Assembly: GCA_947652605.1 (NCBI GenBank)
Contig: OX393581.1
Location: forward strand, 14,264,640 to 14,328,639
Origin: Elmis aenea
Taxonomy: Eukaryota; Arthropoda; Insecta; Coleoptera; Elmidae
Direction: 5' to 3'
Length of the DNA stretch: 64,000 bases
Shown: positions 1 through 64,000 of the stretch, one piece after another
How positions within the stretch are numbered: position 1 is the stretch's first letter
Layout of the letters: every line of letters starts with the position of its first letter
The notes under the pieces: generated by a model
What the model was told of the DNA's origin: nothing
Databases searched by the model: none
Seen by the model: only the letters and a program-made list of their open reading frames with translations
Made by a program: the position numbers and the translations under genes

Positions 1-187
1 TTCTCCTACATTTATCCAAATTTGAGAAATAAAATAAAAATCTAATTTCACCGCGCTCCCCTTTAGGGAAGTGTAACTCCGAAAAGAGACGTTGAAGGAA
101 AAAAATGTGTATGAAAGACCCTCCTTAATTTTTAATAAAAAACCACCACCCAATTTTTTTCGCAATATTTAAGAAATACCTACCTTG
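1..187 (-). mobile_element. Mariner-type MITE, partial (cut by window start)
   Basis: The sequence running backwards from 187 matches the left end of the element at 59552-60124 for its whole length. Both share the TTCTTAAATATTGCGAA terminal block, the GGGTCTTTCATA block and the AATTTGAGAAATAAAATAAAA block, in opposite orientation. The element ends at CCTTG followed by TA, the expected TA target site. The rest lies outside the window. No coding capacity is visible. Confidence 0.75.
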
Positions 188-2914
188 TATATCCTTATTT
201 TTTTTAAAGTAAATGAATGAGAAATGAAAAAATAAAAAATATACAGGGTCTTTTATTTAAAATTTCGAAAGTTTGAGTCCGTTTCCGGTTGAACCGGTAG
301 TAACATCGCAACTTAAATATTTAAATTTCATTGTAATATCTTTATTAGTACTCTAGATATTTGTCTGTTTCCATACTTTACACGGGCCTAAATACATTTC
401 AACCAATAAATCACCTTCAAATAAACCCTTCTAAAAATTTAAAAAGAAATTATAATTGCGCTATATTAAGACCTTGTTTATTTAATATTTAAAAAAAATA
501 TACCCATACACATTTCTTACATACAACTTCGTCTATATTTTGGGAGGAATGTACATATACAAGTAATTTTATAATGGTTTTGTTTGGGTGTAAATAAGGC
601 CAAAATAAAAAACATTTTTATTTAACGCAGCCATATTCACAAGGGCTCCAACTGTATTAACAAGCTACTAACATGTCAGCTTAGCCCTTTTCATTATCAT
701 ATAAAACGGTCCTTTATATAAAAAGAAACAACATACTGTTTTTACATTACGTATTAACCGAAAATACAATACAAAAAACTAATCAGTAAAAAATCGTTCT
801 TGATTGCTTTACAAACTATATTTACTGACAGATTAAAGTTTAAATTAAATATGTATAATAGCAATTCAATTACTTGGTATCTTGACCGTAACAGCCCATT
901 AGCTGGCAGCGACTGTAGATTTGTCTTAGGAACGATTTATAAACTTATTTGCCCACTGGTAAGAAGAGGTATAATTTTCTAATAAATTGTTTTAGGTGTT
1001 AAACTTGTTTTTATATTACTAAATTTCGTGTTTTTTAGTATTGGTAGCAACTTCTTAAAATGTTAATCAATAGTACCTACTTTATTATGCTATAATCATT
1101 ATCATTATGTTAGGCAATATCATTAGTGAGTTTGAGATAATTATTCTTTTTCGATTCTCACAGAAACGCAAAAATTGATCTAAGAAGCCTAAGCGTTATA
1201 TTTTGACTCCCTCATCTAACAAATATAACGATTTTCAGCCATGGAAATGGTAATAATTTAATAAAATACGTACAAAAATGTAGTTAATAAACATTGAACA
1301 TTTATATTAAATTATGTGGTAATTGATTCCGATAGAGTGGACTGTAATAAAATAGTTCTGGTAAAATAAATGGTTTTATATTGATGTTGCACCAAAAAAC
1401 ATAGTTAATATTTTTCTATCAACAAGTTTCCATGACAAACCAATACATTACAATTATGCGCTCCCCTAACTACATCTATATACAAAACTGATTACCATTA
1501 TGTTTAGCACTAAATTAACGTTTTTGAAAAACAAATTTGATTATCTGATGAATCTGGAACAACACACAAAAAATATCTATTAACGTGTAATAATCTAGTG
1601 TCCAATAAATTTAGTAAAAAATCATACCAACGCGGTAGCGTTAAATGGATCAAGTTTTGCTCGCTTTCTGATTTACGATATATTAATAGAAATTAAAGAC
1701 ATTAAGATGTAGTAAAATAATTTATTGTTAGGCAATTTATTCGAGAAAATTATAGGCGAGTTGCTATAACTACGTATTAAGATGCAGAGTGGTTATTTGA
1801 ACACATAAATCTCAAATAACTTAAATCAATTTTATCGTAATAATTTTGATCTCAACATCAGCACATTACAAACCCGTTTAATTTGTTAATGTTATTTTTT
1901 TCTGTCTATTGGGATCTTGGAAACTATTTGAGCTGAACAATGGGTTAAAGGTACAAAAATTGAAATCCGATTTAATAGGTTTTTCATATACTATGGGTTT
2001 AACGAAATAAATTTACTAAAATGAGTATGGTAGCAGTTGTTTAGTGCAATTTCTTTAGATTTTCGTTCAGCGATGTTCAACTGTTTTATTTTTATAAATG
2101 CCTTATTGGATTTTCACATTAATAAAAACAAGAAAATATTTAAATACAACCAAACACCACACCATAGTTTTTGGGTACTAAAAATGTCAAACTATAATAA
2201 ACAAAACAAAAACTCACTATCATTAAAAAAACCTTTAAAGATAAGTCAAGAAACAAATGCCAAAGTTCGATTCCTCTGATTCCGTACCACTAAAATACTT
2301 TCGAAAATTTATCGCTAAAACAAAACACAATCAAAAGAAACTAATAAATCTAACTTTTTTGTTTATTAAAAAGAAATTGTTCTCTAAAATTTGAAAATCT
2401 TTGAAATCGTATCAAAATTCTGCACTTTTTTTCTATTTCTCTAACTCTGTAGCTCTTATGGATACTGAAATCTCATGTAGTGAGAATATTTAGTGAAATA
2501 CCATTAAAGCTTTTTTTAATATAAATTTGTTACTATACACAATTTTTACAATTTTTCTCATAACATTAAAAAATGCATTAAATCAATTTGAATAAGTTTC
2601 CTAACATAACCAGCTTAATTGCTTAGGTAGCAATTCATTAACTTTGCTGACAATGCATTTAAAAATGACGCTACTGCAATTCAAAACCAATTAAACTCCA
2701 CATGCATTTATATGTATTATATTACTTCACTGTTAATTGCTAATTTGGCCATTCAATTAAGGTTCTATAACAGTGGTTCCCAAGCTTTGATAAGTGGACT
2801 CTTGATAGTTCGTAGAACATCTGTGCAGGAGTATTACCAGATCTTATCTTGAGCTTTCTAAAATTTGTTCCTACAGAAAAATGAGTTACGTAATGAGCAC
2901 AATTGCCTAATACG
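188..2914. other. AT-rich non-coding DNA
   Basis: No gene, RNA gene or complete transposon recognised. A mariner-type terminus (TA then CAGGGTC at 244) starts a probable MITE whose other end I could not place. Open frames here are short, without domains, and consistent with chance. Confidence 0.5.
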
Positions 2915-3290
2915 TAAAGAAGAAAAAGAGGCAGAAAAAAGAAAAAAAGAAATAAAAGAACGAAAATGAAGTAGAAGTACCTAGAAGAATAAAAAAAAGA
3001 GAAGAAGAAAAAGAGAAGAAGAAAAAAAGGAGAAGAAACAGAGAAGAAAAAAAGGAGAAGAAAAAGAGAAGAAAAAAAGGAAAGAAAGTGGGGAAAAAAG
3101 AAAAGAAGAAAAATGGAGAAGAAAAAGAGAAGAAGACGAAGTAAAGGAAGCGGACGAAGAAGAAGTAGAAAAAAAGAAGAAGACGTAGAAGAGAAAGAAC
3201 TAGAAGAAGAAGAAGAAGTTGAAGAAGAAGTGGCAGAAGAAGAAGCAGAAATAGAAGAAAAAGAAATAGAAAGGGAGAGAAAACTTAAAG
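2915..3290 (+). repeat. Purine-rich GAA/GAAAA microsatellite tract
   Basis: About 375 bases of almost pure A and G on the + strand, made of imperfect GAA, GAAGAA and GAAAAA units. Because it lacks stop-forming T it opens long frames on both strands: a Lys/Glu/Arg-rich frame on + and a Ser/Phe/Leu-rich frame on -. These are composition artefacts, not genes. Such tracts can form triplex DNA and slip in replication. Confidence 0.9.
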
Positions 3291-4728
3291 ACAGCTTGAA
3301 TTTGAGATTTGGAAATCCCTTTTTTTCAACAGAATTAATACAGGATTCTTTAAAGTCCAAAAGTTAAGAGGCACTGTTTTAAATGCACCCAAATAAATTA
3401 ATTCATTACTACATACCTCCACCGCAAATGGACATAATCGATTTTATAATTAGTGAGAGAGACATTTTTAAAGTTTTATTTAGGCTAGCGAGGACCAGAA
3501 GTTAATGGGTTTGCCATGTTCATAATCGATTTTAAGTATTATATCGCTGGAACGTGTCTGAACTTAATAAATTAATTAAGTAACGGTTTTTTGCAGACCA
3601 TCAACGGTTCTTAACGCTATTTTATAATTTATATTTCGTTTTTGGGTAGTATATTATGAGTGCTTAAAAAAATCTACATCAAGGGTGGTAACATTTTTCG
3701 ATAAGAAGAAACATTCACAAAAAATCATATGCTGTGCGAGAGCAAGCAAAAAAAATGATTACGCAAATAATAAACATCAGAATGGAAAAAATTTGCTTAG
3801 ATTTTAACTCCCACAAGTTTTGATAGGCCCGTTAGCAAGACTTATTAAATGATGGACTACAAAAAATACCTCGTTGAATAACCATTAGTTATCTACTATG
3901 GCGCAATGACATTAAATTTATATCTTGAAAATACACAGAAAATTTAAAAACATTAAGATAAAAACACACATCCTTCAGCTAATTTTCTACAAGTAATAAA
4001 ACACCAACAAGAAACCGTAAAATTTCCTTAGACGATTATTTTTAATCACCATTACAAATATTTTCTAATGGTTTAAATTGCCCATAAAATTTTATTTGGA
4101 AATTTGTCTCCTCCATGTGGTCCGAACGCGGTAATAAATATATTTCGCAGCTTTTCGTTGGAAACGCCTGTTTCACGGGAATATTGACACTGCTAGTTCT
4201 CAATACATTTCAGATAACTGACTACGAACATAAGTATATCAAAACGACAATTAAATTTTATTGCTTTTAAAATTTATCAACCAAATTAATCAATAAAATG
4301 ACTCCTATTAAGTGGCGTGCAATCATTTCTTAATAAAATAAAGATAAAACTTCAAACAAGAAGTATAAGTTTGACGGTACAGAAACACTCAGAATTCATA
4401 TAATAAATCCCACTTAACAATTATATAAACCCCGATAAAATAAATAAATAAATATAGGATGAGATTATCTACGGTCTCACAGAAGCAATTTTGTTATTAT
4501 TAGAGTAAGAGATGCAGTTAAATTAACAAAGTTGGGAAAAACTACAAAACAAACTGAACGATGTGAAAATTACCCAATAATTTTAAGAAAAAAGCCAAAC
4601 TTGTGGCGCATTAATTCATAAAATAATAACAACGAACGTTAGATAAATTGCAAATGACAAAAAACTTACACAAATTCTATAGAATTAATAGCAAACATCA
4701 CTTTATTAAAGATATTTGTCTAGGTTAT
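3291..4728. other. AT-rich non-coding DNA
   Basis: Nothing recognised. A 12-base stretch at 4472-4483 resembles the subterminal CGGTCTCACAGA motif of the adjacent piggyBac element but lies outside its ends. Confidence 0.5.
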
Positions 4729-4732
4729 TTAA

Positions 4733-5368
4733 CCCTCCAGTGCTAACATGCGGTCTCACAGACCGACACCCCAATTTTATCCCCGAAACTAGAAAACGCG
4801 TGTGAGGAGGGGGTTGGGCTCGTCGCTATCTTCATTATATCTATTTATCGACCAGCTCTCGCAGTGGCAAGCGTTTTTTAGGTATTTCGGTCTCACAGAC
4901 CCGTGTTAGTATGGATGTTACTAATTGGATTATTATTACCATTATGTAAAACTTTGTTGGAGAAGAAACTAACTGTGGTAGGCACAATAAAAAAGAACAA
5001 ACGAGAAATACCCTATGATTTTGATAGTCTTGATGAAAATACGGAAAAACCACAAATTATTATGATGTACAATGTACAAAGTCTGGTGTTGATATAGTGG
5101 ACAAACTATGCGCAGGCTATAACTGCGCTAGTAATACGAAAAGGTGGCCTATGGTAATTTTTTATCGTATACTAAACATAGCTGCCACAAACGTATTTAC
5201 AGCATTTAATTCAAAGAGTACAGATTCAAATATGCTTGGAAGGTTTTTTTTTAAATATAAAGCACACTTACAATTTAAATAATACTTGTAAAATAAGCTT
5301 TGGATGAATTCGGTCCCACAGACCGATGTTAGTACTTGCGTTACAAAAATCATGTTAGTACTGGAGGG
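4733..5368 (+). mobile_element. piggyBac-type DNA transposon, internally deleted
   Basis: The element is bounded by TTAA at 4729-4732 and 5369-5372, the piggyBac target duplication. The 18-bp terminal inverted repeats start CCCTCCAG and differ by one base. Three subterminal copies of a palindromic motif, CGGTCTCACAGACCG (4751-4765, 4888-4902, 5311-5325, the last two with one change each), lie inside the ends. At 636 bp it is far shorter than an autonomous piggyBac (about 2.4 kb) and keeps only the C-terminal part of the transposase. Confidence 0.93.
4911..5282 (+). pseudogene. piggyBac transposase C-terminal fragment (DDE_Tnp_1_7 family)
   Basis: Two + strand frames make one recognisable piece of a piggyBac transposase. 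The first contains LLEKKLTVVGTIKKNKREIP, matching the conserved KLTxVGTxxxNKxEIP block. The second contains GVDIVDKLCA and NTKRWPMVIFYRILNIAATN, matching the block around the last catalytic Asp and the tRRWPMviFy block. A single-base frameshift near 5080 separates them, giving a stop at 5095-5097. The N-terminal DNA-binding region and the first two catalytic Asp are deleted, and the C-terminal Cys-rich domain is missing, so it cannot encode an active enzyme. Confidence 0.9.
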
Positions 5369-5372
5369 TTAA

Positions 5373-5695
5373 TAACTTGAGAAATGTATCTACATTTTTC
5401 AAAAAACATTAATTATCAGAAACTTTGACTCTAGAATAAACTATTTTCACAGAGTTAATAAATCAAATTATACAATAGAAATGAATAGAAATTGACAAAA
5501 TATTAATTACACATTTGTTCCAAAAATTTTAAAATTTGACACACAATCTTCTAAACTAAATAATACCCAATTTTTCTTTAGAAAAAATCGGTAAGGTTAT
5601 CTTAAAGGTAGGAAAACGTGACACAGAATAGGGTATTTAACATACCATACCATATTTTATATCAAACAGAGCAATATTTTCGTTTTGATCCATAG
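5373..5695. other. AT-rich non-coding DNA
   Basis: Nothing recognised. Confidence 0.5.
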
Positions 5696-5875
5696 GTGGG
5701 GCAAGATGGGGTGCTTTTCTTTTTTAGTAATATAATAAGAAATGTTATGAAAAATCATTTATGCAAAAAAAAAACACAAATGTGAACAGCATACCCATCA
5801 CTTTCAAGTTTTGCACAAGAGTTGTGAGCCCATTTTAGGCAAGAGAAACATTCAATTCATCCTTCTCTAGAAAAA
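5696..5875 (-). pseudogene. Pogo/jerky-like transposase C-terminal PHD-like fragment
   Basis: Read on the minus strand, the sequence gives IECFSCLKWAHNSCAK and then HICVF, the second half of the C-x2-C...C-x2-C-x4-W-x-H-x2-C...C-x2-C finger found at the C-terminus of many insect DDE_1 (pogo/Tigger/jerky-like) transposases. A TGA replaces the Trp just before this block, by comparison with the copy at 53502-53735. The end at 5696-5715, GGTGGGGCAAGATGGGGTGC, resembles a pogo-type terminal repeat. The two copies align over about 200 bases. Only the 3' end of the element is present. Confidence 0.65.
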
Positions 5876-6179
5876 TCATGATAATCAGTAGCGTAGCAAG
5901 AAGCGAATGAACCTGTGTGCAAGCAGAGTTATTGGGCTCGTCGGATAAAGTTTTTGTTTTACGGTATGATCGCTGGGTACCAGCGGATATTATTTTTTTA
6001 AAGTACGAAATAACGAAATTTTGAGAAAATTTTTGAATATGAGATATCGGACGCACGCGCACATACACACAAAATGTAATGTTTTTATTTTAATTCAACA
6101 ATAAAAGCACACAATAAATAGAATAATTTCTGTTCTACGAACGAGACATGGAATGTTTTGAAACAGTATTTCATACAGT
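5876..6179. other. Non-coding DNA
   Basis: Nothing recognised. Confidence 0.5.
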
Positions 6180-6419
6180 TATCCAAATGGAACTTTTAAC
6201 TTAATTAAATTACAATATTTGACCCTAACAAACAAGTGAAGTTAAATAAATGTTTGAAAGAACAATTTATTGATCTTCAAAAAGGTTGAAAAAAAAAATG
6301 TTTTTTTAAAAATTTTACATAATAAAGTAGAGCAGTGGAGCAATCAAAATTATTTGCTCCAAGCTCTGCTCCTGCTCCGGGCAAAACCTATTGCTCCGCT
6401 GCTCCGCTTCAAAGCCCTG
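6180..6419 (-). mobile_element. hAT MITE of the GGAGC-repeat family, truncated copy
   Basis: In reverse orientation from 6419 it starts CAGGGCTTTG, then has repeated GGAGC units, GGTTTTGCCCGGAGC, and an AT-rich body ending in TTAGGGTCAAATATTG. This matches the copies at 22547 and 62246 in order and spacing. Only one end is present; the opposite terminus is missing. Confidence 0.75.
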
Positions 6420-8065
6420 ATTATGACCAAAGATTAAGTAATGGTGAAGATAATTTTTAACTTAATGTACCTATTTAATTCTATTTTAGATATAGTAATA
6501 AGACAATTAAAAGACAGATTTAAAACCTTGGAAAATGTTACAAATTTATTTAGTTCAATTTTCCCAGAGAATTTACGGCTTGCATCTGAGTGATTTATTT
6601 ATATTATTATTTATAGGTATTATTTACATAACAAATATTTGAGGAATGGCGGCCAATTGTTGTACAGTAGTAGATCACCCTGTATCAACATCGTTCTAAA
6701 TAATTCCAAAAAATTGCGCCGCTTCCGGTCCAAAATAAAGTCTGTACTCCGTTGTGCGCTACCATCCCGTATCCCGTTATGCCACATGTTTCTCTATCTA
6801 TTTACAACTTTTCCTTATTGCCGAATTGCCATAGAGCATAAACATTTGTGTACAAATATTCCGTTATTTTTTAGTTTCTTGTAGTTCGTAGACTCGTAGC
6901 GTAGACCGTAGACAGTTGGCAATACTGGTTAATTTTTTAAAACATATTTGAATCACTTTTATAATTTTGCCCAACTTTGCTAATTTAATCTCTTACAATA
7001 ACAAAGTTACATGATTTTTATCTTGAATACATTAAAACATATTAAAGTTTCAAACATGCAAGGTATTACTTTTAAATTAAAGAAAGGTTTAGTTGTTATT
7101 TAAACTTTAAAGTGTATTACCATTATCTATAGGTACCAGGGGTGGCAAACCTTTTTATATCCGCGAGCAAATTTTTAAAAATCGTCACCAGGTACCAGGT
7201 ACCTAACATCTGCATGGAATTTAAAAAAACATTATCTACTGATTGTGAGGAGATGAAGAGTAAATATTACAATATTTGTATTGAACGAATATTTTTTATT
7301 GACTAGGTATGTTTAGGTATGTTTTGTTAGCACTGGTTATACATAAGTATAAAAGATATTTTAAAATCTATTAGTGTCAGTATACTGTATAGACTTCTAT
7401 TGAATTCGAAATAAGTCTTTTAATAATTTTTTGTATGTGCTTGGTTCCTTGGTTGTTAAGACTTGGGGTCTTAAATTGTTGAAGCTATAAAATTGGTTTA
7501 TTATTTTACTATCATGATAATAAATTGACACTTTTGAAGTACTTTATTCGATTAATGATAAAATTTCAAATAATTTAAAATAATTTCTGACGTGTCTGCG
7601 AAATGGCTATCCAATCACACAGAAATCTTAAAACAAAATTTACTGACTTGAGCGAATATCCATTGGTACTAAGTTAATATCCATTTACCAGATACTTAGG
7701 TACCTACGTTTTTTATGCGCTGTTATATGAAAGTGCAATATTTTAATAATTTTTGCATTGACGCGAATTTGCATATAAACCATTCAATTAAATTAATTGG
7801 TAATAAACTTGTTGAATAAATAACACATGCAAGAAACGAGATGTTTTGAAATCGATAGATCGGTGCCGGTTTATGCCTTATTTGAATTCGTACGTACTTG
7901 ATTGATATTGCCGCACTTATATCTCGACATGTACAAATATGTAAATGTAAATTGAATTACGTTGTTATAGCCTTAAAAATCCCGCCAAAGGTTATCGGGT
8001 TTATTGTTGTTTTCGTTCACTTTAATGTAAGATTTTATGTTGACGATTAAAAAGGTATGCACGGC
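6420..8065. other. AT-rich non-coding DNA with one hAT-like terminus
   Basis: At 7137 CAGGGGTGGCAAACC has the form of a hAT terminal repeat; no partner terminus was found nearby. No gene recognised. Confidence 0.45.
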
Positions 8066-8295
8066 AGGTTTCGCGCCTAACGCACTGTTAAAGTCTCCAG
8101 GCTAACCGCTTGTAACTAATACCTCTCAGCTTCTTCCTACTAGATTATTGCTGTTATTGTTAGTGTAGTAGAATTACTCAGCGTATAAAGAAAACAAACA
8201 TTGTTTGTCCGTTTTAAATTTATTATACTGTGCAATAAAAAAAATCACTGTAGGTTTCGCGGCTACCTCACTGTTGACGTCTCCACTCTAATCGC
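8066..8295 (+). repeat. Pair of diverged 44-bp direct repeats
   Basis: 8066-8109 and 8252-8295 share AGGTTTCGCG, CTAC/CTAAC, CACTGTT, GTCTCCA and CTAA-CGC in the same order with substitutions. They are about 140 bases apart. Origin not recognised. Confidence 0.6.
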
Positions 8296-8303
8296 ATAGT
8301 ATA

Positions 8304-9816
8304 CAGGGTGGTACTTTTTTCGATGCTCACCATTGCTATCTTGAAAACGGTAAGAGATACAAGGTCGGTTAAATTAGAGAAAAGTTGCACATTTTTATGG
8401 CAAATAATAATCTGAAAAAAAAATCCTGAATTTTTTGATTCGTTTTAGATTTATTACAAAAAAACTGAAAAATGTGATCTTACAAAAATATTATTATCTT
8501 CCCTATCATTGACGCTATTTCATTTAAACTTGGTAACTTTATGTTTTTGACCGTCCTGGGTTTGATGACATCAACAGAAATTTTCTAAGCCTTCTAGATT
8601 TCAAGTTGCGATAGTCAACTTTTTTATTTCTTATGGCCGCTATATTGGATTTTTACACCATCAGACAGACAAAAAAATTATCTTTTCAGATTGGTAACCA
8701 ACATACCTTTTTTCTTTCAAAAACCTTGTTGAAATTTTAAAACTTGTGTAAATAATCTATAAAATCGTGAATGTTTTGAAAAACAATTGAAACTATGATA
8801 TAAATAAAAGTGACACAACATTTTATAGGTCTAATAAAATAACGAAATGACAATAAATTTAAAACACCAGATAAATAATTATTTAAATTGTTTAAAGTGC
8901 GTGCCGTTATGTATGATGTAGTGGTTAGTCCTCAAATTCGTTTCGTCCTCTGCCTTTAGGATAGTTTGTCTCGAAATAGTCAAAAAGTATTTTTGATTTT
9001 ACGGCGAAGAAGTTCAATATTTTTCGTTAGGGTTGCATAAACAACATCAATGTAAAAGTAATCCATAGGCGTTAATCATGGCGATCGCCGAGGCCAATGA
9101 ACAGGACCAAACGTACCAATTCATGAATATTGAAAGCGTACATCTAAATTAATATCCTTTTACAACGCGGGCGTTGTGAGGACCAGCTCCTTCTTGCTGA
9201 AACTACTGATGATTTTGAATTGTTAATAATGGCAATTCGCCTAACATATCTTCTAAATATGTTTCCAACAATCTTAACTTCGTTATCATTAGACCAATAA
9301 AATGTTCTGTAGCTTTTATTTATATCATAGTTTCAATAGTTTTTCAGAGCAGTCTCAATTTTATGAATTATTTACACAAATTATAAAATTTCAACAAGTT
9401 TTTTGAAAGAAAAAAGGTATGTTGGTTACCAATCTGAAAAGCTAATGTTTTTCTGTCTGATGGTGTAAAAATCCAATATGGCGGCCATAAGAAATAAAAA
9501 AGTTGACTATCGCAACTTGAAATATAGAAGGCTTAGAAAATTTCTGTTTACGTCATCAAACCCAGGACGGTCAAAAACATAAGGTTACCAAGTTTAAATG
9601 AAATAGCGTCAATGGTAGGGAAGAAAATAATATTTTTCTAAAATCACATTTTTCAGTTTTTTTGTAATAAATCAAAAACGAATCAAAATATCCAGGATTT
9701 CTTTTCAGATTCTTAATCGCCATAAAAATGTGCAACTTTTCTCTAATTTAACCGACCTTGTACCTCTTACCGTTTCCAAGATAGCAATGGTGAGCATCGA
9801 AAAAAGCACCACCCTG
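8304..9816 (-). mobile_element. Tc1/mariner-superfamily element with very long inverted arms
   Basis: The element is flanked by TA at 8302-8303 and 9817-9818. The ends start CAGGGTGGTACTTTTTTCGA and are followed by inverted arms of roughly 550 bp that match with scattered differences (left about 8304-8860, right about 9275-9816). The centre holds a decayed minus-strand transposase. Arms this long relative to a 1513-bp element make it a foldback-type structure. It is not active as it stands. Confidence 0.9.
8925..9215 (-). pseudogene. Mariner-type transposase C-terminal remnant
   Basis: On the minus strand the centre of the element reads FQQEGAGPHNARVV, then IGTFGPVHWPRRSP and LTPMDYFY, then DVVYATLTKNIELLRRKIKN. 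These match the QQDGAPPH, GPIxWPPRSPDLTPLDFFLWG and VYxxxPxxxxELxxRI blocks that surround the second and third acidic residues of mariner/DDE_3 transposases. Stops and substitutions interrupt it (the Asp of SPDLTP is lost), and the N-terminal half is absent. Confidence 0.8.
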
Positions 9817-9821
9817 TAGGT

Positions 9822-9900
9822 CAGGGGTGGCGAACCTATGGCACGCGTGCCACCGCTGACACGTAGAAACATTTTATTGACACGCGGAAGAAATAAGTAG
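9822..9900 (+). mobile_element. hAT-type terminus fragment
   Basis: CAGGGGTGGCGAACCTATGG followed by CACGCGTGCCACCGCTGACACG has the form of a hAT terminal and subterminal region. It lies 5 bases beyond the mariner element. No matching opposite end was found. Confidence 0.5.
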
Positions 9901-11139
9901 TTGGTTTTCTAAATGTAAATGTTTGTTTATGATTTAAAAATAAACCTGAATTTTAGTGCAGATTAGACGGTTATTTTATTTAAAAAAATGAGTGCACTTA
10001 TATTATTATTGAAATTAACAATGATCTGTTTTGTTTTAAGGAGTTCGTACCTAATTATTTTCATACAGAATTTGGCATGCAAGTAATATATTTTGCTGAA
10101 TTATTTTAAGCAAACTGGAGCAGAATTGTTTAGCTAATTTAAAAAACTAAACGAAAAGAATTATCAAAAACATATATTTACTTTAATAGGAAATATTTAG
10201 AAAATCACTTTTTTAATGTCGTTATTGCTAAAGTGTTAATTTCTTTGCAAGTAATAAAAAAAGCTTAGTTACAAACCACACATCCTATTATCTATGAAGA
10301 ATCTGCTTCATACAATGAACTTTGCAGAATTAATCATTAAGATGCATTTTCTACAAAACAGATTCTCTGTAAAACATAATGTATGTGATTTTCAACTAAA
10401 TTTGTTTATATAACATTTAAAATAAATTAGATACTAATACTTAAGCAGTGTTATCGGTTATTTTTAAACACATGCGTGTTTCAGGTTGCATTCAAAGCTA
10501 AAACAAAAAAATTAATTGTATATTTGAACTATTTAGCGTACAAGGTTTTTGGGCCACTCTATTTATAACCTAGCTTCAACTATTGTACCGATAACGCTTA
10601 ATAAATGATAAATATTTGTAACATCGACAAATTACGTTCGTACAGTCTATAAATTACAATTAAGCGAATGATTATCCGACATTATATAAATCACTGCGTT
10701 TGAAAATGTTAACGATAAATATAAATGGAGTAACAAGAAAATCACGTCAAATGACTGTTGCCGACAGGAGCTCAAGTAAAAAGGCTGACAGCTTAGCCAA
10801 ATTGTCTGAAGTATGTACACAAACTTTCAAATGATTGATTTATAAATTACTTCTAATTACAAGCGTGGATATACGGCCTACTTAAACGCTACACTGTGTG
10901 TTGTTAAATAAAAACAAAGGTGAATAAATCCGGTTGTCAAAATAAAGCAACAAAGCGTTAAAAATATTGAATCGTATTTGCCTGTCTCATATTATTGTCA
11001 ATTTAATGTATGTTATGTCACATTTTACAAGTACTTTCAGAGTGGTGCGTCAGGGGTGTGGTTTAATTTAAGTAACGCTACTGGTCGCCGAAAATCGTCA
11101 AAAAATTATCCAGACCAAAATATTTAATTCCCTCTCCAA
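9901..11139. other. AT-rich non-coding DNA
   Basis: Nothing recognised; CAGGGGTGTGG near 11050 may be another terminus scrap. Confidence 0.45.
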
Positions 11140-11430
11140 ATTTATATTTTTGACCAATGACAAACTCAGATTTTTTTGAATCGACCAATAAACGCATGAA
11201 AATCTGTTAATTGCGAAAAGGATATTATCAGTGTATGATTATGTTTATTGGTCGTTTCTAGGAAATCTGAGTTTGTTATTGGTCGAAAACGCAAATTTGA
11301 CAGAAGAATCAACATCTGACAGGGGAATGTAAAATTATTACCGTGTAATAATGCTTCTATTGGTAGTCTCTAGCTGGGAGATTTAAGATTAGTGATTGGT
11401 TGAAAACGCAAATTTGACAGGCGAAGGAAA
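11140..11430. repeat. Local inverted and direct repeat cluster
   Basis: 11154-11195 (CCAATGACAAACTCAGAT...CGACCAATAAACGC) is repeated inverted at 11243-11285 with a few differences. ATTGGTCGAAAACGCAAATT with GACAG occurs at 11278-11303 and again, nearly exactly, at 11395-11420. Probably a decayed MITE. Confidence 0.6.
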
Positions 11431-11974
11431 TTTTCAACAAAATCACACAATGACCAAGTCCAAATTTATATTTGCATATTAACAAATAGATACACACTCT
11501 TTTTGCACTAATAAACGAATTCCGAGGATAATTCTATTAAAATCAAACGAACGGGGAAAAATACTAATCAATTATTATACGGCTGTAATTATCTTGGGCT
11601 TAATGATTTGCTGATGGTGCATACAATTAATAATGAAGCAATCGCTGGTTGAAATGGAATTCGATGATCAGCATCTCTATCTAAGACCCATAAATTACTA
11701 TAATTGACAGAACACCAAGATCGAACCGACAAATCATTCTTCTGTTCTACTACTTACGATACACTAAAATTTTTACTAGAAGTCCTCAATGAAGTTTATC
11801 GGTTTTTAAAACCTGCAGAATATTAGGTGGCTTAATCCATCTGTATAAAATGTGCAAAAAATCGAAATACTACCCACGTTTTGTAGCTACAGTAGTTCGA
11901 TTGTCGATATCTGGTATGCATAAAAAATGCTAAACTTGTTCTAGTGCATTCGGCGCTAAATAATTTCATTAAAC
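11431..11974. other. AT-rich non-coding DNA
   Basis: Nothing recognised. Confidence 0.45.
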
Positions 11975-12895
11975 TTAATGTGCAGAACAGAAAAATGCGT
12001 AAAACAAGGCTTTATACTATCACCAATATTATTTAAGATCTGCCTGGAACATATGATACAAAATACAATTAACAGAAGGAATGGAATTGAATGGAACTAC
12101 TTAAATAATAAGAAACTATCAGACCTAGAATATACCGATGCTATTTGTCTTATCTCTATTAATACTAAAGATATGAAGAAAATGTTCGAAAAACTAGTAG
12201 AACAATCTATAAAAATGGGCCACCACCTAAATATGAATAAAACAAAGGAAAAAAGAATAGGAATAGACAACAATGAAAAAATATGCATCAATGAACAACA
12301 AATACAACATGTAGACGAATTTCGCTACTTAGGTAGCATCTTAAATAAGAAAGAAGGCACAGAAAAAGACAAAACAACGTATAGAAAAAGCTAACCAAAG
12401 CTTTGGTATGCTAAGAGACGTGTGGAGAGCGACACAGATATGTAAGCAAGAGCAGAAAGATAAGAATATTAATAGCAAAGTTAATCCATTTCTGTTATGT
12501 GGATGCGAGACTTGGGCAGTGTCGGAATGAGATGTTAGGAAAATACAAGCATTCATTAACAAATGTTTAAGGAACATTCTGCGAATCTACTGGCCAAAAA
12601 TAATAACAAATACAGAGTTATGGGCTCAAACCCAAATAAAAATTGAGATTAAAAAACGAAACTGGGGATGGATAGGACATAAGTTAAGAGAGGAGGGTGG
12701 AAATATTACCAAGGAAACCCTGAGATGGACAGCAATAGAAAAAAGACGTAGAGGAAGGCCAACCAATATGTGGAGAAGAATAACTGACGAAGAACTAAGA
12801 ACATCAGGGAAGAAGTGGAGCGAATTAAACAAACTGGTCAAAAACAAACAAAACTGGAAGAGCTTTGTGGACGCCCTTTGCTCCAAAAGGGAGTG
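11975..12895 (+). pseudogene. Non-LTR retrotransposon reverse transcriptase, 3' part
   Basis: Starts in the middle of a reverse transcriptase at CVKQGFILSPILFKI, the QG motif of the palm domain. It continues through a degraded catalytic block (SDLEYTDAICLIS in place of xxFADDxxLLS), then HHLNMNKTKE and FRYLGSIL. A frameshift near 12375 moves reading to another frame, with CGCETWAVSE, a TGA, and KCLRNILRIYWP. The C-terminal region follows: WGWIGHKLREEGG, KRRRGRPTNMWRR and SFVDALCSKRE, ending in TGA at about 12895. That tail (WIGHxLR, RGRPxxxWRR, FVxALCS) is typical of endonuclease-reverse transcriptases of RTE-like and related LINEs. The copy is 5' truncated with a lost YADD motif, so it is dead. 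The clade is not certain. Confidence 0.88.
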
Positions 12896-13473
12896 AAAGG
12901 AACCTATTTATATATATATAATGTGCAAAATAAACAAAACAGTAAAGAAAACTACAAAACAGAGCTTTATTTAGTTCAAATAAGAAAAAAAAAGTATTAC
13001 AACACAACAGTTCTTTTATTAAAGTAATTTAACTATATTAACTCGTCACTAGAAAAGTTTACTGCACTTAATTATGGGGAAAAAGGTGAGAATCTGAGAA
13101 TAATTAAAATCTTCTAACCTTTCTTTTTTTGTTTACATAATTAATAAACAAATCTAAAAATAGTATATTATCGTCACAGCCAAATGGTACAAACTTGATA
13201 TTATCTTATGCCTGGTCATTTGACTAAATGCAAAAATCTTAAAGGTATAGGAAGTTGGCTATCTACCACCAAGCTTTAAAAAAAAACTGAATGTATTGAG
13301 TAGATCAGCCTTTTCCAAATGGGGTTCCGCGGGTTATAAAAGGGTGCTGTGACTAACTCAACAATTGGGGTAGGTTTTAACTGATAACTTATCCTTCTAA
13401 CCTAGCCTTATTATAAGAGATTGCCACCGCACACACTTATTTTAACTATTGCTACTCTGCTTTAGACAGCACT
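12896..13473. other. Non-coding DNA following the LINE 3' end
   Basis: A short TATATATATATA run at about 12909 may be the LINE tail. Nothing else recognised. Confidence 0.45.
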
Positions 13474-13540
13474 CAGGGGCGGATCTACATAGGGACTAAT
13501 AGGGCTTAAGCCCTGGGCCCCCAAGTGTCAAGGGCCTGTA
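13474..13540 (+). mobile_element. Transposon terminus fragment (CAGGGGCGGATCTACAT)
   Basis: CAGGGGCGGATCTACATAGG at 13474 resembles CAGGGCTGGATCTACATAAT at 61643, so the two are likely ends of one hAT-like family. No partner ends found. Confidence 0.45.
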
Positions 13541-16500
13541 ATAATTGAATTATTATCATAAATTTTGTTTGTTTATACGTTATTGTTAACAATATTTCTT
13601 TATTGCTTGTTTTTTTTATACAAGTTTAATGTTTGTCATTCAACACCATTTCATAAATAAATATATTTCAACTCTGATGTTATTAAAAATGCATTTTAAA
13701 CCACAATTTAAAGATTCTTAATCTATCAAAAAATGGGGCCCCATTGGACTTCAATAAGCCCCAGAATATTCCATACCTTTTGGACACACTGTATGTATCT
13801 TCACTAAGCATTTGGTCATATTCTCAAACGCCTGGCCGTAGGTACTTACAGCATTTAACCAAAGAACTAAAATATTCAGACAGATAGTCAAATATGTTTA
13901 ACTTCATATCGACTTGGAGAAATTCTTGCATATTTTAAATTACTTGCCATTTGATAAAACGACGAATATTCCATTCAACTGCGACAAGTATGTTAAAATC
14001 AAATACTGCTAAGTAAACTCGCATAAAATCTATTTATTCAAGTACCAATACATTTTTATGTCTATATACTTCAAAGAACATGCTACAATTGTGTGCGAGT
14101 TAAAAAATGCGGTGACAATATAAAAGCCAAGTTTTGCGAAATGTGTTTTTACGTTACCTGTCCAACAAAACAACTTGAAATAACGCTATTGTACATAAAC
14201 ACGTTTCCTTTACGAAGTTTTAGTGCGAGCAAGTCTTGAAGCTTGTATGTTATGTGATAATTGTAACTTTACGCGGTCTTTTGTGACAATTCAGACACCT
14301 TAAATGCGCATTTAATACAATTTGTTACAATCACAACGCCTTACAGTTGAGTCGCTATGTTCAAGGGCGAAACGGTACGGTTAAAAGTGATATGACATTG
14401 TTTTACATTAACAATTAAAAAGAACGTTCTCAATAACTTTTAATTAAGATTTTACCAAAGTTTACATTTTTTGGCGATACCAGACTTCCAATGCAAACGA
14501 TAAAAATCAAACACAAACGGCTATTTCTACAAAGCTCTGTCAAAATTTAACCGATGATTAACTCTTGATAAGTTAGTAATCATTTTTGTTTAAAGCTCTG
14601 TTAACGGAGCTTTGTGCAACTGGAACAAATGCTCATAAAAAGAGGACTGATTTAAAAGTTACTACAAAAATGTCTTGCGTTTCTGTTTATATTTAAATAA
14701 ACTTTTCAAGCACACTCCGAATCTAGTTGCTAAATTATATCAAGTTTGTAGTCAAAAATTCAGACACGACTTGTCAACTTGGTTATTAAAACTGAATTCA
14801 GTTATAACCTAAAATTGGTATTAAAGCACTTTTTAAGTAAAAGCTCCAAATATTTTTGGTGGCATTATGCCACCTTATAAATAAGTAACTCGCCGCCTTG
14901 AAATAAAAAGATTGGCAACGCAAAAAAATTGCATTACAACATAAATTTTGTTGCAAAGAAATAAAAATAAGACCCTTTACATATCAATGTTACATAAAAT
15001 TAAAGGTCCTTAACACTCATGGAAAAAAAACGGGTACATTTCCATACAATAGTATTTTATTGGCAACTCGTTAGAAACAAGTTAATGTTATTTTAAAGAG
15101 GCCACCAATGTTTACAGAATGTTTTTGTATTCAAATCCTTACGGCTATACATATTAAACAGTTACGACGCTCGTAAAATTTTTTTTGCTAATCGTATATA
15201 AACGTGACTTATTTAACAAAGAAATAGGTAGTAGCTTTTTTTTATTTGCGTACAATGTTACGTAACAAATATGTCTGTAATTGATTTAGAGATAGCAGAT
15301 GTTCAATAAATACAATCTGTGGCTGTCTACGATTTGAGTTGGTAATGAGATTATAGAAAAGGCCGGAAATTGATACCAATAACTTCGTCTATAACTGTTT
15401 AATCTGTAAATGATGTATCGCTGATCAATTGTAAAAAAGATATAGGTACCTATCTACTATTTTTAGGCAAAAGTTTAACTATCTTAAAATTGGCCATAAA
15501 GAATTTAGGCGTTTACTAATATGGGTAAGCAATGATTCCAAATTTGCCTGAATTTGTAGACGCAATAATCTGTATTTACTAGGATAAACCAATGAGGGGG
15601 GGGGGAGTCGGTAGAAAAATAACCAACTCCCGGCTCCTTAGAAAATGTTTTTTTAAACCCTCTCCGTCTCCTGACTCTTTTTATTTAAAAAAAAAAACAC
15701 GTAATTGGTATATATTTACTGCAGTAAAAGCAGTTTTTTTTTCGTTCCTAAGTGTATTTTATAATGGTGAACAGAGTTTATTTCTTATGTTTTCTAAAAA
15801 AGTAAAAAAAATTAAATACAGTTTTTGTTTAAATAAAAATATAAAATATTCAACGGTTCGGTTATACCGCGGTTTTCATATAACGCGGGTTTGCGGGGTT
15901 GTATCCGACCCGCTTTATAAGCGACTTCTATTGTATTATAATACTGTAATCGTAAACTGGGACTGTTAAATGTTATAAGTAAAAAAAAAAACAAATTTAT
16001 AATAACCATGCAAATTTTAATGTGGTAAATATGTAATCAAAGTTACATATTGTTAAAGAAAATTTATATTGACTGTGAAATCTAGTGTACGTACAATACG
16101 CCCAAAATTTTCAGTTAATTATGTTTACGTTTTGTAAATTATTAACATGTTATAACCAATTGTCCTGTAAATATAGAAAGGTTTTCTTCTTTAACGGGGG
16201 TCTGTCTAAAATATTTGTTACTTTTGTTTGAATAAAATGTTCTATTAACTCTCTTAAACTTCAATGGTTTGGGAGACACTCATCTAACAAGAATATAAAT
16301 GGCAATGCGTCCATCCGCATGCAAATATTGTAATTCAGCAACAAGACATTATGTCCTAACACATGTCTTAATACACAAGGATATTTTAACCATAATTGCA
16401 GATCTTATCCAGAGCTAAGCGAAAACCTAATACAAAACAGACACAGACCGACCATTTTATGAAACTACACATATTTAATTGGGTATTATGCAAGGCTTAT

Positions 16501-17135
16501 CATAACTACTATCAAGAAAAAGAGTAACATTCAAATTCAATTCCTACACAGCTAAATTCGCCATAAATTACTAAAACAGAGCAATAATGTTTGTTTATTA
16601 CGTAACAGTATTGTGTATATCGCATTAAAAATAGTGTAACAACCTAAAACGTAAATATAGAAATGTTCCACTACTCATAAAAGATGACCTATGTCATCTT
16701 GACACATAACAGATGTGCTATTTCAACGCTCTATTAACAATCTTTTAGGTTCACTGTATATTTCTTACAGTTTTTGTCGAATTTACGTCATACTTAAGAT
16801 AAATGACACATGTTTTATTTATAATAGCATTCAACGAATCCTATGTTGCTTTCCTAGTATTTAAATGTGTTTAAAATGCAAAATAAACATAATAATTACT
16901 ATGTCGTTTACAATTAATTACGCTGTTAAGCATTTATAGACGATCAGAATTTTTCATTCCGTAGATTTTCTTGCTAATTCCTACGCTTAACCATTAATTT
17001 TTTTTAAGTACATTGAATGCGTGATATTTTTTAAAAATAAACAATAATCCAAAAAAAAAAACACAATAATAAATGACTAACAGAGCCGCTTGAGTGTCGT
17101 TAAATTACAAGATTCTCAAGATGTTACAGTGCCTG
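13541..17135. other. AT-rich non-coding DNA
   Basis: A G-run sits at 15594-15605. Around 15855-15920 a CGGTTATACCGCGG / ATAACGCGGGT / CCCGCTTTATAAGCG cluster recalls pogo/Tigger ends but cannot be bounded. A 125-codon frame over 15592-15969 has no recognisable domain. No gene recognised. Confidence 0.45.
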
Positions 17136-17318
17136 CAGTGGCGTAGCTAGAGTTTGTGCCGCCCGGGGCGGTCCCCAAATTTTTCGCTTCTCTAAATAAG
17201 GATTGTCAACTCTTGATTTTTTTAAATGCAAGCAAAGATTGACATAAAAACGTCAGGGGGAGATAAGATGCGCCGCAGGCAATGTTTTTTAAATTTTATT
17301 TGTTCAAACGTTTTATAA

Positions 17319-17651
17319 GGCCTCTACTCATTACCCAACCGTCGGGAACTCCGTGTTGGGTGTTATCTACACACCTCCCGACCAGTCCAACCAACACAGC
17401 ATAAACGTCTTACTTTTTTTATTATATTGGCTTGATGCCATTTTGTGGATAACAAATTTATAAATAGCGTTAAATTTTCGGTTTAATAGTCCTTATCTAG
17501 AGAAATAAGGTGGGGCGGTTGCCTTGTTGGATGGTCTGACCACCCGACCGTTCCAACTGTCGTGTTGGTCGGGTGAGACTAAGTACACATTAAACAATTT
17601 ATCGGAATAGTTGGTCGGTTGTCCCGACAAATTAGTTGGTGAGTAGAGGCC
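17319..17651. mobile_element. MITE with GGCCTCTACTCA terminal repeats
   Basis: GGCCTCTACTCA at 17319-17330 is repeated inverted at 17640-17651. Internally it carries opposed ACCCAACCGTCGGGA / GACCACCCGACCGTTCC-type blocks and GTTGGTCGGG repeats. No coding content. TAA precedes the left end and TTTAA follows the right, so the target site is unclear (possibly a 3-bp Harbinger-type site). Confidence 0.7.
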
Positions 17652-17740
17652 TTTAATGCAAAGTTAGATTATGTAGAGTAGGTATGTTAGCCAAAAAGCC
17701 GTTAAAATCGTGTGTATTATGTGATCGTAGAAAAAGCATG

Positions 17741-17846
17741 CTACATAACACGAGTTGTAAAGCAATTACGTACTCGCCGCTACGCGGTTCCGTGCGTAAC
17801 TTTTCCACTTGTGCGTAATATGATTCTTACAACTCTTGTTATGTAA
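17741..17846. repeat. Inverted repeat, 20-bp arms
   Basis: 17741-17760 (CTACATAACACGAGTTGTAA) and 17827-17846 are inverted copies with two mismatches, enclosing a CG-rich loop with CGCCGCTACGCGG. Confidence 0.7.
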
Positions 17847-18306
17847 TATACTATTACTTACAAGTAATGAAAATCGTCAGTCTGTTTCTGGTGCCCCTGA
17901 TTTGGAATTCTCTGACCACTGTTCAAAACTTTTGTACATCTCCATTTGCAAATAATCAGACGAATGTTATAGCTATGCAACGATTGGTTAATATAGAAAG
18001 GGATTTATACCTCAAACCAAATGTTTGAAATTTGAAATAGAACGGATGTAAAAAATCCCTTTTACAATAGAGTTTAAAACTGCATGCTATTTATTGCCTA
18101 AAATAAATGAAATGTTTCATAATTTTATTGAATGGTTGGTACCCTATCATAAATTTTATTACTTGGAATTTCTGTCGTCACAAGGGGGCGGGTTTTCAGT
18201 GTAGCCAGGTTGACTAGCCCGTTTTATCTTCGATAAGAATTCCTTTTGTTTTAATAAATGTTTTTGAATTTAATAGCGTCAGTGCCGGTACTGATTATTA
18301 TATCTA

Positions 18307-19232
18307 GGGGAGAGTGGCCTAAAATGATCCCCCTAACACCAAAATAGTTCTAAAATGTAGAAAAAGATTCAAAAATAATCGAGACTTTTTTTATTAAATC
18401 CTGTAAACCTTGGACTACAAAATTCATATATCCATTTTGTTTGAGAAAAACAAATAATATATATTTTTTAATATAATAGGAAACTATGCAAAAGGATCAT
18501 TTTACCCTCACAGGTAGGGCAAAATGATCCCCAGTGTAGGGTAAAATGATCACAGAATGATTTAGTAGACTACTATATAAAACACTACTCAAACACCCTT
18601 CTACGAACTTAAGGGGCCACAGCACAGTAATCGCAGGTATCCTCAAGTCCAGCACACTCATCATATGCCCAGCGCTTGCACTTAACACACTGTGCCTATC
18701 TTTCTCCGGCAGAAGATCTTGGAAACGTTTCAAAACAAATAAGGCATTCTACATCCTCTTCTACATACATTCTACATACACTTCTGACTCACTCTCGTCT
18801 TCCTTCTTTCTTTTGCAGTCTTTGCCTTTTGCTAGACTTTGCGTTGGGGGATCATTTTGCCCGAAAGTGGATAATTAGACTCAAGTCAAATTAGCAACAT
18901 GTTGGACGTGCCTGAATTTTTCACAAACACGTCGAATTATAGACAAAAGGATGTATTTATGAAAAATATATTACAATTTAGCATTCCTATGACTTTCAAG
19001 ATATTTTTAGTATAGCTGCCATGGCCTTACCTTAAATCACGACGTATAAAAACCACTTTTTCTTATTTACTGTCTACTTGCAATATCTTATCCTCACTTT
19101 CGATAGTCTAACTGACACAAGCGACTCAATTAGTGATAGTGACGTGTTAAATTTATAGATAGAAGGATTAGTACTAAAATTAAAGTGTGGGGATCATTTT
19201 GCCCGCAGGGATCATTTTAGGCTACTCTCCCC
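18307..19232 (-). mobile_element. Pogo-like (IS630/Tc1/mariner) element, internally deleted
   Basis: Bounded by TA at 18305-18306 and 19233-19234, with 24-bp terminal inverted repeats (GGGGAGAGTGGCC...) differing at one base. The motif AAAATGATC recurs in the subterminal zones: 18319, 18498 region, 18528, 18543 on the left and again at 18850 and 19195-19220. The minus strand keeps only the last part of a transposase gene. At 926 bp it is non-autonomous. Confidence 0.9.
18609..18749 (-). pseudogene. Pogo/jerky-like transposase C-terminal PHD-like finger
   Basis: The minus strand reads ECLICFETFPRSSAGER, then a TAG, then AQCVKCKRWAYDECAG, then CDYC, followed by a natural TAA. The pattern is C-x2-C...C-x2-C-x4-W-x-Y-x2-C...C-x2-C, the zinc finger found at the C-terminus of many DDE_1 transposases of insects. 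The TAG in the middle kills this copy. Helix-turn-helix and catalytic domains are deleted. Confidence 0.75.
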
Positions 19233-19234
19233 TA

Positions 19235-19713
19235 CTGATCCCTCATTACCCCATGATTTTAATTTTTACCCCATTTCGGTAAACTAAAAGTGCCGCCCCA
19301 AAAAAAGTTCCGCCCGGGGTTATAATGCAATTCAAATAATCACTAAAAAGTTCAAAACAGCGTTCCCAAGCGTCCATAATTAAAACCAAAATTTATTAAT
19401 CGTTGTATACAAATTCGAAAAAAACGATTGTTTGTGTAAGTTATAAAATATTCAATTGGCTCAACTAATTATGTTTTGAAACTGTTTATCTTGAATACAT
19501 AGCACAAATACGTAGAGATTTTAATAAAATAATAAACGAAAACATTATTGAAATAATAATGAAATTCTAAATTTGAGGGTTATTGCCATATTTTAAACCA
19601 TTTTAAATGTGAAGAAATTGTAAATTTTTGCCAAATTTATCAACATCTACCAGCGTACCAGCCATTAGCTTAGCGTAATTAATTCACAGACGTCACAAGT
19701 GAAATATGTTTTT
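19235..19713. other. AT-rich non-coding DNA
   Basis: Nothing recognised beyond the CCGCCCGGGG scrap at about 19310. Confidence 0.45.
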
Positions 19714-19721
19714 GATATAAC

Positions 19722-20180
19722 CAGGGCTAGAAACCGAAAAAAATTTTGGTTAACGGTTAACCGAAATCAAGAACTTTATTTTTATAACGGTTTTTGTTGA
19801 AAAACCGGTTTTTTCCGTAAAAAACCGGTTTTGAAAAAACCGGTTAATTTAACCGGTTTTTAACATTATTTAGATTTGGAATGCAAGGTATAAAAAGATA
19901 TTATCTATTTATAATTTTATAATATATGTACAATCAAGCATTCAGTAATTACTTTTGGTAAACTAATCACATTTAATAAAGATTTTGTATTTTTTCAAAA
20001 TAATTTTTATTAAAAAGAGATGTTTAAAAAACCGGTTTTTTATAATTTTGGTTAAAGGTTACCGTTTTTTTTGCCTTTAAAAATAACGGTTTCGGTTTCG
20101 GTTAAAAATCACAATTTTGGACAAAAAATAAAGGTTAACCGGTTTTTTAAACCGGTTAAAAAAACCGGTTTCATGCCCTG
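19722..20180. mobile_element. hAT MITE rich in AACCGGTT
   Basis: Exact 8-bp target duplication GATATAAC at 19714-19721 and 20181-20188. The ends are CAGGGCTAGAAACCG and the inverted CGGTTTCATGCCCTG. The body has many ACCGGTT/AACCGGTT palindromes near both ends and an AT-rich centre with no gene. Confidence 0.93.
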
Positions 20181-20188
20181 GATATAAC

Positions 20189-21544
20189 CTTCTCGAGATA
20201 TAAATAAACAAATAAATAACTATGTATAGGTAAAGTTAAACAGAAATATCCGAGCTTACTTTGCAAGTTTAAATTGTACCTAAGTTTTTAAACCAAACGA
20301 AACAGTAGATACTAATTTGGGAAAATACAAGACAAATTATTGAAAAACTTATAATATACTTATACTTATACTTATAATAACATTAGTGCATACTTTTTTG
20401 CATATCATTACATGCAAAATCAATTTACACTACGATCCAAAAAAAGGCTTAGTGTCTAGTTATAATTGGCGATAAATTGTGACGTTAAACAAATGAGAAT
20501 CAAGTAATTATCTCTTTTAAGTCATTTGCAGAACATTTTGAATGTTAGCTCTGACGTCTGCGACAATTTAAAACTATAAATAAAAACCAATCGACATGTA
20601 ACAATGATTGTATATTTCCTTGATTGTTAAATGTCCTGTCATGTTAAACACGACTGTTTTTGTTATTTATTTCATTAATTATTACGTGATTTACTGCACT
20701 ATATAATTATCTAATAGGGCGAGACTGACGTTAACAAACAATTACAAAAATAACGACTAGTTGCGCATAAAAATTACTACTTCAGAAATGCATGCAAGTT
20801 CGTTGTTTATTTAAATTTAGATATGTCATCTTCTAACGTACATCAAAGATGATTTATGAACTGCAGATTGTCTGGGTCACTCTATTTCAATCAACAATAT
20901 GTTCTTTCATAAAATTCACACGATAAGCAAACAAATTCGTCTATTTTTCCACTCATCACACTGACCAATCTAATAAAAACTTAGCAATTGCGCATAAGTA
21001 TAGACAATCACGATTTCAAAATTAATGACGGCAATGATAACAAGATCATAACAGTTTATAAATAAGCTTGCGAGTACAGCTGATAACATTAAGTTTTATT
21101 ACATTTAAAAAATCAGGACATGGACAAAGCTTAAGAAATTATTGTAACTTCATCGTTTACCATTTTATCCGTTTTAATAACAATTAATATTAATGCCACT
21201 TTCTTGCGCAAGACGATTACTTAAAAAAACATTAAAATTGAGTGAAAAGAATTCGCTAATTACAAGAATGTGGTCTTAATTGTATTACAGGGACAGATAG
21301 CTGGTGACATTTTTGAATTAATAACGACGTTAGAGCAATTTGAAATGATAATCATTATTTAATGAAGTAATGCTGCCATTTTGTTTTTCACAACGATATT
21401 TATATTAATTTAATCAATGCTAGAAATAAGTAGCTCATAATTTCATTAAATATTTCTCCAACTACTATTTAAATTAATTTTATATCACGCAATAATGCAA
21501 ATAATATAATATTAAAAGTTAACATACAGCGTTATTCAAAAAGT
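20189..21544. other. AT-rich non-coding DNA
   Basis: A short TATACT repeat lies near 20352. Nothing else recognised. Confidence 0.45.
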
Positions 21545-21804
21545 TTATTTTAGTTATCTGTGCTAAGGAATGAATAATGTTTAAACAATTACAATTAAAA
21601 AGAACAGTCCGCATTTTTGTATATTATCGGTTCTATAACAAAACCTTTCAGGAAGCCGCATTTATTTTTAATGAAAGATATTTTGTCTCAAGTTTCAAGA
21701 ATGTGTCAAGAAATTTTAAACAGTTTGAGAATATTGGACTAGTGGAGGAAAAATTCGAAGAACAACATACGAAATGGTTATCAACAAGAAGCTTAAAACA
21801 TTAA
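21545..21804 (+). pseudogene. Possible mariner-type transposase N-terminal HTH fragment
   Basis: A 75-codon frame reads KRTVRIFVYYRFYNKTFQEA...NVSRNFKQFENIGLV. This resembles the helix-turn-helix domain (DUF4817 type) at the N-terminus of some insect mariner-like transposases. It is preceded at 21526 by CATACAGCGTTATTCAAAAA, which resembles a TACAGGGT-type terminus. There is no catalytic domain downstream. The match is by pattern only. Confidence 0.45.
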
Positions 21805-22546
21805 ATTTGAAACTACTGCTTTAAATACAAAACTAAACAAAATTTTAAAAAATACATTAAACTTAATTGAAATGGCAATACACATTAATTACAAAAGATT
21901 TTTAAATTATACCTTAGTATTTCTATAACAAATTAGTTCTTCTGTGGTTCTGTTTGTTGTTTCAAGTTTACTAGCAATTAATTTTTAATTTATCTGAAGC
22001 ACACGAAGAATTTAAGATTTGAGTACATAAAGCGTAGCATGAAAGGCTACAGTTTAGAATTAACGGAATAGAACCCTTTTTTTTTGAAAAAATAGTACTT
22101 AAAAAGCAAGATTATGCTCTACAAAAGATTTTATTATTTAGTCATGAGTCCTTCTACTGTTAGGTGTAGGGCTACAAAAGATACAGATTAAAAATATTTA
22201 CAAAACAACTTTATTTAAGATGGGCTTTCCTTTCTTTGTTGGGGTTCCTGAGAGTACAAATTTTAATTTTAATTTCATAATTAGGTCATTTTATGAACTT
22301 TAAACAAACAAAATTTCCCATGACATTTTGCGTCTCGTAAAATAAGGGCACTTTACTCTTGTGCAAATTTATAAAATCGCTCAAATTTGATGTCGTCTGA
22401 ATTTGTACAAAACTTTTTTTTATATTAGTTTTAAGCCATGCGCCAATTTTTGTTGGCAATCAAAATTTTTAAATAACTAGTTTTGTCCTCTTTGTTTTAA
22501 AGTAAACACTTATGTTACAATATTTTTTTTGAGTTAACTTAAATAC
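21805..22546. other. AT-rich non-coding DNA
   Basis: Nothing recognised. Confidence 0.45.
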
Positions 22547-22929
22547 CAGGGGTTTGGAGCGGAGCACGGAGCAGTGGAGCAATGGGTTTTTGCCTGGAGC
22601 AAATAATTTTGATTGCTCCGCTGCTCCAGTTTATTATGTACAATAAAAAAAACTACTTTTTTTCCTCTTTTTCTTAACGTTTGAAAATCAATAATTTGTT
22701 TTTTCAAACGTTTATTTAACTTCAATTGTTTGTTAGGGTCAATTATTGTTATTTTTGACTAACTTCTACATATCCGATAAAATTAAAACTTTGTTTTTAA
22801 AAACAATTTTTTTAATAAAAAAAACTTTTTAAAATTTTTTTTACAATATTTGGAGCATGGAGCGGAGCAGGAGCAGGCATTTTGATGCCGGAGCGGAGCT
22901 GGAGCGGAGCAATTAAAAAATTGGACTGC
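22547..22929 (+). mobile_element. hAT MITE of the GGAGC-repeat family, right end truncated
   Basis: Starts CAGGGGTTTGGAGCGGAGC. It contains the GGGTTTTTGCC and ATTTTGATTGCTCC blocks, the AT-rich body and the GGCATTTTGATGCCGGAGC block of the 62246 copy. It ends at GGACTGCTC where the full copy continues CAAACCCCTG, so the last bases and right target duplication are missing. Another MITE begins 9 bases further on. Confidence 0.85.
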
Positions 22930-22937
22930 TCTGATCT

Positions 22938-23099
22938 TGGGCGTCCACAAGGGAGGGCAAACGGGGCACTTGTCCCTCCCTGGAACCGAGCACTCCAGTA
23001 ATGACCAAATGAAAGAAGGTCAAGTTAAAGTTCGTTACAATTTTAAGGCATTTCTTTGCAAGCTTTGCTTCCCCCTGGATAATTTTCTGCGGACGCCCA
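22938..23099. mobile_element. Short MITE with TGGGCGTCC ends
   Basis: TGGGCGTCCACA at 22938-22949 and TGCGGACGCCCA at 23088-23099 are inverted repeats with one mismatch. The interior contains a GGGAGGGCAAACGGGGCACTTGTCCCTCCC hairpin (22955-22984). No coding content. Confidence 0.65.
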
Positions 23100-23285
23100 T
23101 GGCTCTGATTAATGTATTTTTAAGTGTTTAAGTCTGCTATTTTAAATATCGCATTTTTATCTATACCTATATTACTTTTGAAACAGCTATAACTCAAGAA
23201 ATATTAGTTTTAAACATAAGACATCCAGACATCCTAAATTTATTTAAAAGACAATTAAGTTATTAAGTAGAAAACACACAAAATA

Positions 23286-23524
23286 CAGGGTGTTTCTTTA
23301 AAAAACATCGACTTATTCGTGTTTAAAATTTAGCTATACATATAGACCGAACACAAAAAAAATCCAGTGATTATAACATTTTTAAAAGTTGCTATTTAAA
23401 AATCACTTTACGTGCAAAAAGTTTTTACAGTTTTAAAAAAATATTTAATTAGGAATATAAAAAATATACGGGCTCTTGTAATTAAAGTAAAAAAAGTTAC
23501 GTATGCGCTGAATTAAACACTCCG
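23286..23524. mobile_element. Mariner-type MITE (CAGGGTGTTTC end)
   Basis: TA-CAGGGTGTTTC at the left and AAACACTCCG-TA at the right are imperfect inverted repeats flanked by TA. AT-rich interior, no gene. Confidence 0.5.
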
Positions 23525-23526
23525 TA

Positions 23527-25060
23527 TAGATTAAAATACATTTATCTTTTGTAATTCATGATCTCAAATAAACTTTGTTTGAAATATTCTTTCTAGTTTG
23601 AATAATAACTATGTCGGATATGAAGGAAATATGCACTAGGTGGACACGCATTATTTAAAACTTTTGGTAGACCTTTTTTTTCAAAATTACAATTTTTGTT
23701 GAAAAACAATAAATTTACTAAAAAAACCGTGTACATTTGCGTTATCCATGTACGGATATTAATAATAACGTGCGATGTAAGCTATCAGATTTTTCATGGC
23801 TAAACTGTTAACAACAAAAAAAAAAACGAATGACGTCAAAGCTGATTACAACAAATATGTATTTTTAAATAAACAAATTGTTTTCAGTAACGCTTCCTGC
23901 AAAGAAATTAATATTACGGAAAGCTACGAGTGTATAAAGTTTAATTTCAAAGTTTTCCAGCTTCTTTTGAACATTTTTTGCATATTTTTGTTATCCCACG
24001 GCGCAAAATTTGAGTCGTACACAACAATAACTATAACAATGACGTTAAACCGCCTAAAGTTTATTTTAAGTTGTATTTATTTACATACATTTAAATGTAA
24101 ACTTGAATGCAAATTTTTTTTGTAGTAAATTGTTTACACTTTTTTTTAAAAATAAGTCGCAATGCATTGACGTAACTTAAGTTATACACAAAAATAATTT
24201 TGAAAATTCCTACAAAATCAATCCAAGTTTTAATTTCATATTCATTTCATGATAAATAATAATAATTATTAATAAAAAGCAGTATCGAAAACAAAGGGCA
24301 GTTATATGTGACTGTTATAATACTGGTAATTATTTTAATGACCTGCTAATTTTACACACCAATGACAACAATTATCCTCGAATCCTTTTTAATCGGTTTC
24401 CTTTATTCCATTAACAGATACATTTCACATTTTCACTAAAAAGTCGTTTGAATCTAAACTGTTTCACTCTCACAGTTTAAAACGCACATAAAATTGCTCC
24501 TAATTACACGTTTAAATCCACAAAAAGCCAATTAATTTGGTTTAATTATATCGTTTTTAATGAATCCCGCTCGAGATTTACGCCCAGCCAATGCCGACCG
24601 CGATGTGGTTAATACTAAACTGCCTACGCTTGTTTTCGCGACACAACCCGTACGAGATCGTAGTTACCTTTACTACAGCGTATAACTTCCTCTGTTATGT
24701 ATGTGGAATGGTATATCAAACAATTATGCAGTCCATTTAGGATTTATATAATGTTTCTTCGAGTGCAGGTTTATGCATTTGTAACGATGCATCGATATTT
24801 GCTGACTTGTCGTCTGCCCGTTGAATAATGCATGCAATGTGATAGCTTCAAAGGATTATGTACCTTTTATAGGTACTTAAAATAATTTTATTATCGTTAT
24901 GTAATTTTAAACTGATATCGTTTCATTTTAAATGCAAAAAAGGCTCGTTCTACGACAAAAACTAGATCAGATCTACATGAGACTATTGAATGTATAAGCA
25001 ATGCACGCTTCTTTAGTTCAGTGTTGGATCAAGGGACAATGGGTTCCAAAGAAGCAGTAG
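23527..25060. other. AT-rich non-coding DNA
   Basis: The stretch at about 24570-24680 is richer in G+C than its surroundings and contains no repeat I recognise. It could be a host regulatory or exon scrap, but nothing supports a specific call. A 109-codon frame at 23796-24125 has no recognisable domain. Confidence 0.4.
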
Positions 25061-25068
25061 TTTTCAGC

Positions 25069-26205
25069 TAGGGTTGCCAAAAATCCTGAATGTATAAAGG
25101 GAACAATTCAAATAAAAAAGAGAACATTACGGAATGAATTGAAATAAACAAATTTATTTAAAAAAAAAAATATTACAATTGAAGGAAAATAAATTATTCT
25201 TAGGTATACATTATTTCTAAATATACATAAGTCAATAATATTATTCATAAATATGATACAACTACAAAACAATATGTAGTTTCTTTGGCTGGAGAGATCA
25301 TGTCATAATAAACTAACATAAATAAAGTATCTCTACCCAACAAAATCGGTTATTTAGTTTCCTTTCTATATTGTTAATATGAATAGAAATATATTTATTT
25401 ATTAAATAAATTTATTAGAACCTTTTGGTTCTTTGAGAAACATTTTTTTCAAACATTTAATTTCTTTTTAATTAAATTTTTTTTTTTTTTAATTATAGAT
25501 GTTTCATATTTTTTGACTTTAAAACTTTCGTTCTTGTAACTATATGTCACAGTTACAATTGATTTGACTGTTGATACATTCAACCTATTTCGTTCTTTTG
25601 CCCATTTTTTAAATTCTGGATTTTCATAATTTCTCTCGGAAAACCGTTTTAAATTACAAAATTGATCAAAACATTTTGTCATCATTATAATTACATATTA
25701 AGCTTTGAGTTGATATTTAGGTTGACATACAATTTTGCACGTCTTCCCAACCAGGAATTTTCGACAGCGACATCCACTTGGAAGCATTTAATTCTTTAAA
25801 TTTTCAAGTCCATGATTTAATATAAACTACTGATTTTTGATTGCAACAAATAACATCATTCTTAAAATTACTACAATCTTGTTCATAACCATTTTTACTT
25901 AAATTTGCAGTCAACTTTAAGAGGCAAAAGCTATGTTCAATCCGTTATTCAAAAATTATAATTAACGATTCCAAAATATTTATAGTTTCCAGAATTGAAT
26001 TTGTTTCAATTTTTAGAGCACCAAATAATGAGAGAGTTTACAGCTTTAAGTTCGAATATTAAATAAAATTTAGTAAACATTCATTTCAAAAAAGAGAAAC
26101 CGAAAAAAGAGAACAAAAGTGAACATTTTTGCATAAAACAAGAAAAAGAAAGATCAGAATAAAAAAAAGAACATGTTCTCTTTAAGAGATATTCTGACAA
26201 CCCTA
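25069..26205 (-). mobile_element. hAT-superfamily element, decayed
   Basis: The ends are TAGGGTTGCCAAAAATCCTG and the inverted TCTGACAACCCTA. The flanking 8-mers TTTTCAGC (25061-25068) and TTTCCAGC (26206-26213) differ by one base, consistent with an aged hAT target duplication. Repeated AGAGAACAT / AAAAGAGAAC motifs lie near both ends. The interior carries a decayed minus-strand transposase C-terminus. Confidence 0.8.
25449..25790 (-). pseudogene. hAT transposase C-terminal remnant
   Basis: The minus strand reads ASKWMSLSKIPGWEDVQNC and, in the next frame, FKKWAKERNRLNVSTVKSIV followed by FKVKKYE. This recalls the end of insect hAT transposases, where a W-x3-RNR-x4-VK block ends the dimerisation domain. 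Stops and frame changes interrupt it. Family assignment rests on this weak motif plus the hAT ends of the element. Confidence 0.5.
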
Positions 26206-26314
26206 TTTCCAGCCCACTTTAATTAAACAATGTGACACTATGAAGTACTATTTTTTTAAATTTAAATTTAAATATTTTAATTAAAACATAACAAAAAAAC
26301 AGCTGAAGGCTATA

Positions 26315-27072
26315 CAGGGTGGTCCACATAGAAGGGCCACTATTGGGATCTCGTAAACGTTAAGAGCTACAAAGAAGTTTAAATTAGACCAATCGTTCCC
26401 CTTTCTGAGACCTATTCAGTGATGCTTTAATGTTTTAAAAAAGTTCCAAGGCACGCTAGATATTAAACAAAAATAAAATAGGCATTCTTTTTAAAGCGTT
26501 CATAACTCGGTTATACTAAATGGTACAAAAATATTTTGGGAAAAAAGTTGTAGATTTTTTTACGCACTGTAAAATGAAAACGGTCTTTTGTTTCAATATT
26601 GTTTGAATTCATGGCACTTTATAGCTTCATAGGGACTTTTTACTGAATTTTATTTGTTTGAGCCTCAATATCACAATAAATACATTAAACCTTATGTTTA
26701 TGTTAGATTATAAGAGGAAAAAATCTGTTTTTTGATGAGGTCATAGCCAAATATAGTTTCCATTTCAAAAAATGCAAGTTTGAAATTTATCGAAGAATTT
26801 AAAAAATATTGAAACAAATGATTGGTTTCATTTTACAGCGCGTAAAAAATCTACAACTTTTTCCCCAAAAATATTTTTGTACCATCAAGTATAACCGAGT
26901 TAATAACAATTATAAAAGCATGCCCATTTTGACATTTGTTTATTATCTAGCGTGTCATGGAACTTTTATGAAACATTAAAGCATCACTGAATGAGTCTCA
27001 GAAAGGGTAAAAATTTGACTAATTTAAACTTCTTTGTAGATCTTACCATTAACGAGATCCCAATATACCCTG
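26315..27072. mobile_element. Foldback mariner-type element
   Basis: TA flanks (26313-26314, 27073-27074) and CAGGGT/ACCCTG ends. Inverted arms of about 300 bp (26315-26620 and 26775-27072) share blocks such as TTGGGATCTCGT, GTGATGCTTTAATG and AAAAATCTACAACTTTTT. The right arm has lost about 20 bases next to the terminus. No transposase remains. Confidence 0.85.
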
Positions 27073-27074
27073 TA

Positions 27075-28219
27075 TATTAGACAAAAGTTAGTATAAGAGA
27101 TTTTAATAATAAAAATTCGTTTCAGTCAACCAACATACATTAGTTATAAATAAAAGAACTTCTTTGTCAATAATGATCTTTGTTAGGACTGCTAAGAAAA
27201 TTATCTACTAAGGAAGAGACGAGAGTCTAAAAACTGGTCTAACATTTTTACAAGAGATTGTTCATAAAAAAACTAAACTTAATTATATTAAATACTGATT
27301 AAGTACTTATGTTTCTTTTTTAAAATTGTCCTTATGTTCTATTTTGGAACACTTTTGTAAGCATTATTCTATTCGAGTTTAATTTTGTGTCATTATTTCA
27401 GTTGATAATTTGTTTTTAAATTAATAAAATTCGCTTCAACGAAGAATTGGTATAGAACATCGGTTAAGTGCAAATACATTTAAGTATTGCCTGCTTTATC
27501 ACTGTTTTTTTTTGTGTTTACAAAGCTTTTGTAATCCAACAATTACAATAATTGTTGTTTGTAATACTGCAGTTATATCAAGCTGTAAGTGTTTACTTTA
27601 GTACGATTGTTTGTGAATGAATTTGTTTAGTTTTTCTTGCCTTTTAAGTTTTCTAATCGTATAGGTACTAATGCTTTTTATCTATTGACCTACGTCATTA
27701 GAATCGTATACACAATTAAACCAACTCTCACATTCACAAACAAGTTTGTCTTTTAAAGATGTTTAAAACGTTGCGAATGAAGTTTAAACCTATTTTATAT
27801 ATCCGGGAAATACTTATTGTCCCGGGAAATTCCGGGATAGTTAAAAATATAACTTCGATTATTTTGTGTAAGTTTGTAATATTATTACACCACATTCATT
27901 ATAAATGTCTTTAGTAATGTTTAATTATGAAAAAAGTTTATTTATAGATATTAAAAATAGCTTTTCTGCTTTATAAAAATGAATTATGTACACACGTAGT
28001 ATGCGTAAAAAACCCAGGTCTCCATAAAAAAGTTTATTATCAAAATATGTTTACAGTTCTATTTTTGTGTAACATGCTAATGCGAAGCAATAAAGCGTAA
28101 TAAAACTGAGAAATTGTTAATAAAAATGATGTATCTTTGCTGCTAGATGCTGTCAAGACGATTCCACCTACATCAATAGGGACTGAGAGAGTATTATGCA
28201 GTAGGATTTTGTGTTAATA
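27075..28219. other. AT-rich non-coding DNA
   Basis: CCGGGAAA and TTCCGGGATA motifs at 27803-27838, together with a TAGGGTTTCC-type hAT end on the other strand at 29421, may be remains of one hAT element into which the next two features were inserted. The left terminus is not visible. Confidence 0.35.
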
Positions 28220-28515
28220 AATTAAGAAGGTAAGCCATTCATATATGGAACATTCAAATATGGAATGTTCAAATCTGGAAAATGCATCGGTAGAATCATT
28301 CAAATCTTGAATCGTTCAACGCTGGAATCACTCAACGCAGGAATCATGCAACGATGGAACCATGCAACACGGGAATCGTTCATCGCTGGAACGCTCAAAT
28401 CTGGAATCCAGAAATTAAGAATTTTTGCTGCCCTCTATATTACAACAGCCTAAGTATAATTTAATTATAGAACACTTCGTTTTAAATTTTGTCGTAACTA
28501 TTGTACAGTGGAAGA
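28220..28515 (+). repeat. Dispersed repeat with a 15-16-bp minisatellite, copy 1
   Basis: About ten tandem units of the form TGGAATCATTCAACGC (15-16 bp, variable) run from about 28246 to 28410. They are followed by a unique tail TTTTTGCTGCCCTCTA and TTACAACAGCC. The same units and tail recur at 58645-58910. The open frame through it is a by-product of the repeat period. Confidence 0.85.
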
Positions 28516-28546
28516 TAAAAACATCGTGTTGCGTAATTACAATAAA

Positions 28547-29224
28547 TCTATATATATAAAAATGAATGTATGTATGTTTGTATGAATTTCGTTTTTACCA
28601 AATGAATAACAAATAACACTTAATGTTAATTATTTTATTTGAATTGTTAAAATACAAGTGAGCGATTTTAGCTACATCAAGTACAAAACACAACTAACTA
28701 CTAAAATACTAAAAACTAAGAGTGTCTACAAAAATGTTTACGTTACTTAAAAGATAACGCTTAAGCATGCAGCTGTGTTTATAATATATAATCTTAAGGG
28801 CCTAATACACAGGGAATGTGACACGGTCGACTATTACAATATGAAACTATAGAGGTCTATAAGTAACTATTAAAATAAAAACTGTAGAGGGTTATATAAC
28901 ATATGGATGTTTGTATGGATGTTTGTCCTTTATGCATTCCTATACCATTCATCCGATCCTGACCAAATTTGGCACAGACAATCTATAGGACCATGGAAAG
29001 AACATAGGCTATATGAGAATTCCCAAAAAAATCGTCCGGAAAAGATATTGAGGAAAACGTGCCAAAATCTTACACACAACATTTAAATCGGGTCGTCTGG
29101 AGCGAGAATTTCGTCAAAATTTGACAATTTGTCAATTCGACGTAACGTTTAAACGCTCGAACCTTCTACGCGCAAGCCGGGATCTAGCGGTGAAGGAGCC
29201 CCGAAGGGGCTCCGGAATCGCTAG
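28547..29224 (+). mobile_element. Helitron, non-autonomous
   Basis: Starts TCTATATATATAAAAATGAA directly after an A and ends CTAG directly before a T, as Helitrons do (insertion between A and T, no duplication). A GGAGCCCCGAAGGGGCTCC hairpin (29195-29213) lies 7 bases before the terminal CTAG. The 3' half (28905-29150) matches the reverse copy at 31450-31913. There is no Rep/helicase gene. Confidence 0.88.
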
Positions 29225-30633
29225 TACACAATAATTTTGAATGACAACGGCTACGTCACTGATGTATGACTTAGAATCGTATGACTTAGAATTGTGTTTA
29301 AGTCATTAACCGCTCCCTTCCTAGTTCGGTTTTTTTTTTTTTAAATACTGACATAATTTATAACATTCCAGGATTCCGGGAATACCAGGACTAGCAAAAA
29401 TGTCCAATATAGGAAACCCTATGTAAAGTATGTAAAGTATGTAAAAACATTATGTTTCAATAATAATATGATTACCGTTTGTACAAAAATAATTGATGTT
29501 TGCTTGTATTTGATACTTAAATACTTTTTGTAGGTATTAAATAACAGCATATACATGAAAATATTTTGTGCAATTTAGTATATTTTATCTTCACACAACT
29601 GGTAGCCTCTTACATATTTAATTTATCACATGCCAACTTTGTTTTTCATATTTTTATTTATAAAAATTATGCAAAATGTATCTAGTAAATTAAGAAACAG
29701 GAAAAAATTAAAGTGTTCTTGCTTGTTAAATTAAATACCTTCAAAATAGTGAGGTGGCATGGAATTTTTAATAACCCAATGATGAATGATCGGCATATTA
29801 CCATGTTTTTTCGAAATGTTTTATTATTATGCTATTGCTTTTTCCCTAAAATTAAAATCGTTTACTCTTTTACGAAACTTAGTATTTCAAGTCAAAATTG
29901 TCAACTTAATATTTCATAAAAATTATTAAATTGTACTTTTTCTTGTTTCCAGTTTAGCCAATATTGAGAATTGCATTAAAATTGTTCAAATCGTAATCTG
30001 ATGGCTTGTTTGGATCTATTACTCTATTAGGTTCAACAATTCATTTGCTTGTTATTGGTAAGTTTAAATAAATATATTGCAGGGAACGACTATTTGTTTA
30101 AGTATTTCTTACGTAAAAGTACCTAATAGGATGTAAAAAGTCATGTAGAAAATTCCAATGATAAACAATTTGTCTCACAATACATCATTTAGATATGAAA
30201 TGCCACTTTTTTATCAATTATATATGTTTCAAGTTTTAAAAATATGTGGTCGTAGTTAATAATTCGTTCCGAAAATTCGCAAAATGTTAATTGCTTGCAC
30301 GAGTCCTTCAAAAATTTTTACTATTTTACAGATTAAGTCTATTCTGAAGATTAGTGTCGCATTTTGAAAAACTACATTATAATTTATGATGTTTACCACC
30401 TGATATTTTAAATTAATTCCCGTTGTAAAAAAAGTTATAAATTTAAAATCCGTTGGCTGAATTTTAACAAATCGCGTGTTTTGATGCTTCATAAATTTGC
30501 TGGCGCTTTCTTGAAAGCGAGGCAAATTGAGAGTTAGCAAAAAATTTTATAATGAACTTTGACAGGTTTATTAATCGAATATTATGGATTTTAAATTGGT
30601 CGATTATAATTCATTAATAATGAACGTTTACTG
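29225..30633. other. AT-rich non-coding DNA with one hAT terminus
   Basis: GGATTCCGGGAATACC and GGAAACCCTA ending at 29421 look like the right end of a hAT element. TGTAAAGT after it is the potential target duplication, but no left copy was found. The rest is unassigned. Confidence 0.4.
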
Positions 30634-30964
30634 CAGGGTGGACCAAATACGAATGTTTTGCGGGATATCTTGGTCACTGTAATAGTTAGAAAAAAATCTG
30701 ATATCGGTCACTTTGGTTATTTTTTTAAGATAAACACGGCTGTGTATCACATTTTTTTATATCACTTTCCATTTTCGCACTACAGACAAAAAACTAAATA
30801 TAATCGTTTTTAAAAATTTACTACAACTTCTTCATTTATGAAAATAGAAGTAAATGTATTATGGGATTTTATAAACATTTTTATGGTTAATTTTAAAAAC
30901 TTTTTATAAAAGTTGTAACGACCTTGATTTTTGAGATATAAATGTGCTTCTTAAAACTCTACTG
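30634..30964 (+). mobile_element. Mariner-type terminus and body fragment
   Basis: CAGGGTGGACCAAATACG at 30634 and a body typical of these elements (TGCGGGATATCTTGGTCACT). No TA precedes it and no right end is visible before the next element. Confidence 0.45.
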
Positions 30965-30972
30965 TACTATAC

Positions 30973-31376
30973 CAGGGGTTCTCAATCTGTGGTATATGTA
31001 CCACTGGTGGTACACAGAGACGTAGTACTTAGTTGGGCATTAAAAAAAAACATGTAGAACAACTACAACTTTAGCATGACTTACGTTTAAAGTTAACGAA
31101 GATAATATCAAAGAAAATTTAGAAAAAAAACAAGTCCAGCCATCACATAATTATTAAATAAACGTTCATAAATAATACAATAGTTGACATGACATGTAAT
31201 AATTAATACAAAAAAACAATTTTTTTTGAAAAGATTGTTTTTATCACGTTTGTCCTCTGATCTTGCTGGCATACTCATGACTACAAAATCCGAATTGTGA
31301 AGTATGCAATGGTGGTACATGAGTTTTTAGCAGTTTATTTAAATGGTACAGCATTTCAAAAGGTTGAGAACCCCTG
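30973..31376. mobile_element. hAT MITE with exact target duplication
   Basis: TACTATAC at 30965-30972 is repeated exactly at 31377-31384. The ends are CAGGGGTTCTCAATCTG and the inverted GGTTGAGAACCCCTG. Subterminal GTACCAC/GTGGTAC motifs are repeated. It is 404 bp with no gene. Confidence 0.95.
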
Positions 31377-31449
31377 TACTATACCATAAATTGCCATTCT
31401 GCCATTCAGAAAACGAAATTAGACTTAAAATTTTCTATTTTATAAAGCA

Positions 31450-31913
31450 CTAGCGTAGTTACCCGGCTTCGCTCGGTGAATTTTTTTAACAATCACAGTC
31501 TACTCGCGCTTCGCGCTCGCGCCCGGTGGACGTTTTTATTTAACTCGAAAGTGGGATTGTTTGGTACGTACTTGTCGGGAAGAGTGAGACGATTCCGAAT
31601 CGGTACGACACATGTGCGAAAAGGTCGAATCGGAGAAGGTTCGAGCGTTTAAACGTTACATCAAATTGTCAAATTGTCAAATATTGACGAAATTCTCGCT
31701 CCAGACGACCCGATTTAAATGTTGCGTGTAAGATTTTGGCATGTTTTCCTCAATATCTTTTCCGGACGATTTTTTTGGGAATTCTTATATAGCCTATCTT
31801 TTTCCCATGGTCCTATAGATTGTCTGTGCCAAATTTGGTCAGGATCGGATGAATGGTATAGGAATGCATAAAGGACCAACAAACATACATACATTCATTT
31901 TTATATATATAGA
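31450..31913 (-). mobile_element. Helitron, non-autonomous, reverse copy
   Basis: On the minus strand it starts TCTATATATATAAAAATGAA (from 31913, after an A) and ends TAACTACGCTAG (31450-31453, before a T). It shares a continuous block of over 200 bases with the Helitron at 28547, including CTTTATGCATTCCTATACC and ATTTGGCACAGACAATCTAT. It lacks about 300 bases present near the start of that copy. Confidence 0.88.
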
Positions 31914-32204
31914 TTTATAATTTATAACAATCCAACAAATGAAGTTAAAAATGAAATTTATATTGTAAACTTTAAAAATAAACTCAGCAGTTTTATAAAG
32001 CAAAACTTTTAAATGTCATATATTAAGATGTGTATGCTGTACAGGGTGCCCTGGATTGCATTTCCAGCTTGGGGGGGATCTCGCTTATTAGGAGAGATAC
32101 GGGGTTTGCTTAAATTAGATGAATTACTCCTTAGTATGAGAGAAGCCACAATCACAGTTTGTCATAAACATGTTAAACAGGCAAGTTCACTTTGCAATAG
32201 TAAT

Positions 32205-32276
32205 GGGTAGTTCACACGGTGACATAAAAATCGCGACTTTAAAAGTCGCGACTTTTATGTCACCGTGTGAACTATC
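32205..32276. repeat. Left terminal hairpin of the middle element
   Basis: GGGTAGTTCACACGGTGACAT is followed after a TCGCGACTTTAAAAGTCGCGA core by ATGTCACCGTGTGAACTATC, so the whole 72-base end folds on itself with one mismatch near the base. Confidence 0.9.
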
Positions 32277-32573
32277 AAAAGTCGCGACTTTTAGGGCCAT
32301 AACCCACTGGCGCGACCTGTCGCGCGCGACAGGTCGCGTTGAGTCGCGCGCGGCTAAATTTTCTATGTATTTATATGGCGCAACGCCCACTGAAGCGACG
32401 CGACTCGCTTGCCGCGCGCGACAGGATTTTGCCTAGCGATTCCGCCGCGACTCGATTGTCGCGCGCGACTTTAGATTACTCGTTTTTATATGGAGCATAA
32501 CCCACTGCAACTGTCAGTCGCGCGCGACTTGTCAAACATCCAACGCTTGTGTATGTTCTGTGAGTCCAACGTG

Positions 32574-34304
32574 ATGGATAACAAATATTTTGATATAGAG
32601 GCACTTATTATAGAGGTGGAGCAGCGACCTCCAAAATGGAATATCACTTTAGGTGAATACAGTGATAAAAATATTAGAAAAAAGTTATGGGAGGAAATCG
32701 TGGATAAACTTGGAGGAGAAGAAATATTATTGGAAGAAAAGAAACAATTCGGTTAGTAAATTCATATATTAAACATATTTATTTTGCCATGTAACTTGAC
32801 CCTCGTTTACAAAATATCTTGCAAAATTATCTCGATATGAGGTTGTAAGACGAGAACTCCTGTTTCTTTCCTGTGATTCTTCCTCGGATGTAGGAAAATA
32901 GGTAAACGTATCACCATCTCTGATGCGAACAAAATTGTGTAAGATGCAGCACGTTTTAACTATATCAATAGCAAAATCAATATCAACATCAAGAGGACGA
33001 TGGAAAATACGCCACTTATTGGCCAAAATACCAAATGTACATTCAATGTATTTCCGAGCCCTGCTTAATCTATAGTTAAATACTTTTCTTTCTGGACTTA
33101 GATGAGTGCCTGAGTATGGCCGCATTATGTTCTCTGTAAGAGGAAAAGCTTCATCTCCGACGAAAACAAGTGGCATCGGTGTAGGATCTGTTGTTGATAT
33201 AGGACACTTATCTGGTACCTGCAATGTCTTGTTTATCAGTTTTTGATAGATCGTCGAATCTTTATATATTGATGAATCACTACATTTACCATACGCTCCA
33301 ACATCTATGTAAATGAATTTGTAATCTGCGTCACAAATGGCAAGTAACACAATGGAGAAATATTTTTTATAATTATAGTAAAGCGATCCACTTCGAGTTG
33401 GTTGAATGATTCTGATGTGTTTTCCGTCAATGGCACCTATACAATTCGGGAATTGTGCCCTCTGCTGGAATATCGTCGCAATATTTTCCCATTCTTCCTT
33501 TGTAGGTTCTCGTAGTGTTAATTCTTTTAGTACAGTCCATATGGCAGTACAAACTTGTCTGACTATTGTCCTAACGGTAGTCATCCCAAGTCTAAAGTTA
33601 TGACAATAATCTCCGAAACTGCAACCAGTGGCCAAATACCTGTACAAATATTTTTTGTTTTAATGGTAGGTTTGCAAGTACAAAAGAAGTGGAAAAATCT
33701 TAGAGACAGCTATTCTCGTGAAGTACGGCGGTTAAAAAATGTGCGAAGTGGATCTTCTGCGACAAAGAAAACCACTTATATATATTTTGAACAACTTCAT
33801 TTTCTGAAAATCGTAACTGAAACCGCTCCAACATCCTCAAATATTGACTGTGAAAATGAAGAAACTGCAACACCTCAAGATACAGAAGAAACGCAGAATC
33901 GTCCACAACTTAAAAAAAAACGGAAAACTGAAGATCCTATTGGCATGGAGATCGTAAATATTTTAAAATCCAGCATTAGCGCCAGGGAGAATCGCGACAA
34001 GGATGATTCGGACAAATTGTTTTTATTGTCTTTGCTGGATGACATTAAAAAAATACCAGATTCGCAAAAGCCCTCTGCTAAAATTGACCTTATTAAATTG
34101 GTTCAAAAATATCAAGCTCCTAACCAAGCTTATTGCAGACGTGACGGTTATGAGTCCCATCATGGTCATGGTTCACAGTGGAATAATGATTATCCAAGCA
34201 CCTCACGTCAGCAATACCACACTCGTCCTCCATTTTCTGAAACTTCAAATCAGTCGATTGAAAGTTTTAATTCTCAATCATCTGATTACTGTGACCTATT
34301 TTAA
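32574..34304 (+). CDS. Harbinger accessory protein with MADF and BESS domains (two exons)
   Basis: Predicted exons are 32574-32751 and 33670-34304, joined by a GT-AG intron of 918 bases (donor G|GTTAGT, acceptor AATGGTAG|GT after a T-rich tract). The join is in frame and rebuilds the middle of the MADF domain, giving KKQFGLQVQKKWKNLRDSYS and a 270-residue protein. Residues about 7-105 form the MADF domain (FDIEALIIEVEQRP, LWEEIVDKL, KKWKNLRDSYSREV, YFEQLHFL). A basic KKKRK stretch follows, and residues about 172-205 are a BESS motif (LFLLSLLDDIKKIPDSQK). In PIF/Harbinger elements the Myb/MADF partner binds DNA and helps bring the transposase to the nucleus and TIRs. I chose ATG 32574 because upstream in-frame ATGs (32490, 32553) lie in or beside the TIR-proximal repeats. 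The intron contains the whole second exon of the opposite-strand transposase. No internal stop in either exon. Splicing is inferred. Confidence 0.85.
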
Positions 34305-34678
34305 TAATGTTGTTTGGATAAATTCTAATTATTTAACTTTTTGTTGTGTAACAGGTAACTGTGATGTTTAGAAAGAATAAACACTTACCTTAATGTTACG
34401 ATGAGTTTTTCTTCAGGACGTATACTCTCGCGAAAATTAGTATTTTGTCCACTTATTTGTTCTGCAATCAGCCCAAGTAATTCATCAAATGATTAAGCGC
34501 TCATTCTACAATAGTTAAAAAACTTGTCTTCATGCTTGCGCAAATCATGATACAGCAAATTGAAAGCGCCTTTAGTATGGCGTTCTAAAAATATGGGATG
34601 GACCCAATATTTATGTTTTTCTTTTTTGCGACGACGAATGTGATAATACAACAGACATGCCATTTCTTCAACCTCCAT
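32769..34678 (-). pseudogene. Harbinger DDE transposase (HARBI1-like, DDE_Tnp_4), two exons, one premature stop
   Basis: Minus-strand exons are 34678-34389 and 33639-32769. The intron has donor TTAAG|GTAAGTG and acceptor TTTGTACAG|GTAT, and the join LR|YLATG is in frame and matches the family's conserved RYLATG block. This would give 386 residues, within the usual range. Exon 1 carries the N-terminal region KYWVHPIFLERHTKGAF and FFNYCRMS. Exon 2 carries the nuclease: D168 in GAIDGKHI, D218 in GKCSDSSIY and E296 in YIECTFGIL, plus VGDEAFPL and NKWRIFHRP. All three catalytic acids are present. The only lesion is TAA at codon 62 (34493-34495), just after CRMSA. The intron contains the entire second exon of the + strand MADF gene. 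The start is ATG 34678. Confidence 0.9.
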
Positions 34679-34738
34679 TTTTAAACTACAAACTACAATA
34701 ACTTCGTTCACAGATACAGTTCGAAACTAGTTCAGAAA

Positions 34739-34869
34739 CAAAACATCACGTCTCGGCATTGAAACTGACGTTTTGGAAGTCAAAAATATTTCAACTTTAA
34801 TGGCTCGGGCGTATCCGGCAAAATTCGCGGGTTAACTCCGCCCTTTCAATGCCGAGACGTGATGTTTTG
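34739..34869. repeat. Perfect 26-bp inverted repeat upstream of the transposase start
   Basis: 34739-34764 (CAAAACATCACGTCTCGGCA + TTGAAA) is repeated exactly inverted at 34844-34869. The roughly 80-base loop contains GCGGGTTAACTCCGCC. It sits between the transposase ATG and the right TIR, so it could be promoter structure, a subterminal transposase-binding site or a tiny inserted MITE (no target duplication seen). Confidence 0.85.
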
Positions 34870-35252
34870 GTATTGTCGCGTTATAACTAGTCGCGCCCAA
34901 AAAAACGCGCGCGACCTGTCGCGCGCGACAGGTCGCGCCAGTGGGTTATGGCCCTTAATGTCACGCAAAGTCGCGACCACGTTCCGCGACATCGATTTGA
35001 CAGTTCGGCATTTGACGTAAGCCTACCATACTTTTATATTTTGACATAACAGACAAATAGGTTAGGTTAACCTAACCTAATATACATTTGTTTGTCATCG
35101 ATTTCGAATTTATCATGTCCCCAATAGATGTTCCAACGATTTTTGATCATTATCAACAAATAGCAACTTCAAAATAATTAGTTGCTCTACAACACTCGAT
35201 GCTGCAATTACAAGAGCGGCCATTTTTATTTTGAAGTCGCGACTTTTAATTT

Positions 35253-35341
35253 GGGTAGTTCACACGGTAACATTAGTCGCGAACTTTAAAAGTCGCGACT
35301 TTTGATGTAGGTAGCTTTAAATGTCACCGTGTGAACTACCC
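35253..35341. repeat. Right terminal hairpin of the middle element
   Basis: GGGTAGTTCACACGGTAACAT faces ATGTCACCGTGTGAACTACCC across a TCGCGA...AAAAGTCGCGAC core. It mirrors the left terminal hairpin. Confidence 0.88.
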
Positions 35342-36099
35342 AATAAAATGTGCTTTTTTCGACTCATTCTAATGATACCTATATCTTTTGTCATATCTAT
35401 TTAAATAAATAACTCAGAAAATCAAGAAAAACCGAATATTATCAATATAATTCTAATTTAGCTATGAAACATGATAACTAACTTAGAATAATATTGGTAA
35501 AATATGTTTTATTTTTATTTTCCGTGTTATTTATTTAAACAGATATGACAAGTGATACATCATTAGAAAGAGGAGAAAAAAGCACATTTAACTATTGCAA
35601 AGCCAACTTGCCTGTTTCACAGCTAACTTGAAACAATATCGGTAAAATAAGGTTTTTCTTGAGTTCCTTAGTTATTTATAAAAACAGATATAACATATGA
35701 TATATCGTTAGAAATAAGGAAAAAAAAGCGCATTGAACTATTCCAAAGCCACCTTGACGGCCCATTAGAAAAGACGAAGTTAGGGGTAATATCTCAAAAA
35801 TGAAAAGCGATTAAGAAAATCTAAGATAATAGTTACATTATACATAAAAAAGTATCTTCAGAAGGTACAAATAAAATTGATTTAATGATTAATAAGAGAA
35901 AAAAGTTATGAAAGAAAAAAGATATTCGACATTTTCATATTTTTTGCCATAACATCTGAAGCACGAGCAATTTTGTACTTTTAAAAATTGATTGTGGCTT
36001 CTCTCATACTAAAGAATAATTCGTCTAATTTAAACAAACCTGGATCTCTTATGATAAGCGAGATCTACATGCTCGAAATGTGATCAGGGACGCCCTGTA

Positions 36100-38276
36100 T
36101 AATTGTGAAATAATAACCCAACTGCTAAATAAATATTATTGTTATTTTTATTATTACTATAGCGCAAATTTTATTTAACCTAGGACATAAAAATACAGTC
36201 GATGCATTTAGTCTTCCAAAGGTTCATAAAGTTACGCGTGCGCGTGATTAAAATAAATGTTGGTAAAGAATTGGTCAATTACACATGCGTTTAAAAATAA
36301 ATTATTACCCGTGTTTTCATAACGACCATCGGAATAACGAAGGAAATTCCTGATAACTCCCACATACAAACACAGCGGCTGCATGTTTTAGTGATACACT
36401 ATAATCAAAGAAGTACCGACTTATTAAATATACCATTAATCATAAACGAACTCGTTGTAAGTTGGTCCAATTAATAATAATCTGACCTTAATACACTGCA
36501 TTAAAAGATATTTAAAAAAAACAGCGCTTTTTTGTAACGGTTAATGGCGGTAGGGCGTACCGGCATCTATACCAAGCTCTTTTTTAAAACAATATGAAAG
36601 AAAAGTGCTACGTTTTAAACTATTTCAATTTTTTTTTCTCATATTAGTAGCACTGTATATGTTAGGGTAAAAGTCCAATATCAGGTGAATATGAACATCT
36701 ACAAGTAAATTGCACATTTACCGGTTTACCGGTGTCAAATGTGCACTTTTGCCAATGTACCTTTACGGTGACATATACATTGTTCACACGCTAAAATTTA
36801 ACTTAATTATCTTATTGGTATCTATGTAAATATTTAATTTCAGGTAACATAACGCATTTTTACATACTTACATACTCGCAGTGTAAAAACTAAATAACTT
36901 CAAGGTTTGCAGTAAATTTTCATGATGCAATTACCTAAAACAAAAAACAAAATTAGTTGCAATAATTTTCCACCTAAAAATTGTCAAAACCGCAAAAACA
37001 ATCAATTTTGTACAAAGTACACTACAAAATTTATATATGGTTGGGTGAAAAATTTATTAATACACTTCATAAACATTTGATGGCTTCAATACTTTAAAAA
37101 ACACTAAATTTAAATAATCATTTTAATAAACGGAACACACTAAAAATAACAAACGCCATTTTGGAAATTTAAAAAAGAACTAAATACAAAAAATATCATT
37201 AATAAATGTAAGCAAATTCGGTTAGTCTTATAATAAAGGAACATAGTGTTTTGTACTTTTTTTGTCACAAATTTATTTTGCAGGTTCAACTGTTTTATTT
37301 AGTTGTTTTGTGAATTTTTCCTGCATCAAGAAGAAACAAATTTTAATCAAGATTGAGTCGCAATAAGCACCTATTATAACTACATTAATAACATAACTTA
37401 ACGAACCATTGGCGAAAATCAATAATCGATCGATTAATCGAAATTAGTTAATAAGTAAAGGCCGATTAATCCGAAATTGGTGATTAGGTACCTAATTGGG
37501 ATACGTCAGCACGGCTAAGTTTAAGTTATTTTAATAATTGTACCTGATAGTAAGATCTAATCATTTAAGAACTTTATCAAAAATATGTTTTTACGAATGT
37601 TTAAGGAGTTTTAATGGTTTATTATCGATTAAAAAAATAAGCTTCGCAATATTTGCCATCAAACTTAATTTTAAAAACTTATTTGACGAAATGCTTATTT
37701 TTTAAAAAAATAATTAGAAAATATTTAAATTATAAACGAATTATGAGGTAAAATATATTTTTTTAATCGATGTAATTAAATTTGGGAATCAGCAAATTAT
37801 TATTTGTTAATTTTTTCTATTTTGGTATTACACAGTAATTTTTGCAAGGATGATTCAATTTACTTTTCTTTAAGTAGGTATAAGAATATGCCAAAAGGCC
37901 CAGAGATCATCCAAATAGACTAATCAAACAACTAATGTCTCATCCCAACCATCCAACAGAAGCCGTCTCAAGCGCCACACCCCAACAGACATAATCACTA
38001 GATTCTAAAATTAGTGATACAAAAAAATTTACTTATGTATACATATAGTGCGTTAAATGTTAAAACCCAGATGTTAAATTTAGTTACAACTTATTAGTAT
38101 ACAAGAAGCTACCACAGGTTAGTTCCCCACATGACCTAGCTTCCTCCAAACCATTTGCTTAGTGTACGATAGTATACAGATTGTAAATTTATCTGGGATA
38201 TTAAAAAAAAGTATCTTATAAAATCAAATGCTTTTGTACATGTTTATCAAAATAAATTTATGTCGTTTGAATGTTA
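36100..38276. other. AT-rich non-coding DNA
   Basis: A cluster of ATCGAT/ATTAATCG motifs at 37415-37470 may be a decayed hAT MITE. No gene recognised. Confidence 0.4.
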
Positions 38277-38278
38277 TA

Positions 38279-39379
38279 CCGGGTGATTCAGTTTGACGGT
38301 CGCACCCTATAACTTTTTAATTATTGAAAATAACCCCAACAAACCTCATATTTTTGGAAACGGCGACAAATTCTCTATTAAATGATGTGCATTTTTTATC
38401 TCTACGATTACGTATGTCAAATTCGCGATAGGCAACTGTTTTTTTTTTTTTAAATTACATAGTATACATGTTATAGTTGATTCGGATAGAGAATTTAATT
38501 CTGAATCCGACCACGTATGAAAAAAGTATGCTTACATAAGAAAATTTTCGAGAAAAATTAGTTCAAAGTTTATTTCTTCCCCACTCTTCGTGCATTAAAA
38601 TCATTTGTTGGTTAGTATAAAATTCCATTTTCACGTAACAATTAACAACTAACAATATTGACAACAAAGGTTATAAACTTTAAACTGTCATTTACAGAGG
38701 CGATCGTTTTTTGTTATGTTAAATAGACTGGTTGCTATAATTTGAAAAATAAACTTTGAACTCATTTTTTTTGTGCGATCGTACTAGAAACAGCTGTTTG
38801 ACGGACGCGTTAGCAACCATTAAGTACTGCATTACCGGCCCTATCCTTAGCAACGGCCGTAAAAGTTACTTTTCAGGCCGTTACCCTTAGCAACGGCCGA
38901 AAAAGTAACTTTTACGGCCGTTGCTAAGGAAAGGGCCGGTAATGCAGTACATACGCCGTCATCTGTCAGTGACAGAATGTCACGTAGTTTCTAACCTATA
39001 ATTTTGAAAATTACTAAAAATTTAAATTGTTTTTAATTCGATCGCACAAAAAATGTAATATGCACCTCGGCCAAAACGTACTTTTTGGCCTTGATACATA
39101 AATAACTATTTTTAAAATTCTGGTGCATGCATACTTTTTTAACACATGGTCGGATTCAGAATTAAATTCTCTATCCGAATCAACAAAAAAATGTATACCA
39201 TGTAATTTAAAAAAAAAACAGTTGCCTATCCCGGATTTGACATACGGCATCCTAGAGAAAACAAATGCACATCACTAAATAGAGAATTTGTCACCGTTTC
39301 CAAAAATATGAGGTTTGTTGGGGTTATTTTCAATAATAAAAAAGTTATAGGGGTGCGACAGTCAAATTGAATTACCCGG
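38279..39379. mobile_element. Mariner-type element forming a 1.1-kb palindrome
   Basis: TA flanks (38277-38278, 39380-39381). Ends CCGGGTGATTCAGTTTGACG and inverted CAAATTGAATTACCCGG. Inverted arms run most of the way inward, sharing AACCCCAACAAACCTCATAT, GACAAATTCTCTATTAAATG-type and CGGATAGAGAATTTAATTCT blocks. The centre is a second palindrome. No transposase gene remains. Confidence 0.88.
38824..38950. repeat. Central inverted repeat, 46-bp arms
   Basis: 38824-38869 and 38905-38950 are inverted copies with one mismatch (GTACTGCATTACCGGCCCT...). A further direct copy of CCTTAGCAACGGCCG lies in the loop. Possibly a MITE inserted at the centre of the outer palindrome. Confidence 0.88.
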
Positions 39380-39381
39380 TA

Positions 39382-41413
39382 GCATAAACAAAGATTTATT
39401 TACCTTGCATAATTTGTCTTCTATTGTCTTTAAAGGTTTTTGTACTTACTTCCTAACCTAACAAAAATAGTTTTAATGCTTGCCCTGTAGAAGATAAATC
39501 TTCTTTTTTTGTTTGTTTAAAACAGAAGTTGCTTACAAGATCTTTATAAATCAAGAGCATTAGCTGTCCATTCGTTTTGGTTAAAAATGGAAAATTTATA
39601 CTACCCAAATCGGCTGTTCACATCAAAAAAAGCAAAACACATTTTATATGGGTAACGTTTAGTTAATAAATGGCTTTAGTCCTTATTCTGCAAATCAGAA
39701 ATGGCTGCTTGAAAACCAAAACGGCTTATCGCGAAATTTATCTCGCTCGTGTGATTTAACGGTCGCTATAAAAACGCATTAAAAGTTAATGAATCAAAAT
39801 TTTATGCCATATATTTCAAGCCTTCGTAGCTTCGTACCATACGCGTTGATCCATAAAATTTAAATAATTTAAAATATAATTAATACCGATTTTCACGACA
39901 AATTCTTTTAAGGTGGTTGTAAATCATGACTAGCTAAATAGCGTGTAATTATTCTGTCTTTTGACACGTTTCAACACTGTTTTTGTTCGGCATCGCTTCG
40001 CCGTAAGGGCTGTTTAAAAATCAACGAGTGCCGTGGATAAATATTACAACAGAGCCAGTTGAACTTTGCTTACGGTTATACCACACCTACTGGTAGTTTT
40101 AGTGCCAGCAACTGGTTGAACATTAACAAGTGCCATGAAACAACCAACGTATGTTAACACCCTTTTAAAACAATACTTCAAGACGATAATGTGTCTGCTT
40201 TTAAAGTTTATAACCTGAACGGTTATTTTAACAAGGCAAGGCACTCAGAAAAACGCGCAAAAGTGTACACTGTACAGTCTTTGTGCACTTGCAAAGTTAA
40301 CTTTCTAAGAAGTAACTGGATAAATACAAGACAATCATAAAATATTGATTGTGAATAGGAGTGAATTTTAACTAGAAAGATTTGTTTAATGGTTTCTGAA
40401 ATAGAATCCTTAAGTTTTGTCGCACCTTAGCTGCTAAAATTAGGCAATAAACGAGCCGAATCCTCAACAATGTTAATATAAAAAAAAAACCTTTAAAAGA
40501 GCCCAATGTACAGGATAATGCCATAATATCAAATTTATATTTCCATATAGCGAAAAGAAGAATGAAAAGACGTCAATACGTAACTGAACGGAGTCATTAA
40601 GCATTAGATAAGCAAGTCATTAATTATTTAGAGGCGGAACTTAGTTAAAGTGCATTTTAAATGACGAAAACTTTTCATTACATTGTTTTAAAATTATATA
40701 GGAGTACAATATTTGCATTGAACATTGTTGAATAAAATATGTCCTAACAAAAGAGCTATTATACCAATTGTGAAGTTAACTTTGAATTTGTATATGTAAG
40801 AGATGCACCGATAATAAATGGGCCTATTATCAATTAATCGGCCTTCGCTTGTAAACCAATTACCGGTTGATCGGTTTTTCACATTTGAACCGTTTGTTTT
40901 GAAAGTGGCGTACGTCACTGTTTGTGAAAAATGAGTTAAAGCTGTTAACGATTAAAAACATTTTACTCGCAATTTCTTTCAAAATTTTCGTTAATGGAAA
41001 TTTTATCGTTAAACAGAAATAAATCTATTTTGAAAATGGCATAATGAGGAATTTGCTTCTCTATGTACCCCCACTTTACCACAGCTATTATAGAAATTTA
41101 AAACAAAGTTAAATGTCCGAAGACTTCATCACTTCTATTAATGACAATAATAGATAAAAAAAGTTTAGTATGAAATATAAATTACTTATACTTATATTTT
41201 AAAATATACTGAACAATTTACTTATTACTTATGTATTTTACAAATATTAATAATAATGAAAAAATACTTGAATTAACTTATAATGAAATACATTGTATAA
41301 ATTACTGAGATGATAAAATTTACTCATCAATTCACTTAAATTACTGTTTTATTAAACACCACTTCAGTAAAACACATCCGACAAAACCCACATAGGTCCG
41401 TAGTTTTTATAGA
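39382..41413. other. AT-rich non-coding DNA
   Basis: GATGCACCGATAATAA with AATCGGCC at 40802-40845 recalls hAT ends (AGAGATGCACCGATA) but is unbounded. No gene recognised. Confidence 0.4.
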
Positions 41414-41421
41414 CTAATAAT

Positions 41422-42390
41422 TAGGGGTGGGCGATATATCAATATAAAAGGGGCGGGCGGGGAGCTAAAGAAGTTAGTAAAAAACTGAAAAGAGAGACTG
41501 TTGACCTAAAAAAAAAGCTTCTCCCCTTATTTTTGTTGTCCATCCACGAAATATTTCACGATATTGTCACAGCTGTACTTTTTGGAATTCTTGTCAAACG
41601 CGGCAAGATGAGTGCTTGTCGGTTCGAGCAGATTGGAGCGTAATTGGACCTAACATAAACCCCCTGGAGCGCCTGGCGAGCTCAGGATGTACTTGTCATT
41701 GTGTTCTGAGTGTAAGATCTTTATTGATGTCATTTGGACTTTCCAACGCTTTGGGCGAAATGTGTGCCGCCCAGGTTTGTAACGGTCGCGCGGGAAAGCG
41801 TCTTCAACGTGGGGGTGGTTTTTGCGAAAACCTGGGAGTCGAGATTCGTTGGTCGGACGCCGTGGTCCGAGGGTCAGTTGGACTCCTCTTCCAACGATTC
41901 CCGCCTTTCGGGGCTTGGAGGAAATTCGTGGCGCGGATCTCGAGACTTTCGGTCGAGCTTCTAGCGGTTTTCCGGTTGTGAAGTAAGTTTTCTAGTTGCG
42001 TTCGGTTTAAATATTTAGAGTTGCGCCCCGCGTTTGATTTAATTATTTAGAGTAATTGTGTCAGTTTATGTAAAGTGTTTAGTGGTTTTATGTTTTTATA
42101 TAATAAATATATTTTATGCCAAGCGAGTGTCTCATTTCATTGAGCGAGTGAGTGTGTTAGAGCTTAGCCCCCATAATTCAGCGCCGCCCCTGGGCATTTT
42201 GGCCCGATCTCAATAAGAGCCGCGACAATATATGGATATTTCGTGGTATAGACAACAAAAATATGGGCGAGAAGCGCTTTTGTTTTAGGTCACCAGTCTC
42301 TCTTTTCAGTTTTTTATTAACTTTTTTAGCTTCCCGCCAGTTTTATATCGATATATTTTCGATATCGATATTCGATATCGCCCACCCCTA
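41422..42390. mobile_element. hAT MITE carrying a solo LTR
   Basis: Exact 8-bp target duplication CTAATAAT at 41414-41421 and 42391-42398. The ends are TAGGGGTGGGCGATATATC and inverted GATATCGCCCACCCCTA. Further in, the halves mirror each other (AGTTTTTTATTAACTT, AGAGAGACT, TTTTTGTTGTC). Without the inserted LTR and its duplication it would be about 300 bp. Confidence 0.94.
41565..42227 (+). mobile_element. Solo LTR of an LTR retrotransposon
   Basis: A 663-bp GC-richer block starts TGTCACAG and ends CGCGACA, with ATAT on both sides (41561-41564, 42228-42231). Taking it out joins the two halves of the hAT MITE symmetrically around CACGAAATAT / ATATTTCGTG. TG...CA ends and a 4-bp duplication suit a Ty3/gypsy-type LTR. 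An AATAAA lies at about 42104. There is no internal gag/pol, so it is a recombination product. The 121-codon frame inside is a chance frame in GC-rich sequence. Confidence 0.82.
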
Positions 42391-42398
42391 CTAATAAT

Positions 42399-44330
42399 AT
42401 TAAAAGTGGCTTAAGTCACTTTACAATAATGAAAAATGGCGATTCGTTAACGCCTGTGCGAAATTATGTATACTGAGAAAAAATTATGTGTTTGTTCATC
42501 AAAATCTTTAGTTCACTTATAGTGATTTTCATATTAATAGCGGGAACCTCTGTACAAGGTGGCTCACCGAAAACTCCACGTGGATTTTGCTATTTTTTTT
42601 ATAAAAACACCGTCCACGTCGATTTTAGTTTCAAGAGAGACAGCTGAATGCATTATTTTTATTCAAGCCATTTTAAACCTTAAGTTGGAATAGCATTTTC
42701 TTCAAAAACGACACATTTATTTAAGGGAATATTTTTGAAAATAACTTAAAATTGTAACAAGATTGTGCCCCCCTCACTAGCCATTACCGTGCAAAAATTT
42801 TTGGAACTAAAAAAATCTAGTTACTGGATTGAATGGCGCAAAACATCAAAGACTTTTACAGCAACGTATCACACATACCGTCACATTACTCCAGAAATAC
42901 TCAACAACATTTTGAACAAAAGCTTTATAATTATAGGGAAGTTGGCGATAAACATTTTGAACATTTAATTCCCTGGTACCTTAGTAATCTACTTTATCGA
43001 AACGAAAACGAAAACCGCCGAAACTTTTATAAGAACGAAAACGAAATTATTGTTTTTCGTTCAAGAGCGAAAACGAAATAAATGATTTCTAAAACCGGTT
43101 TTAACAGGTTTTATCAGCAAATAATTTTTATTTAATTAACAAAAACGCGAATTTACCATCTATGCGAAAAGACTCCCACAAGACAGTAAAATATTTCAAT
43201 TGAAATAAGTGAGCTTCACTTTTCCCCATACACATAATGTATGAACAACTTTATTGCTAATACTTGCAATTTCGTGCAACACAAGTAACGGTACTAATAT
43301 TCTTTTTTTTTAAGATGTTGATTGGATCATCAATAAATAATATACACTTGATTGGACAACAAAAGGGCGCGTAATAATCACGTCAATTTTAACAGTCTAA
43401 AAATATTACATTTAACGCTGATGATCCATGGTTTGACAAACTAGTTGTGTTTTTGCACCTGACGGGTGTTATACTAAATAAAATGCACTAAATTTATTTG
43501 GTTATTTGTTAAATGTTTTTAACAATTAGGTAAATTTAATATGGCGATTCTAGTCTAAATTATGCTGTCCATGATGTTCAAAACCGAACATATGACTGTT
43601 TAGAATTTAGCGGGGGCCCAAAAATTGCTAAGCAATAGAAACAAAAATGTAAATGGACTTCAAAATTCATCACCAACATTTTATATCTTACATTTATTAC
43701 TAGAAGTACAAAATAAACCCGTCAAATTTGTTTCTATCTAAAGGCTAACTATGCTAATTTACATATTAATACATACGAAATACCTATTTATAATCTGAAT
43801 AATCGAATATCCGAATAATTGGGGTTTCATCGTTTTAATAGGGTTGCCAACTCTGTTTGTTACTTTAACATTTGGCGATCGTTCTTAAAAAAGTCCTCTG
43901 CTCTGAATTTTGTAAAAAGGAGGTAGTGACTAAGCAAAATAAAGTTTCTCGATTGGTGATTAAAAAAACTGCCAAACCGGTTTTAACCGTTATTAAATTT
44001 CTATTCACGAAAACGAAATTTTATGGGGGAGATTATGGGGATAAATCCCCCCCGAAAATTTAAAAATAACTAAAATTATAATTACCGCATTTCAAAATTG
44101 CGCTACAGACTGCTTTTCCATACATATAAAATATATCATATTTGTATATTTTACTCATAAATGCTATTTTTGGGTACTTTTGACCTTAAAAATTAAAATA
44201 CATTTGCTATTACTCAGGGATCAGCTGCCCCATGGACCCCCCGCAACTCTTTTACAACTCACTTTTTGTGTCTAACCCCCTAGGCCATTTTCTGATTGCA
44301 CCATTACTATGTTCCGATTGAAATTCGTTT
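42399..44330. other. Non-coding DNA with CGAAAACGAAAAC-rich scraps
   Basis: Repeated CGAAAACGAAA units at 43000-43080 and AAACCGGTTTTAAC at 43092 and 43974 suggest a decayed hAT MITE of about 1 kb, but its ends are not defined. No gene recognised. Confidence 0.4.
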
Positions 44331-44389
44331 ATTTTTGCAAATTAAAAGAATATTCTGAATTGTGAAATATTTTTCTGCGTACGCCACTG
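44331..44389 (-). mobile_element. Transposon terminus fragment
   Basis: On the minus strand CAGTGGCGTACGCAGAAAAA begins at 44389. It resembles the CAGTGGCGTAGC terminus at 17136. Opposite end not found. Confidence 0.45.
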
Positions 44390-44497
44390 AAACTAATGAT
44401 TCAAATTTCAAAAAATATTAACGTCGTTGCTAATAATAATCATCATTCCGACAGCTACATGTGGATAAACAAATAATAAAATAAAATTGCTACTGAT

Positions 44498-45317
44498 TAG
44501 GGATTCTGAGTCTCGACAATTTTCGAAGTCCCGGGACTCGAGACTTTTTTTATCAAAGTCCCGGGAATTCCCGGGACTTCGAGACTTTTACGAATGTTAT
44601 ATACGTATTGGAAAATGGTGGTACAACCTGTCAAAAATGACGGAAGATTTTATAAATTACAAGAAATATGATGCAATATTCATATACTGAAAATTCAATG
44701 GCGATTTTCACAGTAAAAAATAAATTATTTCTTGACAGTGACATAGTTTCGGAAAGCACCCGCTACATACTTAAAATTGCCTCTTAGAACGTATCGTGAT
44801 TGTGAATCGGTGGTGACAGTTGACAGAACTTATACGTCACACATCCATAAACAAATGATAATTTTTTTAAAAATCAAACCATATTCACGGATATTTTTTT
44901 TAAGCATTTTTTCATGAATAAAGTATAGTATTAATAGTAGTAGTATTATTATTTTTAATTTAGTCTTCTATAGTAAATAAAATATATACATATTTCCAAA
45001 TAAATACCTATTTAAAAAAACTTTACAATTTTCCATGCACTTTAAAACATAACAGGCATAAGTAAAATATATTTTTACTAATAAACTTAGCAATTTTCCT
45101 TAAACTTTAAAACATAAAAATACATCTAAAAATATTTTTGCTAAACTCGTGGCATTAAATTTAAAAAAAATTAGAAGTAGAAACATTTAATTTAAGTGTT
45201 CTGTAACATTAAGTCTCGTCTCGAGTCTCGAACTAAATGTCCCGGGACTCGAGACTAAGAAAGTCCCGGGAATTCCCGGGACTTTCGTCCCGGGACAGTC
45301 CCGGGACAGAATCCCTA
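44498..45317. mobile_element. hAT MITE rich in CCCGGG
   Basis: Exact 8-bp target duplication CTACTGAT at 44490-44497 and 45318-45325. The ends are TAGGGATTCTG and inverted CAGAATCCCTA. Both subterminal zones hold repeated GTCCCGGGACTCGAGACT and GTCCCGGGAATTCCCGGGAC palindromes. AT-rich centre, no gene. Confidence 0.95.
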
Positions 45318-45325
45318 CTACTGAT

Positions 45326-46304
45326 GGTTAGAAAAGGGTCTTTAAACTGCTTTATTAGTTCTACAATAGATACTTAAAAAAAAGAAGATAAGTGTTCCAA
45401 ACATAAATTTTAAATATCGAATACACATGAAGTAAATGAAATAAAGCCTTTTAATAACTTGATATCGTCGGTGTTAAAAAGCCATAATAAAAGCGCCATG
45501 TATCACTCCATATTCGGCCATTAATGGTCGAGTTAACCACATACACGAATGCCTTTAAGACTTACACAATTCTTATATCCACTTCTTAATAACAGTACTC
45601 AATCAAAGCGGTTAAAAATGCCGAAATGATACGATATCGCCTGCAGTTACGGTTTGCGATACTACCACACTAACTGGAGTATAATTATTTATCACCTGAC
45701 AGTTGTATCAACCTAAGAATGTTTGATATTGAAATTCTATTTTAATTGGCAAGTTTTTATTATTTTTTAATAGTACCAGTATCTGGTGATTTTATTACCG
45801 TAACCACATTCAAGACAGAAACGTGTTAAAATTTAATGAAGCATTTGCATTTAAACGCACTGCCAACGCTAACCGCTAATGTCGCAAAAAGCAAGTTTTA
45901 CATTTGTATATGCATATCAGACAATACCTTTTAAAATAAATGTGATAATATACAACTATTTCAAAATACACTGCACTGGAATGGAGAAAATTTTTAAGAC
46001 GCAAAGTTCAACATGACTGAGTTTTTTGAACAATTTTGCAAAACTCTACTACATACTCGGCGATTAGTAGGTTCACTCAGCGACCAAGTTTCTGAAATCT
46101 ATGCAAAAATTATGCATTGGTAATCAATTTTAGATTTAAAGCTTCTATAAACTATTTTCCTGTTTAAGTGTTTCTAAAAAAAGTATTTATCAAATTTAAC
46201 CGTACTGAACAAAAATTAATATACCTACCTACATAAAATGATGATTTAAGGAATATTTCGGTAGGTAACTTTTTTGTTACCTTTGTTTTGTTTTTAACGG
46301 TTTT
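45326..46304. other. AT-rich non-coding DNA
   Basis: Nothing recognised. Confidence 0.45.
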
Positions 46305-46600
46305 GTTGTTATTATCATTATTATTTCCGCGGAGGTGGCCCCTTTCGGGCTCCCGTACTGCGACCTATTGGTCTATTGTACCCTCTGGTGATAGCCCCCT
46401 AAAGAAGTCCTGTGTTTTTGAAAAACTCCAGGATTTTCTTCAAAGGTGTTTTTCTTAACTCTTCTTGGTTGGCTATTTCCATCCCCAGAAGTCTACGCCG
46501 ATAGGGTGTGGATCCTTCACACTGGAATATTATATGAAGAGGAGTTTCTTCTTCTTCGCCACATTCTCTGCATATATCGCTCTGAGAGCTTTGTTACTCT
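46305..46600 (-). pseudogene. Non-LTR retrotransposon 3' end (C-terminal zinc-finger region)
   Basis: The minus strand from about 46590 reads DICRECGEEEETPLHIIFQC, then YRRRLLGMEIANQEELRKTP and LEFFKNTGLL, stop at 46399-46401. C-x2-C...H...C followed by this tail is the usual C-terminus of I/R1/LOA-type LINE ORF2 proteins. A short 3' UTR follows, then an ATAATAATGATAATAAC tail at 46305-46328. The fragment is 5' truncated, the normal fate of LINE insertions. Confidence 0.78.
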
Positions 46601-46839
46601 GGCAACTGATTTTCTTCGTTTTAATAGAACCTTTTTATTATATTTTGATATTCCTCTTTAAGTGTATGGGAACTTGGGGCAGAATGGAGTATTTAACGTT
46701 TCACGATTTATATTAAATAACAAATCAACCCTTATGTCAATAACCGAAATTCTCAACGTGGTTCAATGACCCGGTACCCGGGCACCCATCTGCAGTTTTT
46801 ATATAATAAACTTATGATACAGGTTTTGAATATTTTTGT
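46601..46839. other. Spacer with a possible pogo-type terminus
   Basis: GGGAACTTGGGGCAGAATGGAG at about 46669 resembles the GGGGCAAGATGGGG end of the 5696 relic. Nothing else recognised. Confidence 0.35.
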
Positions 46840-46933
46840 GAATGGAATGGACAGATTGGTTAAATCATTCAGTTTTAAATTTCAAATTCTAAAACCTGTA
46901 AAAAACATACAAAACATTTTATAACTCGTCCGA

Positions 46934-48184
46934 ATGTCGTCCGAGTCGGATCGTGACGGCTCTCTCAGTCAAAATAGTAATTGTGGTAATAAATTAAAAA
47001 CTAGAAATAAAGTGTGTCCTGTGTGCAATAGTGATAAAAGTATATACTCAGCTGTAAAATGTTATTTTTGCACCAGAAGAATACATAAAAAGTGTCTTGA
47101 GGAAAATAGCCAGGAATGTGTTATACCGGATGTTAAATGGATTTGCAACACGTGTGAAGTCAAATGTAAGAAAGTCTTGCCTATGTTTTCAAATGATAAC
47201 ACTATCATTGGGGGTAACCCGGGTCACAGTTCAGATGGTGTAATTGTCGAAAACAATTGGATTGAATTAAAGAAAATTGTAGAAGATCAAGGTAAATTAA
47301 TTAGTAACTTATGTATACGGATGGCAGAACTGGAAAATCCAGTTTCACAGGAAACTAACCTCTCACTAGGAAACACATTTTTGACTAGTATAAATAAAAA
47401 ACGTACTTACAGTGAGGTTATAAATAAAGAACCAGTTGCAACAATTTTAGTAAAACCCAATAATAATAAAGGAAATAAGCTTAGTCTTAATAACATAAAA
47501 CAAATTGTAAACGAATCTAACAAGGAATTAAAAATATTACACACTAAAGAAACTCGAAATGGGGGAGTGTTAATAAAATGTATACAAAACAACGCGGAAA
47601 AATTAATTGCAGGACTAAAAGAAGATCCAGATATTACTACCCACGAACTAAAAGGCCTTAAACCTAGATTTGTTATTACAAACACTGAAAAAAATGATTG
47701 GTCAAATGAAGATGTGGAACAGGACATAGCTACTCGTAACAATTTGGATAAAAAATCAATTATGGTAATCAAAAAAATAGATAAAACATCCCACTTTAAT
47801 CTCATCGTGGAGACCAACGCGTCTACAGCCAAATATATAAAAAATCAGCTTCTCAATAAACTATATGTTGACTGGAGAAGATGTCCAGTGTATCAAATTT
47901 ATGTTCCGACAAGGTGTTATAAATGTTCAAAGTTCGGGCATGTTCAGAAACTGTGTAAAAGTGAATGTTGTTGTGTAAATTGTGCAGGTAATCATTATCT
48001 ACAAAATTGTAATGAATCGATGTTTAAATGTGCAAACTGTATTAGTGCTAACAAATTTACCAAAGAACTAAATTTACATGTAAACCACAAGGCCAGTAGT
48101 AACACGTGTCCCATGTATTTAAAGGCAGTTGAAAATATGAAAGTATATACGGAGTTATATGAAAACTCATCACAAAATAAATAG
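46934..48184 (+). CDS. CR1-type ORF1 protein with PHD finger and CCHC zinc knuckles
   Basis: This 416-residue open frame starts at ATG 46934 and ends with TAG. Residues about 26-76 form a PHD-like finger (CPVCNSDKSIYSAVKCYFC, HKKCL, WICNTC). Residues about 80-250 have no recognised fold; a short stretch near 110-130 could be a coiled coil. Residues about 330-385 hold CYKCSKFGHVQKLC, a textbook C-x2-C-x4-H-x4-C knuckle, plus two more Cys-rich units (CCVNCAGNHYLQNC, CANC). ORF1 proteins of this type bind the element's RNA and form the particle used for reverse transcription. The frame is intact. It shares its reading frame with ORF2, with a single UAG between. Confidence 0.9.
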   Translation: MSSESDRDGSLSQNSNCGNKLKTRNKVCPVCNSDKSIYSAVKCYFCTRRIHKKCLEENSQECVIPDVKWICNTCEVKCKKVLPMFSNDNTIIGGNPGHSSDGVIVENNWIELKKIVEDQGKLISNLCIRMAELENPVSQETNLSLGNTFLTSINKKRTYSEVINKEPVATILVKPNNNKGNKLSLNNIKQIVNESNKELKILHTKETRNGGVLIKCIQNNAEKLIAGLKEDPDITTHELKGLKPRFVITNTEKNDWSNEDVEQDIATRNNLDKKSIMVIKKIDKTSHFNLIVETNASTAKYIKNQLLNKLYVDWRRCPVYQIYVPTRCYKCSKFGHVQKLCKSECCCVNCAGNHYLQNCNESMFKCANCISANKFTKELNLHVNHKASSNTCPMYLKAVENMKVYTELYENSSQNK

Positions 48185-48190
48185 CAATTA
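48182..48190 (+). promoter_or_regulatory. Candidate leaky stop codon: UAG-CAA-UUA between ORF1 and ORF2
   Basis: The ORF1 stop TAG is followed by CAATTA, which fits the readthrough consensus UAG-CAR-YYA first defined in tobacco mosaic virus. ORF2 continues in the same frame with no further stop before its endonuclease (48185 onward: QLSYKNSFSN...VHINMQSLRY). Readthrough would yield an ORF1-ORF2 fusion at low level. The codon context is observed; the function is inferred. Confidence 0.5.
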
Positions 48191-48756
48191 AGTTACAAAA
48201 ATAGTTTTTCTAATTCTAGTAGCCTTAAATCAGTTCATATTAATATGCAAAGTCTGAGATATAAAACAATTGATCTCGAAGTATTTCTTGAAGTAAATAA
48301 ATGTGATATAGTTTTAATAACGGAACACTGGCTAAAATCTAATGAAATTCCTATGTTAAATATCACGAACTATAAATTAATAAATTTTTCAAGTAGATTG
48401 GCACAAAAAGGTGGTGGTACATTGATAATGGTTAGAGATGACTTTGTCGTCAACAGTATTGATATCAAACTGGAACTTTGCAATGAAGATAACATCGAGT
48501 ATTCATTTGGTGAGTTGATATTTCAAAAAATTAAAATTATTTTGTTTTGCATATATAGATCACCTTGTGGCCTAAGTCGTATTTTCTTGAATTGGCTTGA
48601 TAAAGTTCTATTTCATTTTAGTAGTAAATATAAGAATCATTTTATTTTAATTGGTGGTGACTTTAACATCGATAATAATTCATCAAATACATCAGAAAAA
48701 CTTAATCAAATTTTATTGGATTACAATATTCCTGTAATTAATAATGAACCTACAAG

Positions 48757-50030
48757 TAGGGTTTGGGAAGATTCGGTCTTTTTAGATTCGACGAATCCGA
48801 ATCGAATCCACGATTATTTTACGAATCCGAATCCGGATCCGAATCCAGTTCTAAAATTAAATGAATTGTAGTGCCATAAAAATTATTGTACGTATGGTGT
48901 TTAAAGTTCGCGCAAATTTTAAAATTACAGGCGATTTACAATATTTGTCAGCGGTTGTCAGTTTTGTCAGTAGCGCATCAATGGGTTTTACTAACACGGT
49001 GTTAAGTTAATTCATGTTTATATTAATAATTCAAACGGCCTTCAATCAGTTAAAATGGCACTGTATTTCATTGTTAAAGTATGAAGTAAAATAACAAGTA
49101 TATTAGTATACAGGGTGTTTCACTTTTCCATGGGACACTATTACTATCTCCGTAAATAATGAAAATACAAGGTTGATCAAATGGGACAAAAGTTAGCTAT
49201 TTAGGAGTGTATTTTAAACCAGATCTTGTTTTGTTTAAAAATTCCATGGCTTGCGTGATATAACGAAAAAACCGAAATCGATCAAAATTTTTAAAACTTA
49301 AATATCTCGGCTATTGTTGCGAATACACAAAAACGCCAAAGGAAAAAAGTTTTGAAGATTTAGTTTGCTATAAGATGGCAACAGTCAGATTTTTTTTATG
49401 AATTACCGTGCGAGATATTTGACAAAACAACTTTTTTTTAAATGGCAATCGTAGTAGGTGATGACTGATTTAAAGATTATTTTTTTCTCTTTGCAATGAT
49501 ATAATATTTTGTATGTCTATTTTTAAAAATAAGCGAAATAACCTAAAAAAATTCAAAATCTTAAGATAAAAATCAAGGTTATTTTTTTGCTTCAGCTTCA
49601 GAGAAGTTCTCTATGAATTGGTTGACCTTGGTTTAATTGTTATGATTGCTCGATATAGGTACTTTTTTTAAATAGTTCGTTCTAATTTTGGCATTTGAAA
49701 ATTTATCTTGAGACTTTGGTAATATAAGGCATTTTACCGTTTCCAATATATGATTAAGCTCTTCTTCCATCGTTAACAACTGAACGTCATCTGCAGTATT
49801 CCGCAATCACCCTCTGTTAAATGCTCTGTTTCTTCATTTTTGTCTTCTCCGTCAAACACTCGTTTCGTAGGTAATATTTGTTGCAAAATTAAGTATTTTC
49901 TCTGAAGTTGTGGTAGCATTAATGAGACCTAATCCGAGATTCGTCAAATCTTAGACCGAATATCGAATCCGAATATTTGCTGTAGGATTCGGCGAATCCG
50001 AATCCGGGTACCCGGATCCGAAAAACCCTA
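48757..50030. mobile_element. hAT element inserted in CR1 ORF2
   Basis: Exact 8-bp target duplication CCTACAAG at 48749-48756 and 50031-50038. The ends are TAGGGTTT and AAACCCTA. Both subterminal zones are packed with CGAATCCGAATCC / GGATCCG repeats. Removing it and one duplication restores the endonuclease frame (INNEPT + RITNLS). It carries a nested mariner-type fragment and no intact transposase. Confidence 0.93.
49111..49640 (+). mobile_element. Mariner-type element nested in the hAT element, right end lost
   Basis: TA then CAGGGTGTTTCACTTTTCCA at 49111. ACAAGGTTGATCAAATGGGA near the left is mirrored loosely by CAATTGGTTGACCTTGG-like sequence near 49620-49633. The right terminus is not visible. 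Confidence 0.55.
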
Positions 50031-52532
50031 CCTACAAGAATCACTAATTTGTCGAGAACCTCTATTGACTACTTAAATATTAATTTGCCGAAGCATCTTT
50101 GTAAAACTTATACGATTTCTACTTACCTACTTTTCTGATCACCTAGCTCTCTTTTTAGAAATTGATATCCCAATAAAGCCAACAGCTATTAGACACACTG
50201 TTATCAAAAAATTAGACTTAAATAAATTTGAACAATCTATTTCAGAAGTAAATTTTAATTTACTAATTAAATCTAGTTGCAGCGTTAACGATAATTTCAA
50301 TGCTTTTCATGAAAAAATTCAAGATGTTTATAACAACTCTGTTATATATATTAATAAAAAAGACAAGAAAAATACCAAACATAAACCTTGGATAACGAAG
50401 GGTATTAGAATATCATCTGCCAACTTTAAATGCTTATATAGACTTACCATGACAAAAAACGAGGTGATTTGTAGATACTATAAGCTCTATAAAAAAATTT
50501 ATCGAAAAGTAATTATTTTAGCTAAAAAATTTTACTATGCAAATTTTATTAAAGAACATTCGAATAAAAGTAAGGCTGCTTGGAATATTATCAATAACAA
50601 CTGGGCGCTACATAAAAAAAGCAAAAACGATTTTAGTAAAATAAACATTGAAGATAAAACCATTTACAATGACAATGAAATTGGTAATGCTTTTAACACA
50701 TTTTTTTCAAATATACCGTCGATGTTCAATAATCAAGATTTTTATTCTAATACCTTACCAAGTTTTCACAAGTCTATTTATCTCTTTCCATGTGATGAAG
50801 TTGAAATCAAGAACATAATATGTAATTTAAAATCGTCTAATGCATGTGGTATTGACAATCTATCGAACCTGATAATAAAAAAAATAAATAACTTTATCTC
50901 CAAGCCTTTAGCTATTTTAATTAATCAAAGTTTTGAAGAAGGTATTTTTCCAAATAACCTAAAGATTACTGTAGTTCAACCTATTCTTAAAAAAGGTGAT
51001 GCATCTAACATTAATAATTACAGGCCTATAAGTTTAACCTCTATATTTTCTAAAATTTATGAAAAAGTCTATTATAATAGACTTTATAGCTTTTTAACAC
51101 TAAATAATATTCTGTCACCTAAACAATATGGTTTTATGAAAGGCAAATCTACCAAGGATGCTTTATGCAAATTAATTAATTACGTTTATCAATATATTGA
51201 TATAAAAAAGTCAACAGTGGCTGCTTTTCTTGATCTAAGCAAAGCTTTCGACATGATATCCCATACCTTACTACTAGATAAGTTATATAAAATTGGCATT
51301 AGGGGTAATGCACTGCTCTGGATTAAAACTTATCTACGTGATAGAATACAATATGTACGTATTAATGAGAGGTTGTCTGATCCTTGTTTCATAAAAAAAG
51401 GTGTACCTCAGGGCTCTATCCTGGGTCCTTTATTATTTATTATTTTTGTTAATGATATTTTTTTATTAAACCTGAAATCTGATATTATCATGTATGCGGA
51501 TGATGTATCTATTATATTCAATTGTGAAAATGAAAAAATTTTACAAAAACAAATTGAAAGAGATCTTTTTTTAATTAATAATTGGTTTAGAAATAATTGT
51601 TTGAGTATAAATGTAAACAAGTCGAATTTTATTTACTTTAATTTGTTCAGAGAGAGAAACTATAGTTTAGCTATCAAATTAAATAATTCTTAAGTAAGAC
51701 AGTCTACCAACGCTATACTATTAGGGATCATCATTGATGAATGTCTTAATTGGAAGGTACAAATTGATGATTTGTATAACAAAATTCAACCCTTATTATA
51801 TCAAATATTTAAAATTAGAGATATGGTTTGCATTGATACCTTGATGATGCTATACTATGGGCACTTTTACTCTAGAGTATCATATTCAATTATTTTTTGG
51901 GGAGGTCACAGTAATCATTTGCGCAGAATATTTTTATTACAAAAAAAAGTAATTAGAGCTGTTTTTCGTTTAGATTACATTTCCTCATGTAAGCCGCTAT
52001 TTGTTAAACATAAAATCTTAACATTACCATCACTTTTTATTTTAGAATCGTTAATGTTCATATTTAAAAATTATGACATGATATGTCAGAATAAATCGTA
52101 CCATAGTTATAATACTAGACATGGTAGTGATCTCTCATTTCCTTTGCATAGGCTAACCAATTTTGAAAAATCACCTCTATATACTGCAATAAAATTGTAT
52201 AACCATTTACCTCCTACATATAAAGGTGCAATCAGGAAAAAGGGATTTGCTAAATTAGTGAAAGGGTTTTTGGTTGAAAACGCTTTCTACTCACTAGATG
52301 AATATCTCGATCGTGATGTATGATTTTCATTGGATTTTGGGATGTGGTTTTGTCCCTATATTTTATTTTATCTGTAATCTTGTTATAAATAATTTGTTTT
52401 TTTTTTGTGTTGATGTTTTGTTAACGGCTTGTTTGTTATTTGTTCTTTTTTTTGTTGTCTATAATGTATTATTCAATGTTCTGCTGCTTTGATCAGCAGC
52501 TTTTTGTCTCATGGCATTTTTTGTTTGTGGAC

Positions 52533-52565
52533 AATAAAGATTTTTATTATTATTTATTATTATTT
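52533..52565 (+). terminator. CR1 3' end: AATAAA and ATT-repeat tail
   Basis: AATAAA at 52533-52538 is followed by TTTTTATTATTATTTATTATTATTTA, the microsatellite-like tail usual at CR1-group 3' ends. Confidence 0.7.
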
Positions 52566-53084
52566 ACTTTTAAATGATGTAATAAAGAAACCCGATATGC
52601 ATCTTTAAATAAGTTCAAAACGACCATCAACAGCCTATCTTAACAATTTGTCCATCTTCGTTATATTTAAAACATTTGTTAAAAATTTGTATTATTACAA
52701 ATTACTTTCGATTTTAACCAAGCGCAAAAGGATAATTTTCTGTAAAATAAGATGTAGAAGATTTTTACACATTCGTAACAGAACCTCCAAATCAGTAATG
52801 TATAAAATACATTTCAAACTTATACAGTCATAATTGTTACTGGTTCATGTCACTTGTGTTTCATTTAAACATTTAAAAAAATCACCAAAAGTGCTTAGGT
52901 GGGTACCCGGGTTAAGCAATATTTTCGTTTTTGTGATATCAGTTCCTTTATTATCAACTAAAGAATTGAAAACGATTTTTGGATAACAATTAACTTACAA
53001 CAGTAATTCAAAAAACATACTGATATGGTCACGTGAAATGAAGTGGGGAGGGGAAAGAAACAAATATGCGAAGTGCGGTGATAT
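52566..53084. other. AT-rich non-coding DNA
   Basis: Nothing recognised. Confidence 0.45.
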
Positions 53085-53225
53085 GAAGACAGTTCACTCA
53101 CAGGGTTGAGTGAAGACAGTCGGCCAACAGCACCGAGCAAGGACAGTCGCTCACAAGGGGTGAGCGAAGACAGTCGGCCAACAGCACTGAGCAAGGACGG
53201 TCGCTCACAGGGTTGAGCGAGGAGA
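53085..53225 (+). repeat. 54-bp tandem repeat, about 2.6 copies
   Basis: Units at 53118-53171 and from 53172 (AGTCGGCCAACAGCACCGAG, then GTCGCTCACA and GGTTGAGCGAAGAC) agree closely; a partial unit precedes at about 53085. GCTCACA...TGAGCGA gives each unit a small hairpin. An AATAAA lies at about 53365 downstream, so this could be the U3 of a solo LTR, but no LTR ends were found. Confidence 0.8.
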
Positions 53226-53501
53226 GTCGGCTAAGGCTAGACTCAGGAGTTATTTAGCCTGTTGTAAAAGGACAGCGGAATATTTACGTTATAAATATTA
53301 AGAAAGTAGAATTATGTTGGTGATATCGCCGAAGTTGTTAATAATACGAGGATTGTTATTTGCTAATAAAGTTGGTGTTTATGTTTCATGGCGTGTTATT
53401 ACAATCATTTTAATCGGCATTACTAATAATTATTATACGCCCACGACCTATAAAATAAGATCTTTGCAATACGTTGAAAAAATTACATGAAATTTGCCCC
53501 T

Positions 53502-53735
53502 TAGGTAAAGCAAGATGGGTTCCTTAACTTTTTTTTAGCAATATAATATGAAATGTAACTTTTTCTATAATGAAAAATCATTTTTTACAATAAACACAAA
53601 TGTGTACAGCATCGTCTTCATTAATTTTAAATCACGCACAAGAGTTGTGAGCCCATTTTAGGCAAGAAAAACATTTAATCCATCCTTCTTCAGAATAATA
53701 ATGACAATAAAGACATGCATCTTTTTTAATCAATT
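53502..53735 (-). pseudogene. Pogo/jerky-like transposase C-terminal PHD-like finger, copy 2
   Basis: The minus strand reads CLYCHYYSEEGWIKCFSCLK, then WAHNSCA, a stop, and HICVYCKK. All zinc-binding positions of the C-x2-C...C-x2-C-x4-WxHxxC...C-x2-C finger are present except that TGA follows SCA. The flank AGGTAAAGCAAGATGGG at 53503 matches the pogo-type end at 5696. It aligns with the 5696-5875 relic over its length. Confidence 0.7.
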
Positions 53736-54588
53736 ACTTTTCTGTTACTACATAATGAAGTTATGGAACGATTTAAAGGATTAGGTCTACAGGTGGGTGC
53801 TTTTTTTGGGAGAAATTCATAAGGGGCATAAAAATCTAAAATTATTTGAGGTTGTTACATATTATAAAAATAGTTGGATTTAAATTTTTGACCATGTCTT
53901 GTACATGATAACATTAATATTATTAGGACACTTTTCAGTAGGACTGTAAAATACGCGTCAAAATTAAATATCGTCACTTGTTTCACAATCATCGCCAACT
54001 TTGTTATTTTATATGAACGCCATATTTGAATATGACGTCATTGAAAAGCATTTTTATTACCTTTCCAATGACGCAAAACAATCTATAAATAAAGTTCAGA
54101 ATATTTTATGTACCTACATTTTTTTTACATTTACAGTTATGAAACAAATAAAACAAAGAAAAACTTATCTGTGGAATTTGCTTGACGCACTTCAATAATT
54201 GTTATCGTGTTTCATAGCTACCAATTTAAAAAAAAAATTGTAGTTTCACCAAATATTCTACACTTTTAGATTAGAGCTACGAAATCCTCTTAAAAAATTG
54301 CCAAAGTCATTATACAAAATAATGTGGAATAAAAGCTCAAAAAGATAAAACTTTTGATGATCGCCAAATAAAATTCAAATTTGATTTTAGATTCTTGTTA
54401 GACAACAAAAGTCTCTAGTCTTCTATACTTGACTAGTCATTTCTAAAACTAATTGATTTCAACAATCCTCCTGTTTTAATAAAAACAGTTGAGTGTGAAA
54501 CAAGAAATAGCTTTGCATTACAAGCATTAAAAATTAAAATATTACGTTAATATTTAAATTATAATTGTTAAATAACCAATTCCTACAA
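53736..54588. other. AT-rich non-coding DNA
   Basis: Nothing recognised. Confidence 0.45.
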
Positions 54589-54833
54589 TGGGCGTTTACA
54601 CTAATTTTTAATTTCTTCAGAATTTGATAGATTTCGTGTTCAGAATATCATATGTGAAGTTAAAATTGTTTAAATCAACTTCGTTTATTTATTATTAACG
54701 ATTAAAGTTTTCCCGCGGCAAGTTGCGCCGTAAACGGCTTGAACGATGCGCACGAGAAATGACGTCACACTCCGTACGTACTCCTCGATGAGGCAAATCA
54801 CACGTGTGTGCTTGTTGTAAATATAACGCAACC

Positions 54834-55034
54834 ATGTCGTCGTACAGAAGAAAGTGGTGTTTTGTGCCTGAATGTAAGACCACTTCTACAAAAAACCCAG
54901 AAAAATTGTTTTTTGCTGTTCCGGATAATTCCACCAAAAGAAAAAAATGGTTTGATGCAGCAAGACGTTGTATTTCCGACGTAAGCGAAAAAACTAAATT
55001 ATATTGTTGCGAAGACCATTTAAAATTTGAATAA
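54834..55034 (+). CDS. Short THAP zinc-finger protein (66 aa), probably a truncated transposase N-terminus
   Basis: ATG 54834 to TAA 55034. The frame reads KWCFVPECKTTSTKNPEKLF, then FAVPDNSTKRKKWFDAARR, then YCCEDHLKFE. This is the THAP pattern C-x4-C...P...W...C-x2-H with the conserved Phe-x-Val-Pro (here FFAVP) region. The domain binds DNA and is found at the N-terminus of P-element transposases and many insect transposon-derived proteins. Translation stops almost directly after the zinc-binding CxxH, where homologues continue, so this is either exon 1 of a longer gene or a truncated copy that might still bind TIR DNA. An upstream TGACGTCA (54760) could be a promoter element. Confidence 0.75.
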   Translation: MSSYRRKWCFVPECKTTSTKNPEKLFFAVPDNSTKRKKWFDAARRCISDVSEKTKLYCCEDHLKFE

Positions 55035-55437
55035 ACTAAAAAATATATTAAATAGTATTTATGCAAAAAAAAATACACTAAAGTGAAAAACATTATCATT
55101 AAGCATTATCATTAGCATTAAGCATTAATCATATGGCAATAATATGTAATATGAAGCAGCCTATTACTTTCCAACAACAAAATCTGCAGTTTTAAACAAT
55201 ACTTATTTAAAGTATTCTATTTGGTGCATGTTTATGTTTGATTAAAAATGCTGATTAGTCTTAAAGCACTGTTGCTTCGTTTATGAAATTTGTATTATAT
55301 TTATACTGAACTAACAGTGCTTGTTTTACAAAAAGCCATATACCTTTTTTTATATGATCTAAGCATAAAACTGATAACATTCAAAACATAAGTGTAAATT
55401 AATATAGTAGAATCATTGAATTGAACATTATCTACTA

Positions 55438-55644
55438 TTAAATAAACGAAAAGTTGCTGGTTTTCAAACAGGTTTATTCGTTGCAAATTCTTTTTTTAAA
55501 AAACATCCTAAAAATTATATATATAATTTTTAGCCCTGAGGATGCCGATAAAATAACATCGGCGAAACATGTCGGATCTTTTTTAAAAAAAGAATTTGCA
55601 ACGAATAAACCTGTTTGAAAACCAGCAACTTTTCGTTTATTTAA
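55438..55644. repeat. Perfect 66-bp inverted repeat flanking a 75-base loop
   Basis: 55438-55503 and 55579-55644 are exact inverted copies (TTAAATAAACGAAAAGTTGC...). The loop contains a second perfect palindrome, CTAAAAATTATAT/ATATAATTTTTAG (55508-55533), and then the hammerhead-like motif. The exactness implies a recent origin. Confidence 0.95.
55534..55575 (+). ncRNA. Hammerhead-ribozyme-like motif (Penelope-type)
   Basis: The conserved core CTGAGGA (CUGANGA, 55536-55542) is followed by stem II GCCGAT/ATCGGC (55544-55549 with 55558-55563), then GAAA (55564-55567). ACATGT then forms a self-complementary stem III, followed by C at 55573 and GG pairing with the CC before CTGAGGA. This is the arrangement of the small hammerheads reported in Penelope-like retroelements, where the short palindromic stem III is thought to work as a dimer. 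Stem I is weak beyond two pairs. Not proven active. Confidence 0.55.
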
Positions 55645-56249
55645 CCTATAATCAAACAACAGGAGAAACCAACTTTATCAATTAACTTCTATTATATATA
55701 GCCCATATTTTATTTACCTCGAATTTAAGATTAATTTTGTAAGTTTTTTTAGATATAGCTATGACTAAAAGAGTAGTAGCTACATTTTTTTAATGTTTAA
55801 AATCACCTATTATTAAACAATAAACTGAAACATACTTTTTGTTCATATTTTCACCTGTTAAATGACCTTAGTAATATCGAATTATTTCTACAAAATAATT
55901 AATTTACTTACACAGTTGCTTTGTTTTATAATGAAATATACACTAAACTAACAACTAGTTAAAACCTCTCGCAATACTGCATACGTAAAGAATATTTGAA
56001 CACAAATATGCCTGGTCCAGGAATGTCATATTTGTTTATGTTAAAAACACTTAAGATATGTTGTGAAGCCACCCTGAGGGGTCTCGGGGTTGGCTTGAGA
56101 TCATTCTTTTGCTAAAACTGTTAAAAGGCAGTACTGTTTGTATTTTATTCATTACAATAAATTGTAATTGTTGTTCGATTACGTTTATTATTTACAATCG
56201 ACGGCCAAAGTACGCCCCTGCGGCGTCTTCGTCGCGCGCTTCGCGCCTA

Positions 56250-56400
56250 ACATAATAATAATAATCTTTATTTGTTCTGAATATACCAAAAAAAAGGTGT
56301 AGAACTTGTCACAATAATAATTTACGTACATTGCAATAATATACATAGTTAATAAAAGAAAAAACATATTATATTAAAATATATAACAACTTGTCATTAT
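56250..56400 (-). mobile_element. Non-LTR retrotransposon 3' UTR and tail
   Basis: On the minus strand GAACAAATAAAGATTATTATTATTATG (split here: GAACAAATAAAG then ATTATTATTATTATG) ends at 56250. It resembles the AATAAAGATTTTTATTATT end of the CR1 element at 52533. No coding part is visible. Confidence 0.5.
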
Positions 56401-56626
56401 GCGATGCATAGAAACTAGTCCGCTGCACATGGACTGTGCGGAGAGTGACGTCACGGCCAATCACAGCGCGTTTCAGAATTTGAATTATAAAGGGCATTTT
56501 AAAAATTTATTTCTCGGAACTGGACGATTTTTTTTTAATTTTTGGTGGTTGAGAATAAACTTTATAGATCAGATTATCATTTAAAAAATATTTTATCAAG
56601 TTTTATTTTTTTGTGTAAACGCCCAT

Positions 56627-58644
56627 TAGTTTATAGTTTTTGAAACGGTAAATAAAGTATGAATTAGAGGTACCTACACCTGTTTCTTTATTTGTTTCGT
56701 GTTAATAAATACTTGTTTATAATTTTATGTTTAGAACAAGGGCACCGAAGTAGACGTTTTCTGTGTAGACAAATGACCTAGGAATGCAAACAGGAGAAGG
56801 CATTTTCATTGCCGGAAATGCTTAAATAGTAAAAGACATGTAATAAACTGTTTTTATCGATGAATAGTTTTCGTTTTACGCAATCCGATTCATGCTAAGA
56901 TCAACGATAAGTTACTTAACTTTGTTTTTTTATGTTTGTATAAAACACAAGCGTGCATATTTCTTTTGTGCTGGACCGACCGCTGGATTAATTAACTTAC
57001 GTTTAACGTTCTGTTTCTTTAGGTGTTCAAAAATATGTGCGTCGATTAAACAGATGCTAAAAAACATTTACAACAGAAAATGTAAACTGCATAATATAAA
57101 CAATGATATAAATTGCACAAGAAAAATTATAAAATTCTTTTTATGTTAACCTACGAATAAATATTATTTAAAGCCAAAACTCTTTTTAACGAACTAATTT
57201 AGTATTATTGAAAAACTAATGGTTGTTTGTGTAATACAGCAATATCATATAATCACAACTGTCAGCTTAATTAATTTAAATAAAATCTTAAGGAACGCAG
57301 CAACAACGAAAAAGAACATTATATGAATGAGACTAAAAAATGTTTAAGCTATTTATGGTAAAAATATACATGTAAGCTATCTTGAATGTTTAAGAAATAT
57401 TCAAATTTATTAGATTGTAGATCAGACGCAGCATTTATACACCAAACGAATATAAGCAACAACGTTTAGCAACAGTTTTTTGACCGAAAAACGGGTTTAG
57501 TCTTTATTCGCTGAGTTACATGCGCTACTGTTTAATTAAAATAAATTTTGTCGACCCACTTGTTGTCACACAATTTTAATTTAAGTTTTAAAAGTAAATA
57601 CAACAATTTATTACACGTTTTATTGTGCGGATTTGCAAACGCAAAGCAGCAAGTTCTGCTGTTTTCTAGAAATTGCAGACGGCAATCCTGTTGTTTTTTT
57701 TTAACACATGTGTTAATAAAAATTATAACATAGTATTTTATATTGTATTGACAAGTTTGTTTGACTGCCGTTGCATACGTCTGTGTTTATTTCAAATCGA
57801 TTTTATCCCTAGATAATCATTAATCTCAGGTGGTAAACTCCTAACATTTGCACTGGACGCATTTTATTGACTCCTTTTTTATTTTATAAAACAACTGTTT
57901 TTGTTTTTTAAGGGACAATGACACAAAACTAGAAGAAGGGATTTTTTTTTCCAGATACTTTTTCTATCAAAATCGCTTAACTTGGGAAAAATTTGGTTCA
58001 TTATAAAATAACTAAAGCTCATCGAGTTTAAAAGTTACAAATAAAAAGCTAAAAGAAAAAAATATTCATCGAGTAACTACTTTATCAAAATAATAAAAAT
58101 AGTTATTTATGTACCAAGGCAGTAAAGTTCGACTTTTTATCACGAGTGTGGATATTATCTACCGAGATGAAGTCGAGGCAAAAAACCATGCGAGTGCCGA
58201 GGTGCATATTAAATTATTTCTGCAATTGTCAAAGAAATAGCGAAAAATCAAGCGAATACATAAAGTTTTACTTCATATGTCGGTTTCTCATTCTCCTGTC
58301 AAATATGTATCTTTGAACGAAAAGCACGCTCAATTTTTCTAAATTCAACCAATTAGCGTAGCGCATTTTACTTCTTTACTGCGGCAGAAAAAAGTCTTTT
58401 TTGCTACCTCGGCAGTAAAAATGATTATTACAGCCACTTTTGGGTACTTATTATTGAGCTAGTTTAATGACGAATGCAGAAAAAAAATATTATTTACTGC
58501 TTTTTCTAATCTTAGTAACAAAACTGATATTTTGCGTTTAATAGTTGCCTATTTTAGAACATTTATAAGTTTGAAATTAATATTTTCTTATCTCCTGTAA
58601 TACATATGTAATCAGATCTTGAAACCAGTCTGGGTATATTACAT
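56627..58644. other. AT-rich non-coding DNA
   Basis: GGCAGTAAA-type motifs at about 58120 and 58410 with a CTTTACTGCGGCAG between them may mark a decayed MITE. No gene recognised. Confidence 0.4.
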
Positions 58645-58910
58645 GGTAAGCCCCTCATTCTGGAATATTCAAATCTGGAAAATGTACCGGTAAAATCATT
58701 TAAAGTTTTAATCAGCGTTGGATTCACTCAACGTGGAAATCATGCAACGATGGAACCATGCAACACAGGAATCATTCAGCGCTGGAATGCTCAAATCTGG
58801 AAAATACAAATTAGGAATTTTTGTTGCCCTCTAAATTACAACAGCCAAAATATAATATTATTGCAGAACAGCCCCGTTTCATATTTTGCCTTGCTTATTG
58901 CACATCGTGT
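58645..58910 (+). repeat. Dispersed repeat with a 15-16-bp minisatellite, copy 2
   Basis: Same units (CACTCAACGTGGAAATCATG, GGAACCATGCAACAC) and same tail (TTTTTGTTGCCCTCTA, TTACAACAGCC) as 28220-28515, in the same orientation but with fewer clear units in the middle. Confidence 0.85.
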
Positions 58911-59269
58911 TAATCTTTCCCAAGGACTACAAATTGGAGTTAAGTTGCGCAATGTTATTCCAAGTCAATGTAAAAAATAAATTAATTCACGCAAAGCAAA
59001 AAAAATTTTTTGTAGAAATTTGTTTACATAAAATTCGACTGCTATTATTTTCTTAGTTATTTATCATATATCATAATTTTATAACATAAGCTATAAAAAA
59101 GCATGTATTAAATCTACTGTTTAATTTAAATAATCATAATTTATATGTTTAAAATTTGTGTACTTTTATCCAGCCACACATGTATGTGTCTCAGAGATCA
59201 CTATTGCTCTATCATCTCGTTTTTTCAATGGCAGAAAAAGCTGCATACAATAGTTTTTAATTATATTCG
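58911..59269. other. AT-rich non-coding DNA
   Basis: Nothing recognised. Confidence 0.4.
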
Positions 59270-59475
59270 GAGTTATACTTCAAGGAAATTACAGTTGGCG
59301 AACAACACATTCTCACTTCTGTTCGCCGACGATCAAATAATTTTGGCTGAAGACGAAAAGGATGCTGAATACAAAATAATAACAATAATAGAGGAATTTG
59401 ACAAGTAGGGTTTGGATATAAATGTGGAAAAAACGAAATATATGGTAATTGGAAATAATGGTAAACGGATAATGA
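59270..59475 (+). pseudogene. Non-LTR reverse transcriptase fragment with FADD motif
   Basis: The frame reads LQLANNTFSLLFADDQIILA, then EDEKDAEYKIITIIEEFDK, a TAG (59406-59408), and GLDINVEKTKYMVIGNNGKR. This is the catalytic palm segment and following block of an RTE-like/LINE reverse transcriptase (FADDQ...NxxKTKYMV). Only about 70 residues remain; both sides are unrelated sequence. Confidence 0.82.
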
Positions 59476-59551
59476 CTAGAAGGATAGATTGGACTGGCGT
59501 TTGGGATGCGTTAGACGGCAGCCAGCTGTATGAAAAACCGCTGTTAATATA

Positions 59552-60124
59552 CAGGGAGTTTCTTAAATATTGCGAACAAATTCGGGAGGCGATTCCTTAT
59601 CGAAAATTAAGAAGGGTCTTTCATATAAAAATTTTTCCTTGGGCGTCTCCTTTCGAAGTTACAACCCTCTAAGGGGGAGCGGTAAAATTAGGTTTTTATT
59701 TTATTTCTCAAATTAGGATAAATGTAGGACAATGATATTTGGTAGATCCTTTATACTTATTAAAAGGTTTCCCATAGTAATATTTTTAATAATCTCCCAC
59801 AGTCACAGGGGGCTGAAAAGTGCGACCCCTGTTGTTTTTTTAAATCAGAACTTAATGGTGGGTTAAAATTTTGCAATTTAAAATATTTTTTTTGAAAGCT
59901 TGATTTTTGTTTTTTTTTAACTTTTCTCGTAAATCTACCGTTTTTGAGTAAAAAATAAATAAACATGAACCATCAAATATTCCAATATAAAACGATCCAT
60001 TCTAGAGGTTGCCATGGTTGGTTTATGTTCATATTGGGTAGAATTGACAGGTGTAACTCATTTTGACGTTTACGCGGTGACAACGCTAAGACGAACTTTT
60101 TCGCAATATTTAAGAAACACCCTG
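59552..60124 (+). mobile_element. Mariner-type MITE, complete copy
   Basis: TA flanks at 59550-59551 and 60125-60126. Ends CAGGGAGTTTCTTAAATATT and inverted AATATTTAAGAAACACCCTG. It is 573 bp with no gene. The copy cut by the window start (1-187) is the same family. Confidence 0.9.
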
Positions 60125-60126
60125 TA

Positions 60127-62110
60127 TATTTCAAGTTAAAATTGGATAGTAAACTATCGTATCTCGCCATTCATGTAAAAATGTTAATACTTTTGATGGC
60201 GATTTTTTTAAAAATGTGTCAAAATTTATTAGGTGGTGAAGACATTGAAGACATGTTATTTGCCAAAAGGAGAGTGTCTGGCGTTTTTTTTCCAAAGATA
60301 CAAAAAATTGGGTTAGAATTAACTTAGAACTTCAAAACTTTACGCACTCATACTCATGCAAAAAAAAAGCTTTCATGGGCTATTGAAACTTGATATGTTT
60401 AAATAAAATATTAACAACAGTAACTGAATCTTAAAGACTACAGAGATAAGATCATTCCCAACCTGATTTTGACTTTTAAACATATACTAGAGCCTTATGA
60501 AAAAATCAAATAACGCCTTTTTAATGTAATATATGTAAATTTCGAATTTAAATTTTTATTTTATGTGGTTTTTTGCAATTGAATAAAGTGTAAGATTAAT
60601 AAAATTTAATTTTTAACTTCAAACAAGACATTCGAATAATATTGATATCTAGGACACCCAACATACACACAGACATTTAATTTTCCATACATTAAAAAAA
60701 TATCTAAGAGAGCTCATAATGTATTAAATTATAAAATTGTCACAGTCACTGTGTTCAAACTTTGTTGTATTTCCAACTGTGAATTAAAGAACTAGATAGT
60801 TGTGTTTAATACCAAATTTAACGATTTGATGTATTATTTTGTTTAATATGCATGAAACTAATTTGGTAATATTTTTTTAAAACTTCCAAGTTGGTAATAA
60901 ATTCTTAAACTGGCTTTATAAGATCATCGAATCGCTTTTATACGTGTCCGCAAGCATAAAGCGTAATTTGATGATGGCCTTAACGCAATCGTGACATATT
61001 ACGTGATACATCCTCGATTCATCAAACTGCCAATTTAGCAATCTGCTAAAAAAAACAAAACGCGTTCTTTCCAACATTAATCTCTTTCAAAAGGACCACC
61101 AAGCGACAATCTTGACAAATAGTATTTTATATGCACAAACGCGAGCGATTATGCAATCTCGCCATTTTTATATTCAAATAAAAAATAATCGAGCCATACA
61201 AGTAGGTCTCGCATTATCGGTATGAAAATTCAGTTCATCCCACACATTAATAACAGGCCAAATCATATGGATGTATCTGCAAATTGCCTATCATTATATT
61301 GCGAATGGGGCTTTTAAATTAAATCATAAATTAAACAGAGGTAATAAAGCAATTACTTTTTTTACGTTACAACCGTATACCATTACGAATAAATACTTCC
61401 GGAGCTCTTGAACTACACAAAAACAGTTGTATTATTTAACCTAGGATGTTTAACAAGGATAAAGTTTTTTAGCGTAGTAAAAACAGCTTCTTGTCAAAAA
61501 AATATAAATAACCGCAGGGAGCAACGCACTTAAATACATAAGAAACAAACGAAAACGATCAATTTTATAAAAATCAAGCATTGTAAACAATTACAGCAAT
61601 AAAAATTGAGTACCTACTACACATGTTACCAAAGTTACCATACAGGGCTGGATCTACATAATTTGGAACCTAAAGGACAAGAGACTTAATAGCTCTCTTC
61701 CTGGTTAAAAATTTTGACAAGTACCTCTTGCCTTTTTAATTTTTTTTTTTTATAAAGACATATGAAATAAGGGTGGAAGTCAAGTGTAAAAGAATAACGT
61801 ATGGAGTTTTAGATATAAGTAACTGCTCAACAGCTGTAAAGAATAAACGTAGTCACTAGATAAATATAGAGCCACTTCATGACAGATTTGGCTCTCTTTT
61901 CTGTCCAACAGTAGTGCTGATGCCTACAGCCTTTAAAACCTTCAAAAATATAAATTTTGGAGACATCACTACACAGTTAAAAGTACTGTATTAGTGTTAA
62001 TGCATAATCATTGCAGTAGAAAAAGTTTCTCTGTATTTAGTCCATCTGCTAAGATAATTTCTTGTATTTTAGATTCAAAATATATAATAACTAACACATT
62101 TTTCTGAATA
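60127..62110. other. AT-rich non-coding DNA
   Basis: A CAGGGCTGGATCTACAT terminus at 61643 matches that at 13474. No gene recognised. Confidence 0.45.
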
Positions 62111-63115
62111 CCATAAAAAAATTGCTTAAGTAATGAAAGGACTCTATTGAACGAAGTAATAAAATCAAGAAAAGTACCAAGGGATTGGAACATTGGAATA
62201 ATCCTACCATTATACAAGAAATGGGACAAAAGGGATTGTTCTAACAACCAGGGGTTTGGAGCGGAGCGCGGAGCTGGAGCGCGGAGCAGTGGAGCAATGG
62301 GTTTTTGCCCGGAGCGGGAGCGGAGCCCGGAGCAAAGAATTTTGATTGCTCCACTGCTCCACTTTACTATTATAAACTACAATAATTTTTTTTTATGAAT
62401 TATTCTCATGGGTATAGTATTTAATAAAATTATAAATAAACTAAATTTAATTTTTTTGAAGTAAAATTATTATAATGTAAATTTTCTGAATAATAATTTT
62501 CATTATTTTGTATTTGAATTTTGAAAAATTTTAAAGAACTTTTTTTTTCTATTTTAACTGAAGATCAATAATTTGTTCATTTATTTAACTTCTCTTGTTT
62601 CTTAGGGTCAAATATTGTAATTTTTGGTCCATTTCCACATATCCCATAAGACTTTAGCTTTGTTTTTAAAAACAAATTTTTTAATAAAAAAACTTATTTT
62701 ATTAATATTTGGAGCGCGGAGCGGAGCTGGAGCAGGCATCTTGATGCCGCAGCGGAGCTGGAGCGGAGCAACTAAAAAAATGGACTGCTCCAAACCCCTG
62801 GTTCTAACTATAGAGGAATAACATTAATGAGTATACCAGGAAAAATACTGGCAAGAGTAATGGAAGGCAGACGAAAAGAAACATAGAAAGCACACTAGAA
62901 GAATCCCAATACAGTTGCAGAGAGAATACACAAGACCCTGTCTTTATATTAAGACAAACAATAAAAAAGAATTTAACAAACAACAAGGAAATACATTCAT
63001 GTTTTATAGACTTGGAAAAAGCATTTGATAAAATCAAAAGGAAAGACGTATGGTGCGGCCTAACAAGTAAGGGAATAGAAATAGAAACAATCAACATAAG
63101 TAATAAAATAATTAA
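62111..63115 (+). pseudogene. Non-LTR reverse transcriptase fragment, split by a hAT MITE
   Basis: Before the insertion: NEVIKSRKVPRDWNIGIILP, LYKKWDKRDCSN. After it: YRGITLMSIPGKILARVM, then after a one-base frameshift NIESTLEESQYSCRENTQDP and CFIDLEKAFDKIKRKDVW. These are the first reverse transcriptase blocks (PxxWxxGxIxPLYKKGDxxDCxNYRGIxLxS and the catalytic FxDxxKAFD) of an RTE-like LINE, plausibly the same family as 11975-12895 and 59270-59475. It ends near 63115, before the FADD block. Confidence 0.87.
62246..62800 (+). mobile_element. hAT MITE of the GGAGC-repeat family, complete copy
   Basis: The 8-bp target duplication GTTCTAAC lies at 62238-62245 and 62801-62808. The ends are CAGGGGTTTGGAGC (62249) and inverted GCTCCAAACCCCTG, with three extra bases (AAC) at the left. 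About a dozen GGAGC/GCTCC pentamers crowd each end. Removing it restores the reverse transcriptase frame (RDCSN + YRGITL), which confirms the boundaries. Confidence 0.95.
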
Positions 63116-64000
63116 AACAAGTCGCTTTTTAACTGTACACCGTCTTGACTGTTCGGCACGTTTTAAGACCCCTAGCGTCGAAGCGGGACCCTAAATAAGT
63201 GATTTTAAAGAACCCCTACAAGATAATCAATTCAATTACAAATAGGTACAAGTCCTTTTGTTTTTTGAGCAAAACCAATTTAAAATTATGAAGTTAGCGA
63301 GTTCCGTTGGTACAATAAACACAAAACGTTGAATACCTTAAAATGTTTAACGAAATTCCATTAATAATGCAAAAATTTTTACGAGCATATTTCTTATTAT
63401 TTATTCAAAAAATATGTTTTCTTACATATGCTGCAATTAAAATGTAAATAAAAGTACCTGTCACTTGTCTTGATTTTCAATTTACTCCAACGTAAACCGA
63501 AAAGTTTATTGAATTCATTGATGTTCTTAATAAATTAAGTGACAAACGAATAACATACAGAAAATAAATAATAAACGGAAAATTAATAAAAAAAGAAATT
63601 AATGAAAATCTGAAGGCATTTAGATTAAAACATTAAATTAAAAGTCTGACAGATGGTTAAATGATATTATAAATATAATAAAAACCAGATTTCTACTAAT
63701 GAAGCAACAAGAGTATTAAAACTGGTCTTGCATTTTGACAAAAGATCTTTATGAAGTGATTTTTAATAAAACATATTGATGTTACAATAGATTTTTTTAT
63801 GGTAAAACGTAATAGAGTTTATAACAGTGCAATTTAGTCTTTGAAATCAATGAGCAGTTTAGTTCTATCCTAAATAAAAGAAAATTAATTAATTATCTAT
63901 TTTATATTATAGACAATATTAATTATTATATTTTTGAGTAGGCTTTTATTTAAAAAGCTTAGGTACAATCAGTTTTTGTGCCTATGACTCTACCCATTAT
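63116..64000. other. AT-rich non-coding DNA
   Basis: Nothing recognised. Confidence 0.4.

Follow-up and report, generated by a model that had tools for sequence, protein, structure and literature searches.

The 64-kb window (the whole stretch of 64,000 nucleotides of Elmis aenea DNA that was analysed) carries a DNA transposon of the PIF/Harbinger superfamily with two predicted genes, for a MADF protein and a transposase, that are interlocked on opposite strands. This copy has a broken transposase gene, and the layout is likely a functional design rather than a peculiarity of the locus. The probability given to this reading as a whole is roughly 0.88. That the layout is conserved in distant relatives of the element is what makes a functional design likely.

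Organization of the Element and Its Two Genes

The element and its parts are the following (window coordinates):

32294–34954, unstranded: whole PIF/Harbinger element, 2661 bp, delimited by its TIRs and flanking TTA; the ends are the same in siblings with both ends found
32291–32293, unstranded: left target site duplication, TTA
34955–34957, unstranded: right target site duplication, TTA
32294–32338, + strand: left TIR, 45 nt
34910–34954, - strand: right TIR, 45 nt
32319–32330, unstranded: subterminal palindrome GTCGCGCGCGAC, candidate MADF binding site, also at 32458, 32517 and 34918
32574–32751, + strand: MADF exon 1, first half of the MADF domain (PF10545 profile 1–37; join modelled in sibling L033)
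32752–33669, + strand: predicted MADF intron, GT-AG, phase 1, enclosing the entire transposase exon 2
33670–34304, + strand: MADF exon 2, with the remaining MADF domain (PF10545 44–84), a BESS motif and the stop
34389–34678, - strand: transposase exon 1, with an in-frame stop in the window copy
34493–34495, - strand: premature TAA in transposase exon 1, common to the window copy and sibling L031
33640–34388, - strand: predicted transposase intron, GT-AG, phase 2, enclosing the entire MADF exon 2
32769–33639, - strand: transposase exon 2, with the DDE_Tnp_4 catalytic domain (Pfam, 1.7e-36) and the stop
33640–33669, unstranded: 30-nt stretch with both predicted 3' splice sites back to back, one on each strand
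32778–32783, - strand: candidate poly(A) signal AATAAA of the transposase mRNA, 12 nt ahead of the stop codon (a weak call, a hexamer in AT-rich DNA)
34376–34381, + strand: candidate poly(A) signal AATAAA of the MADF mRNA (a weak call)

Along the + strand the order is thus MADF exon 1 (+), transposase exon 2 (-), MADF exon 2 (+) and transposase exon 1 (-). This alternation of exons on alternating strands is what is understood here by an interlocked gene pair, and the four exons lie at the positions and on the strands given by the original prediction. The parts are closely packed, with 17 nt between the MADF donor and the transposase stop and 84 nt between the MADF stop and the transposase donor. 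The ends are those of a PIF/Harbinger element, namely TIRs bordered by a duplication of TTA (window copy and sibling L032) or TAA (sibling L033). Within the whole window the palindrome GTCGCGCGCGAC has four occurrences, every one of them toward an end of the element.

The joins of the window copy read TCG/GTTAGT...TGGTAG/GTTT for the MADF gene and AAG/GTAAGT...GTACAG/GTAT for the transposase gene. The frame is kept across both and, as had been claimed, both introns show GT-AG splice signals in this copy. Taken alone, the two MADF halves match different parts of the Pfam profile PF10545 (positions 1–37 with 22.8 bits and 44–84 with 38.7 bits); once joined, they match the whole profile, 1–84 (62.6 bits, 4.5e-17). 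The joined MADF domain, together with the BESS motif, provides the second gene with a Myb/SANT/MADF domain that characterizes PIF/Harbinger elements. Their other hallmark, a transposase of the DDE_Tnp_4 family (PF13359), is found in transposase exon 2. Residues D168, D259 and E296 of the transposase are invariant in an alignment of 11 proteins and are presumably its catalytic residues.

The original prediction overlooked an in-frame TAA at codon 62 of the first transposase exon; the window copy therefore cannot make a full transposase as read. Among the seven MADF donors modelled, that of the window family (GTTAGT) has the lowest score, 4.2 against 6.4–11.1 for the others. No retrocopy of the spliced MADF junction of this family was found elsewhere in the genome with up to 3 mismatches allowed.

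Sibling Copies in the Genome

The search covered 516 Mb in 302 contigs and returned 133 transposase matches, which is a lower bound. Seven siblings of the window copy, 94–99% identical to it in transposase exon 2, have all four exons arranged as in that copy, so that all 8 copies of the window family are alternating. Siblings with side-by-side genes had been named as the outcome that would speak against an interlock; there is none among the seven. The splice-site dinucleotides are identical in every sibling with anchors found.

The state of the genes differs among siblings. Both are open up to the end point of the window copy in two of the seven (L033 and L035). L032 has an open transposase gene and a frameshifted MADF gene, L034 has a transposase stop at another place, and both genes are disrupted in L036 and L037; the insertion found in L036 puts its first MADF exon 2.2 kb away. 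L031 has a broken MADF gene and the transposase stop of the window copy.

Several of these loci are composite. The PIF/Harbinger of the window is enclosed by an outer element (approximately 32205–35343, ends GGGTAGTTCACACGGTGACAT). L031 has the same Harbinger with the same stop codon, the same outer flanks and the same insertion point as the window copy, from which it is likely that the outer element moved with the broken Harbinger as cargo. In L034 the sibling is inserted at another spot of an apparent copy of the same outer element, which hints at a target preference. The full element of L035 is flanked by terminal-only pieces of the family (L035:2111–2567 and 5175–5595) that resemble deletion derivatives, either nested or in tandem.

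Distant Relatives of the First Interlock Type

The window copy and the next 29 loci by transposase similarity (L022–L050) form a sample of the closest matches and not of the genome at large; 8 further loci were hand-picked. Loci L031–L050 are the same places as L002–L021, taken with flanks of 3 kb. Those of L022–L030 were 1.5 kb, for which reason some of these loci may seem incomplete. Exons were mapped by profiles under a fixed rule, with scores of 20 or more for MADF and transposase exon 1 required of a fully interlocked locus. The profiles were built partly from the same loci that were mapped, and exon order is not encoded in them.

All four exons alternate in order and strand in 19 of the 30 loci, 8 from the window family and 11 from others. 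The latter have 44–52% transposase identity and were grouped by near-identity into eight further families. Three more loci are interlocked with a weak first MADF exon (L024, L041 and L043), the second MADF exon of L041 being weak too. The genes lie side by side in three loci of a single family (L022, L023, L050), and five loci are incomplete (L027, L030, L038, L046, L048). The claim of two interlocked Harbinger genes without a common coding base is thus upheld in all seven siblings and in distant relatives, and chance is a very unlikely cause of the order because the same order is found in other families of the same genome.

The introns repeat along with the order. Splice modelling of 19 loci yielded a transposase model for 13 of them and none for six; the intron interrupts the same codon (VTL-R-YLATG) in phase 2 with a GTAAG donor in 12 of the 13, the sole dissenting model (L049) having a negative score. 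MADF models were obtained for 7 of the 19 loci and not for the other 12, and all seven place the intron in phase 1, just ahead of the KKW block. Between families, all four exons change mostly at silent sites: pN/pS is 0.22–0.73 over 19 exon comparisons that include each of the four, and 0.22–0.58 over the 8 comparisons of first exons; these values come from a protein-based alignment with silent sites near saturation. Three pairs of near-copies gave 0.26–1.75 where the ratio was computable, on very few changes.

Some loci of this sample have features of their own. The transposase intron of L046 is only 254 nt long, with no MADF exon found in it by the exon profiles, and a stray antisense exon-1 fragment is present; this locus is a possible escape from the interlock through deletion. 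L026 and L048 (C2:42.397 and 42.401 Mb) are close kin of the same orientation, separated by 4 kb, transposase exon 1 being undetected in the second. L030 has two sets of MADF-exon-2 and transposase-exon-2 matches within 3.7 kb, possibly from adjacent or nested elements.

Second Interlock Type and Transposase Tree

A second type of interlock is seen among hand-picked loci whose transposase exon 2 starts approximately 45 residues later and has a MADF match nearby. Five were fetched with longer flanks, and four of these have the alternating layout (L057, L058, L059 and L060). L051, L052 and L056 are parts of L057–L059, and L053–L055 are partial loci without an order score. Here the whole MADF domain is found in exon 1 and exon 2 codes for a BESS-like tail, a resemblance suggested by eye, BESS not being called by Pfam in L057. 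The transposase intron follows (V/L/I)K at the same place and in phase 0 in all four. The MADF introns are in phase 0 in the three loci with a sound model, the MADF gene of L060 being broken and its model poor. The fifth locus, L061, has the intron places and phase of the second type with genes that lie side by side and convergent. Its introns are short; one measures 88 nt, and the best transposase model, perhaps misplaced, gives 41 nt for the other. Contig C31 carries a second L061-like copy with the same spacing between MADF and transposase genes.

These loci were placed on an unrooted tree of 41 transposases in which several deep forks are weak. The labels were assigned by hand: the 14 first-type rows include loci scored as weak or incomplete (L024, L030, L041, L043 and L048) and the seven second-type rows include the partial L053–L055. 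The tree requires one change for the second intron type, L061 included, and two changes between interlocked and side-by-side genes. A constraint that unites the three side-by-side rows is disfavoured (p-AU 0.031); one that unites the seven second-type rows is not (p 0.33). Since both introns differ between the types, the loci are most simply read as indicating that interlocking arose twice, separately. Frog and insect transposases, compared as proteins, sit among the first-type rows.

Related Proteins in Other Species

Relatives of the proteins are found mostly in insects. The closest outside MADF protein, P0001 from a termite, is 54% identical over 77% of the query and shows no break at the predicted MADF join. 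Nine of the ten outside transposases aligned extend across the transposase join, T-(L/I)-R-Y-(L/F); the aphid protein P0011 lacks four residues at this point, as with a mis-set exon end. Four metagenome gene calls (P0003–P0005 and P0063) suggest the presence of these introns elsewhere, as they enter the second exon from an apparent intron. One source supplied both P0004 (MADF exon 2) and P0038 (transposase exon 2), in either case from a contig of 2422 bp that is possibly one and the same.

No relatives were found in viral contigs. Those in the prokaryote genome set are confined to one contig, L062 (JAHZIU010000197.1), filed in a betaproteobacterial MAG. Its Harbinger-type transposase is open across both intron positions, and no MADF gene was recognised by eye among its ORFs of at least 80 residues. 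L062 is likely animal contamination.

Alternative Readings of the Layout

The alternating order might be an accident of the locus, a side-by-side copy having been rearranged by inversion or by insertion of one element into another. The surroundings lend themselves to this, the window copy being nested in another element, L036 carrying an insertion and L035 terminal fragments, and relatives with side-by-side genes do exist (L050, L022, L023, L061). These relatives are however separate lineages and not siblings of the window family, while the order is the same in all 8 copies of that family and in 11 loci of other families, with intron positions and phases that repeat. Local rearrangement is rejected on the ground that the order is shared by all siblings and by other families, and it is left with a negligible probability. 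It could also be supposed that there is no interlock of spliced genes, each second exon being a separate gene that starts on its own and needs no splicing, with the first exons as relics. MADF exon 2 and transposase exon 2 do lie head to head, as if around a shared promoter, and the four metagenome gene calls enter the second exon from an apparent intron. Against this stand the mostly silent change of the first exons between families (pN/pS 0.22–0.58), the half of the MADF domain carried by the first exon, the in-frame join across splice signals and the presence of both parts in proteins of other species. Such independence was rejected on account of the conservation of the first exons and their continuity in those proteins; it is very improbable, though less so than a local accident.

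Given interlocked genes, the layout could serve regulation: unspliced antisense RNAs would pair, the back-to-back 3' splice sites would make the two splicings mutually exclusive, and protein output would be balanced or self-limited. A predicted pre-mRNA overlap of approximately 2.1 kb (32574–34678) fits this proposal, as does the recurrence of the layout in the second type with other introns. The 3' splice sites are 30 nt apart in the window copy and L033, 36 nt in L039 and 60 nt in L044 and L045, but the distance is 83 to 440 nt in the remaining six of the loci measured, so that tight coupling is not needed; side-by-side relatives, moreover, persist as well. A regulatory role is on balance unlikely. 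Alternatively, the genes may have been threaded into each other by duplication and complementary loss and be held in a neutral trap, as no single deletion or inversion would undo the arrangement without killing one gene, and it would then persist without benefit. Two separate interlock types fit this account, and so does L061, in which both second-type introns are short and the genes side by side, as expected of a pre-interlock state. Less easily accommodated are the duplication intermediate, which was not recognised among the loci read, and the two or more switches between interlocked and side-by-side layouts that the unrooted tree requires. Neutral entrapment is given slightly better than an even chance.

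Proposed Expression and Origin of the Interlocked Genes

In the mechanism envisaged for the interlocked element, transcription of each gene would start at a promoter close to the end on its side and proceed inward. Each pre-mRNA would run antisense through the second exon of the other gene, and splicing would remove that stretch. Poly(A) signals near each stop would end the mRNA inside the intron of the other gene, ahead of its first exon. AATAAA or ATTAAA is found near the transposase stop in 9 of 11 loci (-60 to +160 nt) and near the MADF stop in 10 of 11 (-60 to +250 nt), and these candidate signals give a hint that the mature mRNAs may hardly overlap. By analogy with zebrafish Harbinger3_DR, we infer that the MADF-BESS protein likely binds subterminal sites, for which GTCGCGCGCGAC is the candidate, and recruits the DDE transposase to the element ends.

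The alternating order could have originated from a convergent pair, M1-M2 > < T2-T1 (M and T standing for MADF and transposase exons), by tandem duplication of the middle block M2-T2 followed by loss of one copy of each duplicated exon, giving M1-T2-M2-T1. L061 fits the state before duplication for the second type. A single inversion of the middle block was also considered and discarded, as it would not yield the observed strands.

Relation to Known Systems and Significance

A study of insect PIF/Harbinger elements (Markova et al. 2022, PMC9710019) describes a DDE transposase and a MADF protein coded by one element and considers both to be required jointly. It describes domesticated insect transposase-MADF pairs as neighbours, one of them annotated as a single transcript; these are the same two genes as in the window element, adjacent there and interlocked here. 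For Harbinger3_DR, the same text reports that the Myb-like partner binds subterminal sites and that partner and transposase co-localise in the nucleus only when they make contact (PMC9710019), which makes this element a precedent for the role of the partner protein. Medicago PIF/Harbinger elements share with the window element the TIRs, a 3-bp TAA/TTA duplication and the transposase and orf1 genes. Their genes, in contrast, lie one after the other, orf1 being upstream in five elements and downstream in six (PMC2213677). In human Pou5f1/Tcf19, the exons and introns of two opposite-strand genes are reported to overlap (PMC8493703). That case is a single host locus, whereas the interlocked Harbinger is a mobile unit present in many families and its genes have no coding bases in common. 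Searches of one open-access library, by title and the opening of the abstract, brought up nothing pointing to an interlocked layout, an absence that does not establish novelty. What is new here is the body plan, the element itself being of a familiar kind.

A broader proposition, to which even odds are given, is that interlocking is a recurrent and ancient PIF/Harbinger architecture with at least two independent origins and non-homologous introns in both genes, the older type predating the split of insect and frog transposase lineages. Many "lone" animal transposases would then be members of interlocked pairs and some domesticated two-exon transposases would be fossils of them. The cockroach genes BPLG1 and BPLG2, reported to have two exons and one intron, that of BPLG2 being about 900–1500 bp in most species (PMC9710019), are possibly such fossils of an interlocked element.

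Interlocked genes on opposite strands seem fragile, since each has to be transcribed through a coding exon of the other and then spliced around it. As the body plan of about nine families near the window element in one genome, plus four with other introns, the arrangement would show that eukaryotic genes can be nested in each other lastingly. It is also a warning for annotation, as gene finders that proceed one exon at a time miss part of each protein. With its many replicates, the system would allow testing whether antisense transcription, splicing conflict and dsRNA silencing constrain gene layout.
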